Made by a program: the position numbers and the translations under genes
Notes under the pieces: model-generated
What the model saw: only the letters and a program-made list of their open reading frames with translations
Told to the model about the DNA's origin: nothing
Database searches by the model: none
Source of the DNA: Sphingomonadales bacterium
Lineage (GTDB): Bacteria > Bacteroidota > Bacteroidia > NS11-12g > UBA955
Assembly (NCBI GenBank): GCA_016872175.1
Contig: VHBA01000013.1
Location: 1 to 50,821 of the forward strand
Reading direction: 5' to 3'
Length of the DNA: 50,821 nucleotides
Shown here: positions 1-50,821 of the stretch, piece after piece
How positions within the stretch are numbered: the stretch's first letter is position 1
How the letters are laid out: each line of letters starts with the position of its first letter

Positions 1-433
1 AATTGCCTTTGAAATTGTAACGCTCGAAGAAAATATGGTTGAGGATTTTTATTTTGTCATGGGGATTGGAGGCGTTGTACAGCGACATCCAGGCATCCAG
101 ACGCATTTTCTCCACAAAGTTTACCACCAGCGATTCATCCAGCCCTGGGTAATGGATTTTACTTGCCAGCAGGTATGCCTGCAGCAGGGATTTGTCATCC
201 GATTTTAGCCATGCATCAAAACCGGCCGACAGTTCTTTGTTCTGAATATCGCGGATAATTTGTTCGATGCGTCCGGCTCGGACAGGATCCTGATTGGTAA
301 GCCAGTATTGCTCCAGTACTGGTATAATTGGCGCACCTTCGGACAGCAGGCGACCGGCTACGGTGCCTACCACCTGCTCATCGGTATCGTCGAGCAGGTA
401 TAACATGGCTTTCAGTTCGGATTCCGAAATCAT
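1..433 (-). CDS. SirB1-like transglutaminase-family protein, N-terminal part (cut by window edge)
   Basis: An open frame starts at ATG 433 and runs leftward off the window with no stop, giving about 144 codons. The first 120 residues are helical and HEAT-like (MISESELKAMLYLLDDTDEQ...), as in family members that carry a short helical repeat before the core. The last visible residues (LNHIFFERYNFKGN) match the segment that opens the transglutaminase-like core of SirB1-type proteins (Transglut_core2), where a conserved 'LF-E-gF-GN' precedes the catalytic region. The Cys/His/Asp residues would lie beyond the edge, so activity cannot be judged. Many SirB1-type proteins have unknown substrates. The family call rests on this one motif plus architecture. 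Confidence 0.6.
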   Translation of the reverse strand, partial: MISESELKAMLYLLDDTDEQVVGTVAGRLLSEGAPIIPVLEQYWLTNQDPVRAGRIEQIIRDIQNKELSAGFDAWLKSDDKSLLQAYLLASKIHYPGLDESLVVNFVEKMRLDAWMSLYNASNPHDKIKILNHIFFERYNFKGN

Positions 434-489
434 GCGGGTGAATAATCAAATATAGGGAATTTTGGGGAGAAATGCAAATGGGGTTATGT

Positions 490-531
490 CCGGTAGGTCT
501 CACTCCGCTGCGCTCCGTAAAGACCAACCGG
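490..531. repeat. imperfect inverted repeat in intergenic region
   Basis: Left arm CCGGTAGGTCT (490-500) and right arm AGACCAACCGG (521-531) pair with one mismatch around a 20-base loop. The loop holds GCTGCGCTCCG (507-517), which is repeated in inverted, slightly altered form at 546-556 (CGGAGCGCCGC). The two inverted repeats are therefore interleaved. This looks like a decayed dispersed palindromic element rather than a gene. No frame crossing it resembles a protein. Confidence 0.5.
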
Positions 532-570
532 CGGAAAAACATTAGCGGAGCGCCGCAGGTGTGGTCCAGC

Positions 571-611
571 GGTTAGATTTGACAACTTTTGGAAAGTTGT
601 CAAATCTGACC
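571..611 (-). terminator. long stem-loop downstream of topA, probable transcription terminator
   Basis: AGATTTGACAACTTT (575-589) and AAAGTTGTCAAATCT (593-607) form a perfect 15-bp stem with a 3-base loop. Three more pairs extend the stem outward past a G-U position. It begins 31 bases past the topA stop and is the last structure before the next minus-strand gene. There is no U tract on either strand, so termination is inferred from position and stability. It could equally be a dispersed palindrome. Confidence 0.55.
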
Positions 612-641
612 ACTACAAAGAGCCACAACCAATCTTTACTT

Positions 642-3119
642 TTAACGGCGGGCGGCGGGCTTTTTATCCGGTGCGGTTTTCACCAGATCCATTACCTCTT
701 CATAGGTAAGGTCTTCGGGTTTTTTGCCCGATGGAATTTTTACATTCTTTTTGCCGTGGCTGATATAAGGACCGTATTGTCCCTTAACAATTTGCAAGGT
801 TTTATCCTGGTCAAATGTTTTTATAATTTTGGCCTTCTCCCCTTCTTTCTTGGCTTCAATGAGCGGTATGGCCTCTTCCAGTGTAAATGCAGCTGGGTTG
901 CTTCCATTGGGCAAACTAACAAACAATTCACCAAATTTGATATAGGGCCCGAAACGACCTTTGTTTATGGATAATTTTTGACCATCATACTCCCCTATTT
1001 CCATGGGGAACTGAGGCTCATTGGCCAGGTTTTGAAGAAATACTTCCGCATCTTCCGCTGAAAAGGCAATCAGGTCCTCGCCTTTGGGCAGACTATGAAA
1101 TTTTTCACCAACCTTCAGGTAAGGCCCGTAGCGGCCCACAGCCACAGTAACTTCAGTTCCGTTTGAAAGCATCAATTTCTTGGGCAATTCAAACAATTTC
1201 AGTGCATCTTCCAGAGATACATTTTCCATGGTCATTCCATGGGGAATGCTAGCAAAGCGCTGGGGCTGCCCATCGTCGCGGTTACCTATTTGTACCATCG
1301 GACCATATTGCCCCAGACGTACCAGTACAGTTCTTCCGGATTGCGGATCCTGCCCCAGAATTCGTTCGCCGGTAACGCGGACTGCTGTTTCAACTGTACG
1401 CTGAATATTTGCTGCAAAAGGATCGTAAAAGGTCTGCAGCATATCCTGCCAACCCATATTGCCTTCTGCAATTTCGTCAAATTCTTTTTCAACAGAAGCC
1501 GTAAAGCCATAATCCATGATCTGATCAAAATGTTGCAACAGAAAATCGGTAACGAGCATTCCCATATCGGTAGGAAACAGTTTTTTCTTTTCTGCCCCGA
1601 AATTTTCAGATTTTACTTCCCGTTTGATACCGCTTTTGTTCATCAGCACAGAAATAAAGTTGCGGGTTTTACCATCGCGGGATTCGGAGGTAACATAGCC
1701 TCGTTTTTGTATGGTGCTGATGGTGGGTGCGTAAGTTGACGGACGACCAATACCCAGTTCTTCCAGTTTCTTTACCAGTGCGGCTTCCGAGTATCTGGCA
1801 GCCGGACGACTGAATCGCTCTTCTGCTTTAATTTCGGTATAATTCAGGCTGTCGTTGATGTTCACACGGGGCAGCACACCTTCTTCATCCTTTTCACCGT
1901 CATCATCGTTGCTTTCGATGTAAAGCCGCAGAAAACCATCAAATTTGATCACTTCACCTTCAGCTACAAAAATTTCACCGTTGGCTGAATTTCCAATGCT
2001 GATGGTGGTTTTCTCCAGGTCGGCGGTTTTCATTTGAGAAGCCACAGCCCTTTTCCAGATAAGGTCGTATAGTTTTTTCTGCTGAGGATCATCACCGGCA
2101 GCAGTTTTGTCAAAATAGGTGGGGCGTATGGCTTCGTGAGCTTCCTGGGCACTTTCGTTTTTGTTGCTGAACTTGCGTGTCTGGCTGTATTCAGGACCGA
2201 ACATGGCCGTAATCTGGTCTTTGGCAGCACCCACGGCCAACTGACTCAGGTTTACCGAATCGGTACGCATGTAGGTAATGTGACCATTTTCGTATAGGCG
2301 CTGCGCCAGCGACATGGTTTTGGATACATCATACCCCAATTTGCGGGAAGCTTCCTGTTGTAATGTGCTCGTAGTGAAAGGCGGAGCCGGATTTCTGTGC
2401 GTGGGTTTAACTTCGGTATTCAGGACCTTGAAATCGGCAGGCTGCACCTGATTAAGAAACGCCACCGCTTCATTTTCAGTTTTGAATTTGCGGCTCAATT
2501 CCGCCTTTAGGGTTTTGCCTTCCTTGGTAGTAAATAGTGCGGTAACCTTAAATTCCGAATGGCTCTCAAAAGCATTGATTTCTCTTTCGCGTTCCACAAT
2601 AAGGCGAACGGCCACGGACTGAACGCGTCCGGCAGACAAGCCCCTGCTAACCCTGCGCCAAAGAATGGGCGACAGTTCAAAACCTACCAAACGGTCCAGC
2701 ACACGGCGTGCTTGCTGCGCATCTACCAGGTATTTATCTATTTTCCGCGGGTTTTCTACTGCCTTTAATATGGCCGGCTTGGTTATTTCATTAAAAACAA
2801 TGCGTTTGGTGCTTTCATCTTTCAGTCCAAGTGTTTCAAACAAGTGCCAGCTAATGGCTTCTCCCTCACGGTCTTCGTCCGTTGCGAGCCACACCACTTC
2901 GGCCTCCTGGGCCATTTTTTTCAGTTTTTTTACCAGTTCTTTTTTGTCTGAATCAATCTCGTATTTGGGTTTGAAACCATTTTTGATGTCTATGGCATTA
3001 TCTCCGCGGCTTAGGTCGCGGATATGACCCATGCTAGATGTAACAGTGTACCCGGCACCCAGGTACTTTCCAATGGTTTTGGCTTTCGCCGGTGACTCAA
3101 CAATTACGAGGTTCTTCAT
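642..3119 (-). CDS. topA: DNA topoisomerase I (type IA)
   Basis: Relaxes negatively supercoiled DNA by single-strand cleavage through a 5'-phosphotyrosine. The 825-residue protein opens with a Toprim domain (VESPAKAKTIGKYL, with acidic E8) and the DxD metal motif in DEDREGE near residues 81-87. It continues into the type IA core, with 'LSAGRVQSVA' near 161-170 and the catalytic tyrosine in ITYMRTDSVN (Y283). Instead of cysteine zinc ribbons, the C-terminus has four short repeats, each centred on G-(R/Q)-(Y/F)-GP(Y/M). These resemble the Toprim C-terminal repeats common in this phylum. The basic tail is KKPAARR. A TAnnTTTG box lies 38 bases upstream of the ATG, inside the end of the preceding protease gene, so topA probably has its own promoter. 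Confidence 0.97.
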   Translation of the reverse strand: MKNLVIVESPAKAKTIGKYLGAGYTVTSSMGHIRDLSRGDNAIDIKNGFKPKYEIDSDKKELVKKLKKMAQEAEVVWLATDEDREGEAISWHLFETLGLKDESTKRIVFNEITKPAILKAVENPRKIDKYLVDAQQARRVLDRLVGFELSPILWRRVSRGLSAGRVQSVAVRLIVEREREINAFESHSEFKVTALFTTKEGKTLKAELSRKFKTENEAVAFLNQVQPADFKVLNTEVKPTHRNPAPPFTTSTLQQEASRKLGYDVSKTMSLAQRLYENGHITYMRTDSVNLSQLAVGAAKDQITAMFGPEYSQTRKFSNKNESAQEAHEAIRPTYFDKTAAGDDPQQKKLYDLIWKRAVASQMKTADLEKTTISIGNSANGEIFVAEGEVIKFDGFLRLYIESNDDDGEKDEEGVLPRVNINDSLNYTEIKAEERFSRPAARYSEAALVKKLEELGIGRPSTYAPTISTIQKRGYVTSESRDGKTRNFISVLMNKSGIKREVKSENFGAEKKKLFPTDMGMLVTDFLLQHFDQIMDYGFTASVEKEFDEIAEGNMGWQDMLQTFYDPFAANIQRTVETAVRVTGERILGQDPQSGRTVLVRLGQYGPMVQIGNRDDGQPQRFASIPHGMTMENVSLEDALKLFELPKKLMLSNGTEVTVAVGRYGPYLKVGEKFHSLPKGEDLIAFSAEDAEVFLQNLANEPQFPMEIGEYDGQKLSINKGRFGPYIKFGELFVSLPNGSNPAAFTLEEAIPLIEAKKEGEKAKIIKTFDQDKTLQIVKGQYGPYISHGKKNVKIPSGKKPEDLTYEEVMDLVKTAPDKKPAARR

Positions 3120-3149
3120 CTTTAAAAAAATAACGGTTTAACAAAAAAT

Positions 3150-5261
3150 TTAGGGCGCAAAGGTAATGGGTTTGGTAATGAACCCGTTCCTTGTTTGGAT
3201 GCGAACCAGATAAATTGTACCGTTATCCACAGCGAGATTACCTAAGGTAATTAATGACTTACCCACAGGCATATATTTTTTACTTATGGTTTGAATTACC
3301 CTTCCCTGCACATCGCAGATATCGATATTAACCGGCATGCCCACCGTGAGGTTTAGTTCCAATGTGGCGCTTTCCCGAGCAGGATTGGGGTAAATAGCGG
3401 CTTTCACTTCGTCGGTCTCAACGGTATGCGTTCCTGTATACCACTGGCTTACGTTAATATCATCCAGCCAAACGGAATTACCTGCATTGCTGATAACATC
3501 AAAACGGAAAATGGCATTTTTGACGGTATCCAGTCGGTTTATGGAAGACAGTGATGGAAGTGAGAGAAGCTTCCATTGGCTTTTGCTTACCGGAACAAAC
3601 CCGGGTTTAGATGTTCCGCCGGAGTAGGCAAGTCCGGTGCCGGAGCGTTCTAGAAGTTGGTTAAATGAATTACCACAATCAGTAGATACGTATAGTCTTA
3701 AAACTTCTGTTGCTGTTGCATCTGCCGTTGGTAATGCATATGCCGCATAGAAAGAAAGACGTGCTGGCAGGCCGAGTTTGCCCAGCTTACTAAGATCATA
3801 AGGAGGTGTGCGGAAACTAAATACTGTTCCGGCAGCTACCGATGATGTAATTTTTGCCTGATAACTTTTACTGCCGGTGTAGGCAACCGTATCCGCCACA
3901 GCCCATCTGGCGCCAACAGGCGAAAGGTGTAAGTAGCCTCTTGAAACAGGATCACTTTCAAATTTTTCTTCTGCGTTGGGGTAAAGGGCGGCATCAGGAC
4001 CAATTACTTCAATGTAATCAGTTACGGATGAGGTGTTGCTTCCTTTTGCATTCTGAACCGTGAGAGAAACGGGATATTTACCGGCTGTTTGGTAAACTAC
4101 TACAGGCGACTCAGCTGTTGATGAGGGTGATGAAGAACCGGTTAGTGTCCAGCTGCGGGCGGTTACAGTTGCTTTGCAGCTAACATCATAAAAAGTAACG
4201 GGCTCTCCCGCACATACGACACGGTTTGAAGAAGAGAACGCCGCTGTGGGCGGTGTAGCTGAGTTTGGTGTAATACCCGTTGCCAGCAGATTGGCTGCAG
4301 AAACATTGCTTGATCGTGGAGCTTTTACCAGATAGCTGTGCATGATAGCTTTTTGCTGCAGGGTAAACATTGCCATGCAGTTTCCATCACTGTAATCCAT
4401 ATAATTTTCCCACTGGTCGGGAAGGTTTGGGTTGTCGGTTGCGCAGCTGTTGCCATTGGCCGGGCAGTTGGCATTGGTGAATGTTGAAGCCACAGGCGGA
4501 GTATCATCGCAGTTGTCCTGAGAATTACAGCCGCCTTGAAATGTATGAAACAGTCCGAGCCAGTGCCCAATCTCATGGGTCAGCGTTCTGCCGCTATCGC
4601 CGGGCACAGCCGTACCAATGGTTCCAACTCGATCGTTTCGTACTACTATACCGTCAACAAGGGCAGAGGTTGCAAATGGAAAGACGGCATAACCAAGGGT
4701 AATACCCTGACCCGAAGAGCCAATGCTGGTTACCACCCAGATATTCAGGTATTTGGTGTAATCCCAGCGCACCAGCGATTTTACTTTGGCATTTGCCTGA
4801 TCTACTTCTACACCGAATGGGCTGTAGACGCGGTTAATTCCATCGGTACATTTACCTGCAGGATCAATATTCGCCAATTTAAAATCTATTTGGCAGTCTG
4901 CGGCGACAGCGGTAAACTGACTTCGAATTTTACTACGGTTGGGATTCAAAAAATTGAAGTCCTGGTTTAAAATTCTTACCTGATCCAGTATTTGTTCACG
5001 GCTGATATTTTCGGGACCGTTGGTATGAATAACATGAAAAACCACGGGGATGGTGTATTTGGCGGCTCTGCGTGTTGGGTTTTTAGCAGCGGCACGCGCC
5101 TCCTGTGAGTGCGCCTCGCGTTTTACCGCAAGTGAAGGATCATCCTTAAGCATCTGCTGATACAGAAGCTCAGTTCCGCATGAATGCTCATGATGAAACT
5201 GGGCGGAAATTTTGATGGAAAAGACACTCAACAGTGTCAATACAGTAGTAATTCTCTTCAT
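3150..5261 (-). CDS. secreted M43 (pappalysin-like) zinc metalloprotease with PKD and T9SS sorting domains
   Basis: Exported endopeptidase of about 703 residues. A Sec signal (MKRITTVLTLLSVFSIKISAQ) starts it. The zinc site HEIGHWLGLFH (about residues 229-239) has the HExxHxxGxxH form of M43 cytophagalysin/pappalysin enzymes. It is followed by many cysteines and DNWENYMDYS-type residues including the Met-turn (YMDYSDGNCMAMF). A PKD domain lies near 330-420, then a jelly-roll-like region (about 430-600), and a C-terminal sorting domain beginning AAIYPNPARESA. The protein should cross the outer membrane by T9SS and be attached or released. Start: a frame 12 bases longer begins at TTG 5273, but that codon overlaps a TAnnTTTG box, so ATG 5261 is preferred. 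The substrate cannot be told from the sequence. Confidence 0.9.
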   Translation of the reverse strand: MKRITTVLTLLSVFSIKISAQFHHEHSCGTELLYQQMLKDDPSLAVKREAHSQEARAAAKNPTRRAAKYTIPVVFHVIHTNGPENISREQILDQVRILNQDFNFLNPNRSKIRSQFTAVAADCQIDFKLANIDPAGKCTDGINRVYSPFGVEVDQANAKVKSLVRWDYTKYLNIWVVTSIGSSGQGITLGYAVFPFATSALVDGIVVRNDRVGTIGTAVPGDSGRTLTHEIGHWLGLFHTFQGGCNSQDNCDDTPPVASTFTNANCPANGNSCATDNPNLPDQWENYMDYSDGNCMAMFTLQQKAIMHSYLVKAPRSSNVSAANLLATGITPNSATPPTAAFSSSNRVVCAGEPVTFYDVSCKATVTARSWTLTGSSSPSSTAESPVVVYQTAGKYPVSLTVQNAKGSNTSSVTDYIEVIGPDAALYPNAEEKFESDPVSRGYLHLSPVGARWAVADTVAYTGSKSYQAKITSSVAAGTVFSFRTPPYDLSKLGKLGLPARLSFYAAYALPTADATATEVLRLYVSTDCGNSFNQLLERSGTGLAYSGGTSKPGFVPVSKSQWKLLSLPSLSSINRLDTVKNAIFRFDVISNAGNSVWLDDINVSQWYTGTHTVETDEVKAAIYPNPARESATLELNLTVGMPVNIDICDVQGRVIQTISKKYMPVGKSLITLGNLAVDNGTIYLVRIQTRNGFITKPITFAP
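3158..3165 (-). promoter_or_regulatory. TAnnTTTG promoter box for topA
   Basis: TACCTTTG on the minus strand fits the Bacteroidota -7 consensus TAnnTTTG. Its last base is 38 bases from the topA ATG. It lies inside the final codons of the upstream M43 protease gene, so a chance coding match is possible. Confidence 0.4.
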
Positions 5262-5270
5262 GTTTGGCTG

Positions 5271-5278
5271 CAAAAATA
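5271..5278 (-). promoter_or_regulatory. TAnnTTTG promoter box for the M43 protease gene
   Basis: TATTTTTG on the minus strand, 9 bases before ATG 5261. Transcription should begin a few bases downstream of the box, leaving a leader of only a few bases. The position also argues against the longer TTG start at 5273. Confidence 0.6.
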
Positions 5279-5333
5279 ACCTTTTTGCTACAGCATGGTT
5301 TTGAAATTTTGCATGGATGACATTTATATGACC

Positions 5334-5702
5334 TCAATCTCCAAGGGGAAAGAATGCATCGGGATGATAATAAAGGTGGCGGCTGAAAGAGGTTAGCACA
5401 ATAGAAATCACATCAAACCTAAGGGGACCATCGTGTGGAAATTTCCTTAGATAACGCTGAGCTGCAAGGATAAGTTTCTTTTGTTTACCGGCATTCACCA
5501 TATCCTCAGGGTGCATATTACCTGACTTGTCATATCTGGATTTAACCTCAATAAATATAATTCTATTGCCGTCTTTGGCAATAATGTCAATCTCGAGATG
5601 TCCTGTTCTCCAGTTTCTGTGTAGCACCTCAAAACCTTTGTACAATAAAAATTCTGCCGCTTGGCTTTCTCCGTTTTCACCAGTTTGTTGTGAAGAACCC
5701 AT
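5334..5702 (-). CDS. YraN family (UPF0102) predicted endonuclease
   Basis: 122-residue protein of the YraN/UPF0102 family, which has the restriction-endonuclease-like (PD-(D/E)XK) fold. Visible motif: G-H-L-E-I-D-I-IAKDGNRIIFIEVKSR, giving the acidic residue, the spaced D and the E-x-K pair. The N-terminus GENGESQAAEFLLYKGFEVLHRNWR matches the family's 'G...E..A..yL...Gy.il.rN.r' opening. A frame open to 5813 exists, but the added 37 residues are not family-like and would overlap lipB, so ATG 5702 is chosen. A TAnnTTTG box sits 5 bases upstream. The cellular role of the family is not settled; a link to DNA repair or recombination is often assumed. Confidence 0.88.
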   Translation of the reverse strand: MGSSQQTGENGESQAAEFLLYKGFEVLHRNWRTGHLEIDIIAKDGNRIIFIEVKSRYDKSGNMHPEDMVNAGKQKKLILAAQRYLRKFPHDGPLRFDVISIVLTSFSRHLYYHPDAFFPLGD

Positions 5703-5707
5703 ACAAA

Positions 5708-5715
5708 CAAATATA
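5708..5715 (-). promoter_or_regulatory. TAnnTTTG promoter box for the YraN gene
   Basis: TATATTTG on the minus strand, exactly 5 bases before ATG 5702. If transcription starts the usual few bases after the box, the mRNA is leaderless. It is divergent from a box for lipB 38 bases away. Confidence 0.6.
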
Positions 5716-5752
5716 CAATATTTTCTACAAAAAAGCAAGGGGTGAAATTTCG

Positions 5753-5760
5753 TAATTTTG
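5753..5760 (+). promoter_or_regulatory. TAnnTTTG promoter box for the lipB operon
   Basis: TAATTTTG on the plus strand, exactly 5 bases before ATG 5766. Like the divergent YraN promoter, this spacing predicts a leaderless or nearly leaderless transcript. It also argues against the upstream in-frame start codon at 5742. Confidence 0.6.
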
Positions 5761-5765
5761 CAGCT

Positions 5766-6452
5766 ATGCAAACATGCAATCTGCTGAATCTGGGTACGAT
5801 GGACTACAAGCAAGCCTGGGACATGCAGCTGGCATTATTTCAGGAAAAGATAGAATTGAAAGCCGCCGGTGGAAACCCCAACCATGATTTAATTTTCGTT
5901 GAACATCCGCATGTGTATACGTTTGGTAAAAGCGCAGAGAGAAAAAACCTGCTGGCAGACAGTGAAACCCTTACCCGTATTGGTGCCGGGGTTTATGATA
6001 TAGAACGCGGCGGAGACATTACCTACCATGGTCCCGGTCAGCTTGTGGCTTACCCGATTTTTGATCTGGAGCAACTGGGCATTGGGGTCAAAGCCTTTGT
6101 AGAAGGGATAGAGACAGCCATTATACGCACCCTGGCAGAATGGAATATTGTGGCAGAGACCATACCCGGCAGAATCGGGGTATGGATTGACAAGGATAAA
6201 CCCAACGAGCGTAAGATAGCAGCCATTGGTATCAAATGCAGCCGTTTTGTCAGTATGCATGGGCTAGCGCTGAATGTGAGTACCAACCTGGAAATGTTTG
6301 GCCACATTGTACCCTGTGGCATTTCAGACAAGATGGTATGCAGTATGGAAGGTGAGCTTGGCCGACAAATTGACATGTTGGTCGTAAAAAACACTTTGGG
6401 CAAGCATTTTGCCTCTATATTTGGAATACAATTTAACAATGAACCGCAATAA
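5766..6452 (+). CDS. lipB: octanoyl-[ACP]:protein N-octanoyltransferase
   Basis: Moves octanoate from octanoyl-ACP to the lipoyl domains of 2-oxoacid dehydrogenases and the glycine cleavage H protein, the first step of endogenous lipoate synthesis. The 228-residue protein carries the signature RGGDITYHGPGQ (about 81-92), then IAAIGIKCSRFVSMHGLALN with the conserved Lys (about 157), and PCGI with the acyl-accepting Cys (about 184). Start: ATG 5766 gives a family-like N-terminus (MQTCNLLNLGTMDYKQAWDMQ), whereas the longer frame from 5742 runs across the promoter box. Its end overlaps lemA by 14 bases, so lipB leads a four-gene transcription unit. Confidence 0.95.
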   Translation: MQTCNLLNLGTMDYKQAWDMQLALFQEKIELKAAGGNPNHDLIFVEHPHVYTFGKSAERKNLLADSETLTRIGAGVYDIERGGDITYHGPGQLVAYPIFDLEQLGIGVKAFVEGIETAIIRTLAEWNIVAETIPGRIGVWIDKDKPNERKIAAIGIKCSRFVSMHGLALNVSTNLEMFGHIVPCGISDKMVCSMEGELGRQIDMLVVKNTLGKHFASIFGIQFNNEPQ

Positions 6453-7035
6453 CATTATTTTACTTTCAGTGGTAGGCTTTTTTGCCATCATTCTCTTCTG
6501 GGGTTGCAACAAGTACAACGGGATCATCAAACAGGATGAAAACGTTAAAAATGCCTGGGGCAATGTGCAAACACAATATCAGCGCAGGGCAGATTTGATT
6601 CCTGCACTTATCAGAACCGTTCAAGAAGCCGGAAAGAACGAAAAAGGCATTCTTGAATCCGTTACCAAAGCAAGAGCAGGTATTACCGAAGCCAAAGATG
6701 AAATCGGAAATGCTAAGACACCGGCAGATCTTGAACGCGCCAATGCGAAAATTAACAGTGCCTTTACCCTAGCTGTTGAGGCGTATCCTCAGGTAAGAAG
6801 TACAGAAGCCTATCTGAAGCTACAGGATGAGATGCCTGGAACTGAGAACAGAATTGCAACGGCAAGATCAGATTACAACAATACTGTTAGGCAATACAAC
6901 GTGGCTGTCCGCACTTTCCCCGGCAGCATTGTTGCGGGTTTTGGAGGATTTACCGTAAAGGATGAATTCAAAGCCGAAGATGGCAGTGAAAAGGCACCCG
7001 ATTACGACAAGGCCTGGGACAAAGGCAAGGAGTAA
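6439..7035 (+). CDS. lemA: LemA family membrane protein
   Basis: 198-residue LemA-family protein: one N-terminal membrane segment (NNIILLSVVGFFAIILFWGC) followed by a long helical, coiled-coil-prone domain with the family opening VKNAWGNVQTQYQRRADLIPAL. The molecular role is not established. LemA proteins are recurrently encoded with TPM-domain proteins, as here. Start: ATG 6439 puts the hydrophobic segment at the N-terminus; a 10-residue longer frame (6409) is not family-like. A cysteine in the membrane segment (FWGC) might be lipidated, but the preceding residues fit a lipobox poorly. Confidence 0.9.
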   Translation: MNRNNIILLSVVGFFAIILFWGCNKYNGIIKQDENVKNAWGNVQTQYQRRADLIPALIRTVQEAGKNEKGILESVTKARAGITEAKDEIGNAKTPADLERANAKINSAFTLAVEAYPQVRSTEAYLKLQDEMPGTENRIATARSDYNNTVRQYNVAVRTFPGSIVAGFGGFTVKDEFKAEDGSEKAPDYDKAWDKGKE

Positions 7036-7040
7036 GCACC

Positions 7041-7487
7041 GTGTTTTCTTTGTTTCGAAAACAAGCTGAACCGGCCATAGACGAACAGGCTGTGTTAAAT
7101 GCTATACGTAATGCCGAAAGCCTTTCAAGGGCCGAGATTCGGGTGCATTTGGCAGCAAACACAAATACCAATAATGCGCTTGAGGCAGCCAAGCATGTAT
7201 TTGCCAAACTGGGAATGCACCGAACTGAGTTGCGCAACGGTGTTTTGATATTTGTTTGTTTTCGCGAAAAGAAGTTTGCCATAATGGGTGATATTGGCAT
7301 ACACCAATATGTTACAGATGTATTTTGGGAAACTGTTAAGGCAGAAATGCAGGAACTGCTGAAACAAGAGAAATATACCGAGGCTATTTGCCATGGCATA
7401 CAGCGTGCCGGGGAAAAATTGCAACTCCACTTCCCCGCCGGAAATGATAATCCCGATGAACTGAGCAATGAAATATCAAGGGATTAA
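7041..7487 (+). CDS. TPM-domain protein without signal peptide
   Basis: 148 residues, starting with GTG 7041 just after the lemA stop. The sequence (LSRAEIRVHLAAN..., NGVLIFVCFREKKFAIMGDIGIHQYV) follows the TPM fold of YgcG/TLP18.3-type proteins: an alternating beta-alpha core with a conserved 'GVLif....kk.ai.gd.Gi' strand pair. It lacks a signal peptide and a membrane segment, so it is probably cytoplasmic, unlike the next gene product, which carries the same domain. TPM proteins have been reported as phosphatases or as photosystem repair factors in plants. The function here is unknown. The end overlaps the next gene by 20 bases, suggesting coupled translation. Confidence 0.82.
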   Translation: MFSLFRKQAEPAIDEQAVLNAIRNAESLSRAEIRVHLAANTNTNNALEAAKHVFAKLGMHRTELRNGVLIFVCFREKKFAIMGDIGIHQYVTDVFWETVKAEMQELLKQEKYTEAICHGIQRAGEKLQLHFPAGNDNPDELSNEISRD

Positions 7488-8232
7488 AACACTGCTCATT
7501 TTGCTGCTCTTTGGCAGTTTCTGTGCGCTTTTGAATGCGCAAACAGATGATGACATTGCCCGCAAGCCGGTGCCGGAATATAAAGGACTGGTCAATGATT
7601 TCGCTGGGGTTTTATCCAACGAAGAAACCGTAGCGTTGGAAAACAACCTTAGGACCTACGAAGACAGTACCAGCACGCAGATAGTGGTAGTGATTGAGAA
7701 ATCTCTAAATGGCCGCGATCAGTTTGACAGAAGCATGGATTTTGCCAGGCAATGGGGCGTGGGCCAAAAAAACAAAAACAATGGCGTGGTGATTTATCTC
7801 GCCATCGATGACTGCAAACTCAGTGTAAGAACGGCCAATGCCACACAGGGCGCACTGACAGACGGCGAAACGGGGGAAATACGCAGAAATATCATGCAAC
7901 CCTTGCTAAAGCAGGGGCAGTATTTTAAAGCACTGGATAGCGGATCAAGGGCAGTAATGCTTGCTTTGGCCGGCGAATTCAAATCGGATGGAAAAGGAAA
8001 TGGCGGTGACGCTCCAGGATGGATCATGATAGCAGTGGTGTTGTTTATTATCCTGATGATGTCTGCTTTTGGAAAACGAGGCAGAAGCAGGGGTTATGGC
8101 GGCATGGGTCCCTATTTCTGGGGCAGTGGATTCGGTGGTGGTTTTGGCGGAGGTGGCAGTTCCGGCAGCAGCTGGGGTGGCATGGGCGGAGGAGGAGGTT
8201 TTGACGGCGGCGGATCTGACGGTGGCTGGTAA
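7468..8232 (+). CDS. exported TPM-domain protein with glycine-rich tail (YgcG-like)
   Basis: 254 residues. A Sec signal (TLLILLLFGSFCALLNAQ) is followed by a TPM domain (about 38-160, including LVNDFAGVLSNEE, STQIVVVIEKS and KNNGVVIYLAIDDCKLSVRTA). A single membrane helix comes next (about 183-200, GWIMIAVVLFIILMMSAFG), then a short basic stretch and about 45 residues rich in Gly, Ser, Phe and Trp ending at the C-terminus. The TPM domain would therefore lie in the periplasm. This signal-TPM-helix-Gly tail order is typical of YgcG. Together with lemA and the soluble TPM protein it forms a conserved-looking three-gene set. Confidence 0.88.
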   Translation: MKYQGIKTLLILLLFGSFCALLNAQTDDDIARKPVPEYKGLVNDFAGVLSNEETVALENNLRTYEDSTSTQIVVVIEKSLNGRDQFDRSMDFARQWGVGQKNKNNGVVIYLAIDDCKLSVRTANATQGALTDGETGEIRRNIMQPLLKQGQYFKALDSGSRAVMLALAGEFKSDGKGNGGDAPGWIMIAVVLFIILMMSAFGKRGRSRGYGGMGPYFWGSGFGGGFGGGGSSGSSWGGMGGGGGFDGGGSDGGW

Positions 8233-8297
8233 CAAAATTTAACTTCATTTACGGTGATTATTGTTGCCTAAATTTAAATTAAGGCCTGTTTTTTCAG

Positions 8298-8305
8298 TAC
8301 CTTTG
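8298..8305 (+). promoter_or_regulatory. TAnnTTTG promoter box for uvrA
   Basis: TACCTTTG, 11 bases before the TTG start of uvrA at 8317. It implies its own promoter and a leader of only a few bases. Confidence 0.55.
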
Positions 8306-8316
8306 CACCCCCGATT

Positions 8317-11157
8317 TTGGAACCCGAACTCAATTATATCGACAAAGGCGAAATTACCGTAACCGGAGCCAGGGAGCACAACCTGAAAAACCTGGATTTG
8401 GTTATTCCCAGAAACAAACTGGTGGTTTTTACAGGATTATCCGGATCGGGTAAGAGTTCCCTCGCTTTCGATACTTTATTTGCTGAAGGTCAAAGACGTT
8501 ACCTGGAAAGCTTCAGTGCCTACGCACGTCAGTTTATAGGCGATATGAAAAGGCCGGACGTAGACAAAATCACAGGCCTGAGTCCGGTTATCAGCATTGA
8601 ACAAAAAACGGTTTCCCGCAATCCGCGCAGCACTGTTGGCACAGTCACTGAGGTTTACGACTTTCTGCGTCTGCTATTTGCCCGTGCCGGCGAGGCCTTC
8701 AGCTATGTTTCGGGCGAAAAAATGGTTCGCTTTACAGAATCTCAGATTATTGAGTCTGTAATAGAAAAATTTAACGGTGAAAAAATCACCTTGCTTGCCC
8801 CATTGGTAAAAGGCAGAAAAGGTCATTACCGGGAACTGTTTGAGCAAACGCTCAAGCGTGGCTATAACAAGGTAAGGATAGACGGTGAAATTACGGACAT
8901 CAAAGCCGGCATGCAGGTTGACCGCTACAAAATTCATGACATTGAAGCTGTGATTGACCGTTTGCAGCTGAACGGACTGGATACACAGCGACTTACAGAT
9001 AGCGTGGGAACTGCCTTAAAAATGGGGCATGGTTACCTCATGGTTCTCACCGAAAAAGGGGTTCACCCCTACTCTAAGTTTTTAATGGATCCTGTTTCCG
9101 GAATCAGTTACGATGAACCACAGCCCAACAGCTTTTCTTTCAACAGCCCCTATGGTGCCTGTGAGCACTGCGAAGGATTGGGTGAAGTAGCCGAGGTCAA
9201 TATTGATTATATCATTCCGGATAAAACCAAAAGTATAAATAAAGGAGCCATCATTCCTGTTGGAGAATTGCGTGATAACTGGACATTTACCCAGCTAAGG
9301 GCTGTTGCCAAGCACCTGAATTTCAGTTTGGCAGATACGATTGAAAAACTTACCGAAGAGCAGATTAATGCCGTTTTATATGGGCTTAAGGACAAGATTA
9401 CAATTGAATACACGGGTAATGACGGAAAGAAGCACAAATACCAGAGCCAGTGGAAAGGTGTGGTGCATTATATCAACGAGAATTTCTTTGAAAGTGATGA
9501 TGATAAAATGCGCCAATGGGCTGAAGAATTCATGCACACGCAATCCTGCCCGGAATGTGGTGGCAGCCGCTTAAAGAAGCAGTCTTTATTTATCCGTTTT
9601 GGCGACAAAAACATTTCGGAAGTGGCCTCCATGAATCTGGGAGTCATGGCGAAATGGATGGAAAAAATTGAAGGACAGATATCGGAGCGCCAAAAAATTA
9701 TTGCTGCCGAGCTGATGAAAGAAATTGGTGCCCGGGTTGGTTTTCTGAATGCCGTGGGACTGGATTACCTCAGTTTGAACAGCCCTGCCAGAACCCTCAG
9801 TGGCGGAGAAGCGCAACGTATTCGCCTGGCCACGCAGATTGGCAGCAAACTGGTAAATGTGCTTTACATCCTGGATGAACCCAGCATTGGGCTGCACCAG
9901 CGCGACAATGAAAAACTGATTGATAGTCTAAAGGAGTTGCGGGATATGGGCAATACGGTGCTGGTGGTAGAACACGACAAAGACATGATGCTGGCCAGTG
10001 ACTGGCTGGTAGAAATTGGTCCGGGAGCCGGTGCGCATGGCGGACAGATTGTTGCGTCAGCACTTCCTGAAGATTTTCTTAAATCTGACAGCGTTACTGC
10101 GGCCTACCTTGCCGAGAAAATAAGTATTCCGGTACCGGCAAAAAGAAGAAAACCCGGTAAGGAAAAACTGGTGTTGAAAGGCTGCAAGGGGCACAACCTG
10201 AAAGATGTGGACGTAGAAATACCATTGGGTGTACTGGTTTGCATAAGCGGTGTAAGTGGCAGTGGCAAATCTTCATTAATCAATGAAACCCTCTTCCCCA
10301 TTCTTCATAATCATGTTTACAATACGCATTACAGACCGCTTGAGCACACATATATCAAAGGTCTTGAGTATGTAGACAAGGTTATTCGAATTGACCAGAG
10401 CCCAATTGGCAGAACACCCAGAAGCAATCCTGCTACGTACGTTGGCGTATTTACAGAAATACGGAATTTATTTGCAGAACTGCCCGAAGCCAAAATCAGG
10501 GGCTACAAACCCGGTAGATTTAGCTTTAATGTGAAAGGTGGGCGCTGTGAAGGTTGCGGAGGCGGCGGCAAGAAGGTAATTGAAATGAACTTTTTGCCCA
10601 ACGTGGAGGTAAAATGTGATGTTTGCCAGGGAAAACGCTACAACCGGGAGACTCTGGAAGTTCGCTACCGGGGCAAAAGCATTTACGATGTACTGGAGAT
10701 GCCCATTTCACAGGCCGTAAGCTTTTTTGAACACCTGCCCTTAATTTACAGGAAAATAAAAACCATGGTGGATGTGGGACTGGGATATATAACGCTTGGA
10801 CAAAGCAGTACCACCCTGAGTGGCGGTGAGGCACAGCGCGTAAAACTGGCTACTGAGCTGAGCAAAAAAGACACCGGAAAAACGGTTTATATATTGGATG
10901 AACCCACAACAGGCCTGCATTTTGATGATATAAGGCAGTTGCTTTCGGTATTGCAGGAACTTACGGATAAAGGCAATACAGTTTTGGTGATAGAGCACAA
11001 CATGGATGTGATAAAGGTTGCAGATCATGTTATTGACTTGGGTCCTGAGGGCGGAACAGGCGGCGGTACCATACTGGCAACAGGCACACCGGAGCAGATT
11101 GCCAAAGCAAAAGAAAGTCATACGGGGCGATTTTTGAAAAAAGAGCTAAAACACTAA
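8317..11157 (+). CDS. uvrA: excinuclease ABC subunit A
   Basis: DNA-damage sensor of nucleotide excision repair, acting as a dimer that loads UvrB. The 946 residues hold two ABC ATPase modules. The first Walker A is GLSGSGKSSLAFDT near residue 40, with its signature LSGGEAQRIRLA near 495 and Walker B LYILDEPSIGLH. The second Walker A is GVSGSGKSSLINET near 650, with LSGGEAQRVKLA and YILDEPTTGLH. Zinc-binding cysteine pairs are visible (CEHC near 286, CPEC near 410, and CEGC...CDVC in the second half). Full length for the family. The start appears to be TTG 8317, since no ATG fits. Apparently transcribed alone. Confidence 0.98.
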   Translation: MEPELNYIDKGEITVTGAREHNLKNLDLVIPRNKLVVFTGLSGSGKSSLAFDTLFAEGQRRYLESFSAYARQFIGDMKRPDVDKITGLSPVISIEQKTVSRNPRSTVGTVTEVYDFLRLLFARAGEAFSYVSGEKMVRFTESQIIESVIEKFNGEKITLLAPLVKGRKGHYRELFEQTLKRGYNKVRIDGEITDIKAGMQVDRYKIHDIEAVIDRLQLNGLDTQRLTDSVGTALKMGHGYLMVLTEKGVHPYSKFLMDPVSGISYDEPQPNSFSFNSPYGACEHCEGLGEVAEVNIDYIIPDKTKSINKGAIIPVGELRDNWTFTQLRAVAKHLNFSLADTIEKLTEEQINAVLYGLKDKITIEYTGNDGKKHKYQSQWKGVVHYINENFFESDDDKMRQWAEEFMHTQSCPECGGSRLKKQSLFIRFGDKNISEVASMNLGVMAKWMEKIEGQISERQKIIAAELMKEIGARVGFLNAVGLDYLSLNSPARTLSGGEAQRIRLATQIGSKLVNVLYILDEPSIGLHQRDNEKLIDSLKELRDMGNTVLVVEHDKDMMLASDWLVEIGPGAGAHGGQIVASALPEDFLKSDSVTAAYLAEKISIPVPAKRRKPGKEKLVLKGCKGHNLKDVDVEIPLGVLVCISGVSGSGKSSLINETLFPILHNHVYNTHYRPLEHTYIKGLEYVDKVIRIDQSPIGRTPRSNPATYVGVFTEIRNLFAELPEAKIRGYKPGRFSFNVKGGRCEGCGGGGKKVIEMNFLPNVEVKCDVCQGKRYNRETLEVRYRGKSIYDVLEMPISQAVSFFEHLPLIYRKIKTMVDVGLGYITLGQSSTTLSGGEAQRVKLATELSKKDTGKTVYILDEPTTGLHFDDIRQLLSVLQELTDKGNTVLVIEHNMDVIKVADHVIDLGPEGGTGGGTILATGTPEQIAKAKESHTGRFLKKELKH

Positions 11158-11212
11158 ATCAGCACATTTATAATCTGTTAATCAGAAATTACTATATTCG
11201 TTTTTCGAAACT

Positions 11213-13195
11213 ATGAGAAAACGAATACTTTCAGCAATAATTGCGGTTGCAGGATTAACAGGATATCTGCAGGCCCAGGCACCCAATTTATTTTCTTATC
11301 AGGCGGTAATCCGCGATGGCAGCGGTTCGCTTGTGATAAACACCAACATTGGGCTTGAACTAAAAATCAGGCAGGGAAGTTCAACGGGAACGGTTGTATA
11401 CAGTGAAACACAGAAACAAAGCAGCAATGCCAACGGGCTTGTAACGGCCCAGATTGGTGCCGGTACTGTGGTAAGCGGAAATATCAATACTATTGACTGG
11501 AGCAAAGGCCCGTATTTTCTGGAAAGCAATTCAGATCCTACCGGAGGGACGAATTATTCCATTAAAGGGACAATTCAGTTACTGTCAGTTCCCTATGCAT
11601 TGTATGCGTCAAAAGCTGCAAATGCAAACATCACAAATGTTATTGCCGGTCAGGGAATGAAGAAAAGTGGCGACACCCTTCATGCACAAATAGGCATAGA
11701 GCTATGGAACGCCGGAAAAATTAAAGGCAAACCTGTTTCGGCCATAGCACCAATCAAAGACGACGTATTGCAGTGGAACGGCACAGAATGGACACCTGCT
11801 AAAATCAGCACAGGTGGCGGAGGTGGAACCCTTAACGTGGTAGCAGGGAATGGAATGAAAAAAAGCGGTGATACCCTGCACGCATTGAACAAACAGTCAA
11901 TCTGGAGTGCGGGCGATTTGCTGGGCCGTAATCTTGCTTCCACTGCTCCTGCCAAAGACGATGTTTTGCGTTGGAATGGCTCTGCATGGGCGCCGGCGGC
12001 TGTTAGCGGTGGCAGCGGAAGCAACCCGGTAGTTGCAGGATATGGACTTTCAAAAAGCGTAGATACTTTGTCGGCACGGGCAAACTTTGCCCTGTGGAAT
12101 GCTGCTTACTTGCAGGACAATTCCATTTCATCAACTAAACCCAAAACAGATGAAGTACTTCAGTATAATGGATCTGTGTGGGCTCCTGCCGCTATTAAAG
12201 GGATAAACGTATTTGCCGGAACTGGCCTGACAAAAAATGCAGACACTTTCTATGCATTAAACAACACCGCTATGTGGAATGCAAGCCTGTTGCAAGGAAG
12301 AAGTGTTTCTTCAACAGCACCCGCTACCAACGATGTATTAAAATGGAATGGCAGCAGCTGGGCACCGGGTACCGGCGGAAGTGGCGGAAGCAACATCAGT
12401 TGCGGCACCTCATCCAATACCAGTTATACGGTTCGCGGCACAGGAAGCGGCGGTTGGGAATGCACCGATGCCATTTGGATCAACAGCACCAAGAATGTGG
12501 GAATCGGTACCACTTCCCCATCTTCATCTTTCAATTTATCGGTAGGAACATCCGGGTTGCTCGTAAACGGAACCAGTACGACTTCCAACTTTGCAGGCAG
12601 GGTTCGTATTGGCAGCACATCTACTACCAGCTATGACTTGCAGGTTGATGGTGACGGATACATGACAGGAGGTCTTCGCGTGGGCACCACAACAGCGCCG
12701 GCAACAGGCGGAATTATGGCTAACGGAATTATTGAAACCAATGCTCGCTACATTATGAATTCAAGCACAACCGGAACAGGCACAACCGTAATCCGTACCT
12801 CCGGAGGTGAATTAAGACCCACATCTTCCACCATTCACGTTAAAGAAAATGTTAAAAACCTGCATTTCTCAAAAGTAAATTTATTCGCTCTGAGACCCGT
12901 TTCTTATAACCTAAAACCCGCGCTGGGTGGCGATCATGAAATTGGTTTAATCGCAGAAGAAGTGGCTGAATTTATGCCCGAACTGGTTGTTTTTGGACCG
13001 GAAAGAAAGTGGAAAGGCAACACAGGCATAGCCGAAACAGATGCAAATGGAAAAGAAATTTTAAACCCTAATAAGATTGTGCCTTATTCAGTTCATTACG
13101 ATCGATTGCCTGTTTATTTGCTGAGTATCATCAAGGAGCAGGAAACGCGAATAAAAAATCTGGAAGAGCGCTTGGAAAAACTGGAGAAACGCTGA
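11213..13195 (+). CDS. secreted repeat protein with C-terminal S74 intramolecular chaperone domain
   Basis: 660 residues with a Sec signal (MRKRILSAIIAVAGLTGYLQAQ). A beta-rich N-terminal domain ends with LLSVPYALYASKA, a motif common in Bacteroidota fibre-like proteins. Four repeats of about 55 residues follow, with spacing near 65 (about 143-197, 208-263, 273-328, 332-386). Each has G-x-G-(M/L)-x-K-(S/N), then an (A)LW-NA stretch, then DVL-x-WNGS-x-WAP. A Ser/Thr/Gly-rich region comes next, then a Peptidase_S74 domain (about 535-640) and a coiled-coil tail (ETRIKNLEERLEKLEKR). S74 domains trimerise fibres and then cleave themselves off. A Ser-Lys pair with the canonical five-residue spacing is present (S539, K544), but the usual Asp after the Ser is Thr. 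Likely a trimeric surface fibre or adhesin. No T9SS domain is seen. Confidence 0.8.
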   Translation: MRKRILSAIIAVAGLTGYLQAQAPNLFSYQAVIRDGSGSLVINTNIGLELKIRQGSSTGTVVYSETQKQSSNANGLVTAQIGAGTVVSGNINTIDWSKGPYFLESNSDPTGGTNYSIKGTIQLLSVPYALYASKAANANITNVIAGQGMKKSGDTLHAQIGIELWNAGKIKGKPVSAIAPIKDDVLQWNGTEWTPAKISTGGGGGTLNVVAGNGMKKSGDTLHALNKQSIWSAGDLLGRNLASTAPAKDDVLRWNGSAWAPAAVSGGSGSNPVVAGYGLSKSVDTLSARANFALWNAAYLQDNSISSTKPKTDEVLQYNGSVWAPAAIKGINVFAGTGLTKNADTFYALNNTAMWNASLLQGRSVSSTAPATNDVLKWNGSSWAPGTGGSGGSNISCGTSSNTSYTVRGTGSGGWECTDAIWINSTKNVGIGTTSPSSSFNLSVGTSGLLVNGTSTTSNFAGRVRIGSTSTTSYDLQVDGDGYMTGGLRVGTTTAPATGGIMANGIIETNARYIMNSSTTGTGTTVIRTSGGELRPTSSTIHVKENVKNLHFSKVNLFALRPVSYNLKPALGGDHEIGLIAEEVAEFMPELVVFGPERKWKGNTGIAETDANGKEILNPNKIVPYSVHYDRLPVYLLSIIKEQETRIKNLEERLEKLEKR

Positions 13196-13213
13196 TACAT
13201 TTGAAAAAATGTT

Positions 13214-14632
13214 ATGCAGAAAAACAATACCGGCGCTTTTGTCACTTTAATCTCTGTTTTCTTCTTTTGGGGTTTCGTTGCGGCCAGCAACGATATTTTG
13301 ATTCCGGTGTTTAAAAAAGCACTGAATTTAAGTCAGCTTCAATCTCAGTTAATTTCCTTCGCCTTCTACATCGCTTATACGGTGGGCTCTCTCGCCTATT
13401 TCATTATATCTTCACTTCGCAAGGAAGACATACTGCACTCCATAGGCTACCGAAACGGGCTGTCGCTGGGTTTGTGTATTTCGGCAGCGGGAACATTGTT
13501 ATTTATACCTGCGGCCAATTCTTCATCATTTCCGTTGTTGATTTCCGGCTTGTTTATCGTTGGCCTGGGCTTTTCATTGCAACAAATAGCGGCCAATCCA
13601 CTGGCGGTAAATCTGGGAAATCCCACGGAGGGTAATATGCGCCTGTGTCTTGCAGGAGGCATCAATAATATTGGCACCACCATCGGTCCGGTGATTGTGG
13701 CATTTGCCATTTTTGGCAAAGTATCTTCAGGTGAAACCACACTGAATCTTCAGGCTGTTCAAACACCTTATCTTGTTCTGGGTGCAGCTTTTCTGCTGGT
13801 TGCCGCAATATTTAAGTTTTCTAACATTCCCGATAAAGCAGGTATGGAAGAAGAAAAATCAACGGCTTCCATCATGGATACTGTGAAAATGCCTCAGGTA
13901 TTAATGGGGATGATTGCTATTTTTGTGTATGTGGGTGTTGAGGTATCCACGGCAAGCAATTTGCCCGAATTTATGAAGCAAAAGCTGGGAACCCAAGAAA
14001 AGGATATTGCACCTTTTGTTTCACTGTTTTGGGCAAGTTTGATGATAGGCAGGTGGACCAGTGCAGCGGGTGCTTTTAATTTGGACGCCTCTGCCAAACA
14101 AAAACTGAGCATACTACTTCCCTTTGCGGCTTTCAGCATATTTGCACTCGTTAATTTTATTGCAGGATACGACATATCGCAGTTCTATCCCTATTTGTTT
14201 ATCGTAATTCTGCTGGCCACTGCAGACACCATTAGTAACAGCAACCCTGCCAGGCAATTGTTCATATACTCACTTCTTGGAATGGCAGCATTAATTACCG
14301 GCATTTTTGCCCACGGCATAATCAGCGTGTTTGCTTTTATTTCCGTGGGATTATTCTGCAGCACACTGTGGCCCTGCATTTTTACCCTCAGCATTGCGGG
14401 ATTGGGGAATAAAACCAATACTGCGTCCAGTCTGCTGATTATGATGATTATGGGAGGCGGATTTATTTCTGTAGCGCAGGGAGCACTGGCTGATGATAAA
14501 ATGCTGGGCATTCAGCATTCATACTGGGTAGGCGTGGTTTGTTTCGCTTATCTGGCCTTCTTTGCATTAAAAATTCAAAAAGAATTGCGTAACCGCGGGG
14601 TAGAATTTGGCAAGGTTGCCGCAGGTCACTGA
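13214..14632 (+). CDS. MFS sugar permease, FHS family (fucose/glucose-galactose type)
   Basis: 472 residues with about 12 hydrophobic segments. The N-terminus (FVTLISVFFFWGFVAASNDILIPVFKKALNLSQLQSQLISFAFY) and the ANPLAVNLGNPTEGNMRLCLAGGINNIGTTIGP stretch are typical of the fucose:H+ symporter (FHS) branch of the major facilitator superfamily, which takes up fucose, glucose, galactose or related sugars by proton symport. The exact sugar is not deducible. It starts 18 bases after the S74 protein gene and is probably cotranscribed with it, though no functional link is evident. No sugar catabolic gene is nearby. Confidence 0.9.
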   Translation: MQKNNTGAFVTLISVFFFWGFVAASNDILIPVFKKALNLSQLQSQLISFAFYIAYTVGSLAYFIISSLRKEDILHSIGYRNGLSLGLCISAAGTLLFIPAANSSSFPLLISGLFIVGLGFSLQQIAANPLAVNLGNPTEGNMRLCLAGGINNIGTTIGPVIVAFAIFGKVSSGETTLNLQAVQTPYLVLGAAFLLVAAIFKFSNIPDKAGMEEEKSTASIMDTVKMPQVLMGMIAIFVYVGVEVSTASNLPEFMKQKLGTQEKDIAPFVSLFWASLMIGRWTSAAGAFNLDASAKQKLSILLPFAAFSIFALVNFIAGYDISQFYPYLFIVILLATADTISNSNPARQLFIYSLLGMAALITGIFAHGIISVFAFISVGLFCSTLWPCIFTLSIAGLGNKTNTASSLLIMMIMGGGFISVAQGALADDKMLGIQHSYWVGVVCFAYLAFFALKIQKELRNRGVEFGKVAAGH

Positions 14633-14658
14633 TTCATTCCAGCATTAAATCCTTTTTC

Positions 14659-15522
14659 TCAACGAAATTTCCCGGGATCAACTACCGTAAACACGCGGCT
14701 GATATTGAAGCCAAAACGGAAGCCTCTGCTCATCCAGGATCCATTGGTTTGTGCAATAAACTGGGGTTCGGCCATGCCCGCGCTGTTGGTGAAAAATAAC
14801 TGAAAAACATGTCCGCCTGTTTCTACATCAGCACCCACTGAAAAAGAATTGTAGAAGCCCGAATTTCCTCTGCCATCAGGTCTTGATAAAACCGGTATAT
14901 ATTCGGCATTGAGGGTGGTACGTGGCGTTATTTTTTCACGAAAACCAACTCCCACGGCTATGACCTGTCCTGCTTTGCCACTGATAACAGAAGGTGCAAC
15001 CAGCCATGAAAAACGAACCGTTTCCTTTCGCCCTGCGATAAGTTGAGCCGTGTATACATATTCAGACCCCATCATGGTTAGTGAGGTTCTCGCAGCACCT
15101 CCGTATAGCAAAGCAGTAAAAGGTCTGCTGTTATCGTTGGTTTGATGCATAATACGATATTTCAAACCCGCATCCACCATTCGACCCAGGCTGCTTCTAC
15201 CCAAATTAAAAACAAGGTTGGGGATAATGCCATATTCAGCACCAATTCTAACGGATGCATTATCGAGTCCAAAAGCCTCATAAGAGCCCAAACCTACAGC
15301 ACCAAAACGGTGGTTTATTTTCATATCCATCACACCGGCATCCGTCAGTTCCAGGCTTTGTAAATTGATTACTCGGGTGGTTTTGAACGCATTTTCTACC
15401 TTGATGCGTTCAACCGGCTCATCCCCCAGCAAAGACATACCGGAATCCTGCTGTGCCACCAGAAATACAGGGGTTAAAATTCCTGTGAAAATAAAAAGTA
15501 TGCGAAGGATGAATAAATTCAT
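14659..15522 (-). CDS. DUF5777 family outer-membrane beta-barrel protein
   Basis: 287 residues. A Sec signal (NLFILRILFIFTGILTPVFLVAQ) precedes alternating amphipathic strands typical of a barrel (INHRFGAVGLGSYEAFGLDNASVRIGAEYGI..., YNSFSVGADVETGGHVFQLFFTNS). The order and motifs match the DUF5777 family known mainly from Bacteroidota. Its ATG (15522) overlaps the TGA of the upstream YceI gene as ATGA, so translation is probably coupled. The frame is open further to 15543, but that would lengthen the N-terminus before the signal. Function unknown; the operon context suggests an envelope redox or lipid role, which is inference only. Confidence 0.82.
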   Translation of the reverse strand: MNLFILRILFIFTGILTPVFLVAQQDSGMSLLGDEPVERIKVENAFKTTRVINLQSLELTDAGVMDMKINHRFGAVGLGSYEAFGLDNASVRIGAEYGIIPNLVFNLGRSSLGRMVDAGLKYRIMHQTNDNSRPFTALLYGGAARTSLTMMGSEYVYTAQLIAGRKETVRFSWLVAPSVISGKAGQVIAVGVGFREKITPRTTLNAEYIPVLSRPDGRGNSGFYNSFSVGADVETGGHVFQLFFTNSAGMAEPQFIAQTNGSWMSRGFRFGFNISRVFTVVDPGKFR

Positions 15523-16067
15523 TTCTTTTTCTGCAGAGAGCAATCCACACTGACCTTGATGCTTTTGGCTATTTGAGAAGCGTTATTGGCAGGGATTTTA
15601 ATATTGTAATCCTCCAGTAAAACATTGAAATCGGTGGAAAGTACTGCTTTGCTGCCTGAAACTGTAACCTTACCGGGGATAACAACATCTTTGGTTACGC
15701 CATGCATGGTTAGCTTACCTTTCACTGAAACCGGATAAGTGCCGTCAGTTACATATTTTACTGCCGCATTATCGGTAATACTGCCTTTGAAAGTGCTTTT
15801 CGGAAACTTTTCACTCTCCAAATAGTTTTCCTGAAAATGCTTTTGCATGAGGGCTTTTTTAAACAGGAAACTGTTTATGGAAACGGCAAACTCCAAGTTT
15901 CCTGTCTTCGCATCCAGTGCCGCTTTCACCTGATTGTTGGTAGCATCTATATTTTCAGCCGTGGTTTTGCTGAAAAATTTAATGGTTCCTGAAGAAGTGG
16001 AATATACTTGAGCCCTACCATGACTGAAAACGAACAGAACAGCAAGCAACATTAATAGGTTTTTCAT
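15519..16067 (-). CDS. YceI family periplasmic protein
   Basis: 182 residues with a signal peptide (MKNLLMLLAVLFVFSHGRAQ) and a YceI lipocalin-like barrel (GTIKFFSKTTAENIDATNNQVKAAL, FPKSTFKGSI, VKGKLTMHGVTKDVVIPGKV, and FNVLLEDYNIKIP near the end). YceI proteins bind polyisoprenoid or amphiphilic ligands in the periplasm. The basic tail is KKK. It is the middle gene of a trio in which each junction is an ATGA overlap (with the OB-fold protein upstream and the DUF5777 barrel downstream). Confidence 0.9.
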   Translation of the reverse strand: MKNLLMLLAVLFVFSHGRAQVYSTSSGTIKFFSKTTAENIDATNNQVKAALDAKTGNLEFAVSINSFLFKKALMQKHFQENYLESEKFPKSTFKGSITDNAAVKYVTDGTYPVSVKGKLTMHGVTKDVVIPGKVTVSGSKAVLSTDFNVLLEDYNIKIPANNASQIAKSIKVSVDCSLQKKK

Positions 16068-16984
16068 TCGGGTTTCTTTTTGGGTGTTACTTTGGGATGT
16101 TCAACATCTGTGCCAAGGTTAGGCGAATTTTTAAAGTTCTCAATAAGCGCACATCGGGTCATTTCCAGCGATGTTTCGGACAACAGCGACATTCCTTCTT
16201 CGGGTGCACTCAGGCCACTGCAAGAGCATTGAAGTAAAACTGAATCGCCCTGCAACACAGCTGATAATTTTTCTTTCAGCTCTATATCAAAGTCGCAGTT
16301 AATGCTGAACCCTTCTTTCCAGGCATTTAATGTGAGAAGAATAGAAGAATCTCCCCCAATTTCTGCCACTGAACCGGAAAAGCGAATTACTTTACCAATG
16401 TATTGTTGATTCGCCGTGGCAGCATCTTTTTCAAACGCATCCATGAGACTTGAAGGCTGCAGCGTATAGTCCGGCTCACCTACGCTGCTTGAAGAGGTTT
16501 CCTGGTTGTATAATGAAAAAATCCCGAAACCTGCAATAAACATGGGAACCGCTATAATAAAAAGCAAGTCCGAAACTTCGGGCTTTTTCGCTTGGTTTTT
16601 ATTCTCCAGGGAACGTTCCGATGTATGCAAATAATTGAACAGTACGAACACAAAAGAAACCCCGGCCCATACGAAGAAGATTCCGTTTATTTCTTCTGTC
16701 CAGTATCCATCTACTGTGAAGGCTGCCTTAAATAAAACAAACAAGTTGGCAAGGCTACCTATAACACCCAGAACCCTGAAGGCATCATAGAAAGAAGGCT
16801 TTGAGCCTTTCAGTAATAAGTTTGACGAGAATGCAGCAAAAAGCAAAATGTTAAAAGCAAAAAAACTGAGAAGAACACGAATAACAGAATCGCCGAAAAG
16901 GGTATTTCCCGAAAGAAATGCCAAAAGCAAGGATAGCACTGAGGCTATCCACAAAGTAATAATCTGGATGTGTTTTATGGTCAT
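16064..16984 (-). CDS. membrane protein with C-terminal OB-fold (tRNA_anti-like) domain
   Basis: 306 residues. About five hydrophobic segments in the first 165 residues (for example IITLWIASVLSLLLAFLSG, VIRVLLSFFAFNILLFAAF, LLFIIAVPMFIAGFGIFSL) precede an exported soluble domain (about 185-285). The domain pattern YIGKVIRFSGSVAEIGGDSSILLTL, then INCDFD..., then GDSVLLQCSCSGL, matches the 'tRNA_anti-like' OB fold found in small Bacteroidota envelope proteins, which despite the name has no shown RNA role. Its end overlaps the YceI gene (ATGA). The fusion of a multi-helix anchor to this fold is a notable feature. Confidence 0.7.
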   Translation of the reverse strand: MTIKHIQIITLWIASVLSLLLAFLSGNTLFGDSVIRVLLSFFAFNILLFAAFSSNLLLKGSKPSFYDAFRVLGVIGSLANLFVLFKAAFTVDGYWTEEINGIFFVWAGVSFVFVLFNYLHTSERSLENKNQAKKPEVSDLLFIIAVPMFIAGFGIFSLYNQETSSSSVGEPDYTLQPSSLMDAFEKDAATANQQYIGKVIRFSGSVAEIGGDSSILLTLNAWKEGFSINCDFDIELKEKLSAVLQGDSVLLQCSCSGLSAPEEGMSLLSETSLEMTRCALIENFKNSPNLGTDVEHPKVTPKKKPE

Positions 16985-17089
16985 ATTTATCGATTAAACG
17001 CCTGTTTAGCCAAAATGTTGCTGAACATGCGCGGTCTATGCCGAATTTTTATTCAAATTTGCATGGTTTTATTTCAACAAACAAACAAC

Positions 17090-18727
17090 ATGCGCCGATT
17101 CATTCAATTTATACTGATTTACTGCTGGCTCTTAATGCCCATTTCAAAACTATCTGCCCAGCAGGAGACTATTTATACGGCAAAAAAAATCTATGTTGGA
17201 GACACCGCCATGACTGTGGTGGAATCCATGGTTTGTGAAAATGATAAAATTGTATTTACGGGTCCTGCAGAACTGGCGCGCGCCCTGTACCCGAAAGCAA
17301 AGTCCGTTGATTTCAAAAATCAGTTTATATATCCTGGTTTTATAGACGCCCATTGTCATTTTCTAGCCTGGTGCAAAGGGTTGAAAGAAGCCGATTTGGT
17401 AGGAACCAAAAGTGAAAAAGAGATTATTAAACGTCTTCAAAAATTTGCTGAAACCACCAAGCGCAGCTGGATTGTGGGACGCGGTTGGGATCAGAATGAC
17501 TGGAAAAACAAAAACTATCCGACACTTGCCTCACTCGATAAAGCATTTCCCAACACCCCGGTATTTCTGAAAAGAATAGACGGACATGCCACATGGATCA
17601 ATACTGCTGCTGTAAATGCCCTGAAACTGGATGTAAACCAAAAAATAAGTGGCGGCGAATTGATTTTTAAGGATGGAAAGTTTACAGGAATACTCATAGA
17701 CAATGCGATTGACCTGGTTTCAGGCTCAGTTCCGCCGCTGCCTGAAGACGAGCAAAGTACTGCTGTGTATCAGGGAGCTCAAAAATGCTATGCCGCTGGA
17801 CTTACCACGCTGGATGAGGCGGGATTAACTACAGAAGAGGTAAAATACCTGGATAAACAGCAACAAGAGGGCAAACTCAACCTCAGAATTTATGCCATGT
17901 TAAGTGCTGCTCCGGCAAGTTTTGCATGGGTAGCCGATAAAGGCCTAACCAACAACGGTATGATGCATGTGGGTGCTGTAAAGTTTTACCTGGACGGCGC
18001 GTTGGGCTCCAGGGGGGCCCTGTTGAAAAAAGATTACTGCGATAGATTAGGACACAAAGGTTTGCTGCTAAACAGCCTGCGTGAATTTGAAAATTACAGT
18101 TATTTCCTGGCCCAGAGAAGCTGGCAGGTGTGTGTGCATGCGATTGGTGACAGTGCCAATGCACTTGCCCTACAAATATTTGGCAAATTACGATACCAGA
18201 ATGAAGGTTTGAGATGGCGCATTGAGCATGCTCAGATTCTGGATCCCAAAGACTTTAAATTGTTTGGTAAATATGGCGTTGTACCCAGCGTGCAACCCAC
18301 CCATGCCACCAGCGATGCTCCTTGGGTGCCTTCACGAATCTGCGAAAACCGGCTTCAGGGCGCTTATAATTACGCAGAACTTTGCAAACAGGCCGGACTG
18401 GTGGCACTTGGCACCGATTTCCCCGTGGAAGACATTTTCCCCATCAAAACCTTCTACAGTGCAGTTACAAGAAAAGATGCTGCCGGCAATGTAAAAACGC
18501 CGTTTCAACCCGAAGGTGCGCTTACCCGCAAACAGGCACTGCTTGGAATGACGCTTTGGGCCGCATATGCCAACCATGAAGAAAATGACAAGGGCTCACT
18601 GGAAACCAATAAATACGCTGATTTTGTGGTGTTAGACACAGATTTGATGCTGGCACCTGAAAAAGCCCTCAAAAAAGCAAAAGTAAAAAACACTGTAATT
18701 GGGGGTAAAATGGTTCACCAACCTTGA
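17090..18727 (+). CDS. exported amidohydrolase, YtcJ-like (Amidohydro_3)
   Basis: 545 residues from ATG 17090, which gives a clean signal peptide (MRRFIQFILIYCWLLMPISKLSAQ); an upstream extension to 16970 is implausible. The domain is the YtcJ-like metal-dependent hydrolase: N-terminal beta sandwich strands (ETIYTAKKIYVGD..., KIVFTG), then GFIDAHCHFL carrying the first His pair, WIVGRGWDQNDW, KRIDGHATWINTAA, HAIGDSANALALQIFG, RIEHAQIL and LGTDFPVEDI with the catalytic Asp. Such enzymes hydrolyse amide or related bonds; the substrate is unknown. Its stop overlaps the TTG start of the next gene (TTGA), so the two are likely translated together. Confidence 0.9.
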   Translation: MRRFIQFILIYCWLLMPISKLSAQQETIYTAKKIYVGDTAMTVVESMVCENDKIVFTGPAELARALYPKAKSVDFKNQFIYPGFIDAHCHFLAWCKGLKEADLVGTKSEKEIIKRLQKFAETTKRSWIVGRGWDQNDWKNKNYPTLASLDKAFPNTPVFLKRIDGHATWINTAAVNALKLDVNQKISGGELIFKDGKFTGILIDNAIDLVSGSVPPLPEDEQSTAVYQGAQKCYAAGLTTLDEAGLTTEEVKYLDKQQQEGKLNLRIYAMLSAAPASFAWVADKGLTNNGMMHVGAVKFYLDGALGSRGALLKKDYCDRLGHKGLLLNSLREFENYSYFLAQRSWQVCVHAIGDSANALALQIFGKLRYQNEGLRWRIEHAQILDPKDFKLFGKYGVVPSVQPTHATSDAPWVPSRICENRLQGAYNYAELCKQAGLVALGTDFPVEDIFPIKTFYSAVTRKDAAGNVKTPFQPEGALTRKQALLGMTLWAAYANHEENDKGSLETNKYADFVVLDTDLMLAPEKALKKAKVKNTVIGGKMVHQP

Positions 18728-19809
18728 AAAGATTATTCATTATAATAGTGTTGCTGGCTGTTCAGGATTTGTCGGCCCAAACCATTAAAAAATGGTATAA
18801 CCTGGCTAACCCGCTTACCGAAATCAGTGGAATGACCCTATGGAAAAACCGTTACTTTGCCCATGGCGATGGTGGCTCTCCAGCCAAAATATATGAACTC
18901 AATACCTATGGAAAAATCATAGATTCCACTACCCTGTCGCAACCCAACAACGACTGGGAAGACATGGCGGCCAACGCGACCCATTTTTTTGTGGGTGATT
19001 TTGGGAACAATAACGGCACCCGTAAAGACCTTAAAATTCTAAAATATCCCGCAGACAGCCTTGGCAAAAGCAATGTTATCCCTGAGGTGATTTCTTTCAG
19101 CTATGCCGATCAAAACGACTTCACCTCCAGCAGCTTCACCAATTACGACTGCGAAGCAATGGTGGCCACCGCTGATTCCATTTACCTTTTCAGTAAAAGT
19201 AAAGCTTCGGGTATTTGCCGGATTTATTCATTGCCTGTGAAGGCAGGAAACTACATTGCAAAAGTCTGCGATACCATACAGCCTCCCTTTTGGGTTACCG
19301 GGACGCATCTTAGCAATGACCGGCTATTACTTTGTGGCTATGTTCCCAATATTATGTTTTCGCTCACGCCGCTGATTTACACTTGCGAAATGAAGAACGG
19401 TCGCATTCAGCATGGAACAGAAAAGTCTTATAGCCTCACTTACAAAGGAACCCGTCAGGTAGAAACAGTTTGTTTTTCGCCCACAGGTAGCATCCTGTTC
19501 AGTGGCGAAGCATATAGTGGCGATAGTGCCGCTGTTTTTGAGATGCAGCTGCCCACTGCCCAAAATCATCAAATAAAACAAAAAGGACATGGACTCATTC
19601 CCAATCCTGCAAGAGACAGGTTGCAGCTAAGAAATGGCTATCCGGGCAGCTATTGCGGAATTTTTTCCATTGAAGGGAAGTTGGTGTACCAGCAATACGT
19701 AAATAGCTATGGTGAAACCAATATTGAAAAGCTGCCTGAGGGAACCTATTGGGTGTCGTACCTAAACAGCGATGGGCTGCAGGTTTTTGACCGGCTGATA
19801 AAAATTTAA
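18724..19809 (+). CDS. T9SS-exported protein, propeller-like domain
   Basis: 361 residues starting with TTG 18724, with a signal peptide (LFIIIVLLAVQDLSAQ). The body has features of a beta-propeller-like family seen in Bacteroidota (EISGMTLWKNRYFAHGDGGSPAKIYEL, then DWEDMAANATHFFVGDFGNNNGTRKDLKILKYP), where an 'E-D-(L/M)A...GD-GNN...R' block is conserved. A sorting domain (GLIPNPARDRLQLRN... to DRLIKI) ends it. No catalytic residue set is recognised. It overlaps the amidohydrolase stop by TTGA; coupling suggests the two envelope proteins are made together. Confidence 0.75.
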   Translation: MKRLFIIIVLLAVQDLSAQTIKKWYNLANPLTEISGMTLWKNRYFAHGDGGSPAKIYELNTYGKIIDSTTLSQPNNDWEDMAANATHFFVGDFGNNNGTRKDLKILKYPADSLGKSNVIPEVISFSYADQNDFTSSSFTNYDCEAMVATADSIYLFSKSKASGICRIYSLPVKAGNYIAKVCDTIQPPFWVTGTHLSNDRLLLCGYVPNIMFSLTPLIYTCEMKNGRIQHGTEKSYSLTYKGTRQVETVCFSPTGSILFSGEAYSGDSAAVFEMQLPTAQNHQIKQKGHGLIPNPARDRLQLRNGYPGSYCGIFSIEGKLVYQQYVNSYGETNIEKLPEGTYWVSYLNSDGLQVFDRLIKI

Positions 19810-19847
19810 TATACGGAATTTTTAGGACATTTCCAAATAAACCGCAC

Positions 19848-21284
19848 CTAATCCAGCTCCTGGTCTAAGATGGCGATCATCACCGCAACGGCAGCTGCCC
19901 CGAGGTGCAATTCCCGTTTATTCACGCTTTCAAAAACATCCGTTTCTGAATGATGCACATCAAAATAGCGCTGCGAATCGGGGATAAAGCCCACCAATAC
20001 AGCATTGGGATTGACCTTACGAATGGGGCCTATATCTGCGCCACCTCCGCCTTTTTCTATTTCACCGATGCTATAAGCATCCAGCAGGGCTTTGTATTTC
20101 AACACCTTGGGAAGAAATACGCTGTCCACGCCAAATCCCCTGGGAGTGAAACCTCCACGGTCGCTTTCCAATGCTGCCAGATGTTTTTCATTATTTTTTC
20201 CCGCAACAGCCGCATATTCCGTAGCACCACGCAGACCATTTTCTTCATTCATCCACCACACACAGCGTAGGGTATGCCGAGGCTGATAACCAATGCTTTT
20301 TAACAACCGTAGGGCCTCAAATGCATGCATACAGCCCGCCCCGTCGTCATGGGCACCTTCACCCTGGTCCCAGCTGTCGAAATGGCCGCCAAATGTTATA
20401 ATAGATTTTGGGTAATTACTGCCTCGGGTTTCGGCCACCACATTAGCTGAAGGTGCATCAGGCATAGACTGACAACCAAGCTCCATGGAAATGCGAAGAT
20501 TTGGATCCTGTTGCGACAGTTTATCCAGCAAATTGGCTACGGCCGTTGCCACCGCCATTGCCGGGATTTTAGACTGTTTGTCATCATAAATCATCACACC
20601 GGTATGGGCGTGCAAATCACAACGGTTGCTCATGCTGCGCACCAGCACGGCCACAGCACCGAAGGCCGTCGCTTTGGAAGCGCCGTTCACACGCTGACCC
20701 ACGCAGGCTCCATAAGCCCTGAATGTATTGAGATAGGTTTCGGGAAACGGCCTGTTCAGCAATACCATCTTACCTTTTAAGACACCCGCTTTTCCCAGGC
20801 TGTCCAGTTGGGCATCGCTGTGCACACTGACGATTCCGGCCTGCAATTTTCCTGATGTACCCACCGAACCACCCAATGCCACGGCAGGTATTTTATGGTT
20901 TTTTGAAGGCTTCAATGGCAATTCCTCAAAAGCCTCGCAGTTAAAGTCCTGCAGTTTTTCGCCTTTTATGGCAGTATTGAAAACAGCAGAAGTAAATGAC
21001 AATGCTTCAGTCTTGCTTCGCTCCCATCTTGGAACCATCACGGGTTGAAGATATACAGAATCAAAGCCATAGCCGGAAAGCATTTGTTTGCCCCATGCTA
21101 CGGCCTTATCCGCCTGCGGGCTCCCCGAAAGGCGTGAGCCAATGGTTTTGCATAACTCGCCCAGACGTGAATACGCCTGGCCATTTTCAAGCGCTTCGTT
21201 AAAAACTCTTCTGAAAAAAACGGAGTCAATCTGTGCCCGGGCAGAAGAAGCAATAAAGAGAAATCCCGTAAGTAACAATCGCAT
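19848..21284 (-). CDS. exported M28 family metallopeptidase (carboxypeptidase Q-like)
   Basis: 478 residues with a signal (MRLLLTGFLFIASSARAQ). A protease-associated-like insert (about 130-215) interrupts the peptidase. Zinc ligands of M28 are visible in order: His in FGGHFDSW, Asp in HDDGAGC, Glu-Glu in WWMNEENGLRGATEYA, Asp in ALESDRGGF, and the late His in YFDVHHSETDVF. All catalytic positions look intact. Probably releases N-terminal or dipeptide residues from peptides outside the cytoplasm. It stands alone, divergent from the TetR/paa unit. Confidence 0.92.
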   Translation of the reverse strand: MRLLLTGFLFIASSARAQIDSVFFRRVFNEALENGQAYSRLGELCKTIGSRLSGSPQADKAVAWGKQMLSGYGFDSVYLQPVMVPRWERSKTEALSFTSAVFNTAIKGEKLQDFNCEAFEELPLKPSKNHKIPAVALGGSVGTSGKLQAGIVSVHSDAQLDSLGKAGVLKGKMVLLNRPFPETYLNTFRAYGACVGQRVNGASKATAFGAVAVLVRSMSNRCDLHAHTGVMIYDDKQSKIPAMAVATAVANLLDKLSQQDPNLRISMELGCQSMPDAPSANVVAETRGSNYPKSIITFGGHFDSWDQGEGAHDDGAGCMHAFEALRLLKSIGYQPRHTLRCVWWMNEENGLRGATEYAAVAGKNNEKHLAALESDRGGFTPRGFGVDSVFLPKVLKYKALLDAYSIGEIEKGGGGADIGPIRKVNPNAVLVGFIPDSQRYFDVHHSETDVFESVNKRELHLGAAAVAVMIAILDQELD

Positions 21285-21364
21285 AGTTGCGAAGATAGAA
21301 GCTAGCTATAGAGACTGGAATGAATTTGACAATAAAAAAATTTGCTTTTTTAAAATTACCGGGC

Positions 21365-21392
21365 TAAGTTTGCAATACTAACAAATGTTAGT
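21365..21392 (+). promoter_or_regulatory. promoter box plus palindromic candidate operator at the TetR gene start
   Basis: TAAGTTTG (21365-21372) fits the TAnnTTTG core box, 12 bases before ATG 21385. Just after it lies a perfect inverted repeat, ACTAAC-AAAT-GTTAGT (21377-21392), which covers the predicted transcription start and the start codon. A regulator bound there would block its own promoter. That the TetR protein encoded next binds it is inference. Confidence 0.5.
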
Positions 21393-21990
21393 TAGTTCAA
21401 AAATATCGGTTCAGAAATCAACCCGTAAGGCACAGATATTCAATGCTTCGCTTGAATTAATGCGTCGCATGGGCTATCTGAGCACATCCATGCGCGACAT
21501 TGCTTCGGCGGTAAAAATGGAAGCCGCCAGCCTGTACAACCACATCTCCGGCAAAGAAGTTATTTTGTCTGAAACGTGTTTTCTGATGGCTGAGCAATTG
21601 CTGAAAGGCCTTGCTGAGGTAAACGATATTTATTTCAATCCCATTGAAAAGCTCTCGCTTGCGGTGAAAAACCATGTTAAAGTCCTTACTGAGAACACCC
21701 ATGCCGGATGGGTGTTTGTGCACGAATGGAGGAATTTAAGCGAAGAAAACCGGATTCGTTTTGTGGCACTACGCGACGAATATGAAAAGGGATTCACCAC
21801 CATTTTGAAACAGGGTGAGGACGAAGGTGTGTTTCAGGATGTAAACAACAAATTTGCAGTACTAACCATTCTGGCTTCCCTAAACTGGGTAGTGGAATGG
21901 TACAAACCGCAGGGAGACATGACACCCGAGCAAATTGCCGAAAAATTAACTGAGTTCATTCTCAGCGGACTTAAAAAAGAAAACAATTAA
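21385..21990 (+). CDS. TetR/AcrR family regulator of the paa cluster
   Basis: 201 residues. The N-terminal TetR helix-turn-helix spans about residues 12-60 (RKAQIFNASLELMRRMGYLSTSMRDIASAVKMEAASLYNHISGKEVIL). The C-terminal helical ligand domain contains VFVHEWRNLSEENRIRFVALRDEYEKGF, a pattern I associate with TetR regulators of phenylacetate or fatty acyl-CoA genes (PaaR/FadR-like). It lies 12 bases before paaA in the same direction, so it probably senses phenylacetyl-CoA or a later CoA intermediate and represses its own operon. The ligand is inferred from context alone. Confidence 0.85.
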   Translation: MLVSSKISVQKSTRKAQIFNASLELMRRMGYLSTSMRDIASAVKMEAASLYNHISGKEVILSETCFLMAEQLLKGLAEVNDIYFNPIEKLSLAVKNHVKVLTENTHAGWVFVHEWRNLSEENRIRFVALRDEYEKGFTTILKQGEDEGVFQDVNNKFAVLTILASLNWVVEWYKPQGDMTPEQIAEKLTEFILSGLKKENN

Positions 21991-22002
21991 AAATATAATA
22001 CC

Positions 22003-22992
22003 ATGTACGGAAACGCTTACGTAGAAAACACCGGAAACCAAAACAGCCTCACAGCAGGTGAAGATCCGGTAAAACTGGCCGAATTTGAAGCCCGCATTGC
22101 TGCCGGTGAAAAAATTGAACCCCAGGACTGGATGCCAAAAGAATACAGAAGGCAGCTGATACGGATGATTGAGCAGCATGCCCATTCGGAAATCATTGGA
22201 GCATTACCAGAAGGCACCTGGATTACCCGTGCACCGGGATTTCGCAGAAAACTGGCACTAATGGCCAAAGTGCAGGATGAGGTTGGACACGCCCAATTGC
22301 TTTACTCTGCCTGCGAAACCCTGGGCAAAAGCCGCGAGGACATGATTAATGATCTTATCAACGGCAAAAGCAAATACAGCAATATTTTCAACTATCCTGC
22401 CGAAACCTGGGCCGACAGTGCCGTAATAGCGTGGCTTGTGGATGCAGGTGCCATTATCAATCAACTCACCAACAGCAAAGGCAGCTACGGTCCTTATTGC
22501 CGTGCACTTGACCGGATTTGTGCCGAAGAATCTTTCCACCTGAAATATGGACATGACAATGTAGTATTTCTGGCAACAGGCACTCCCAAACAACGTCAGA
22601 TGGTGCAGGAAGCCATGAACCGCTGGTGGACGCCGCTGATGCATTTCTTTGGCCCCAGCGACAAGATTTCTCAGCATACTGAAACCCTAATGAAATGGAA
22701 GGTTAAAATGGCCAGCAACGACGATATGCGTCAGCAGTTTCTGGACATGTATGTTCCCAAAATTTGGGATCTTGGACTCACGGTTCCTGATGCCAACCTT
22801 AAAAAGAACGAAGAAACAGGCAAATGGGAATATACCGAGCCAGATTGGGAGGAATTCAAGCGTGTAATTAATGGTGATGGCCCCTGCAACAAAGAACGTC
22901 TGGCCGTAAGACGCATGGCCGAAGAGAAAGGCCGATGGGTTCGCAACACTATCCTGAAAAAAGATGCTCATTATGTAGCACCCCTCGCCTAA
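22003..22992 (+). CDS. paaA: 1,2-phenylacetyl-CoA epoxidase, catalytic subunit A
   Basis: 329-residue di-iron oxygenase subunit of the multicomponent enzyme that epoxidises the aromatic ring of phenylacetyl-CoA. Typical PaaA stretches are visible: [41 protein letters not shown], with an E-x-x-H iron motif (DEVGHAQ), and [17 protein letters not shown], with the second (AEESFH). Full length for the family. The product works with PaaC and needs PaaB, PaaD and a reductase (PaaE). The gene sits 12 bases from the TetR gene and 12 bases from the following T9SS gene. Confidence 0.96.
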
Positions 22993-23004
22993 CCCCATTA
23001 CCGT

Positions 23005-24417
23005 ATGAAAACTATAATATTAAAATCTGCTATTCTTTTTTGCTTGTGTGCGGATAATGCAAAACTTATAGCCCAAAGCATACCCAATCCTTATTTTGAA
23101 TGGTTTGACGGGAAAAGCAGACTGACCCCGGCTGCGTGGAGCACACAAGGATTTTTCTCCAAAGATAAAGGCATACGCTTATCCAATAGCAAAGCAGTAG
23201 ATCTATACTCCTCAGCCGCATTGGTGAAATTTGATGATTCCGGCAGACAAGCACCGGCATTTAAAATTGGGGGAACACCTGATTCCCTGAAAGTCACTTT
23301 TGAATCCTCCCTGGACGGTGATACAGCATTCATTTATTTCTATGCCATGAAATCGGGCGATTCTGCACCTGCGGTTTTCCAGGAAATCATGATTTATGGG
23401 ACATATTCTCCTAAAACACTTAGCTACGCGTTGGATTACATTCATCCGGATGCAGGGGTGGTTTGCGATACTGCCTACATGATTATTTATTCCGCCAATC
23501 CCGCTAATGGACCAGTTGGCACCGGTCACATCAATATTTCAGATTTGCAACTTTATTCAGGCAGTGCAAAAGTAGACTCCATCCCCAACCATAAATTTTC
23601 TCAATGGAATGGCACAGGAATTACATATCCCGGTGCGTGGACTACCCATCACATGTTGGCTTTCAACAACGGCCTGAACGGAAACTTTGTTTCGCGAAGC
23701 ACAGATGCCCATACTGGCTCCTATGCATTGTGGCTAAAAGGTTTTATCAATACGGCTCCCAACGCTAAAAACGACTCCTTTCCTGCTTTTTGCATCACCA
23801 CCCGCAGCCCGGATATGGTTGATTTAATCACACCCGATCTTGATAAACCATCCTTCAGTTATCCCGGCAGACCTATGTCTTTCCGTGGCTACGCCAAAAC
23901 CCAAATGGTCAAAGGCGACAGATTAATGGGCTTTGTATATCTGTTTAATGCCGATAGCATAGTAGGCTCTACTGTTTTTATCATTGACAGCACAAACGGA
24001 AAATACACCCGTTTCGAAAAAGACATTAACTGGCTGCCCAACTACACCGGCAATTGCGATAAAGCAACTATAGCTTTCTACATAACAGACACCAGCGGCT
24101 TAAAAATGATTAGCGCTGAAAGTCAAGCCTGGATTGACAACCTGGAGTTTGGAAATTTTGGAGTTAAAACTACTGTCATCCAAAAACCAACATCTATGAG
24201 TATCTACCCCAATCCTGCCGTAAATCAAACGCGTGTAAGCCTATCAGGAATTGAAAGAACAAACCTGTTACTAATGAATACCGAAGGCCGAATCATTCGC
24301 AGTTTCCCGGCAACATCCAATGGCGGCATTTTATCACTTGGAAGTTTATCTGCAGGGATGTACTTACTGACCTCACCAGAAACAGGAATTACCCGAAAAA
24401 TCATAATACAACCATGA
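23005..24417 (+). CDS. T9SS-exported two-module protein encoded inside the paa operon
   Basis: 470 residues. It starts 12 bases after paaA, and its TGA overlaps the paaB ATG (ATGA), so it is built into the operon. A signal-like N-terminus (IILKSAILFCLCADNAKLIAQ) is followed by two related modules opening with SIPNPYFEWFDG...PAAWSTQG (residue ~24) and SIPNHKFSQWNG...PGAWTTHH (~195). Each looks like a beta-sandwich of the kind labelled PCMD or carbohydrate-binding in this phylum. A sorting domain follows (MSIYPNPAVNQTRVSLS... to IIIQP). A cell-surface or secreted protein inside a cytoplasmic oxygenase operon is unexpected. I cannot assign a function; it might bind an aromatic-bearing polymer, or it might be a passenger. 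Confidence 0.8.
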   Translation: MKTIILKSAILFCLCADNAKLIAQSIPNPYFEWFDGKSRLTPAAWSTQGFFSKDKGIRLSNSKAVDLYSSAALVKFDDSGRQAPAFKIGGTPDSLKVTFESSLDGDTAFIYFYAMKSGDSAPAVFQEIMIYGTYSPKTLSYALDYIHPDAGVVCDTAYMIIYSANPANGPVGTGHINISDLQLYSGSAKVDSIPNHKFSQWNGTGITYPGAWTTHHMLAFNNGLNGNFVSRSTDAHTGSYALWLKGFINTAPNAKNDSFPAFCITTRSPDMVDLITPDLDKPSFSYPGRPMSFRGYAKTQMVKGDRLMGFVYLFNADSIVGSTVFIIDSTNGKYTRFEKDINWLPNYTGNCDKATIAFYITDTSGLKMISAESQAWIDNLEFGNFGVKTTVIQKPTSMSIYPNPAVNQTRVSLSGIERTNLLLMNTEGRIIRSFPATSNGGILSLGSLSAGMYLLTSPETGITRKIIIQP

Positions 24418-24788
24418 TTATCAAATCATTAGATCCCAGAATAACCCGTGCAGGCCTTGACGACGAATCCAAAGATGGCATACAGCAACCCATGGACCAA
24501 TGGTTCACGTATGAAGTATTTCAGCAGAAAAAGCGTGGCACCCATCATGTACACGTTGGCAGTCTGCACGCTCCTGATTCCGAACTGGCTATTCTATTTG
24601 CCAAAGAGCAATATGCCCGCAGGGGACAATGTGTAAACCTTTGGGTGGTAAAAACCGCAGACGTATTTGCCACAGAATATGAAGACGAAGACATCTTTGC
24701 CACCACGCCGGAAAAAAAGTACCGTGAGCCGGAAGTTTACAAAGTAATGGACAGAATACAGGCCTACAAAGCCAAACAAAACAGCTAA
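24414..24788 (+). CDS. paaB: 1,2-phenylacetyl-CoA epoxidase subunit B
   Basis: 124 residues, slightly longer than many PaaB proteins because of an N-terminal extension (about 25 residues) before the conserved core QWFTYEVFQQKKRGTHHVHVGSLHAPDSELAILFAKEQYARRGQCVNLWVV. PaaB bridges and stabilises the PaaA-PaaC oxygenase core. Its ATG overlaps the stop of the T9SS gene, so its translation is probably coupled to a gene for an exported protein. Confidence 0.93.
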   Translation: MIIKSLDPRITRAGLDDESKDGIQQPMDQWFTYEVFQQKKRGTHHVHVGSLHAPDSELAILFAKEQYARRGQCVNLWVVKTADVFATEYEDEDIFATTPEKKYREPEVYKVMDRIQAYKAKQNS

Positions 24789-24791
24789 CAG

Positions 24792-25562
24792 ATGGAATTA
24801 ACAGAAAGACACGTTGAGGGGCTTAAAGAGCTGCTCTATAAAATGGCCGATGATTTATTGATTCTTGGCCACAGAAACAGCGAATGGACAGGCCTGGGAC
24901 CGGTACTGGAGGAAGACATTGCTTTCAGCAGTATGGCACAGGACAAATTGGGGCAAAGTCTTGCTTTGTTTGAATTGCTGCACGAACTGGGCGAAAATGT
25001 TCCTGACATTGTGGCTTTTACCCGCAATGACAATCAGTTTCACAACTGCCACCTGGTAGAAATGCCCATTGGAGAATACGATTTCAGCCTGGCCCGTCAT
25101 TTCTTTTTTGATCATGCCGATGCTATTCGTTTTGCCATGCTGGAAAACTCTTCTTTTGAGGGTTTATCCATGATTTCCAGAAAATTCAGGGGAGAAATTA
25201 AATACCATACCATGCATGCCGATGTGTGGATGAAGCAACTGAGTCAGGGAACGGAAGAAAGCAAAGCCCGCATGCAATCTGCTATCAATGCCACATTCCC
25301 GCTTGCACTTGGCATTTTTGAAGAAGGTGGATACGAGGCAGAGCTAAAAGAAGCCGGTATATTTGAAGGAGAAACGGCTTTGAAAAATCAATGGCTGGAA
25401 AAAGTTACAACTGAACTTCAAAAACATGGCTACACCTTGCCAGGCATTAATGATGTTACACCAGCTTTAGGCGGCAGAAAAGGATTTCACACCGAACACC
25501 TTCAACCACTGCTCAATGAGATGAGCGAGGTTTTCCAAATAGATCCGGGCGCCGATTGGTAA
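24792..25562 (+). CDS. paaC: 1,2-phenylacetyl-CoA epoxidase, structural subunit C
   Basis: 256 residues; ferritin-like partner of PaaA in the oxygenase core. Typical stretches: LYKMADDLLILGHRNSEWTGLGPVLEEDIAFSSMAQDKLGQSLALFELLHELG and FFFDHADAIRFAMLENSSFEGLSMISRKFRGEIKYHTMHADVWMKQLSQG. It keeps the four-helix shape of PaaA but serves mainly as scaffold in characterised systems. It begins 3 bases after paaB and ends 5 bases before the paaD ATG. Confidence 0.95.
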   Translation: MELTERHVEGLKELLYKMADDLLILGHRNSEWTGLGPVLEEDIAFSSMAQDKLGQSLALFELLHELGENVPDIVAFTRNDNQFHNCHLVEMPIGEYDFSLARHFFFDHADAIRFAMLENSSFEGLSMISRKFRGEIKYHTMHADVWMKQLSQGTEESKARMQSAINATFPLALGIFEEGGYEAELKEAGIFEGETALKNQWLEKVTTELQKHGYTLPGINDVTPALGGRKGFHTEHLQPLLNEMSEVFQIDPGADW

Positions 25563-25567
25563 GATTC

Positions 25568-26053
25568 ATGGATAACCGCACCGCTGATATTTACCAAATT
25601 CTGGATACGGTCATGGATCCGGAAATTCCTACCATATCGCTGGTGGATTTGGGCCTTGTAACCGATGTAGAATGGGAGAATGACAACCCGCATGTAAAGC
25701 TCACGCCCACTTTTTCTGGCTGTCCGGCATTGCGAATTATGGAGCAAATGGTGCATGAAAAACTCATTGAATCGGGTTTTGAATCGCCAAGGGTAAGTAC
25801 CTCTTTTGAGGTGGCCTGGAATACCAACATGATTTCAGAAAAAGGGTTGGTAGCTTTAAAAAAACATGGCCTTGCGCCCCCACCAAAGCACGCAGGTTAC
25901 ATCGAACTGGATGTGTTGAGTGATATTGCCTGCCCACTGTGCGATAGTCGAAATACAACCATGCAAACACCCTTTGGACCCACTTTGTGCCGCAGCATGC
26001 ATTACTGCAAAAACTGCCACAATGCATTTGAGGCATTTAAACCTGTTACTTAG
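25568..26053 (+). CDS. paaD: 1,2-phenylacetyl-CoA epoxidase subunit D (iron-sulfur/MIP18-type factor)
   Basis: 161 residues from ATG 25568 (a TTG 12 bases upstream is less likely). The N-terminal MIP18/DUF59 domain (IYQILDTVMDPEIPTISLVDLGLVTDVEW, FSGCPALRIMEQMVHEKL) precedes a four-cysteine zinc or Fe-S knuckle (CPLC...CKNC) containing SRNTTMQTPFGPT. PaaD is required for ring epoxidation and is thought to help assemble the enzyme's metal centres. The gene ends 8 bases inside the convergent S8 protease gene. No paaE or other paa gene follows. Confidence 0.94.
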   Translation: MDNRTADIYQILDTVMDPEIPTISLVDLGLVTDVEWENDNPHVKLTPTFSGCPALRIMEQMVHEKLIESGFESPRVSTSFEVAWNTNMISEKGLVALKKHGLAPPPKHAGYIELDVLSDIACPLCDSRNTTMQTPFGPTLCRSMHYCKNCHNAFEAFKPVT

Positions 26054-27665
26054 GCATTTCTGAAATAAAAATCCGGGTGCGGACAACGCCGTTTATTGTA
26101 TTTCCCTGTAGGAGATAAAAACCAGGTGATACAAAGGGAAGTCTGATTTCATTTCCAGCTGTAGACAATTCACCGGCTACCTGTCTGCCATCCATGCTAT
26201 GCAAAGACACAGATTTTAGATTGGGCATTAAACCATTCCATAAAATTACCTGCCCTGGCAACGCAGGGTTAGGATAAACAACATTTTTAGTTCTCAGATT
26301 TTGGTTTACGGCCGTGCACCACATGTTCACTTCTGTTCTGGCCTTTTCAATATTCAACCGTCCGCCGGTAGCGCATTTCCCATTTAGAGAAGGAATTACA
26401 TCCACGCTGCGCAAAATCCATTTTTTTAGAAGTCTGGCAGCAGAATCAGGCTTATTTTTATGGAGTGTCCAAAACGAATCACAAACCTCGGCACACAACA
26501 ATATTGCGGCGGCTCCTACCTGAGGGGCGGCAAAAGAGGTTCCGCTTACAGCGGCATACGGTCCGTTGGGGCCATTGTAGGAATTCAATTGCGTGGTGTA
26601 TGCTCCCTGACCGGGAGCTGCCATATCAATATAATCTGTACTGTATCCTGAACTAATCCAATTGTCATTGGCATCGGTACTATTAACCACAAGGGTAAAA
26701 TCACTTGGACACAAGCTTGGTATATCACCGATAACCCCCACATCAACATTGCTGTTGGTGGTAGCCAAACTGCTGATTATCCCAGCATTCCCCAGTGAAT
26801 CATACATGCTGCACCAGATGGGTTCTTCGTTAGGGAATGCACCGTCAATGCCCACCGACATATTAACCGCCATAATGCACGCGCCTTTTTGCCCGTTTGT
26901 CTGCATATACAATTGCTTCATGCGCAATGCATAGAGCATGCTGCGTATAACACCGAGGTCACCGTCTACCCCGTTTAGCGGGTAGCAAAGCAATGGCATC
27001 ATTTTCACCTGCCAGTTGATACCGGAAATACCTTTTGCGTTATTGCCAGATGCACCAACAATACCGGCTACTTCCGTGCCATGGGCGTACAAACTTTGGG
27101 TGGTAAAAGTTCTGTTATTGGAATCACCTCCATTCCAGCCGCGGTAATCATCTATGTAGCCATTGGCATCATCATCCATACCATTCCAGGGAATTTCGTT
27201 GTGATTAAACCACATATTTGGCTTAAGGTCAGGATGCACGGTATCCATGCCATCATCTATTAATGCCACCACCAGGGTATCACCTCTTCTGTTCACACCA
27301 CCTGTATTTCTGTCCCAAAACCACGGAACCCTTATCGTTGTTAAATAATTTTGATTATTGAATAGTGGATCATTGGGCTGTTTTCTCCTTACTAGTTTCC
27401 TGCTTTTTTGAACGGCCAGCACCCCATCCATCGCATTAATTTCACGAATCAATGCCGGTGTTAGTTTTTCAGTGGCAAGCCTACACCGATACAGCCCAAA
27501 CTCTTTATCTACGGCAGTAAGTGTTAAGTCATTTCCAATTCCGGATGAAATTTTCGTCAGTTTATCAGGTTGAATACGCACCAACAAAGTGCTTGTTTGA
27601 GCAGAGGCAAACATAGTCAGCCCGAAAAAAATAAATGAAAGGATATAATTCTTCAATCTATACAA
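26046..27665 (-). CDS. secreted subtilisin-like (S8) serine protease with T9SS domain
   Basis: 539 residues. A signal peptide (KNYILSFIFFGLTMFASAQ) is followed by a short propeptide-like region (25-100). The S8 catalytic triad is D137 (ALIDDGMDTVHPDL), H195 (YAHGTEVAGI) and S376 (SGTSFAAPQVGA), with an oxyanion Asn in the ATTNSNVD block. The C-terminus has a sorting domain (VYPNPALPGQVILWN... to RIFISEMPK). All catalytic residues are intact. No ATG fits: the start is TTG 27665 or, nearly as likely, TTG 27656, which puts the signal peptide at the very N-terminus. A TAnnTTTG box lies 7 bases before the first of these. Confidence 0.92.
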   Translation of the reverse strand: MYRLKNYILSFIFFGLTMFASAQTSTLLVRIQPDKLTKISSGIGNDLTLTAVDKEFGLYRCRLATEKLTPALIREINAMDGVLAVQKSRKLVRRKQPNDPLFNNQNYLTTIRVPWFWDRNTGGVNRRGDTLVVALIDDGMDTVHPDLKPNMWFNHNEIPWNGMDDDANGYIDDYRGWNGGDSNNRTFTTQSLYAHGTEVAGIVGASGNNAKGISGINWQVKMMPLLCYPLNGVDGDLGVIRSMLYALRMKQLYMQTNGQKGACIMAVNMSVGIDGAFPNEEPIWCSMYDSLGNAGIISSLATTNSNVDVGVIGDIPSLCPSDFTLVVNSTDANDNWISSGYSTDYIDMAAPGQGAYTTQLNSYNGPNGPYAAVSGTSFAAPQVGAAAILLCAEVCDSFWTLHKNKPDSAARLLKKWILRSVDVIPSLNGKCATGGRLNIEKARTEVNMWCTAVNQNLRTKNVVYPNPALPGQVILWNGLMPNLKSVSLHSMDGRQVAGELSTAGNEIRLPFVSPGFYLLQGNTINGVVRTRIFISEMPK

Positions 27666-27672
27666 CGATAAT

Positions 27673-27680
27673 CAAATTTA
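27673..27680 (-). promoter_or_regulatory. TAnnTTTG promoter box for the S8 protease gene
   Basis: TAAATTTG on the minus strand, 7 bases before TTG 27665 and 16 before TTG 27656. It lies directly after the terminator of the TPR gene, as expected for a new transcription unit. If transcription starts near 27667, the 27656 start leaves a leader of about ten bases and 27665 would be leaderless. Confidence 0.55.
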
Positions 27681-27681
27681 A

Positions 27682-27710
27682 TAAAAAAAGCCTGCCTCAA
27701 TGGCAGGCTT
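27682..27710 (-). terminator. Rho-independent terminator of the TPR gene
   Basis: AAGCCTGCC (27688-27696) and GGCAGGCTT (27702-27710) form a perfect 9-bp stem with a 5-base loop. On the minus strand it is followed by a T-rich run, and it sits 23 bases past the TPR gene stop. Confidence 0.88.
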
Positions 27711-27733
27711 CAAAAATATGGCTATTTTATGAA

Positions 27734-29422
27734 TTATGGTTTTGCTCCAGGCTTAGCTGGTTTCTTCTGCTGACGGGCTGCTTGCTTTTTGATATAATTG
27801 TCAACGGCCTCCTTGTCTTTTTTGATATTTTCGTCTTCGGGGGCCAGCTCCATCATTTTACCTAAAAATTCTGAGCATTTATCCCATTGTTTTCTGCCAC
27901 GAGCCGCAGTTTGCATGAAGTTATAAGCCATCAGCATGGTTTGTTTGTATTTGGTTTTTTGCTCTGCATTGAGGCGTTTCATCCAAACCAGATAAGCCTC
28001 AGTAGCTTTACCTAAAGAGTCAGTCGGATCCAATTGATCATAAGACTGGGCAATTTTATAATATCCCTGAATAGCAGTAGAATCCTTGCCGATTAGTTCG
28101 GTGTAGGTTCCAATAGCCTTTTGGTACTGGCTGGCATTGAGTTGAGCATTACCCAGGTAAAATAGATCTTTGTTTTCCAGGCCATTGTTTTTAATGCGTT
28201 TCCATTCAATAACCGAAACAGCGCGGTTCCATTGTTTCCTGCCAGTGTAGTAATCCTGAAGTTGATGATACCAGATAGCTGGGCAGCGGGCGGTATCGCT
28301 GATAACGCTCATGTGAATATCAAAAGCCACATCACCTTGTCCAAGACGACCAAGCAAATTGGCTTTGATGAACTTTTCCTGCAGTGACAGCGGGCGGTTC
28401 AGGTTTTTTACGTGTTTGGCCTCATATAGTTCAAAATAGTCGAGCCCTGCCTGATTTACAGCCCTCGCAGTATCATTTTTCTGTGCATAGGAATAGGCAA
28501 TAACACCATACAGGTTAGTAAATAGTTTGGCTCCTGTTTTTTGCTGTTGGTCCAGAATACTTTTGGATTCGGCAATCGCTTCATCGTAATCAGCTGCCAG
28601 AAACAGGGCCTGGGCGTACATTTTACGCGCTGAGATATTATTGTTGCGCTTCAGGTACTCTTTGTAGTAAAAGACCGTGCTATCGCGCTTCTTCATCAGA
28701 TTGAAAATATCGGCTTTTTGTCTGTAGGCCGGGGCAAAATCTTTATCGATGTTGAGTGCATCATTCACCTGGTTGAGTGCCACATCATAGTTTCCAACGC
28801 GTTGATAAACCATTCCCTGTCTAAGTTTGGCTCTGGGGTCAGATTCATTTAGGTAACCAGATATGGTATATTTCTCTATAGATATCGAAGCGTCACCTTT
28901 AATCATAATCAAATATGCATCACCCAAAAGCAACTGTGCTTCATAGTCGGTTTCAGGCACCAGTTTAAGACTAGCTTCAGCTTTTTCAGTATACTCTTTT
29001 AGCGTCGCTGGTGCAGCATACTGAACCATTAAATAAGCTCTACCAATCTCACGGTTTATAATCGGCATCAACTTTTTCCCGGATTTTCTGGCTATGGCAA
29101 ACTGACTTTCAGCTGCTGCCGCATTTCCTTGACGCAAGGCAAGGTGCCCCATTCCAACATTGTTTAATGTGTACTTCGGCATCATGAGTAAACCTTTCTC
29201 AAACATTTCTTTTGCTGAAGCAGTATCTCCTGACTCCAGAAAATTAATACCGGCCCAATAGTAGTGCTCACCTACTTTGGGTTTTTTAGCAATTAGGGCA
29301 TCGAAAGTTTTAGCAGCGTCCTCATACTGCTCGTTTCGGGTTTGTCTTTTTCCCTGCTCAATGCTTTGGGCCTGCAGCAGACATGCGCCGGCGGCGGCCA
29401 ATGTGAATAAAAGTTTTTTCAT
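27734..29422 (-). CDS. exported tetratricopeptide repeat protein
   Basis: 562 residues with a signal peptide (MKKLLFTLAAAGACLLQAQ). Several TPR-like helix pairs run from about 25 to 510 (for example YEDAAKTFDALIAKKPKVGEHYYWAGINFLESGDTASAKEMFEKGL, VGNYDVALNQVNDALNIDKDFAPAYRQKADI, YQKAIGTYTELIGKDSTAIQGYYKIAQSYDQL). The C-terminus is Lys/Ala/Pro-rich (KKQAARQQKKPAKPGAKP). Probably a periplasmic scaffold. It lies 66 bases downstream of a PstS-like lipoprotein gene; that pair is often found beside TonB/ExbBD genes in Bacteroidota, which are absent here. It ends at a clear terminator. Confidence 0.88.
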   Translation of the reverse strand: MKKLLFTLAAAGACLLQAQSIEQGKRQTRNEQYEDAAKTFDALIAKKPKVGEHYYWAGINFLESGDTASAKEMFEKGLLMMPKYTLNNVGMGHLALRQGNAAAAESQFAIARKSGKKLMPIINREIGRAYLMVQYAAPATLKEYTEKAEASLKLVPETDYEAQLLLGDAYLIMIKGDASISIEKYTISGYLNESDPRAKLRQGMVYQRVGNYDVALNQVNDALNIDKDFAPAYRQKADIFNLMKKRDSTVFYYKEYLKRNNNISARKMYAQALFLAADYDEAIAESKSILDQQQKTGAKLFTNLYGVIAYSYAQKNDTARAVNQAGLDYFELYEAKHVKNLNRPLSLQEKFIKANLLGRLGQGDVAFDIHMSVISDTARCPAIWYHQLQDYYTGRKQWNRAVSVIEWKRIKNNGLENKDLFYLGNAQLNASQYQKAIGTYTELIGKDSTAIQGYYKIAQSYDQLDPTDSLGKATEAYLVWMKRLNAEQKTKYKQTMLMAYNFMQTAARGRKQWDKCSEFLGKMMELAPEDENIKKDKEAVDNYIKKQAARQQKKPAKPGAKP

Positions 29423-29488
29423 TTTGGTGCAAAAAAAATATAAGTTGAACGCTTTACGATGAATAAATCAAAAATTAATCCAAATTTA

Positions 29489-30382
29489 TTATTCTGTGTC
29501 AATTTCTATGGTTCTTCCTGCATCAAAACATGGTAATAAACCACTTTTCTTGACCAGAATCTGTCCGGGTTGTGAGCAAATCCATGCTGCAAAACCACTT
29601 CCAAGACCAGCATAACCTTGTAAATCATGCAAATACACATCCTGAACAAAAGGATATTGGCGTGTATATATCTGCGATTGAAAAGGATAAGCTATACCTG
29701 TTGAATCCGTTTTAACCTGTAAAATTTTTACTTTTTTCTGATAATACACGGCAAGTGTATCTGTTTTATCCGCAATGGCGTTAACACCTACAAAGCCAAT
29801 GTATCCATTGTGCATCGACACCCAATCTATGACATCATAAGGGCTTTTTCTGGTCACAACAGAAGATCTGACATATTCCTTCAGCTTGTATCGCCGGTAA
29901 AAATACATATAATTATTACCGCCTTTTCTGTCGAAACACAATTTGGTATCATCGTTGGTTTTTTCAGCCAACAGATATTTTTTCAGCTCATTTTCACTTA
30001 TAACCGAAAGATTTGAATTTTTATTGGCAACAATTGCAATGGAGGATTTGGCAAATTTTACATTTCGCACTTTAAAATTGCGGTTTTCGAGTGCCTGCTT
30101 CTCGTCCGGAAAGAAGTCTCTGTGCAATACACAAATCCTACATTTTCCGTCATTAACAGCCTGTAATATATCTGTTTCTGAAGCAAATTTGAATTGCAGC
30201 CTGGCTTTGGGATATTTGGATTCAAAAACATCTTTCATTTGGGTTAGCATTAGTGAATCGGCAAAATCAGCCCAAATACTAACATTTCCTGCAGTGGGTA
30301 CATCCTTGCCTTGGCCCTGAAAATCAAAATTGGTGCAAGCATTCAAAAAAAGGGATGCAAGACATATAAGGTTAATTCTCAT
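29489..30382 (-). CDS. PstS-like substrate-binding lipoprotein
   Basis: 297 residues from ATG 30382, giving a lipoprotein signal with lipobox LFLNAC. The periplasmic-binding fold of PstS type is visible (AGNVSIWADFADSLMLTQMKDVFESKYPKARLQFKFASETDILQAVNDGKCRICVLHRDF, YKLKEYVRSSVVTRKSPYDVIDWVSMHNGYIGFVG). The characteristic Gly/Ser/Thr phosphate loops are poorly kept, so phosphate binding is doubtful. No pstC, pstA, pstB or phoU is in the window. It overlaps the end of the small membrane protein gene by 11 bases, so the two are one unit. A longer frame to 30421 is unlikely because it would hide the lipobox. Confidence 0.78.
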   Translation of the reverse strand: MRINLICLASLFLNACTNFDFQGQGKDVPTAGNVSIWADFADSLMLTQMKDVFESKYPKARLQFKFASETDILQAVNDGKCRICVLHRDFFPDEKQALENRNFKVRNVKFAKSSIAIVANKNSNLSVISENELKKYLLAEKTNDDTKLCFDRKGGNNYMYFYRRYKLKEYVRSSVVTRKSPYDVIDWVSMHNGYIGFVGVNAIADKTDTLAVYYQKKVKILQVKTDSTGIAYPFQSQIYTRQYPFVQDVYLHDLQGYAGLGSGFAAWICSQPGQILVKKSGLLPCFDAGRTIEIDTE

Positions 30383-30584
30383 CAGATGATTTTCTTTTTC
30401 TCCGAAATATAAGATAGCCATTCACGCCCCGGAATAGCCCCCAAATTATCAGTATACCGCCAAACCATGCCGGATTTATTCCTTTCAATGAAAGAGATTC
30501 AGGATTAATAATCCAAAAATAAAAACCCATACAGATAAAAACAGAGGCGGTGAGAAAATGATAAAAGTGACCTGTTTTAAACAT
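30372..30584 (-). CDS. small membrane protein upstream of PstS-like lipoprotein
   Basis: 70 residues with two hydrophobic helices (HFYHFLTASVFICMGFYFWII and PAWFGGILIIWGLFRGVNGYLIF) and a positive tail (RRKRKSSDEN). No family recognised. The ATG at 30584 is chosen because the upstream region holds a TAnnTTTG box (5 bases away) and then the terminator of the preceding gene; a frame open to 30602 would run into the box. The 11-base overlap with the lipoprotein gene suggests a joint envelope function. Confidence 0.7.
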   Translation of the reverse strand: MFKTGHFYHFLTASVFICMGFYFWIINPESLSLKGINPAWFGGILIIWGLFRGVNGYLIFRRKRKSSDEN

Positions 30585-30589
30585 CAGTA

Positions 30590-30597
30590 CAAAAATA
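30590..30597 (-). promoter_or_regulatory. TAnnTTTG promoter box for the small membrane protein gene
   Basis: TATTTTTG on the minus strand, exactly 5 bases before ATG 30584, the same spacing as at lipB and the YraN gene. Predicts a leaderless mRNA. Confidence 0.6.
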
Positions 30598-30603
30598 GGC
30601 AAT

Positions 30604-30630
30604 AAAAAAGGCCTTGCGATAAAGGCCTTT
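30604..30630 (-). terminator. Rho-independent terminator of the sialidase-like T9SS gene
   Basis: AAAGGCCTT (30607-30615) and AAGGCCTTT (30622-30630) form a perfect 9-bp stem with a 6-base loop, with a T-rich run following on the minus strand. It lies 23 bases past the stop of the gene ending at 30654 and directly before the next promoter box. Confidence 0.88.
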
Positions 30631-30653
30631 CTTAGAATTTAAATATTTTACAA

Positions 30654-32594
30654 TCAGTGAATCATCATGGTGCGGCTCACCTTGCTGCCACCAGTAATGA
30701 GGCTGTAGGTATAAACACCAGCCGACAAACCTGTTGCATCGATAGGCAGGATATGGTTACCGCGGTTCATGCCTGAGAATGTAGTGTTGCGAACCAGCAT
30801 ACCTGCTGTGTTGCGCACTTCCAACTTAATATCGCCGGGAGCAGACATCCAAACCAGCACGTTTGAAACACCACTGAAAGGATTGGGGTAGTTTTGGTTC
30901 ACCAGCATTAACTCACCGGTATTGGGTTTGTCTACATTCACACCCCAAATCATTCCAATCTTGTTGTTCAGAATATCACCTACAGGAATTGCCTGATAGA
31001 GAATATCATTTAACACAACAGGATGGTTTTGAGCGTTTGCGTTGTTGTTGCTGAGGTTGTTACCGGGAATAACGTCCTGCTGCCACATCAGGTGCAAGAA
31101 TCCATTGGCTCTGCGAGCTACTGAAGGGAAGTCGTCTTCACGGGTAAGCACCTGGGTAAGATCCTGAGGTGCGCTCCAATTCAAACCACCATCCGTACTG
31201 CTAACCACGGCAATATCGCGGTAGTTTGCGCCAAGATCATACACATCGCCTTCAATAGGCACCGAGAAAACGCAGTAAATGTTGCCGTTATCATCAATTG
31301 CTGCGTTGGGCTGGCGCATAGGATTGGTATTGGTTAGGCGCGCGCAGTGAGAAAGTGTAGTTCCACTTACTGTAGGCAGGTTACCACTTTGCAGACCATA
31401 ATAGGAGGCTGCATCCAGGCTAATTGATCCGCTACCGTCTCTGTCGAATGCGCTTACATCAACAATGGACTGGCTGATTCCGGTTGCTTCATTCCAGTAT
31501 CCAATGCCTTGAGTTGCAAAATAATCTGAGTAGAATTCATCGGTGGTATCCTGGTCTCCAACACGGGCAAGCCCCCAAAACACATGAACTTTGCCGTTTT
31601 TATCAATAATCACATCGCAAGTTCCATCGTTGGTAAATGGAGTATCCAACATGAGTTTTTTGGCAGTGTAGGGTGCATATTTAAACGTATCTGCAATGAT
31701 GCGCTGGAATGTAGCTCCGGCATCGGTTGATTTCCAGAGAATTACACCTTGGAATTTATCTGCGTTTACTATGGCAACAGTTTTGCCTTTTGCATCAATG
31801 GCATATTGGTCTGCGCCACCGTTGTTGGTGAGGGTACTGTCATAATCGGGCAGCATCTGATGCTGAATATCCCAGCTGCTGCCTGCATTGATGCTGCGGC
31901 TGTAAACCATGGGAGCAAAAATGCCTTTTCTGCGGGGTGCACGTTTTTCACCTGGCTGGGCTGAATCGGTGTAGCTGCAGATAAAGTGAATGGTATCGCC
32001 ATCATTGGCCGAGCGGCCCCAAATGGGTTTGTAGGGTGGTTCCGACAAAATATTTGTGCTCAATGAAGGACGGGTTCCCGGACCATTATTTTTGGTCATT
32101 ACAAAACCACCATTGGTAGCTTCATGGCCAATTACGAACTCAGAGCCATTGCGAAGTATACCAATGTTTGGCCAGCCTGTGCGGGTTGATGCTTCTACCC
32201 TGCTACTGTCTGATGCCAGCCATTTACCGGCTGTATTTCTGAAATTGTAACCGGAACCACGTTGAGGGAAACCCGAAAAATCGTTGGCGCTGGTTGTCCA
32301 TGTTGCCGATACGGCCCCATTAGGGTGCATCACCAAACGGTGAGGCATGGCATAGTTACTCTGCAAATCGTAATAAGATGAGCCAATTCTAATAAAATTG
32401 CTGTAATTGACACCGCGGGAATTCACCTTATTACCGGTATTGTGTCCGCCATTGCTCAAAACATCATGATAAATATTGTTTTGGGCTGCGCTTTGCTGAG
32501 CCGATGAGTTTGGCTGAAAGCTAGTTCTGACCCCCTGGGCATTTATGGTTAAGATTGCCCCGGAAAGTCCGATAAGAAAGTATAGTTTCTTCAT
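30654..32594 (-). CDS. T9SS-exported sialidase-like beta-propeller protein
   Basis: 646 residues with a signal peptide (MKKLYFLIGLSGAILTINAQ). Asp-box-like turns S-x-D-x-G-x-x-(F/W) occur at least three times (SINAGSSW, STDAGATF, SSTDGGLNWS), as in exo-sialidase or BNR propellers. Calcium-like DxDGSG stretches (FDRDGSGSISLD) also occur. The C-terminus is a T9SS domain (NQNYPNPFSGVSNVLVWMS... to SRTMMIH). The catalytic Arg triad and Tyr/Glu of true sialidases cannot be picked out, so enzymatic activity is uncertain. It may bind or hydrolyse glycans at the cell surface. Confidence 0.8.
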   Translation of the reverse strand: MKKLYFLIGLSGAILTINAQGVRTSFQPNSSAQQSAAQNNIYHDVLSNGGHNTGNKVNSRGVNYSNFIRIGSSYYDLQSNYAMPHRLVMHPNGAVSATWTTSANDFSGFPQRGSGYNFRNTAGKWLASDSSRVEASTRTGWPNIGILRNGSEFVIGHEATNGGFVMTKNNGPGTRPSLSTNILSEPPYKPIWGRSANDGDTIHFICSYTDSAQPGEKRAPRRKGIFAPMVYSRSINAGSSWDIQHQMLPDYDSTLTNNGGADQYAIDAKGKTVAIVNADKFQGVILWKSTDAGATFQRIIADTFKYAPYTAKKLMLDTPFTNDGTCDVIIDKNGKVHVFWGLARVGDQDTTDEFYSDYFATQGIGYWNEATGISQSIVDVSAFDRDGSGSISLDAASYYGLQSGNLPTVSGTTLSHCARLTNTNPMRQPNAAIDDNGNIYCVFSVPIEGDVYDLGANYRDIAVVSSTDGGLNWSAPQDLTQVLTREDDFPSVARRANGFLHLMWQQDVIPGNNLSNNNANAQNHPVVLNDILYQAIPVGDILNNKIGMIWGVNVDKPNTGELMLVNQNYPNPFSGVSNVLVWMSAPGDIKLEVRNTAGMLVRNTTFSGMNRGNHILPIDATGLSAGVYTYSLITGGSKVSRTMMIH

Positions 32595-32666
32595 ATGTTG
32601 TAGTTAATAATCTGTGCAAATTAACATTATTTTTATATATCAATCCATAGTTATGGAAAGAATGTA

Positions 32667-33686
32667 TCAATTTTTAAGTATTCCTAAAACAGTTTCCACC
32701 AGCAGGTCACCGTCTTCGGCACTGCCGCGGTGAACCCCCTTAAGCCTAAGATCGAGGTATTTGATTTGTCCGAGTGCCTTTTCCAGGTCGTCCATGTTAT
32801 AATTTCTTGCTGCCAGGCGATAATCTTTCACAAAATAAGGATTTACGCCCAGTTCTGAAGCCATTTCCTGATCGCTTTTACCGGTGAGATAGTGAGCAGA
32901 CACAACCTTGTTAAAAAATCCAAAAAGCACCGGAACAACGCGGTGTATTTCGCCCCTCTCGGCCCTTACGCCCATCTGGTGGGCAATTTGAATACTTCGG
33001 TTAAAATCTTTCATTCCCAAAGCAGACTGTAGCTCAAACACATTGTATTCCCTGTTGAAACCCACCTGCTGCTCTACATGATGCTGCCTAATAAATTCAT
33101 CTTTTACGGTGATGAACATCTTCTCGAGTTCATTGTGAATCAGGGTTAGATCAGCGCCCAACAGATCTACCAGCATATCTACCGCCGCATTGTCAATACT
33201 TCGGCCTTTGAGGTGGCAAAACTGAGGTATCCAGCCCTTCACCTGATAATCGCGCAACTTGTCTGCTGTATAAACAATGCCTTTGGAAATGGCTTTATAC
33301 GTTTTGGTGCGGCTGTCTAACTTGGCGTTTTTAAATGCCAAAACCAAAATGGTGCTAGGCAAAGGAGCCTCGAGATACGGCAAGAGAACATCAATATTTT
33401 CCAGATGCTGTGCCTCTTTTACCACAACAAGCTGATAGTTACTCATCATTGGGTAGCGCCGCACAATTCCGGCCAAATCATTGATTTTTATTTCCTTACC
33501 GTATACAATAGTCTGATTAAAACTGCGTTCAGCCTCGGTAAGCACACCATCTTCAATCATAGCCGTAAGCGCATCTACAAACCAGGTTTCTTCGCCCTGC
33601 AGCAAAATCAAAGGTGCCCAGTCTTTCGCAGCAAATCTTTTGCTCAAACTAAGAAATTGATCGATGTTTCCGGACTGTTTTGCCAT
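32667..33686 (-). CDS. holA: DNA polymerase III subunit delta
   Basis: 339 residues. The delta subunit opens the beta clamp within the clamp-loader complex. The sequence has the N-terminal AAA+-like fold with LILLQGEETWFVDALTAMIEDGV and FNQTIVYGKEI, the middle PSTILVLAFKNAKLDSRTKTYKAI stretch, and the C-terminal collar helices (LELQSALGMKDFNRSIQIAHQMG-type region, LDLRLKGVHRG). No Walker motif is expected in delta. Normal length. It begins 20 bases from the divergent HsdR-N-type gene. Confidence 0.92.
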   Translation of the reverse strand: MAKQSGNIDQFLSLSKRFAAKDWAPLILLQGEETWFVDALTAMIEDGVLTEAERSFNQTIVYGKEIKINDLAGIVRRYPMMSNYQLVVVKEAQHLENIDVLLPYLEAPLPSTILVLAFKNAKLDSRTKTYKAISKGIVYTADKLRDYQVKGWIPQFCHLKGRSIDNAAVDMLVDLLGADLTLIHNELEKMFITVKDEFIRQHHVEQQVGFNREYNVFELQSALGMKDFNRSIQIAHQMGVRAERGEIHRVVPVLFGFFNKVVSAHYLTGKSDQEMASELGVNPYFVKDYRLAARNYNMDDLEKALGQIKYLDLRLKGVHRGSAEDGDLLVETVLGILKN

Positions 33687-33706
33687 TTTGTGCTAATTTC
33701 ACGGCG

Positions 33707-34153
33707 TTGGAAGCGCTTCTTTTCCCCACTTACGAGTTTACGATCCAAACCGCAGAACAAAAAAAGCAGATTTTTGATCCGGTTAGAAAAAAATTTATCC
33801 CCCTGACACCTGAAGAATGGGTAAGACAGCATGTTATCATGCACCTGCACCATCATTATAGTATTGCTTTTTCGCTTATTTCGGTAGAGAGAGAACTCCA
33901 ATTCAACGGGTTGAAAAAACGTTTTGATGTGATGGTTTCCTGTCGCAACAGGCCTTTTGCCTGCCTGGTGGAAGTGAAGGCACCGGAAATAAAACTCACC
34001 ACCGAAACCATACTGCAGGCAGCGGTTTACAATAAATCATACAATTGTTCGTGGCTGTGGGTAACCAATGGCATTCAGCATGCCTGGCTGCTGATTGAAA
34101 ACGGCACCCTCAAACCTGCTGAGGCACCTGTAAACCTTTGTGTTCTACCATAA
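33707..34153 (+). CDS. solitary HsdR N-terminal-type (HSDR_N_2) nuclease-domain protein
   Basis: 148 residues, start TTG 33707 chosen because family members begin just before a 'LxLPxYxF' stretch (here EALLFPTYEF). The core DPVRKKFIPLTPEEWVRQHVIMHL, then FNGLKKRFDVMVSC, then ACLVEVKAPEIKL, then a QAAVYNKSYNCSWLWVTNG stretch matches the HSDR_N_2 family. The PD-(D/E)XK residues D74, E89 and K91 appear intact. No HsdM, HsdS or helicase part is present, so this is not a restriction system. The gene often sits beside holA in Bacteroidota, as here. Its 3' end overlaps the convergent lipoprotein gene by 9 bases. Role unknown. Confidence 0.85.
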   Translation: MEALLFPTYEFTIQTAEQKKQIFDPVRKKFIPLTPEEWVRQHVIMHLHHHYSIAFSLISVERELQFNGLKKRFDVMVSCRNRPFACLVEVKAPEIKLTTETILQAAVYNKSYNCSWLWVTNGIQHAWLLIENGTLKPAEAPVNLCVLP

Positions 34154-34903
34154 ATCCTCGAGCCACTCTTCCCTTCCTGAAGTGAATTTCGCCACCGGAT
34201 CGCAGGCAGCGTTATTGAATGGGTTGAAGTTTATATTCATGGTTTTGGATGCATTGTACCCTTTACCAACCGCAAAACAGGGAAAACATTTGCCTTCGCG
34301 GCTTACTTCATAATGAAATCCTTCCCCAGTACTGATTATTGCGTCAGCAGTCCAGTTGGTTTTGAATTTTGCATTTCTGGTGGTTTGACCTTGAGGATCC
34401 AAATTAATTATGCCGGTCAAATTTATAGGGAATTTTTCTTTGTTAATGCGTAGTTCAGCATTTGCATGAACGGCAATTTCATAAAATGATGAGGAAGTAA
34501 AATTGAGGGTACCGGAAAAGTAAATAGGTCCTTTACTTCCCATCACAGCGAAACTATCTTCGGTCCTGGCTGTCATCAGGCAAGTATCGAGAAAAAAAAT
34601 GCTGCCCGAGTATCCATTTTTTATTAGGCATTTCCCTTTTCTTGTAAGGCCGTCGGCACAAACAACTCCGCTGTTAAAATCAAACCAGATTCCGCTATCG
34701 GTAAGCAAAAGCAATGGCACTGTGGCCCGCGAATTCCCCCAATCTCGCAGTACTTCAGCTGTTGGAATGAATGCATGGCTTGCCAATGCCTGAAACGCAG
34801 TCGCATTGTCTATAGCCGGCTGAAATGAATTGCCAATATCCTCAGTCTTACGGCATCCCAATAACAGTATTGGAAGTGCAATCAATAAAAATGAAAAACG
34901 CAT
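34145..34903 (-). CDS. lipoprotein of unknown function, paralogue of the next upstream gene
   Basis: 252 residues from ATG 34903, giving a lipoprotein signal (MRFSFLLIALPILLLGC). The body is beta-rich with no catalytic motif I recognise. It shares with the neighbouring lipoprotein (34947-35816) a closing block (NINFNPFNNAACDPVAKFTSG here, EIDFDPFNNAACDRTAKALFG there) and a middle block (VCADGLTRKGKCLI here, LCGDGRYRAGKVQI there). The two are tandem paralogues. The shared asparagine- and cysteine-bearing end may be a structural cap. It is the last gene of the minus-strand run. Confidence 0.75.
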   Translation of the reverse strand: MRFSFLLIALPILLLGCRKTEDIGNSFQPAIDNATAFQALASHAFIPTAEVLRDWGNSRATVPLLLLTDSGIWFDFNSGVVCADGLTRKGKCLIKNGYSGSIFFLDTCLMTARTEDSFAVMGSKGPIYFSGTLNFTSSSFYEIAVHANAELRINKEKFPINLTGIINLDPQGQTTRNAKFKTNWTADAIISTGEGFHYEVSREGKCFPCFAVGKGYNASKTMNINFNPFNNAACDPVAKFTSGREEWLEDLW

Positions 34904-34946
34904 CCTACAAAAATACGCCATTCATGTATTTGAATGCATGGTAAAC

Positions 34947-35816
34947 TTAACGAACCGTGAAAGTAACACTGCGGTTGCCGAACAGTGCTTTTGCCGTTCT
35001 ATCGCAGGCAGCATTGTTAAAGGGGTCAAAGTCTATTTCAAGGCTTCTGCTAGCATCTACATTTTTTATGGTAATTACCCCTTTCACAAAAGTGCGGGCA
35101 CAACCCATTTGCAATCTCTTAAGCAGTGGCGATGTAACATTCCATGAATATCCATCGCCCTCGCGGTTAACTCCATTACCACTGCCGGTAACTTCATATT
35201 CGTCGCCCCAGATACCGGGTGTAGTCTGGCCCGAAATCTTGGTCAAATTGCGAATACCGCTGTGGGTGGCCTTTTTGCCATCACTGAATATTAGCTCGCT
35301 GTTGTTCACATTAATTTCAAATGCGTAGATGGCGGTGCGTTTTATTGAAATATCCGTAATAACCTGGGTCATATTGTTACCATCACCACAATAATATTCA
35401 TCTGCTGCTGTAATTTTAATGGTAGCCATGGAACCTACAGATTTATAGGGTTTTGTGAAACCAATTTGAACCTTACCGGCACGGTATCTGCCATCTCCAC
35501 AGAGTTTTCCTTTTGGAGCATTGCTGCTGAGTGGACCGAAATCAATTTCATACAGTTTTACGGAATTTTGGGTATCAATAACCGTAATTGTGGCTCCGGA
35601 AGGAACCACAGTAGATTGCATGCTGCTCTCATTTATGTCATCGGAAAGGTCAAACAAGCTGGCAGCTTCTGTTTCTGATGATGCAAAATCTTCGGCACTG
35701 GTAATGTTATCGCGGTCTTGTTTCAGCTTACCACAGGCGGTAAAACCCAGTAAAATGCATACACCGCAAAGCATTAAAGTAGCCGTAAACGAATGTTTTT
35801 TTATGGTTTTTATCAT
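34947..35816 (-). CDS. lipoprotein of unknown function, first of a tandem pair
   Basis: 289 residues from ATG 35816, with signal and lipobox LLGFTAC. An acidic linker (SAEDFASSETEAASLFDLSDD) precedes beta-rich sequence containing LCGDGRYRAGKVQIGFTKPYKSVGSMATI, a Gly-Asn-rich stretch (GSGNGVNREGDGYSWNV), and the FNNAACD block shared with the following gene. A frame open to 35858 adds residues before the signal and is not used. Predicted to be lipid-anchored and outside the cytoplasm. No homologous family of known function is recognised. Confidence 0.75.
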   Translation of the reverse strand: MIKTIKKHSFTATLMLCGVCILLGFTACGKLKQDRDNITSAEDFASSETEAASLFDLSDDINESSMQSTVVPSGATITVIDTQNSVKLYEIDFGPLSSNAPKGKLCGDGRYRAGKVQIGFTKPYKSVGSMATIKITAADEYYCGDGNNMTQVITDISIKRTAIYAFEINVNNSELIFSDGKKATHSGIRNLTKISGQTTPGIWGDEYEVTGSGNGVNREGDGYSWNVTSPLLKRLQMGCARTFVKGVITIKNVDASRSLEIDFDPFNNAACDRTAKALFGNRSVTFTVR

Positions 35817-35864
35817 TGCAATACCATTGAATACAAATAAATCACCCATTACCCCCAAATTGTT

Positions 35865-37052
35865 TTACTTATTGAGTAAATCAATAATAATACGGCATGT
35901 TTTCACGATTTCATCTTCTGTTATACTTAGCGGCGGTGCAATGCGTAATGCATTCGGTGCATACAAAAACCAATCGGTAAAAATGCCGTCGTTGAGTGCA
36001 CCCAAAATGAGCTTTTTACAGGTTTGCTCACTATCCAGGTGAGCGGCTAATAACAAGCCCATACCCTCAACCCTATGTATTTTAGGGTGCTGCAGATGCT
36101 TCCTGAACAACTTTTCTTTTTCGGTGATATGAAAATGCTGAAGGTTTTCAGCGGTAATATTGACCGCTGCCGCTGATGCAGCACAACAAACAGGATGACC
36201 ACCAAACGTAGTAATGTGCCCCAAAACCGGGTTTTCCGAGAGGCATTGCATGTGTTCCTTCGATGCAATGAAAGCCCCCATGGGCATTCCGCCGCCCAGG
36301 GCTTTTCCTAAGACGAGAATATCAGGCACTATGCCATATTGTTCGAACGCAAACATGGTTCCAGTGCGCCCCATGCCTGTCTGAATTTCATCGACAATCA
36401 TCAGGGCACCTGTGCGGTTGCAAAATTCACGCACTGCATGCACATATTCCGTAGAGAGCACAAATGAGCCCCGTTCTGCCTGTATAAGCTCGAGCACAAC
36501 TGCAGCAGGAGGCTCAGCCATATTTTGCAACGCATCGATATTGTCGGCTTCTATAAAGTGAATATTGGGCAATAATGGACGGTATGCTCCACTGTAATAT
36601 TCATTGCTCATAAGACTCAAGGCGCCCTGAGTACCTCCATGATAGGCATTAATTTGAGCCACAAACGCTGACCTTCCGGTGAATCGTCTGGCCAGTTTCA
36701 TGGCGCCTTCTATGGCCTCACTGCCTGAATTTACAAAATAGAAATTATCAAGTTGCGGTGGTAAAACATTGCCAAGTGCTTGCGCCAGCTGCACCTGCGG
36801 CGACTGCACCACTTCCCCGTACACCATTAGGTGCATATATTTATCCAGCTGCGTATGAATAGCTTCAAGTACTTTGGGATGCCTGTGCCCAAGCGAAGAA
36901 ACAGAAATCCCTGAAATCAAATCCAGGTATTTTTTGCCTGTGGCATCATACAAATAATGGCCTTCTGCCCGCTCAATCTCCAGCAACAGCGGTGCATCGC
37001 TCGTTTGTGCGAGATGATGTAAAAAAAATTGTCGGTTACCGATGTGCGGCAT
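35865..37052 (-). CDS. class III pyridoxal-phosphate aminotransferase
   Basis: 395 residues, full length for the aspartate aminotransferase/acetylornithine-aminotransferase-like class III family. The PLP lysine is K250 in ILVLGKALGGGMPMGAF; the DEIQTGMGRTG block carries D221, and Gly/Ser phosphate contacts lie in NSGSEAIEGAMKLARRF. The preferred substrate (ornithine, lysine, acetylornithine, diaminobutyrate or another) cannot be told from this. It starts 12 bases after the aroK stop, within the minus-strand run. Confidence 0.85.
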   Translation of the reverse strand: MPHIGNRQFFLHHLAQTSDAPLLLEIERAEGHYLYDATGKKYLDLISGISVSSLGHRHPKVLEAIHTQLDKYMHLMVYGEVVQSPQVQLAQALGNVLPPQLDNFYFVNSGSEAIEGAMKLARRFTGRSAFVAQINAYHGGTQGALSLMSNEYYSGAYRPLLPNIHFIEADNIDALQNMAEPPAAVVLELIQAERGSFVLSTEYVHAVREFCNRTGALMIVDEIQTGMGRTGTMFAFEQYGIVPDILVLGKALGGGMPMGAFIASKEHMQCLSENPVLGHITTFGGHPVCCAASAAAVNITAENLQHFHITEKEKLFRKHLQHPKIHRVEGMGLLLAAHLDSEQTCKKLILGALNDGIFTDWFLYAPNALRIAPPLSITEDEIVKTCRIIIDLLNK

Positions 37053-37064
37053 GAAAACCTGCTG

Positions 37065-37574
37065 TTAGTATATGGAAAGCAAACGATCCAGTGAGCGGAA
37101 AAACTGCTCGGTAGGTTCATTGCGGTTCCAGATGACCTTGGCTCTGCTGTAGTAGGGCCTTCTTTTTTCATTAAGGTCAGAAATTTGCTTATGCAGGCTT
37201 TTGTCCTGGGACAGCAATGGCCGTTCAATATGGCTTTCTTCCAGTCTTCTCTCTATCTCGGCAAGTTCTGTATTGAGGTAAACCGTGAGTCCATTTATGC
37301 TCATGTTTTCCATGTTATTGTCCCATACAGGTGTTCCGCCACCGCAACTCACGACGCACTGTTTATATGAAAATGTAACGTGTAAATATTTCTGCTCTAT
37401 TTTCCTGAAACCCTCCTCACCGAGTTCTTCAAAAATTTGAGGAATACTTTTTTTCTCATTTTTTTCAATGAGTTCGTCCAAATCAACAAAATCCCATCCC
37501 ATTTTGTGAGACAGCCATTTTCCTGTGTGGCTTTTGCCTGACGCGGGCAACCCTAAGAGATAAATTTTATCCAT
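37065..37574 (-). CDS. aroK: shikimate kinase
   Basis: 169 residues from ATG 37574; the frame open to 37628 adds a non-family N-terminus. Phosphorylates shikimate at the 3-hydroxyl in aromatic amino acid synthesis. The P-loop is GLPASGKSHTG, followed by a DxD-type metal and substrate stretch (DFVDLDELIEK), the shikimate-contacting GEEGFRKIE, the CGGGTPVW glycine triplet, and a lid region with ERPLL. Normal length. It overlaps the ABC permease stop by 8 bases and is therefore probably translated from the same mRNA as that gene. Confidence 0.93.
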   Translation of the reverse strand: MDKIYLLGLPASGKSHTGKWLSHKMGWDFVDLDELIEKNEKKSIPQIFEELGEEGFRKIEQKYLHVTFSYKQCVVSCGGGTPVWDNNMENMSINGLTVYLNTELAEIERRLEESHIERPLLSQDKSLHKQISDLNEKRRPYYSRAKVIWNRNEPTEQFFRSLDRLLSIY

Positions 37575-38622
37575 GACGCAAACGGGGATCGAGCCAAATA
37601 TAGCACATCTCTGTGATAAGATTGACAAAAAAGAAAATTATTGCCGTAAAAAGTACGGATCCCATGATTACGGGAAGATCTGAATTTTGGAGAGCATCGA
37701 TGGCTACTTTTCCCAAGCCTTTCCAGTTGAAAATATATTCTGTAAAAAAAGAGCCTGCAAGCAAACTGCTCAACCAGCCTCCAATGGATGTAACCAGTGG
37801 ATTTACCGCATTGGGAAATGCATGTAACCAGATTACTTTCCACTCAGTCAGTCCCTTGGCACGGGCCGTGCGGATATAATCCTGATAAAGCACATCCACC
37901 ATGGTATTTCGGGTAAGTTGAATAAAAACTGCCAAGGGTCTTAATCCCAGTGCCACAGCAGGTAAAATTAGATTTTTCCATGCCAGATAACGGCCTTCGC
38001 CCATGGGATCAACTTCCCAAAGACTACCGGTCATTTCCAGCCCTGTGTATTGTTTCCAAACATAACCAAAAAGCCAGGCAATGAGCATGGCGCTGAAAAA
38101 TGCGGGAAGTGAAATACCTGCTGCTGATAATGCTACGATAGAATTGTCAAAGACAGTGCCTCTTTTAATTGCAGACAACACGCCCAGTGGAATTCCCAGT
38201 GCAAGTGCAAACAGTAAGGCTGAGAATGCAAGCACCATGGTTCCGGTGAAAGCCTCAGCAATGATGCCCGAAACAGGTTTTTTATTTTGGAAACTTGTTC
38301 GGAGGTAAGGTGCTTTCAAAATCAAGGTTCCTGATTCCATACTGGCCACCTTTACCCCACCCGTCTGATTGGGTCTTTGACTGCCAGCGGGATACCATGA
38401 AACAGGAGAAAGATCGTTGATGTAAAAAACCAACTGCTTCCATTTGGGCTGATCCAGACCAAGGTCCCTGATGATAGCATCGGTAGTGGCTTTATCACTG
38501 CGCTGTCCGGAAAGGATTTGCTCCGGAGACGGTAAAATCATAAACAGGCTAAAGATAAAAAGCAGTAAACCAAATAAAACTGCCAGCAGGAATTTGATTT
38601 TACCGACAATGAACGCCCTCAT
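37567..38622 (-). CDS. ABC transporter permease, DppB/OppB type (peptide/nickel family)
   Basis: 351 residues. An N-terminal membrane helix (FLLAVLFGLLLFIFSLFMILP) and a periplasmic loop (about 30-120) precede five more helices and the EAA-type cytoplasmic loop (YIRTARAKGLTEWKVIWLHAFPNAVNP), the contact with the ATPase. The end (TEMCYIWLDPRLRHG) matches DppB-like permeases. No second permease, ATPase or binding protein is nearby, so it is an orphan here. Its ATG overlaps the stop of the BT_3928-like gene (ATGA) and its own stop overlaps aroK. Confidence 0.9.
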   Translation of the reverse strand: MRAFIVGKIKFLLAVLFGLLLFIFSLFMILPSPEQILSGQRSDKATTDAIIRDLGLDQPKWKQLVFYINDLSPVSWYPAGSQRPNQTGGVKVASMESGTLILKAPYLRTSFQNKKPVSGIIAEAFTGTMVLAFSALLFALALGIPLGVLSAIKRGTVFDNSIVALSAAGISLPAFFSAMLIAWLFGYVWKQYTGLEMTGSLWEVDPMGEGRYLAWKNLILPAVALGLRPLAVFIQLTRNTMVDVLYQDYIRTARAKGLTEWKVIWLHAFPNAVNPLVTSIGGWLSSLLAGSFFTEYIFNWKGLGKVAIDALQNSDLPVIMGSVLFTAIIFFFVNLITEMCYIWLDPRLRHG

Positions 38623-40220
38623 TTAGAGGTTAGTTTTTGTAATTTACTGGTAGATGGCAGATTCCTTCCGCTCCATTTGGCTAAGACAACGGCATCTTTG
38701 AACAGATAGAGCGTGGGATTATAACGCGCCAGCGTCATCAGCATTTTCTGATCGGCCGAAAGAAAGGTAAATGGAAGTTTTTGTGCCTTAACATAAGCTG
38801 CCGATGGCTCAGCACTGCTCGCTGTTACAGGGTAAAAGGCTACCTTATTTCGCTTAGACCAGTTGAATATTTCACTAATTTCAGGATTAGCTCCATTATA
38901 CCCTTTATCGGTGTATGTAAAAACCCAAAGCAACTTATAACCTTTGCTAAGGATAAAACTATCCTTCAAATCAGCGCCAGTGCGCGGATCTGAAATAGCA
39001 AAGTCATGTATAGGGCTTTTGTAACCTTCAATAATAATTTTGTCTATTCTCCGTCTGAATTTCCATCTTTCTTTTTCAAACTTCTCATACCCATCCGTGT
39101 ATTCTTTTGTGGTAACACTTACACTGTCTTTGCCTTTTTCCAATACAAAAAGCATTTGAACACTGTCAGACGCGCGCATTCCTCTCGGAATTTCAGTCAT
39201 GATTTTATGAATATCATTGCCGGGTTTGTAAGGCAGAAAATCCCATAAAGGAAGATACAGGTAACATAACCATCCAAAGGCGGCAGAAAGCAAGCTAATT
39301 ACCCCCATGAACTTCCAGCCGAAGCCTTTGCTAAACCATGGTTTAATGTATGATCTGCCAAAAACAATAATCAAGATAAGGCCACTGAGAATTACATCTT
39401 TGAAAAAGGACTCTTTGGGTTTCAATTTGATAAAATCTCCAAAGCAACCGCAATCTGTAACTTTATTAAAAATCCATGAATACCAGGTAAGGAAAGTGAA
39501 GAAAACGATGAGGAGCAGCATGGACAAGGAGGTAAATGTGATACTCCAGCCCACCAACAATGCAAAACCCAAAATTACCTCCAGGGCACAAAATGCAACC
39601 GACAGATACAAGCTGTATTTCTTGTTGGACAGGAAGAACCCGTGCAGTGCACCTTCTTTCTTAACGTAAGGCTCCAGTTGAAGATCTGTTTTAAATACAT
39701 CACTGTGGCTGCTTTCAAAGTGGACATCTTTCTGGTAGATGGTTTTGCCGGCTACTACACACCTTACTACCGCCATAGATTTGGACCCTGAATCCTGAGC
39801 TTGTAAGGCGATTTCACCTGCCGGCAATTTTTTGTAGGTAGCATTGAGTTTGAGATTATAAGTTCTGCGAGGTGCTTTGGGCTTATTTCTTTTGCCTTTT
39901 TTTTCTACGCTTGTTAGAGCAGAGTCTTTGGTAACTGCAGAATCTGGGATGGCAACTGCAGACTCGCTGTTAACCTGAATATTCAGGGGTGCAGTTTTGT
40001 CTGAACTGAACAATGGGTAACTTGTTTGCAGTAAAAGCTTGGCTCCGTCCAGCAACTGAATATGCAAGGAATCTTGTTTTTGTGCAACATCTGCAGCAAA
40101 AACATCGAAGTATTCATTGAGTTTGATGGCAAAACCACTGGGGTCATTCAATTTCACCATTCCGGAAAAAATGAAGAGCAAAGCGGTAAAAACGCGTGAT
40201 ATCTGAACGACTATTCTCAT
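38619..40220 (-). CDS. BT_3928-like membrane protein: DoxX/MauE-type helices plus C-terminal domain
   Basis: 533 residues. The N-terminal helix with FSGMVKLNDPSGFAIKLNEYF is the signature of DoxX/MauE-type redox membrane proteins. Three to four further helices follow near 205-315, and a cysteine pair lies in VTDCGCFGDFIKLKP (about 262), a motif of MauE-like thiol partners. A large C-terminal soluble domain (about 340-530) resembles a thioredoxin-like fold (GYKLLWVFTYTDKGY, ... PTLYLFKD) but without a CxxC pair. A Ser/Ala/Lys-rich segment (about 90-120) interrupts the loop after the first helix. ATGA overlaps link it to DUF1599 before and the permease after. Role unproven. Confidence 0.8.
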   Translation of the reverse strand: MRIVVQISRVFTALLFIFSGMVKLNDPSGFAIKLNEYFDVFAADVAQKQDSLHIQLLDGAKLLLQTSYPLFSSDKTAPLNIQVNSESAVAIPDSAVTKDSALTSVEKKGKRNKPKAPRRTYNLKLNATYKKLPAGEIALQAQDSGSKSMAVVRCVVAGKTIYQKDVHFESSHSDVFKTDLQLEPYVKKEGALHGFFLSNKKYSLYLSVAFCALEVILGFALLVGWSITFTSLSMLLLIVFFTFLTWYSWIFNKVTDCGCFGDFIKLKPKESFFKDVILSGLILIIVFGRSYIKPWFSKGFGWKFMGVISLLSAAFGWLCYLYLPLWDFLPYKPGNDIHKIMTEIPRGMRASDSVQMLFVLEKGKDSVSVTTKEYTDGYEKFEKERWKFRRRIDKIIIEGYKSPIHDFAISDPRTGADLKDSFILSKGYKLLWVFTYTDKGYNGANPEISEIFNWSKRNKVAFYPVTASSAEPSAAYVKAQKLPFTFLSADQKMLMTLARYNPTLYLFKDAVVLAKWSGRNLPSTSKLQKLTSK

Positions 40221-40792
40221 TGTTCCTGCATTCTGATTAAGGCAAAAATAGCATAATTAATAATATCCTGATAATTTGCCGAAACACCTTCACTGGCGAT
40301 GGTTTTACCGGCGTTATCCTCAATCTGTTTGATACGGGCAATTTTTACAAGTATTAGGTCTGTAAAACTGCTAACCCGCATATCGCGCCAAGCTTCACCG
40401 TAGTCGGTATTCTTCATTAGCATGAGGTCACAGGTCAAATGGGTGTGGTAATCATAAAGTTCCAGGATTTCTTTGATATCGTCGGTATCGTGCTTTTCAT
40501 CTAAAAGCTGCAATTGTATAAGCGCAATAATGCTGTAGTTAATAATTCCCATGAATTCCCCTTCAATATCCTCTCCCACCAGATTCTTCCCGCTGATTTC
40601 AATATTGCGTATGCGTTGTGCTTTTATAGAAATCTGGTCGGTGATGCTTTGGGGCCGGAATACCCGCCATGAAGTGCCATAATCCGTGTTTTTTTTCTCG
40701 AAAATATTTCTGCAAATGTGCAGAATGGCATTGTATTGTTCACGGGTTTTTTCCATCTCCTGAGTATGTTGCGAATTTAAAGCTTCAGCCAT
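40217..40792 (-). CDS. DUF1599 (nucleotide modification-associated domain 1) protein, internally duplicated
   Basis: 191 residues from ATG 40792 (a TTG 15 bases upstream is less likely). Two tandem copies of one module are plain: KNTDYGTSWRVFRPQSITDQISIKAQRIRNIE... ending IEGEFMGIINYSIIALIQL, and KNTDYGEAWRDMRVSSFTDLILVKIARIKQIE... ending ANYQDIINYAIFALIRM. This is the DUF1599 architecture. The related phage domain is linked to DNA base modification, but the bacterial chromosomal form has no proven activity. It heads a run in which each gene touches the next (ATGA into the BT_3928-like gene). Confidence 0.88.
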   Translation of the reverse strand: MAEALNSQHTQEMEKTREQYNAILHICRNIFEKKNTDYGTSWRVFRPQSITDQISIKAQRIRNIEISGKNLVGEDIEGEFMGIINYSIIALIQLQLLDEKHDTDDIKEILELYDYHTHLTCDLMLMKNTDYGEAWRDMRVSSFTDLILVKIARIKQIEDNAGKTIASEGVSANYQDIINYAIFALIRMQEQ

Positions 40793-40916
40793 GCATTTAT
40801 TAATCAATTTTTAGGCCAATTTATTCACATGTCAGGGCTTTGACAAAATATTCTATTAAAAATTTGCTATTTTGGATTTTTCTTCGTATATTTAATAAAT
40901 AAACTTTTTGATAATT

Positions 40917-43900
40917 ATGAATGCCGATTTTAATGAACTTTACAAATCTTTAAACACCGAACAGAAACTCGCAGCAAACACCCTGGAGGGACCTGTAATG
41001 GTTATTGCAGGCCCGGGAACGGGTAAAACCCAGATTCTGGCTGTCAGAATCCTTAACATTCTCAATCAACCGGACAGCAGGCCGCAAGACATTTTGTGTT
41101 TAACCTACACCGATGCCGGTTCGTCTGCCATGCTGAATCGACTAAGTAAATTCATGGGGGCCGATGCCTACAAAGTCAACATTCACACTTTTCATGGTCT
41201 TTGCAACACCATCATCAAAGAAAATCCCGAATTGTTTTCCAAAGGAAACCTTCGGGTAATGGATGACCTTGACAAGCTGGAACTGCTGGACAGTTTGATT
41301 AGAACCATACCTTCAGGATCGGTGCTTCAAAATTTTCAGGAGCAACCGTATTATCTGAGAAAATCGCTTGAAAAAGTATTTAACCTTATGCAAAGCGAAA
41401 ACCTGGATATTGCTTTCTTTGAACAGGGTATTGATAAACTAAAGGATGAGGATTCCTTTAAGGAAGCATTTCCGGGTTTTGTTTACCAGAGGGTATCCGG
41501 TGATAATGTAAAGGGAGATTTAAAGCGGAAAGACTATGACACACACCTAAAAGAATGGCAAAAGCTACGCGAAGCGGCCGCTTTATTTCCAAAGTACCAG
41601 GAAATGAAAAAAGAGTCCGGGCTTTATGAATTCAGCGATATGCTTCAATGGGTTTTGAATGCTTTCAAAACAAACCCAGACCTGCTTATGACCTACCAGG
41701 AAAAATACCAGTATGTGCTTGTGGATGAATATCAGGATACTTCGGGCATACAAAATGAATTGTTGTATGAGCTGATTTCTTTCTGGGAAGAAAACCCTAA
41801 CTGTTTTGTGGTGGGTGACGATGATCAAAGCATTTATGCTTTTCAAGGGGCCAGGGTTAGCAATATGATGGATTTTGCTAAACGCTATGAGCAAAACATC
41901 ACCAAAATTGTGCTTACCCAAAACTATCGCAGCACTCAGATAGTGCTTGATGGGGCAAAAACACTGATTGAGAACAATAAAAAAAGACTGGTCAATACAT
42001 TTTCCGAATTAAGCAAAGACCTGACCGCCTCGGGTGATAACTGTCATTACGAGCCTATTCCCATTCATTATCACGCCTATAAAAATCGTTTTCATGAAGC
42101 ACTCGGCATCTGCAACCAGATTGCAGCACTAACAGACGCAGGCTGTGCACCAGACGAGATAGCCGTTATTTACCCAAAACATAAAATTGCGGATGAACTC
42201 GCCGACATTTTATTGCAGAAAGAGGTTCCCTTTACGCTTGCACGCAGTGTAGATATTCTGCAGGAACCGCTGATTATTCAATTGCAGGGATGGCTTCAGT
42301 ATTTAGCCAGTGAACTTGAAGTTCCTCACAAAGGGGAATATCTGATTTATACTTTGCTGCATTATCCGCTGTATGATATAGCACCATTTGAAGTATCGAA
42401 GATTGCGACTGAAATTTATTCAAGGCGACATGAGAAACTAAAGTGGCGTGATTTTCTGGCGGAATACATCCATCAAAATCCAGAGCCATTGCCGGCAGGG
42501 ACCCAAAGTCGTGAAGCACTGAGAAAGCTATGGAATCAGGCAGAGGAATGGATTAAAAAAGCGGCGGGTATGACGGTTCCGCAGCTGATCCAAGAGGTTA
42601 TTTCTAAGGGTGGTTTTTTGAAAATGGCCATGCAAAGCGAACAGCGGGAATGGTACATGGAACAACTTCACACATTCTTAAGCCATGCCATTGCGGCCAA
42701 TCAAAAGAATCCGTACCTCACCCTCACCCAATACATGGAAGCATTGGACAAAATGAAGCGGAATGAAATCGCCATCCGACTTGAAAAAAGAATTGGCAGC
42801 AAATCCGGGGTGGTTTTAACCACAGCCCACAGCAGCAAAGGGCTGGAATACCGCCATGTTTTTATCATCGGCTGCGAAGAAGAATCCTGGGACAAAGACC
42901 GAAGCAGTTCACTTCCCTATAAAATCAAATCTTTTTTTCAGGGTTTGAAGCATTCAGTTAAAGACCAAAACGAGGAGGATGCTGACAAAGAAGAAAGACG
43001 CAGATTGTTTTATGTGGCCATGACACGTGCCAAAGAATCCCTGCATTTAAGCTGGGGGAACGAAAAAATCAGTGCGAAGACCACATTGCAGAAAAAAAGC
43101 AAGTTTCTACAAGAACTGATTGGTAAAAATGAAATAGCTGAGATCGAGCTTGATAAAATGGATTTGATTTTGGCCGAATCGCAATTACTGACCAGGGTTG
43201 CACAGCCCATATTGAAAATAGAAGATACCGAGTGGTTAAATCAGCAATTGCAGGATTTTACCTTTTCTCCGTCTACCCTCTACGATATTCTGGAATGTGG
43301 TTTGCGTTTTTACTTTGGCCGTATGGTGCGGGTACCGTCTGCTCCCAGTGCAGCATTAGGTTACGGATCGGCTGTTCATAATACACTATGGAAAACTGTG
43401 GATGTAGGGCATCCACAGCAGCAATGGCCGGATGAATCTGCATTTCTTGCACTTTTTGAAACTGAATTATTCAAGCAAAGAGGGGCTTTCACCCCGGCAG
43501 GATACCAGCTGAAATTGGACCAGGGCCGTGAGCGTCTGCCTCAATACTACCGCTCCAGGTTACCCATCTGGCAATCGGATAAAGGCAAGGGAATCATTCT
43601 TGAAAAATGGCTGGAGTCCAGTATTGATGGTATAAAAATCGGTGGGAAGGCCGACAAAATCATCGTTGAAAACGATCAGGTAATTGTGATAGACTACAAA
43701 ACCGGAAAACCGGAAAATGCCGACGCATCGTTCAGCCCGCCAACCCAGGATAGTCTTGACAAAGGCAAATTACCGCCAAAATATTGGTTTCAGCTGGGTA
43801 TGTACATGTTGATTGTAAATTATTATACCGAAAGGAACTGGAATGGCATTGCTGCCAAGATTGATGCGGTGGAACAGGATGAGAAAAAAGAATTCCCCAC

Positions 43901-44087
43901 TTTCACTCAGTATTATGACAGTGAAGATCTTGCATTGCTGAAAGATTATCTGATTGCAGGCAATCAAAAGCTACGCAGTTTGGAGTTCCTGAAAGGCTGT
44001 GGCAGTGAAGATTGTGAATGGTGTCAATTTGCAAAATCAACCGGTCAGGCCATTTTGCCCGAATCCTTGCAAGACGAAGAAGATTAA
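40917..44087 (+). CDS. UvrD-type helicase with C-terminal PD-(D/E)XK nuclease and Fe-S cysteines
   Basis: 1056 residues from ATG 40917. Superfamily 1A helicase motifs in order: Walker A AGPGTGKT (31-38), II DEYQDT (270-275), III GDDDQSIYAFQGA (near 300), IV LTQNYRST, V TAHSSKGLEYRHVFI (near 636), VI RRLFYVAMTRAKESL (near 694). A nuclease domain follows, with GYGSAVHNTLW, GGKADKI (near 908) and VIDYKTGK (near 923). Cysteines ECGLRFYF (near 793) plus C-x5-C-x2-C in GCGSEDCEWC (near 1030) form the set that binds a [4Fe-4S] cluster in AddB-type nucleases. Probably a one-protein counterpart of AddA/AddB acting in DNA repair or recombination. It converges on rnc and shares a TTAA with it as stop codons. 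Confidence 0.92.
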   Translation: MNADFNELYKSLNTEQKLAANTLEGPVMVIAGPGTGKTQILAVRILNILNQPDSRPQDILCLTYTDAGSSAMLNRLSKFMGADAYKVNIHTFHGLCNTIIKENPELFSKGNLRVMDDLDKLELLDSLIRTIPSGSVLQNFQEQPYYLRKSLEKVFNLMQSENLDIAFFEQGIDKLKDEDSFKEAFPGFVYQRVSGDNVKGDLKRKDYDTHLKEWQKLREAAALFPKYQEMKKESGLYEFSDMLQWVLNAFKTNPDLLMTYQEKYQYVLVDEYQDTSGIQNELLYELISFWEENPNCFVVGDDDQSIYAFQGARVSNMMDFAKRYEQNITKIVLTQNYRSTQIVLDGAKTLIENNKKRLVNTFSELSKDLTASGDNCHYEPIPIHYHAYKNRFHEALGICNQIAALTDAGCAPDEIAVIYPKHKIADELADILLQKEVPFTLARSVDILQEPLIIQLQGWLQYLASELEVPHKGEYLIYTLLHYPLYDIAPFEVSKIATEIYSRRHEKLKWRDFLAEYIHQNPEPLPAGTQSREALRKLWNQAEEWIKKAAGMTVPQLIQEVISKGGFLKMAMQSEQREWYMEQLHTFLSHAIAANQKNPYLTLTQYMEALDKMKRNEIAIRLEKRIGSKSGVVLTTAHSSKGLEYRHVFIIGCEEESWDKDRSSSLPYKIKSFFQGLKHSVKDQNEEDADKEERRRLFYVAMTRAKESLHLSWGNEKISAKTTLQKKSKFLQELIGKNEIAEIELDKMDLILAESQLLTRVAQPILKIEDTEWLNQQLQDFTFSPSTLYDILECGLRFYFGRMVRVPSAPSAALGYGSAVHNTLWKTVDVGHPQQQWPDESAFLALFETELFKQRGAFTPAGYQLKLDQGRERLPQYYRSRLPIWQSDKGKGIILEKWLESSIDGIKIGGKADKIIVENDQVIVIDYKTGKPENADASFSPPTQDSLDKGKLPPKYWFQLGMYMLIVNYYTERNWNGIAAKIDAVEQDEKKEFPTFTQYYDSEDLALLKDYLIAGNQKLRSLEFLKGCGSEDCEWCQFAKSTGQAILPESLQDEED

Positions 44088-44809
44088 TCCTGAATCTGAA
44101 GCGTTCGGCAAGCTTTTTCGCAACAAAGCTCTTCAGCCTTTTTTCGGCTGAGATTTTTATCGGAAGCAACTACTTCATCATCAATCAAAACAGATACCAC
44201 ATACAGATCTTTTCTGCCGTGGGTGTCTGTTTTGTGCTTCCATGACACTGTCTTTTTTTGCTGCTGTGCCCATTTCAACAAAACGGCCTTGTAGCTGATG
44301 GTCGTATTCATCAGTTTTTCCAGGTCTAGGTACTGACCTATCAGTCTTTGGGTAATAAACGTTTTGGATTTGCTGTAACCATGATCCAGATATAATGCAC
44401 CTATCAGGGCCTCCATTGCATTGCCAGCTATAGACTTTACTGCGGTTGGATGCTTCAACAGCTCAGGTTTTAAATTCATCAGTTGAATTAATCCCAGTCT
44501 GTTGGCGAGATAACTCATTTGCTCACGGTTAACCACCCTCATGCGCATTTCGGTAAGAAAACCCTCCTGTTTCGACGGATAACGCATAAAAAGCATTTCA
44601 GCCACTACTGCATCGAGTATGGCATCGCCCAAAAACTCGAGGCGTTCATTATCCGAAATACTTTTTTCGGATTTGTCGGCATTATTTACTGAAGAATGCC
44701 TTAATGCCTCCCGATAAATTGCGAGCCTATGGGGCTTAAGACCGGTGAGCCGGTAAATCTGATCTGAAAATCTTTTGGAATCTGAAGATAAAAAAAGCCG
44801 TACTGCCAA
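44084..44809 (-). CDS. rnc: ribonuclease III
   Basis: Cleaves double-stranded RNA in rRNA and mRNA processing. 241 residues, with a helical nuclease domain carrying the family signature NERLEFLGDAILDAVVAEMLF (near 55-75) and ALRHSSVNN before it, then a C-terminal double-stranded RNA-binding domain (ILLKWAQQQKKTVSWKHKTD-type start, SRKKAEELCCEKACRTL end). Start: TTG 44809, 8 bases after the fabF stop; no ATG gives a complete N-terminus. It belongs to the acpP-fabF-rnc operon typical of the phylum. The stop lies in the same TTAA as the stop of the helicase. Confidence 0.96.
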   Translation of the reverse strand: MAVRLFLSSDSKRFSDQIYRLTGLKPHRLAIYREALRHSSVNNADKSEKSISDNERLEFLGDAILDAVVAEMLFMRYPSKQEGFLTEMRMRVVNREQMSYLANRLGLIQLMNLKPELLKHPTAVKSIAGNAMEALIGALYLDHGYSKSKTFITQRLIGQYLDLEKLMNTTISYKAVLLKWAQQQKKTVSWKHKTDTHGRKDLYVVSVLIDDEVVASDKNLSRKKAEELCCEKACRTLQIQD

Positions 44810-44817
44810 CGTTGGAA

Positions 44818-46071
44818 TCAGTCTTCGTACCGTTTAAAAATAACGGAAGCATTGTGTCCGCCGAAGCCGAAAGTATTGCTAAGCGCTGCCCTCACATCGC
44901 GCTTTTGAGGCTTGTGAAAGGTAAGATTAAGCCCTGCATCAATTTCCGGATCATCAGTAAAATGATTGATGGTGGGTGGAACAATACCTTCTTTTATAGC
45001 AAGAATTGAGGCTACTGCTTCAATGGCACCTGCACCGCCGAGAAGATGACCGGTCATACTTTTCGTACTGCTTATGTTGAGGTTGTAGGCATGCTCCCCA
45101 AAAACACCCAAAATAGCTTTTGTCTCGGCTATATCACCAAGTGGTGTGCTTGTTCCGTGTACATTGATATAATCAACTTCGTCGGCAGACATACCTGCAT
45201 CTTCCAAAGCCTGTTTCATTACGTTTTTGGCCCCAAGTCCTTCTGGATGAGGCGCTGTAATGTGGTAGGCATCTGCGGTCATTCCGCCGCCTACAAGTTC
45301 TGCATAAATTTTAGCACCGCGGGCTTTCGCATGTTCAAGATCTTCAAGAATGATGGCTGCGCCACCTTCGCCCAGAACAAAACCATCGCGGTCTTTGTCA
45401 AACGGACGGGATGCAGTTGCATAATCATCATTTCTTTCTGACAGGGCTTTCATGTTACTGAAACCACCCATCGCTGGCTCGTTTACACAAGCCTCACTGC
45501 CGCCAGTTACCATAACATCTGCCTTACCCAGGCGAATGAGGTTAAATGCATCAATGATACTGTGCGTGGCTGTTGCGCAAGCTGAAACTGTGGCATAATT
45601 GGGGCCGCGAAACCCGTGTTTAATGCTGATATAACCCGAGGCTATATCGATAATCATTTTGGGAATAAAGAAAGGAGAAAAACGCGGAGTACCATCTCCT
45701 TTAGCATAATCCACCACTTCATTGAAGAAGGTGGTGAGACCGCCAATTCCCGAACCCCAGATAACGCCAACGCGGTCGGGATTAAAGGATTGTTGTAACA
45801 GGCCTGAATCCAGTATGGCCTCATCGGCTACCACAACACCAAAATGGGTAAAGGGATCCATTTTTCTGGCTTCCTTTCTGTCCATATACTGGGTTATGTC
45901 AAAATTCTTCACCTCGCAGGCAAAGCGAACTTTAAATAATGTGGTATCAAAACGTGTAATTGGGGCGGAACCTGAAACACCGTTCAGGAGCCCATCCCAA
46001 TAAGCATCAAGCGTATTGCCGACGGGTGTAAGAGCACCCATGCCGGTTACAACAACCCTTCTGAGTTGCAT
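44818..46071 (-). CDS. fabF: beta-ketoacyl-ACP synthase II
   Basis: Elongates fatty acyl chains with malonyl-ACP. 417 residues, normal length. The thiolase-fold catalytic triad is visible: Cys in VSACATATHSIIDAF (near 165), His in VNVHGTSTPLGD (near 305) and His in KSMTGHLLGGAGAIEA (near 340). The N-terminus MQLRRVVVTGMGALTPVG is typical. It lies 5 bases after the acpP stop, in the classic acpP-fabF-rnc unit. Confidence 0.97.
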   Translation of the reverse strand: MQLRRVVVTGMGALTPVGNTLDAYWDGLLNGVSGSAPITRFDTTLFKVRFACEVKNFDITQYMDRKEARKMDPFTHFGVVVADEAILDSGLLQQSFNPDRVGVIWGSGIGGLTTFFNEVVDYAKGDGTPRFSPFFIPKMIIDIASGYISIKHGFRGPNYATVSACATATHSIIDAFNLIRLGKADVMVTGGSEACVNEPAMGGFSNMKALSERNDDYATASRPFDKDRDGFVLGEGGAAIILEDLEHAKARGAKIYAELVGGGMTADAYHITAPHPEGLGAKNVMKQALEDAGMSADEVDYINVHGTSTPLGDIAETKAILGVFGEHAYNLNISSTKSMTGHLLGGAGAIEAVASILAIKEGIVPPTINHFTDDPEIDAGLNLTFHKPQKRDVRAALSNTFGFGGHNASVIFKRYED

Positions 46072-46076
46072 GAATT

Positions 46077-46313
46077 TTACTTTTTGTTTTCTTCGATGTA
46101 ACGAATGGCTTCACCCACAGACTGAATTTTTTCAGCCTGATCATCGGGGATGCTGATATCGAATTCTTTTTCGAACTCCATAATCAGTTCAACGGTGTCA
46201 AGCGAGTCTGCACCCAGATCATTGGTGAAACTGGCTTCGTGGGTTACTTCTGATTCTTCTACGCCAAGCTTATCTACGATGATAGCTTTAACTTTGGTTG
46301 CGATTTCTGACAT
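46077..46313 (-). CDS. acpP: acyl carrier protein
   Basis: 78 residues; carries growing acyl chains on 4'-phosphopantetheine attached to Ser37 in the [10 protein letters not shown] motif. Acidic, four-helix pattern, full length. First gene of the acpP-fabF-rnc operon. The start region has no clear Shine-Dalgarno sequence; an imperfect TAnnTTTG-like element lies upstream. Confidence 0.98.
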
Positions 46314-46378
46314 GTTTTTGTTATTTGGATTTGCGGTGCAAAATAAAACAATTTTTCACATACAAGGTATCAGGTTCT

Positions 46379-46386
46379 TAATTTTG
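46379..46386 (+). promoter_or_regulatory. TAnnTTTG promoter box flanked by a 7-bp inverted repeat
   Basis: TAATTTTG, 10 bases before ATG 46397. It lies inside the spacer of a perfect inverted repeat: AGGTTCT (46372-46378) and AGAACCT (46388-46394). The arrangement could be an operator around the promoter box, or chance. Confidence 0.5.
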
Positions 46387-46396
46387 CAGAACCTTT

Positions 46397-46852
46397 ATGC
46401 CTAAAAAGGAATATCTGGACTTTGATTTTGACGGTGTTGCATTCCGTGCAATAGCCGTGCACACTGCATTACCGCCTGCTCTTCTTGCGTGGCAGGCAGA
46501 CAGAATTCTGGGGACAAAGTTTTCGTTGCGACCTGATTCTTTTCCATTAATCACAAAAAAAGTCATTTCTGAACACACACAGTATTACTTTCGTGAAGAA
46601 GAATTCGGTGGTGAATGGTGGCTTCTGGAAAATCAGGGAACCCAAGGTTTACTCATGAACGTAAAACCTCAGCCTGACATGTTACTGATTGGCAGGGGCG
46701 GTGAGGATGAAACAAAAGGAACTGACTGGCCTGAAAAGCTCAAAGCAGTGCAAGGAATAGCCATGGTTTACCTGGTAAGTGATAAAGAGAAAAAAAAACT
46801 GACATGGATTACGTTTCTGGCGGAAAAGGTGAAAGAAAAGGAAAAAGATTAA
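46397..46852 (+). CDS. IPExxxVDY family protein
   Basis: 151 residues. Position next to pyk, the N-terminal KEYLDFDFDGVAFRAIAVHTALPPALLAWQADRILGTKF pattern, and the central EWWLLENQG stretch match the IPExxxVDY family of Bacteroidota, whose function is unknown. The motif that names the family is not kept; the corresponding place reads NVKPQPDMLLIG. The C-terminus is Lys/Glu-rich (KVKEKEKD). The end is 1 base from the pyk ATG, so the genes are cotranscribed. The assignment rests on context and partial similarity. Confidence 0.7.
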   Translation: MPKKEYLDFDFDGVAFRAIAVHTALPPALLAWQADRILGTKFSLRPDSFPLITKKVISEHTQYYFREEEFGGEWWLLENQGTQGLLMNVKPQPDMLLIGRGGEDETKGTDWPEKLKAVQGIAMVYLVSDKEKKKLTWITFLAEKVKEKEKD

Positions 46853-46853
46853 A

Positions 46854-48284
46854 ATGAACAAAAGTTTGTTTAACAAGACAAAAATTGTAGCTACGATTGG
46901 ACCTGCTACGCAGGAAGAAGAAATATTAAAAAGAATTATTGAAGCCGGAGTGGATGTTTGCCGGTTAAATTTTTCTCATGGTACCCATGAAGGGCATCTT
47001 ACTGTAATAGATCGTATACGTAAAATCAATAAGGAACTTGGAACCCATGTTTCTATCCTGATGGATCTTCAGGGTCCTAAATTGAGAATCGGCAAAGTAG
47101 ACGGTGAAATACAGCTAGTTGATGGACAAATCATAACAGTTACCACAGAAGAATGTATATCAACTGCGGAAAAACTATACGTAAGCTATACAAGACTGGC
47201 CCTGGACGCAAAGCCCGGAGAGCGGATTCTGCTAAACGACGGTAAAGTTGAACTGAAAGTTACGGAAATAATAAACCAAACACAACTGTGCGCTGCCGTG
47301 GTAGTGGGCGGTGTTCTCACCTCCAACAAAGGATTTAATCTGCCCGAAACACAGCTAACCGTGCCATCCCTCACTGAAAAAGACCTGAAGGATTTGAAAT
47401 TTGGTCTGCAGCAAAATATTGATTGGGTAGCATTATCCTTTGTGCGCAAGCCTGAAGACATTCTTGAGTTGAAGCAAATTATCGGGATGCATGAAAAAGA
47501 CACCCGTGTTATTGCAAAAATCGAAAAACCCGAGGCGGTCGAAAACATCAAAGAAATTGTGAAAGTTGCCGATGCCATCATGGTAGCTCGCGGTGATTTG
47601 GGTGTGGAAGTCCCGCTGCAAAGGGTTCCGCTCATTCAAAAAGATATTGTTGAAAAATGTATCCAGGCTGCCAAACCCGTTATCATTGCTACACAGATGA
47701 TGGAAAGCATGATTAACGACAGTATGCCTACCCGTGCTGAAATTAACGACGTAGCCAATGCTGTTTTGGATGGTGCAGATGCTGTTATGCTAAGTGCTGA
47801 AACCGGAGTAGGTAAATATCCGGTAAGGGTGGTTGAAGTGATGAGTAGCATTATTACTGACGTAGAAAAAGACAATCGTGTTTATTTCAAAGGGAAAAAA
47901 CCTGATAACTCGTCGCCCTCTTTTGCCAGCGATGAGGTTTGCTTCACTGCCGTGCGCATGAGCGACCACCTGGAAGCCAAAGCCATCGTAGCCATGACTC
48001 GCTCAGGATATACCGGATTCCGCGTTGCCAGCTATCGGCCAAAAGCCAGTGTTTTTATTTTTACGGATAATTACAGCCTGCTTACAAGGCTAAGCCTTGT
48101 TTGGGGGGTTCGGGGCTTTTATTATGATGAATATGTAAGCACGGACCAAACCTTTCAGGATGTGACCGATACACTAAAAAAAGAAAGAATTGTAAGGCCC
48201 GGTGATTGCATCATCAACTGTGCCAGTATGCCTATCCACAGAAAGCAACGCACCAATACGATTAAGGTGACGTTTGTGGATTAA
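46854..48284 (+). CDS. pyk: pyruvate kinase
   Basis: Catalyses phosphoenolpyruvate plus ADP to pyruvate plus ATP, the final ATP-forming step of glycolysis. 476 residues, normal for the bacterial enzyme. TKIVATIGPAT, NFSHG, the K-containing VIAKIEKPEAV catalytic block, MVARGDLGVEV and ATQMMESM are all present, and a C-terminal regulatory domain follows (FTAVRMSDHLEAKAIVAMTRSGYT). It follows the IPExxxVDY gene directly. The 3' end is 2 bases from the convergent gene at 48287. Confidence 0.98.
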   Translation: MNKSLFNKTKIVATIGPATQEEEILKRIIEAGVDVCRLNFSHGTHEGHLTVIDRIRKINKELGTHVSILMDLQGPKLRIGKVDGEIQLVDGQIITVTTEECISTAEKLYVSYTRLALDAKPGERILLNDGKVELKVTEIINQTQLCAAVVVGGVLTSNKGFNLPETQLTVPSLTEKDLKDLKFGLQQNIDWVALSFVRKPEDILELKQIIGMHEKDTRVIAKIEKPEAVENIKEIVKVADAIMVARGDLGVEVPLQRVPLIQKDIVEKCIQAAKPVIIATQMMESMINDSMPTRAEINDVANAVLDGADAVMLSAETGVGKYPVRVVEVMSSIITDVEKDNRVYFKGKKPDNSSPSFASDEVCFTAVRMSDHLEAKAIVAMTRSGYTGFRVASYRPKASVFIFTDNYSLLTRLSLVWGVRGFYYDEYVSTDQTFQDVTDTLKKERIVRPGDCIINCASMPIHRKQRTNTIKVTFVD

Positions 48285-48286
48285 GG

Positions 48287-48748
48287 TTATTTCTTCTTAA
48301 ACATATTAAACATGCCTCCCATTTTCCCCATGAGGCCGAGCATGCCACTGTCTAAACCCAGAAACTTTAGTACACCAGATGTATCGTTGCTGTAACCACC
48401 GGAAACAAACCGCTCGCGAAGCCCCTTAAGAGCACATGCCAACGCACTTGTAGCCAATTGTCTTTTGCGTTCCGCATCCCAGTCCAGGGCATAATAGCTG
48501 TCGGCACACTTCTGAATTAGCTCCTCATAGTATGTGCTGTTGCGGAGAGCATCTTCTCCACCTTTCACAATTTCCTGCATTTCCTGGATTTTACCACTCA
48601 TGGCAAGACCTTGTATGTAGGCCATTGCAGCCTGCGTGGTTATATCAAAATGGGCTTCGCTCTGACTTTCAGAAAAACCAAATTCATGACCGTGACGCAA
48701 GTGAAATTCTTTACGAATTTCGATTAAATGTTCCTGTAATTTTTGCAT
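48287..48748 (-). CDS. conserved protein of unknown function
   Basis: 153 residues. Mostly helical, starting MQKLQEHLIEIRKEFHLRHGHEFGFSES and ending in a hydrophobic Gly/Met-rich segment (DSGMLGLMGKMGGMFNMFKKK) that may bind a partner or membrane. No family identified and no catalytic motif. ATG 48748 has no good ribosome-binding site, which is normal for this phylum. The stop is 2 bases from the convergent pyk stop. Confidence 0.7.
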   Translation of the reverse strand: MQKLQEHLIEIRKEFHLRHGHEFGFSESQSEAHFDITTQAAMAYIQGLAMSGKIQEMQEIVKGGEDALRNSTYYEELIQKCADSYYALDWDAERKRQLATSALACALKGLRERFVSGGYSNDTSGVLKFLGLDSGMLGLMGKMGGMFNMFKKK

Positions 48749-48769
48749 ACTAGATGCAAATTTCGGTGC

Positions 48770-49501
48770 TTATACCCGTTTTATGCAAGACAATGCATGC
48801 GTATTTTGTCCTGTTTCACTGTTTTTGATGCCGGCCTCAGTTAAAAAATCTATCCTTACCTTTCCGCTGGCATGAATGATGTGGTTATCTGACAGCACAA
48901 TACCGACGTGCGTAATTTTTCCGTCTTTTTCAAAAAAGGCAAGGTCACCACTCTTTTTTTCTGAATAAGAAACCTTATTTCCTTCATTTGCCTGTTGTGA
49001 AGCATCGCGGGGCAACTTTTTATCCAGAATCCCAAATACAACCTGAACCAGTCCGCTGCAATCAATACCCCATACACTGCGCCCACCCCAAAGATAAGGT
49101 GTGTGCAAAAACAACATTGACAGACCGGCTGCGTCTGCATTTTCAGGCTCAAACGCACGGGCATCAGAATAGCGAAAATCACTTCCACTGAGGTTGCACT
49201 CCAAATCATTGGGGATAATTGAGCCGGGCGATAAATCGATCCGACCTGTTGAATTCTGCATTACGGCGCCATGCACAGCCACCTTCCGAATCCATTCCGT
49301 GAAAATTACTGAAGCCGGCCTGAGATAACTTAGTGGAATCCAGCCCTTATATTCATCGTGATTGCATGACACGTTAATCCATTCGCCCTTTTCCTCTATG
49401 AGCGAGCAGGTTTCCCCAAACAACAAACTACTTACCATTTCCGAAGCGGAAGATGCTTCAGATCGCACCGGAACCCACGATTGCGTACAGATAAATTGCA
49501 T
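48770..49501 (-). CDS. NlpC/P60 family cysteine peptidase with SH3-like domain
   Basis: 243 residues. The N-terminal bacterial SH3-like region (PVRSEASSASEMVSSLLFGETCSLIEEKGEWINVSC) is followed by an NlpC/P60 (C40) domain with Cys148 (WGIDCSGLVQVVF), His198 (ITHVGIVL) and His210 (HIIHASG). It resembles YkfC-type endopeptidases, which cut gamma-D-Glu-diaminopimelate bonds of cell-wall peptides. No signal peptide is evident, so it may recycle muropeptides in the cytoplasm. All catalytic residues are present. Confidence 0.9.
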   Translation of the reverse strand: MQFICTQSWVPVRSEASSASEMVSSLLFGETCSLIEEKGEWINVSCNHDEYKGWIPLSYLRPASVIFTEWIRKVAVHGAVMQNSTGRIDLSPGSIIPNDLECNLSGSDFRYSDARAFEPENADAAGLSMLFLHTPYLWGGRSVWGIDCSGLVQVVFGILDKKLPRDASQQANEGNKVSYSEKKSGDLAFFEKDGKITHVGIVLSDNHIIHASGKVRIDFLTEAGIKNSETGQNTHALSCIKRV

Positions 49502-49552
49502 AGTTCAAAATTGATAAAGAATCTTCAAACTTGGTATGAAAAAAAATAATAA

Positions 49553-49900
49553 TTACAGATGAAGTCGCTCCTTGCGGTCCAGTAAAACTTCTTTACTTTC
49601 TACATGGTCAGGATCGGGCACACAGCAATCTACCGGGCACACTGCGGCACACTGCGGTTCTTCATGAAAACCCGTGCATTCGGTACATTTATCCGGTACA
49701 ATAAAATATACTTCGCTGCTGATAGGCGCAAACTTTTCGTTTGCATCCACTATCCTGCCGTCCGCCATGGTAAACGAACCCTTTACACCAGTTCCTTGGG
49801 ATATTGTCCATTCAAGACCCGCTTCATATATCGCGTTATTTGGGCATTCCGGCTCACAAGCTCCGCAATTGATACATTCATCGGTTATAATTATTGCCAT
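49553..49900 (-). CDS. ferredoxin with two [4Fe-4S] clusters
   Basis: 115 residues from ATG 49900, chosen because the start leads straight into the first cluster motif ([20 protein letters not shown]) and a TAnnTTTG box lies 9 bases upstream. The second set of cysteines is [18 protein letters not shown], followed by VDCCV. This two-cluster form with a longer middle segment (about 30 residues) is common in Bacteroidota. A small electron carrier; the partner is not shown here. Confidence 0.93.
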
Positions 49901-49909
49901 AATGTGCTG

Positions 49910-49917
49910 CAAAATTA
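49910..49917 (-). promoter_or_regulatory. TAnnTTTG promoter box for the ferredoxin gene
   Basis: TAATTTTG on the minus strand, 9 bases before ATG 49900. Supports the short start and a leader of about four bases. Confidence 0.6.
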
Positions 49918-49960
49918 CAACACTTGCGTATTTTCGAGCACCCATTCTAAAACTATTCCG

Positions 49961-50464
49961 ATGATTTTTGGCGTGCTCAGCGATATTCATGATAATCTGC
50001 CTATGCTGGCGGCAGCTATTAAGCGTTTTTCGGGTGAAAAAGCGGAAGCTCTGGTTTTTTGCGGAGACTTTTGTTCGCCCTTTGCGGCCAAAATGCTGGC
50101 CGAATCAGGATTGCCTGTACATGCTGTATTTGGAAATAATGATGGAGATCGTTTCAACATCCAAAAAGTATGTGCAGATTACAGCAATATTAAATTTCAT
50201 GGTGAATACATTGGAGATCTGGATTCGCAGCTGCAGCTTGGTGGACTGAAAATTGGTGTTAGCCACTATCCTTTTTATGCCAAGACCATGATTAAGACCG
50301 GATGGTATGATTGTGTGTTTTACGGACACAATCATAAAGCTGAAAAACAAAAATTCGGCAACGCTCTGTTGCTGAATCCAGGCGAAGTAGCCGGTGTTTT
50401 TGGAAAGGCCAGCATTGGCATCATAGATGCTAAAAGCCTTAGCTCGGCAATTATAGACTTATAA
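49961..50464 (+). CDS. YfcE/MJ0936-type metallophosphoesterase
   Basis: 167 residues from ATG 49961; the long frame that starts far upstream covers the ferredoxin gene on the other strand and is rejected. The calcineurin-like metal motifs are complete: D-x-H in SDIHDN, GD in [13 protein letters not shown] in VSHYPF and GHNH in FYGHNHKAE. YfcE-like enzymes hydrolyse phosphodiesters with Mn2+. Physiological substrate unknown. The 3' end overlaps the convergent uridine kinase gene by 6 bases. Confidence 0.92.
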
Positions 50465-50821
50465 CTTGCCTGAAATCTCCTGCAGGACTTCAGGATGTGC
50501 GTGTTTGACAATATACGCAATAATTTTCTTTGTATTTACTTCTGCCGGACCATCATTAACGATATGCAAATTACAGCGTTCTTTATGCGAAACAATGTGT
50601 TTATCCCAGGCAGGCATTACGTGATTATGCCACTGGTATAAGCTTCGTTCTCTGGGAATACCCCTCTCCCGCATATCCCTGTCGAGCCTTCGCTCCAGGC
50701 TCAATTGCATATCTGCTTCAATAAAAATTCTGCAAGACAGAAGGTTGTCAATTTCCGGGAAATCAAACACAAAGAGTCCTTCTGCAATTATCACAGGCGC
50801 AGATTCAATAATGTCGACCCT
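50459..50821 (-). CDS. udk: uridine kinase, C-terminal part (cut by window edge)
   Basis: The frame is open to the edge with no stop (the visible upstream part reads RVDIIESAPVIIAEGLFVFDFPEID), so the gene continues beyond the window. The PVIIAEGLFVFDF stretch, the FIEADMQLSLERRLDRDMRERGIPRE segment and a late HIVNDG strand are typical of uridine kinase/phosphoribulokinase-like NMP kinases. The Walker A would lie outside. Phosphorylates uridine and cytidine for nucleotide salvage. Some homologues phosphorylate other substrates, so the exact substrate is likely rather than certain. Confidence 0.85.
   Translation of the reverse strand, partial: RVDIIESAPVIIAEGLFVFDFPEIDNLLSCRIFIEADMQLSLERRLDRDMRERGIPRERSLYQWHNHVMPAWDKHIVSHKERCNLHIVNDGPAEVNTKKIIAYIVKHAHPEVLQEISGKL

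Follow-up and report, generated by a model that had tools for sequence, protein, structure and literature searches.

TAnnTTTG boxes placed 4 to 12 bases before start codons point to leaderless and near-leaderless messages in a Bacteroidota lineage

Exact TAnnTTTG boxes are concentrated 4 to 12 bases before the predicted start codons of the Bacteroidota genome G000. Judging from the sequence, we consider it probable (roughly 0.85) that these boxes are promoters with leaders of 0-8 bases and that many messages begin at the first codon or a few bases before it. The trait is real and was understated by the initial annotation, which had described it for eight genes of one contig; it is genome-wide in G000, and both the congener and other genera of the family show it in weaker form.

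The window, i.e. the whole stretch of 50,821 nucleotides that was analysed, is contig 13 of G000 (2.26 Mb, 91 contigs). The box was searched as exact TAnnTTTG, and the gap is the number of bases between the end of the box and the start codon. Genes were called in the window and 60 further stretches, together 1.24 Mb or 55% of G000, with a rough caller that uses in-frame hexamer scores and chooses starts blind to the upstream sequence, all start codons in the G000 analysis being predicted ones. It returned 1010 genes, 963 of them complete with 150 upstream bases. Genes with a divergent neighbour, or with more than 60 bases between them and the preceding same-strand gene, were taken as operon-first (n = 521) and those 20 bases or fewer after a same-strand gene as operon-inner (n = 276), the 166 others belonging to neither group. 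Published data were taken from parts of seven papers (PMC6847099, PMC7366714, PMC9723704, PMC3160421, PMC10783764, PMC9976891 and PMC9581028), and the statements cited below hold for those parts.

By lipB, the nearest relative with a name is a 'Flavobacteriales' genome assembled from a metagenome (89% identity). In the lipB tree, the window groups with L069 and L070 only, and the branches are long at the deeper placement. Six metagenome genomes (L070, L089, L091, L097, L113 and L140) bear the titles Chitinophaga pinensis or Chryseobacterium gleum and fall outside those families in this tree, which makes the names doubtful.

The eight box spacings quoted by the initial annotation were all exact on recount (Table 1). 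Its gene identities stood for UPF0102 (YraN), LplA-B/lipB, UvrA, Peptidase_M43, 4Fe-4S and TetR, all above Pfam or NCBIfam cut-offs, and the IPExxxVDY model matched below its cut-off (23.1 of 40 bits); the 70-residue protein is without a family match in Pfam and NCBIfam. For the 252-residue protein, the coding-score caller favoured a start at 34708, and the gene would be exactly leaderless if the ATG at 34903 holds. The MFS gene begins 18 bases after the preceding same-strand gene, therefore its box is an internal promoter at most. For the MauE-domain protein, the caller favoured a start at 40160 over the ATG at 40220.

Table 1. TAnnTTTG-type boxes of the window and the genes that follow them
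Feature	Sequence	Position	Strand	Gap (bases)	Remark
Putative -7 promoter box	TATATTTG	5708..5715	-	5	before YraN ATG (5702)
YraN/UPF0102 gene		5334..5702	-		family match
Putative -7 promoter box	TAATTTTG	5753..5760	+	5	before lipB ATG (5766)
lipB gene (octanoyltransferase)		5766..6452	+		family match
Putative -7 box	TATTTTTG	30590..30597	-	5	before ATG 30584, 70-residue protein (30372-30584)
Putative -7 box	TATTTTTG	5271..5278	-	9	before ATG 5261, M43 protease gene (3150-5261)
Putative -7 box	TAATTTTG	49910..49917	-	9	before ATG 49900, ferredoxin gene (49553-49900)
Putative -7 box	TAATTTTG	46379..46386	+	10	before ATG 46397, IPExxxVDY-like (below cut-off)
Putative -7 box	TACCTTTG	8298..8305	+	11	before TTG 8317 of uvrA
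Putative -7 box	TAAGTTTG	21365..21372	+	12	before ATG 21385, TetR gene
Putative -7 box	TATTTTTG	34908..34915	-	4	before ATG 34903 (252 aa, no family match); absent from the initial annotation
Putative -7-like box	TACATTTG	13196..13203	+	10	before ATG 13214, MFS gene; absent from the initial annotation
Contrast box	TATTTTTG	40243..40250	-	22	before ATG 40220 (MauE-domain protein); ordinary leader length

Over the whole window, boxes are no more frequent than in shuffled sequence (49 vs an expected 50.1). Called starts have 6 boxes at gaps of 4-12 before them, whereas 20,000 circular shifts gave 0.19 on average and never as many as 6; the count of 6 is low, since the caller missed the M43 protease, ferredoxin and 70-residue protein starts that the initial annotation had used. 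The YraN/lipB divide (5703-5765) spans 63 bases and carries a near box for either gene, and two polymerases could hardly be bound on it together. Near boxes on both sides occur in 6 of 140 divergent pairs of the sampled G000, with 43-68 bases between. A further box, at 6416-6423, lies within the 3' end of lipB, 15 bases upstream of the start of a LemA-family gene (6439), for which it is a possible internal promoter.

Before the 521 operon-first starts of G000, exact boxes at gaps 4 to 12 numbered 23, 11, 7, 15, 9, 10, 10, 4 and 5, i.e. 94 in sum where about 6 were expected from a background of 0.67 boxes per position, taken 70-139 bases upstream. The commonest gap is 4, and the distribution starts there and declines past 12: gaps 0-3 held no exact box before these starts compared to 56 at gaps 4-7, as expected if the start codon must lie inside the transcript. 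A near box (gap 4-12) precedes 93 of the 521 operon-first genes but only 5 of the 276 operon-inner ones (Fisher p 3e-13), and none of the latter has it at gap 4-5. Five control motifs exhibited no rise near starts, and the box in reverse complement becomes more frequent only about 50 bases away. In the shuffle comparison that the initial annotation had proposed, boxes at 4-12 proved far commoner than control motifs, than boxes at farther positions and than shifted boxes. With an alternative start rule, the first ATG per reading frame, 512 genes gave 86 boxes at 4-12 and 2 at 0-3.

The excess of exact boxes in G000 is 88 at 4-12 compared to 35 at 13-42, to which one-mismatch boxes add 62 and 27, respectively. 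Leaders of 0-8 bases are implied by about 72% of the excess of exact boxes within 42 bases, compared to 7% in Flavobacterium terrisoli with the same code. An exact box at gap 4-64 is present in only 177 of the 521 operon-first genes; the 72% share thus applies to promoters that can be recognised within 42 bases, and the exact-box approach under-counts both longer leaders and degenerate boxes. The context TTTGCA is common to near boxes, far boxes and the boxes of F. terrisoli. A clear -33 (TTTG/TTG) column is absent from the box-aligned logos of G000 and F. terrisoli alike, and is likewise unclear in F. johnsoniae (PMC6847099). A variant, TAnnTTnG, with the third T of TTTG replaced, is enriched before operon-first genes of G000 at exactly gap 4 (10, with a background of 0.46 per position), possibly the mark of another sigma factor.

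The box spans -12 to -5 in F. psychrophilum (PMC9723704), and 4 or 5 bases lie between box and transcription start in F. johnsoniae (PMC6847099). With the box at -12 to -5, a gap of 4 would place the 5' end of the transcript at the first base of the start codon, and the gap of 5 of lipB and YraN would give a leader of 0 or 1 base. The boxes would then be -7 elements of primary-sigma (sigma-A of Bacteroidota) promoters, and transcription would start 4-5 bases past the box, on the start codon or 1-8 bases before it. Most G000 transcripts with a recognisable promoter within 42 bases of the start would be leaderless or near-leaderless. The ribosome may take the 5'-terminal or near-terminal AUG without help from a Shine-Dalgarno sequence or upstream A-rich bases, with the operon-inner genes presumably retaining the A-rich, leadered initiation described in F. 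johnsoniae. The initial annotation had proposed leaderless or near-leaderless transcripts for several genes, and this is well supported by the onset at gap 4, the rarity of the box at operon-inner genes, the spacing in the congener and the lack of a second box upstream. For the last step, we infer the position of the transcription start from Flavobacterium promoters, and the mode of initiation from other leaderless systems.

Comparison of G000 with its congener G052 gave 158 reciprocal best pairs, 151 of them with comparable starts. A box within 60 bases was present in both genomes in 39 pairs, in G000 alone in 2 and in G052 alone in 5, and the gap agreed within one base in 35 of the 39 (shuffled mean 5.5). 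Among 68 operon-first pairs, the box was kept at the aligned place in 26 of 28 cases, compared to 6 of 21 for nine control motifs in all. In a small set of 15 near pairs, the box is 97-100% identical, the upstream bases 86% and bases 5-12 after the box 68%; the latter are 85% identical in 13 far pairs, also a small set. Near genes exhibit codon periodicity from codon 2 onward in the G000-G052 pairs. For YraN the gap is 4 in the congener L069, and for lipB it is 5 in L069 and 4 in the more distant L070. A second peak is seen at gap 7, i.e. a 3-base leader (22 in G000, 11 in G052), and 7-7 is kept in 8 ortholog pairs.

Using the same code on 400 kb of F. terrisoli, we found 5 boxes at 4-12 and 41 at 13-42, compared to 94 and 55 in G000, and 3 boxes at gap 0-3. 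The nearest box has a median gap of 28, which corresponds to a leader length of about 24 bases, the same as the published median of F. psychrophilum (PMC9723704). The exact-box excess within 42 bases was then divided into shares at gaps 4-5, 6-12 and 13-42, with wide intervals for the 200-kb sets. These shares are 27/45/28% in G000, 21/33/46% in the congener, 12/34/54% and 12/20/69% in two other genera of the window's family (G066 and G064), 35/-3/68% in G020, 10/-3/93% in F. terrisoli and 16/12/72% in 78 short loci pooled from other Bacteroidota. The share at 4-12 with exact boxes is 72% in G000, 54% in the congener and 46% and 32% in the two other genera; with one-mismatch boxes it is 71% in G000, 41% in the congener, 38% in G066 and 34% in G064. 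The shares at gap 4-5 indicate that exact leaderless promoters occur in other lineages also. Among the genomes with this start-anchored analysis, the class of 2-8 base leaders sets the window's family apart.

Across the class, the pattern box + 4 bases + ATG was counted with the reversed pattern as control, these counts being noisier than start-anchored histograms. All 25 genomes of family f1 were above control, 13 of them at twofold or more, and all 14 of the other family of the order showed ratios of 1.3-1.8. As the median ratio of 158 genomes of the class is already 1.74 (27 genomes below 1.2), f1 is not exceptional at gap 4. The exact-leaderless signature (twofold or more, p<1e-4) is carried by 45 of the 158 genomes and 24 of the 63 families, and the idea that it is peculiar to the window's family was rejected. 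Families f77 and f80 are the strongest in the class sample, with 356/75, 288/89 and 269/77 matches over control in the sampled f77 genomes (G357, G389, G414) and 223/16, 161/8, 152/6 and 178/23 in those of f80 (G360, G391, G416, G440), an excess of 146-281 matches per 1.9-3.0 Mb genome. A high pattern count can accompany mostly leadered promoters, as in G020, where the pattern is high at gap 4 (149 vs 32) yet 70 operon-first genes gave 4 boxes at 4-5, none at 6-12 and 9 at 13-42. In f26, a family of the same phylum outside the window's class, the pattern likewise reached several times the control (for example 56/8, 38/6 and 28/4 in G232, G224 and G201).

With 7 bases in place of 4, the class median is 1.08 and 15 of the 158 genomes pass (1.5-fold, p<1e-3), in seven families (f1, f46, f53, f54, f77, f80 and f87). 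In f1, all 20 genomes examined of the 25 were above control (summed counts 1376 vs 840), two of them assigned to f1 because they share the counts of G052 and G060. Results are mixed in the order's other family, where 3 of 7 were above control. For gap 7, the idea of a signature peculiar to the window's family is kept in a weaker form. From these patterns, we lean towards the reading that promoters of several families in the class have shifted up against the start codons, and that leaderless mRNA (f77, f80) or mRNA with 2-8 base leaders (the window's family) may be a main form of message, despite the retention of bS21 and the anti-Shine-Dalgarno. If true, the class would offer a natural gradient between leadered and leaderless translation on one type of ribosome.

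Starts called too far upstream would give the same picture if the real ones lay about 20-30 bases downstream and leaders were normal. The starts rest on coding score only, the 92 TTG and 77 GTG starts among the 963 genes suggest some errors, and the family models of UvrA align only from residue 11-13 of the protein started at TTG. Nevertheless, leaders of F. terrisoli come out at ordinary lengths with the same caller, near genes are codon-periodic from codon 2 onward, operon-first genes have no box at gaps 0-3, and the ATG falls exactly at the first aligned residue in 15 of 80 lipB loci, where alignments begin at residue 1; this explanation is therefore highly unlikely. The box could also be a signal for translation initiation rather than a promoter, an AT-rich non-canonical ribosome-binding site having been assigned to this group in gene-start work (PMC9581028). 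Such an element, however, would hardly be rare at operon-inner genes, which need translation signals too, or stand at a gap varying from 4 to 12; moreover, F. terrisoli has this extended motif at 13-40 bases upstream, which is the published promoter distance, and near-box genes have no second box upstream. We regard a ribosome-binding role as extremely improbable.

That near boxes are a by-product of a compact genome with short intergenic regions would agree with the same-strand median spacing of 37 bases in G000 vs 58 in F. terrisoli and the coding fraction of 0.88 vs 0.85. Yet among 142 genes with at least 200 free upstream bases, near boxes still outnumber those at 13-42 (22 vs 13), and in the pattern count f80 and f77 (1.9-3.0 Mb) are strong at gap 4 but f55 genomes of 2.5-2.7 Mb exhibit little or none, so there is only the slightest chance that compactness is the cause. 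The near boxes might instead be secondary promoters, the main promoter lying farther upstream and giving an ordinary leadered mRNA. This may hold for individual genes, and degenerate upstream promoters would escape detection; a further exact box at 15-80 was found, however, in 1 of 93 near genes vs 95 of 428 other operon-first genes, which makes this explanation very unlikely. All four were rejected on this evidence, and promoters with 0-8 base leaders are the preferred reading.

Shine-Dalgarno-like 4-mers precede 1 of 120 near ATG genes where shuffles predict 2.7. Such words are rare in all gene classes of G000, therefore their absence at near genes is necessary rather than distinctive. An A at -3 is present in 30% of near genes, a value that is not raised, compared to 52% of operon-inner genes, whose upstream bases are A-rich. 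The 130 near genes start with ATG (120), GTG (7) or TTG (3), and the 103 genes with a box at 16-60 with ATG (81), GTG (6) or TTG (16); near genes thus show the strong preference for AUG (or GUG) expected of leaderless mRNAs. By analogy, direct recognition of the 5'-terminal or near-terminal AUG by the ribosome with initiator tRNA is likely at near genes, as described for leaderless systems elsewhere (PMC10783764). A lost anti-Shine-Dalgarno was rejected as the cause: the 16S tail of G000, ...GGACCACCTCCTTT, keeps CCTCC, and the anti-Shine-Dalgarno is kept in the 10 16S tails read from the window's order. In these 10 genomes (L201-L210), the 3' tail reads GGACCACCTCC; the usual form of the 16S 3' tail is GGATCACCTCC. 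Loss of bS21 was rejected as well, the protein (PF01165) being present in 36 of 37 genomes, with one f80 genome as the sole miss.

These results bear on how Bacteroidota ribosomes find start codons. These ribosomes hide their anti-Shine-Dalgarno (PMC9976891), and the missing Shine-Dalgarno sequences of F. johnsoniae were held not to be explicable by leaderless mRNA (PMC6847099). A lineage with 0-8 base leaders as the common form would make part of the answer lineage-specific and would offer a sequence-based check on start-codon annotation, near-leaderless initiation becoming directly testable by reporters in F. johnsoniae. Among the matches listed from an open-access library with neither preprints nor subscription papers, no title or abstract opening reported a Bacteroidota lineage in which leaderless or near-leaderless genes prevail. 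Of 37 Bacteroidetes/Chlorobi genomes, a single one had leaderless genes in a 2011 survey that counted only Pribnow-like boxes and warned of underestimation in this group (PMC3160421). Leaderless mRNA is already known, being predicted for up to 40% of a genome's transcripts in some bacteria, e.g. M. tuberculosis (PMC9581028); its dominance in G000 would be new for Bacteroidota.

The -7 TAnnTTTG of G000 is the same as that of the primary-sigma promoters of F. johnsoniae, F. psychrophilum and Bacteroides thetaiotaomicron in the published parts consulted, and the 4-5 bases from box to start reported for Flavobacterium equal the onset of start codons at gap 4. The mapped leaders of Bacteroidota are, however, mostly longer: 87% exceed 10 bases in F. 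johnsoniae, for genes with probable promoters (PMC6847099), 5.5% are leaderless in F. psychrophilum (PMC9723704) and 3.7% of leaders are below 10 bases in B. thetaiotaomicron. In G000, in contrast, the inferred leaders peak at a length of 0, and those that can be recognised within 42 bases are mostly of 0-8 bases; the near-leaderless form is thus uncommon in the Bacteroidota members with mapped messages, as far as these sources go. A passing remark in PMC10783764, which speaks against novelty, mentions reports of leaderless mRNA in some Flavobacteriia that lack CCUCC; G000 keeps CCTCC. The Kozak-like leadered initiation of F. johnsoniae is matched by the operon-inner genes of G000, with their A-rich upstream bases and frequent A at -3, but not by the near-box genes. 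With the leaderless mRNAs of Mycobacterium tuberculosis, Deinococcus-Thermus and archaea, G000 shares the short distance from promoter to start and the lack of leader signals; it differs from them in its sigma box and in the 2-8 base leaders added to the exact leaderless class.
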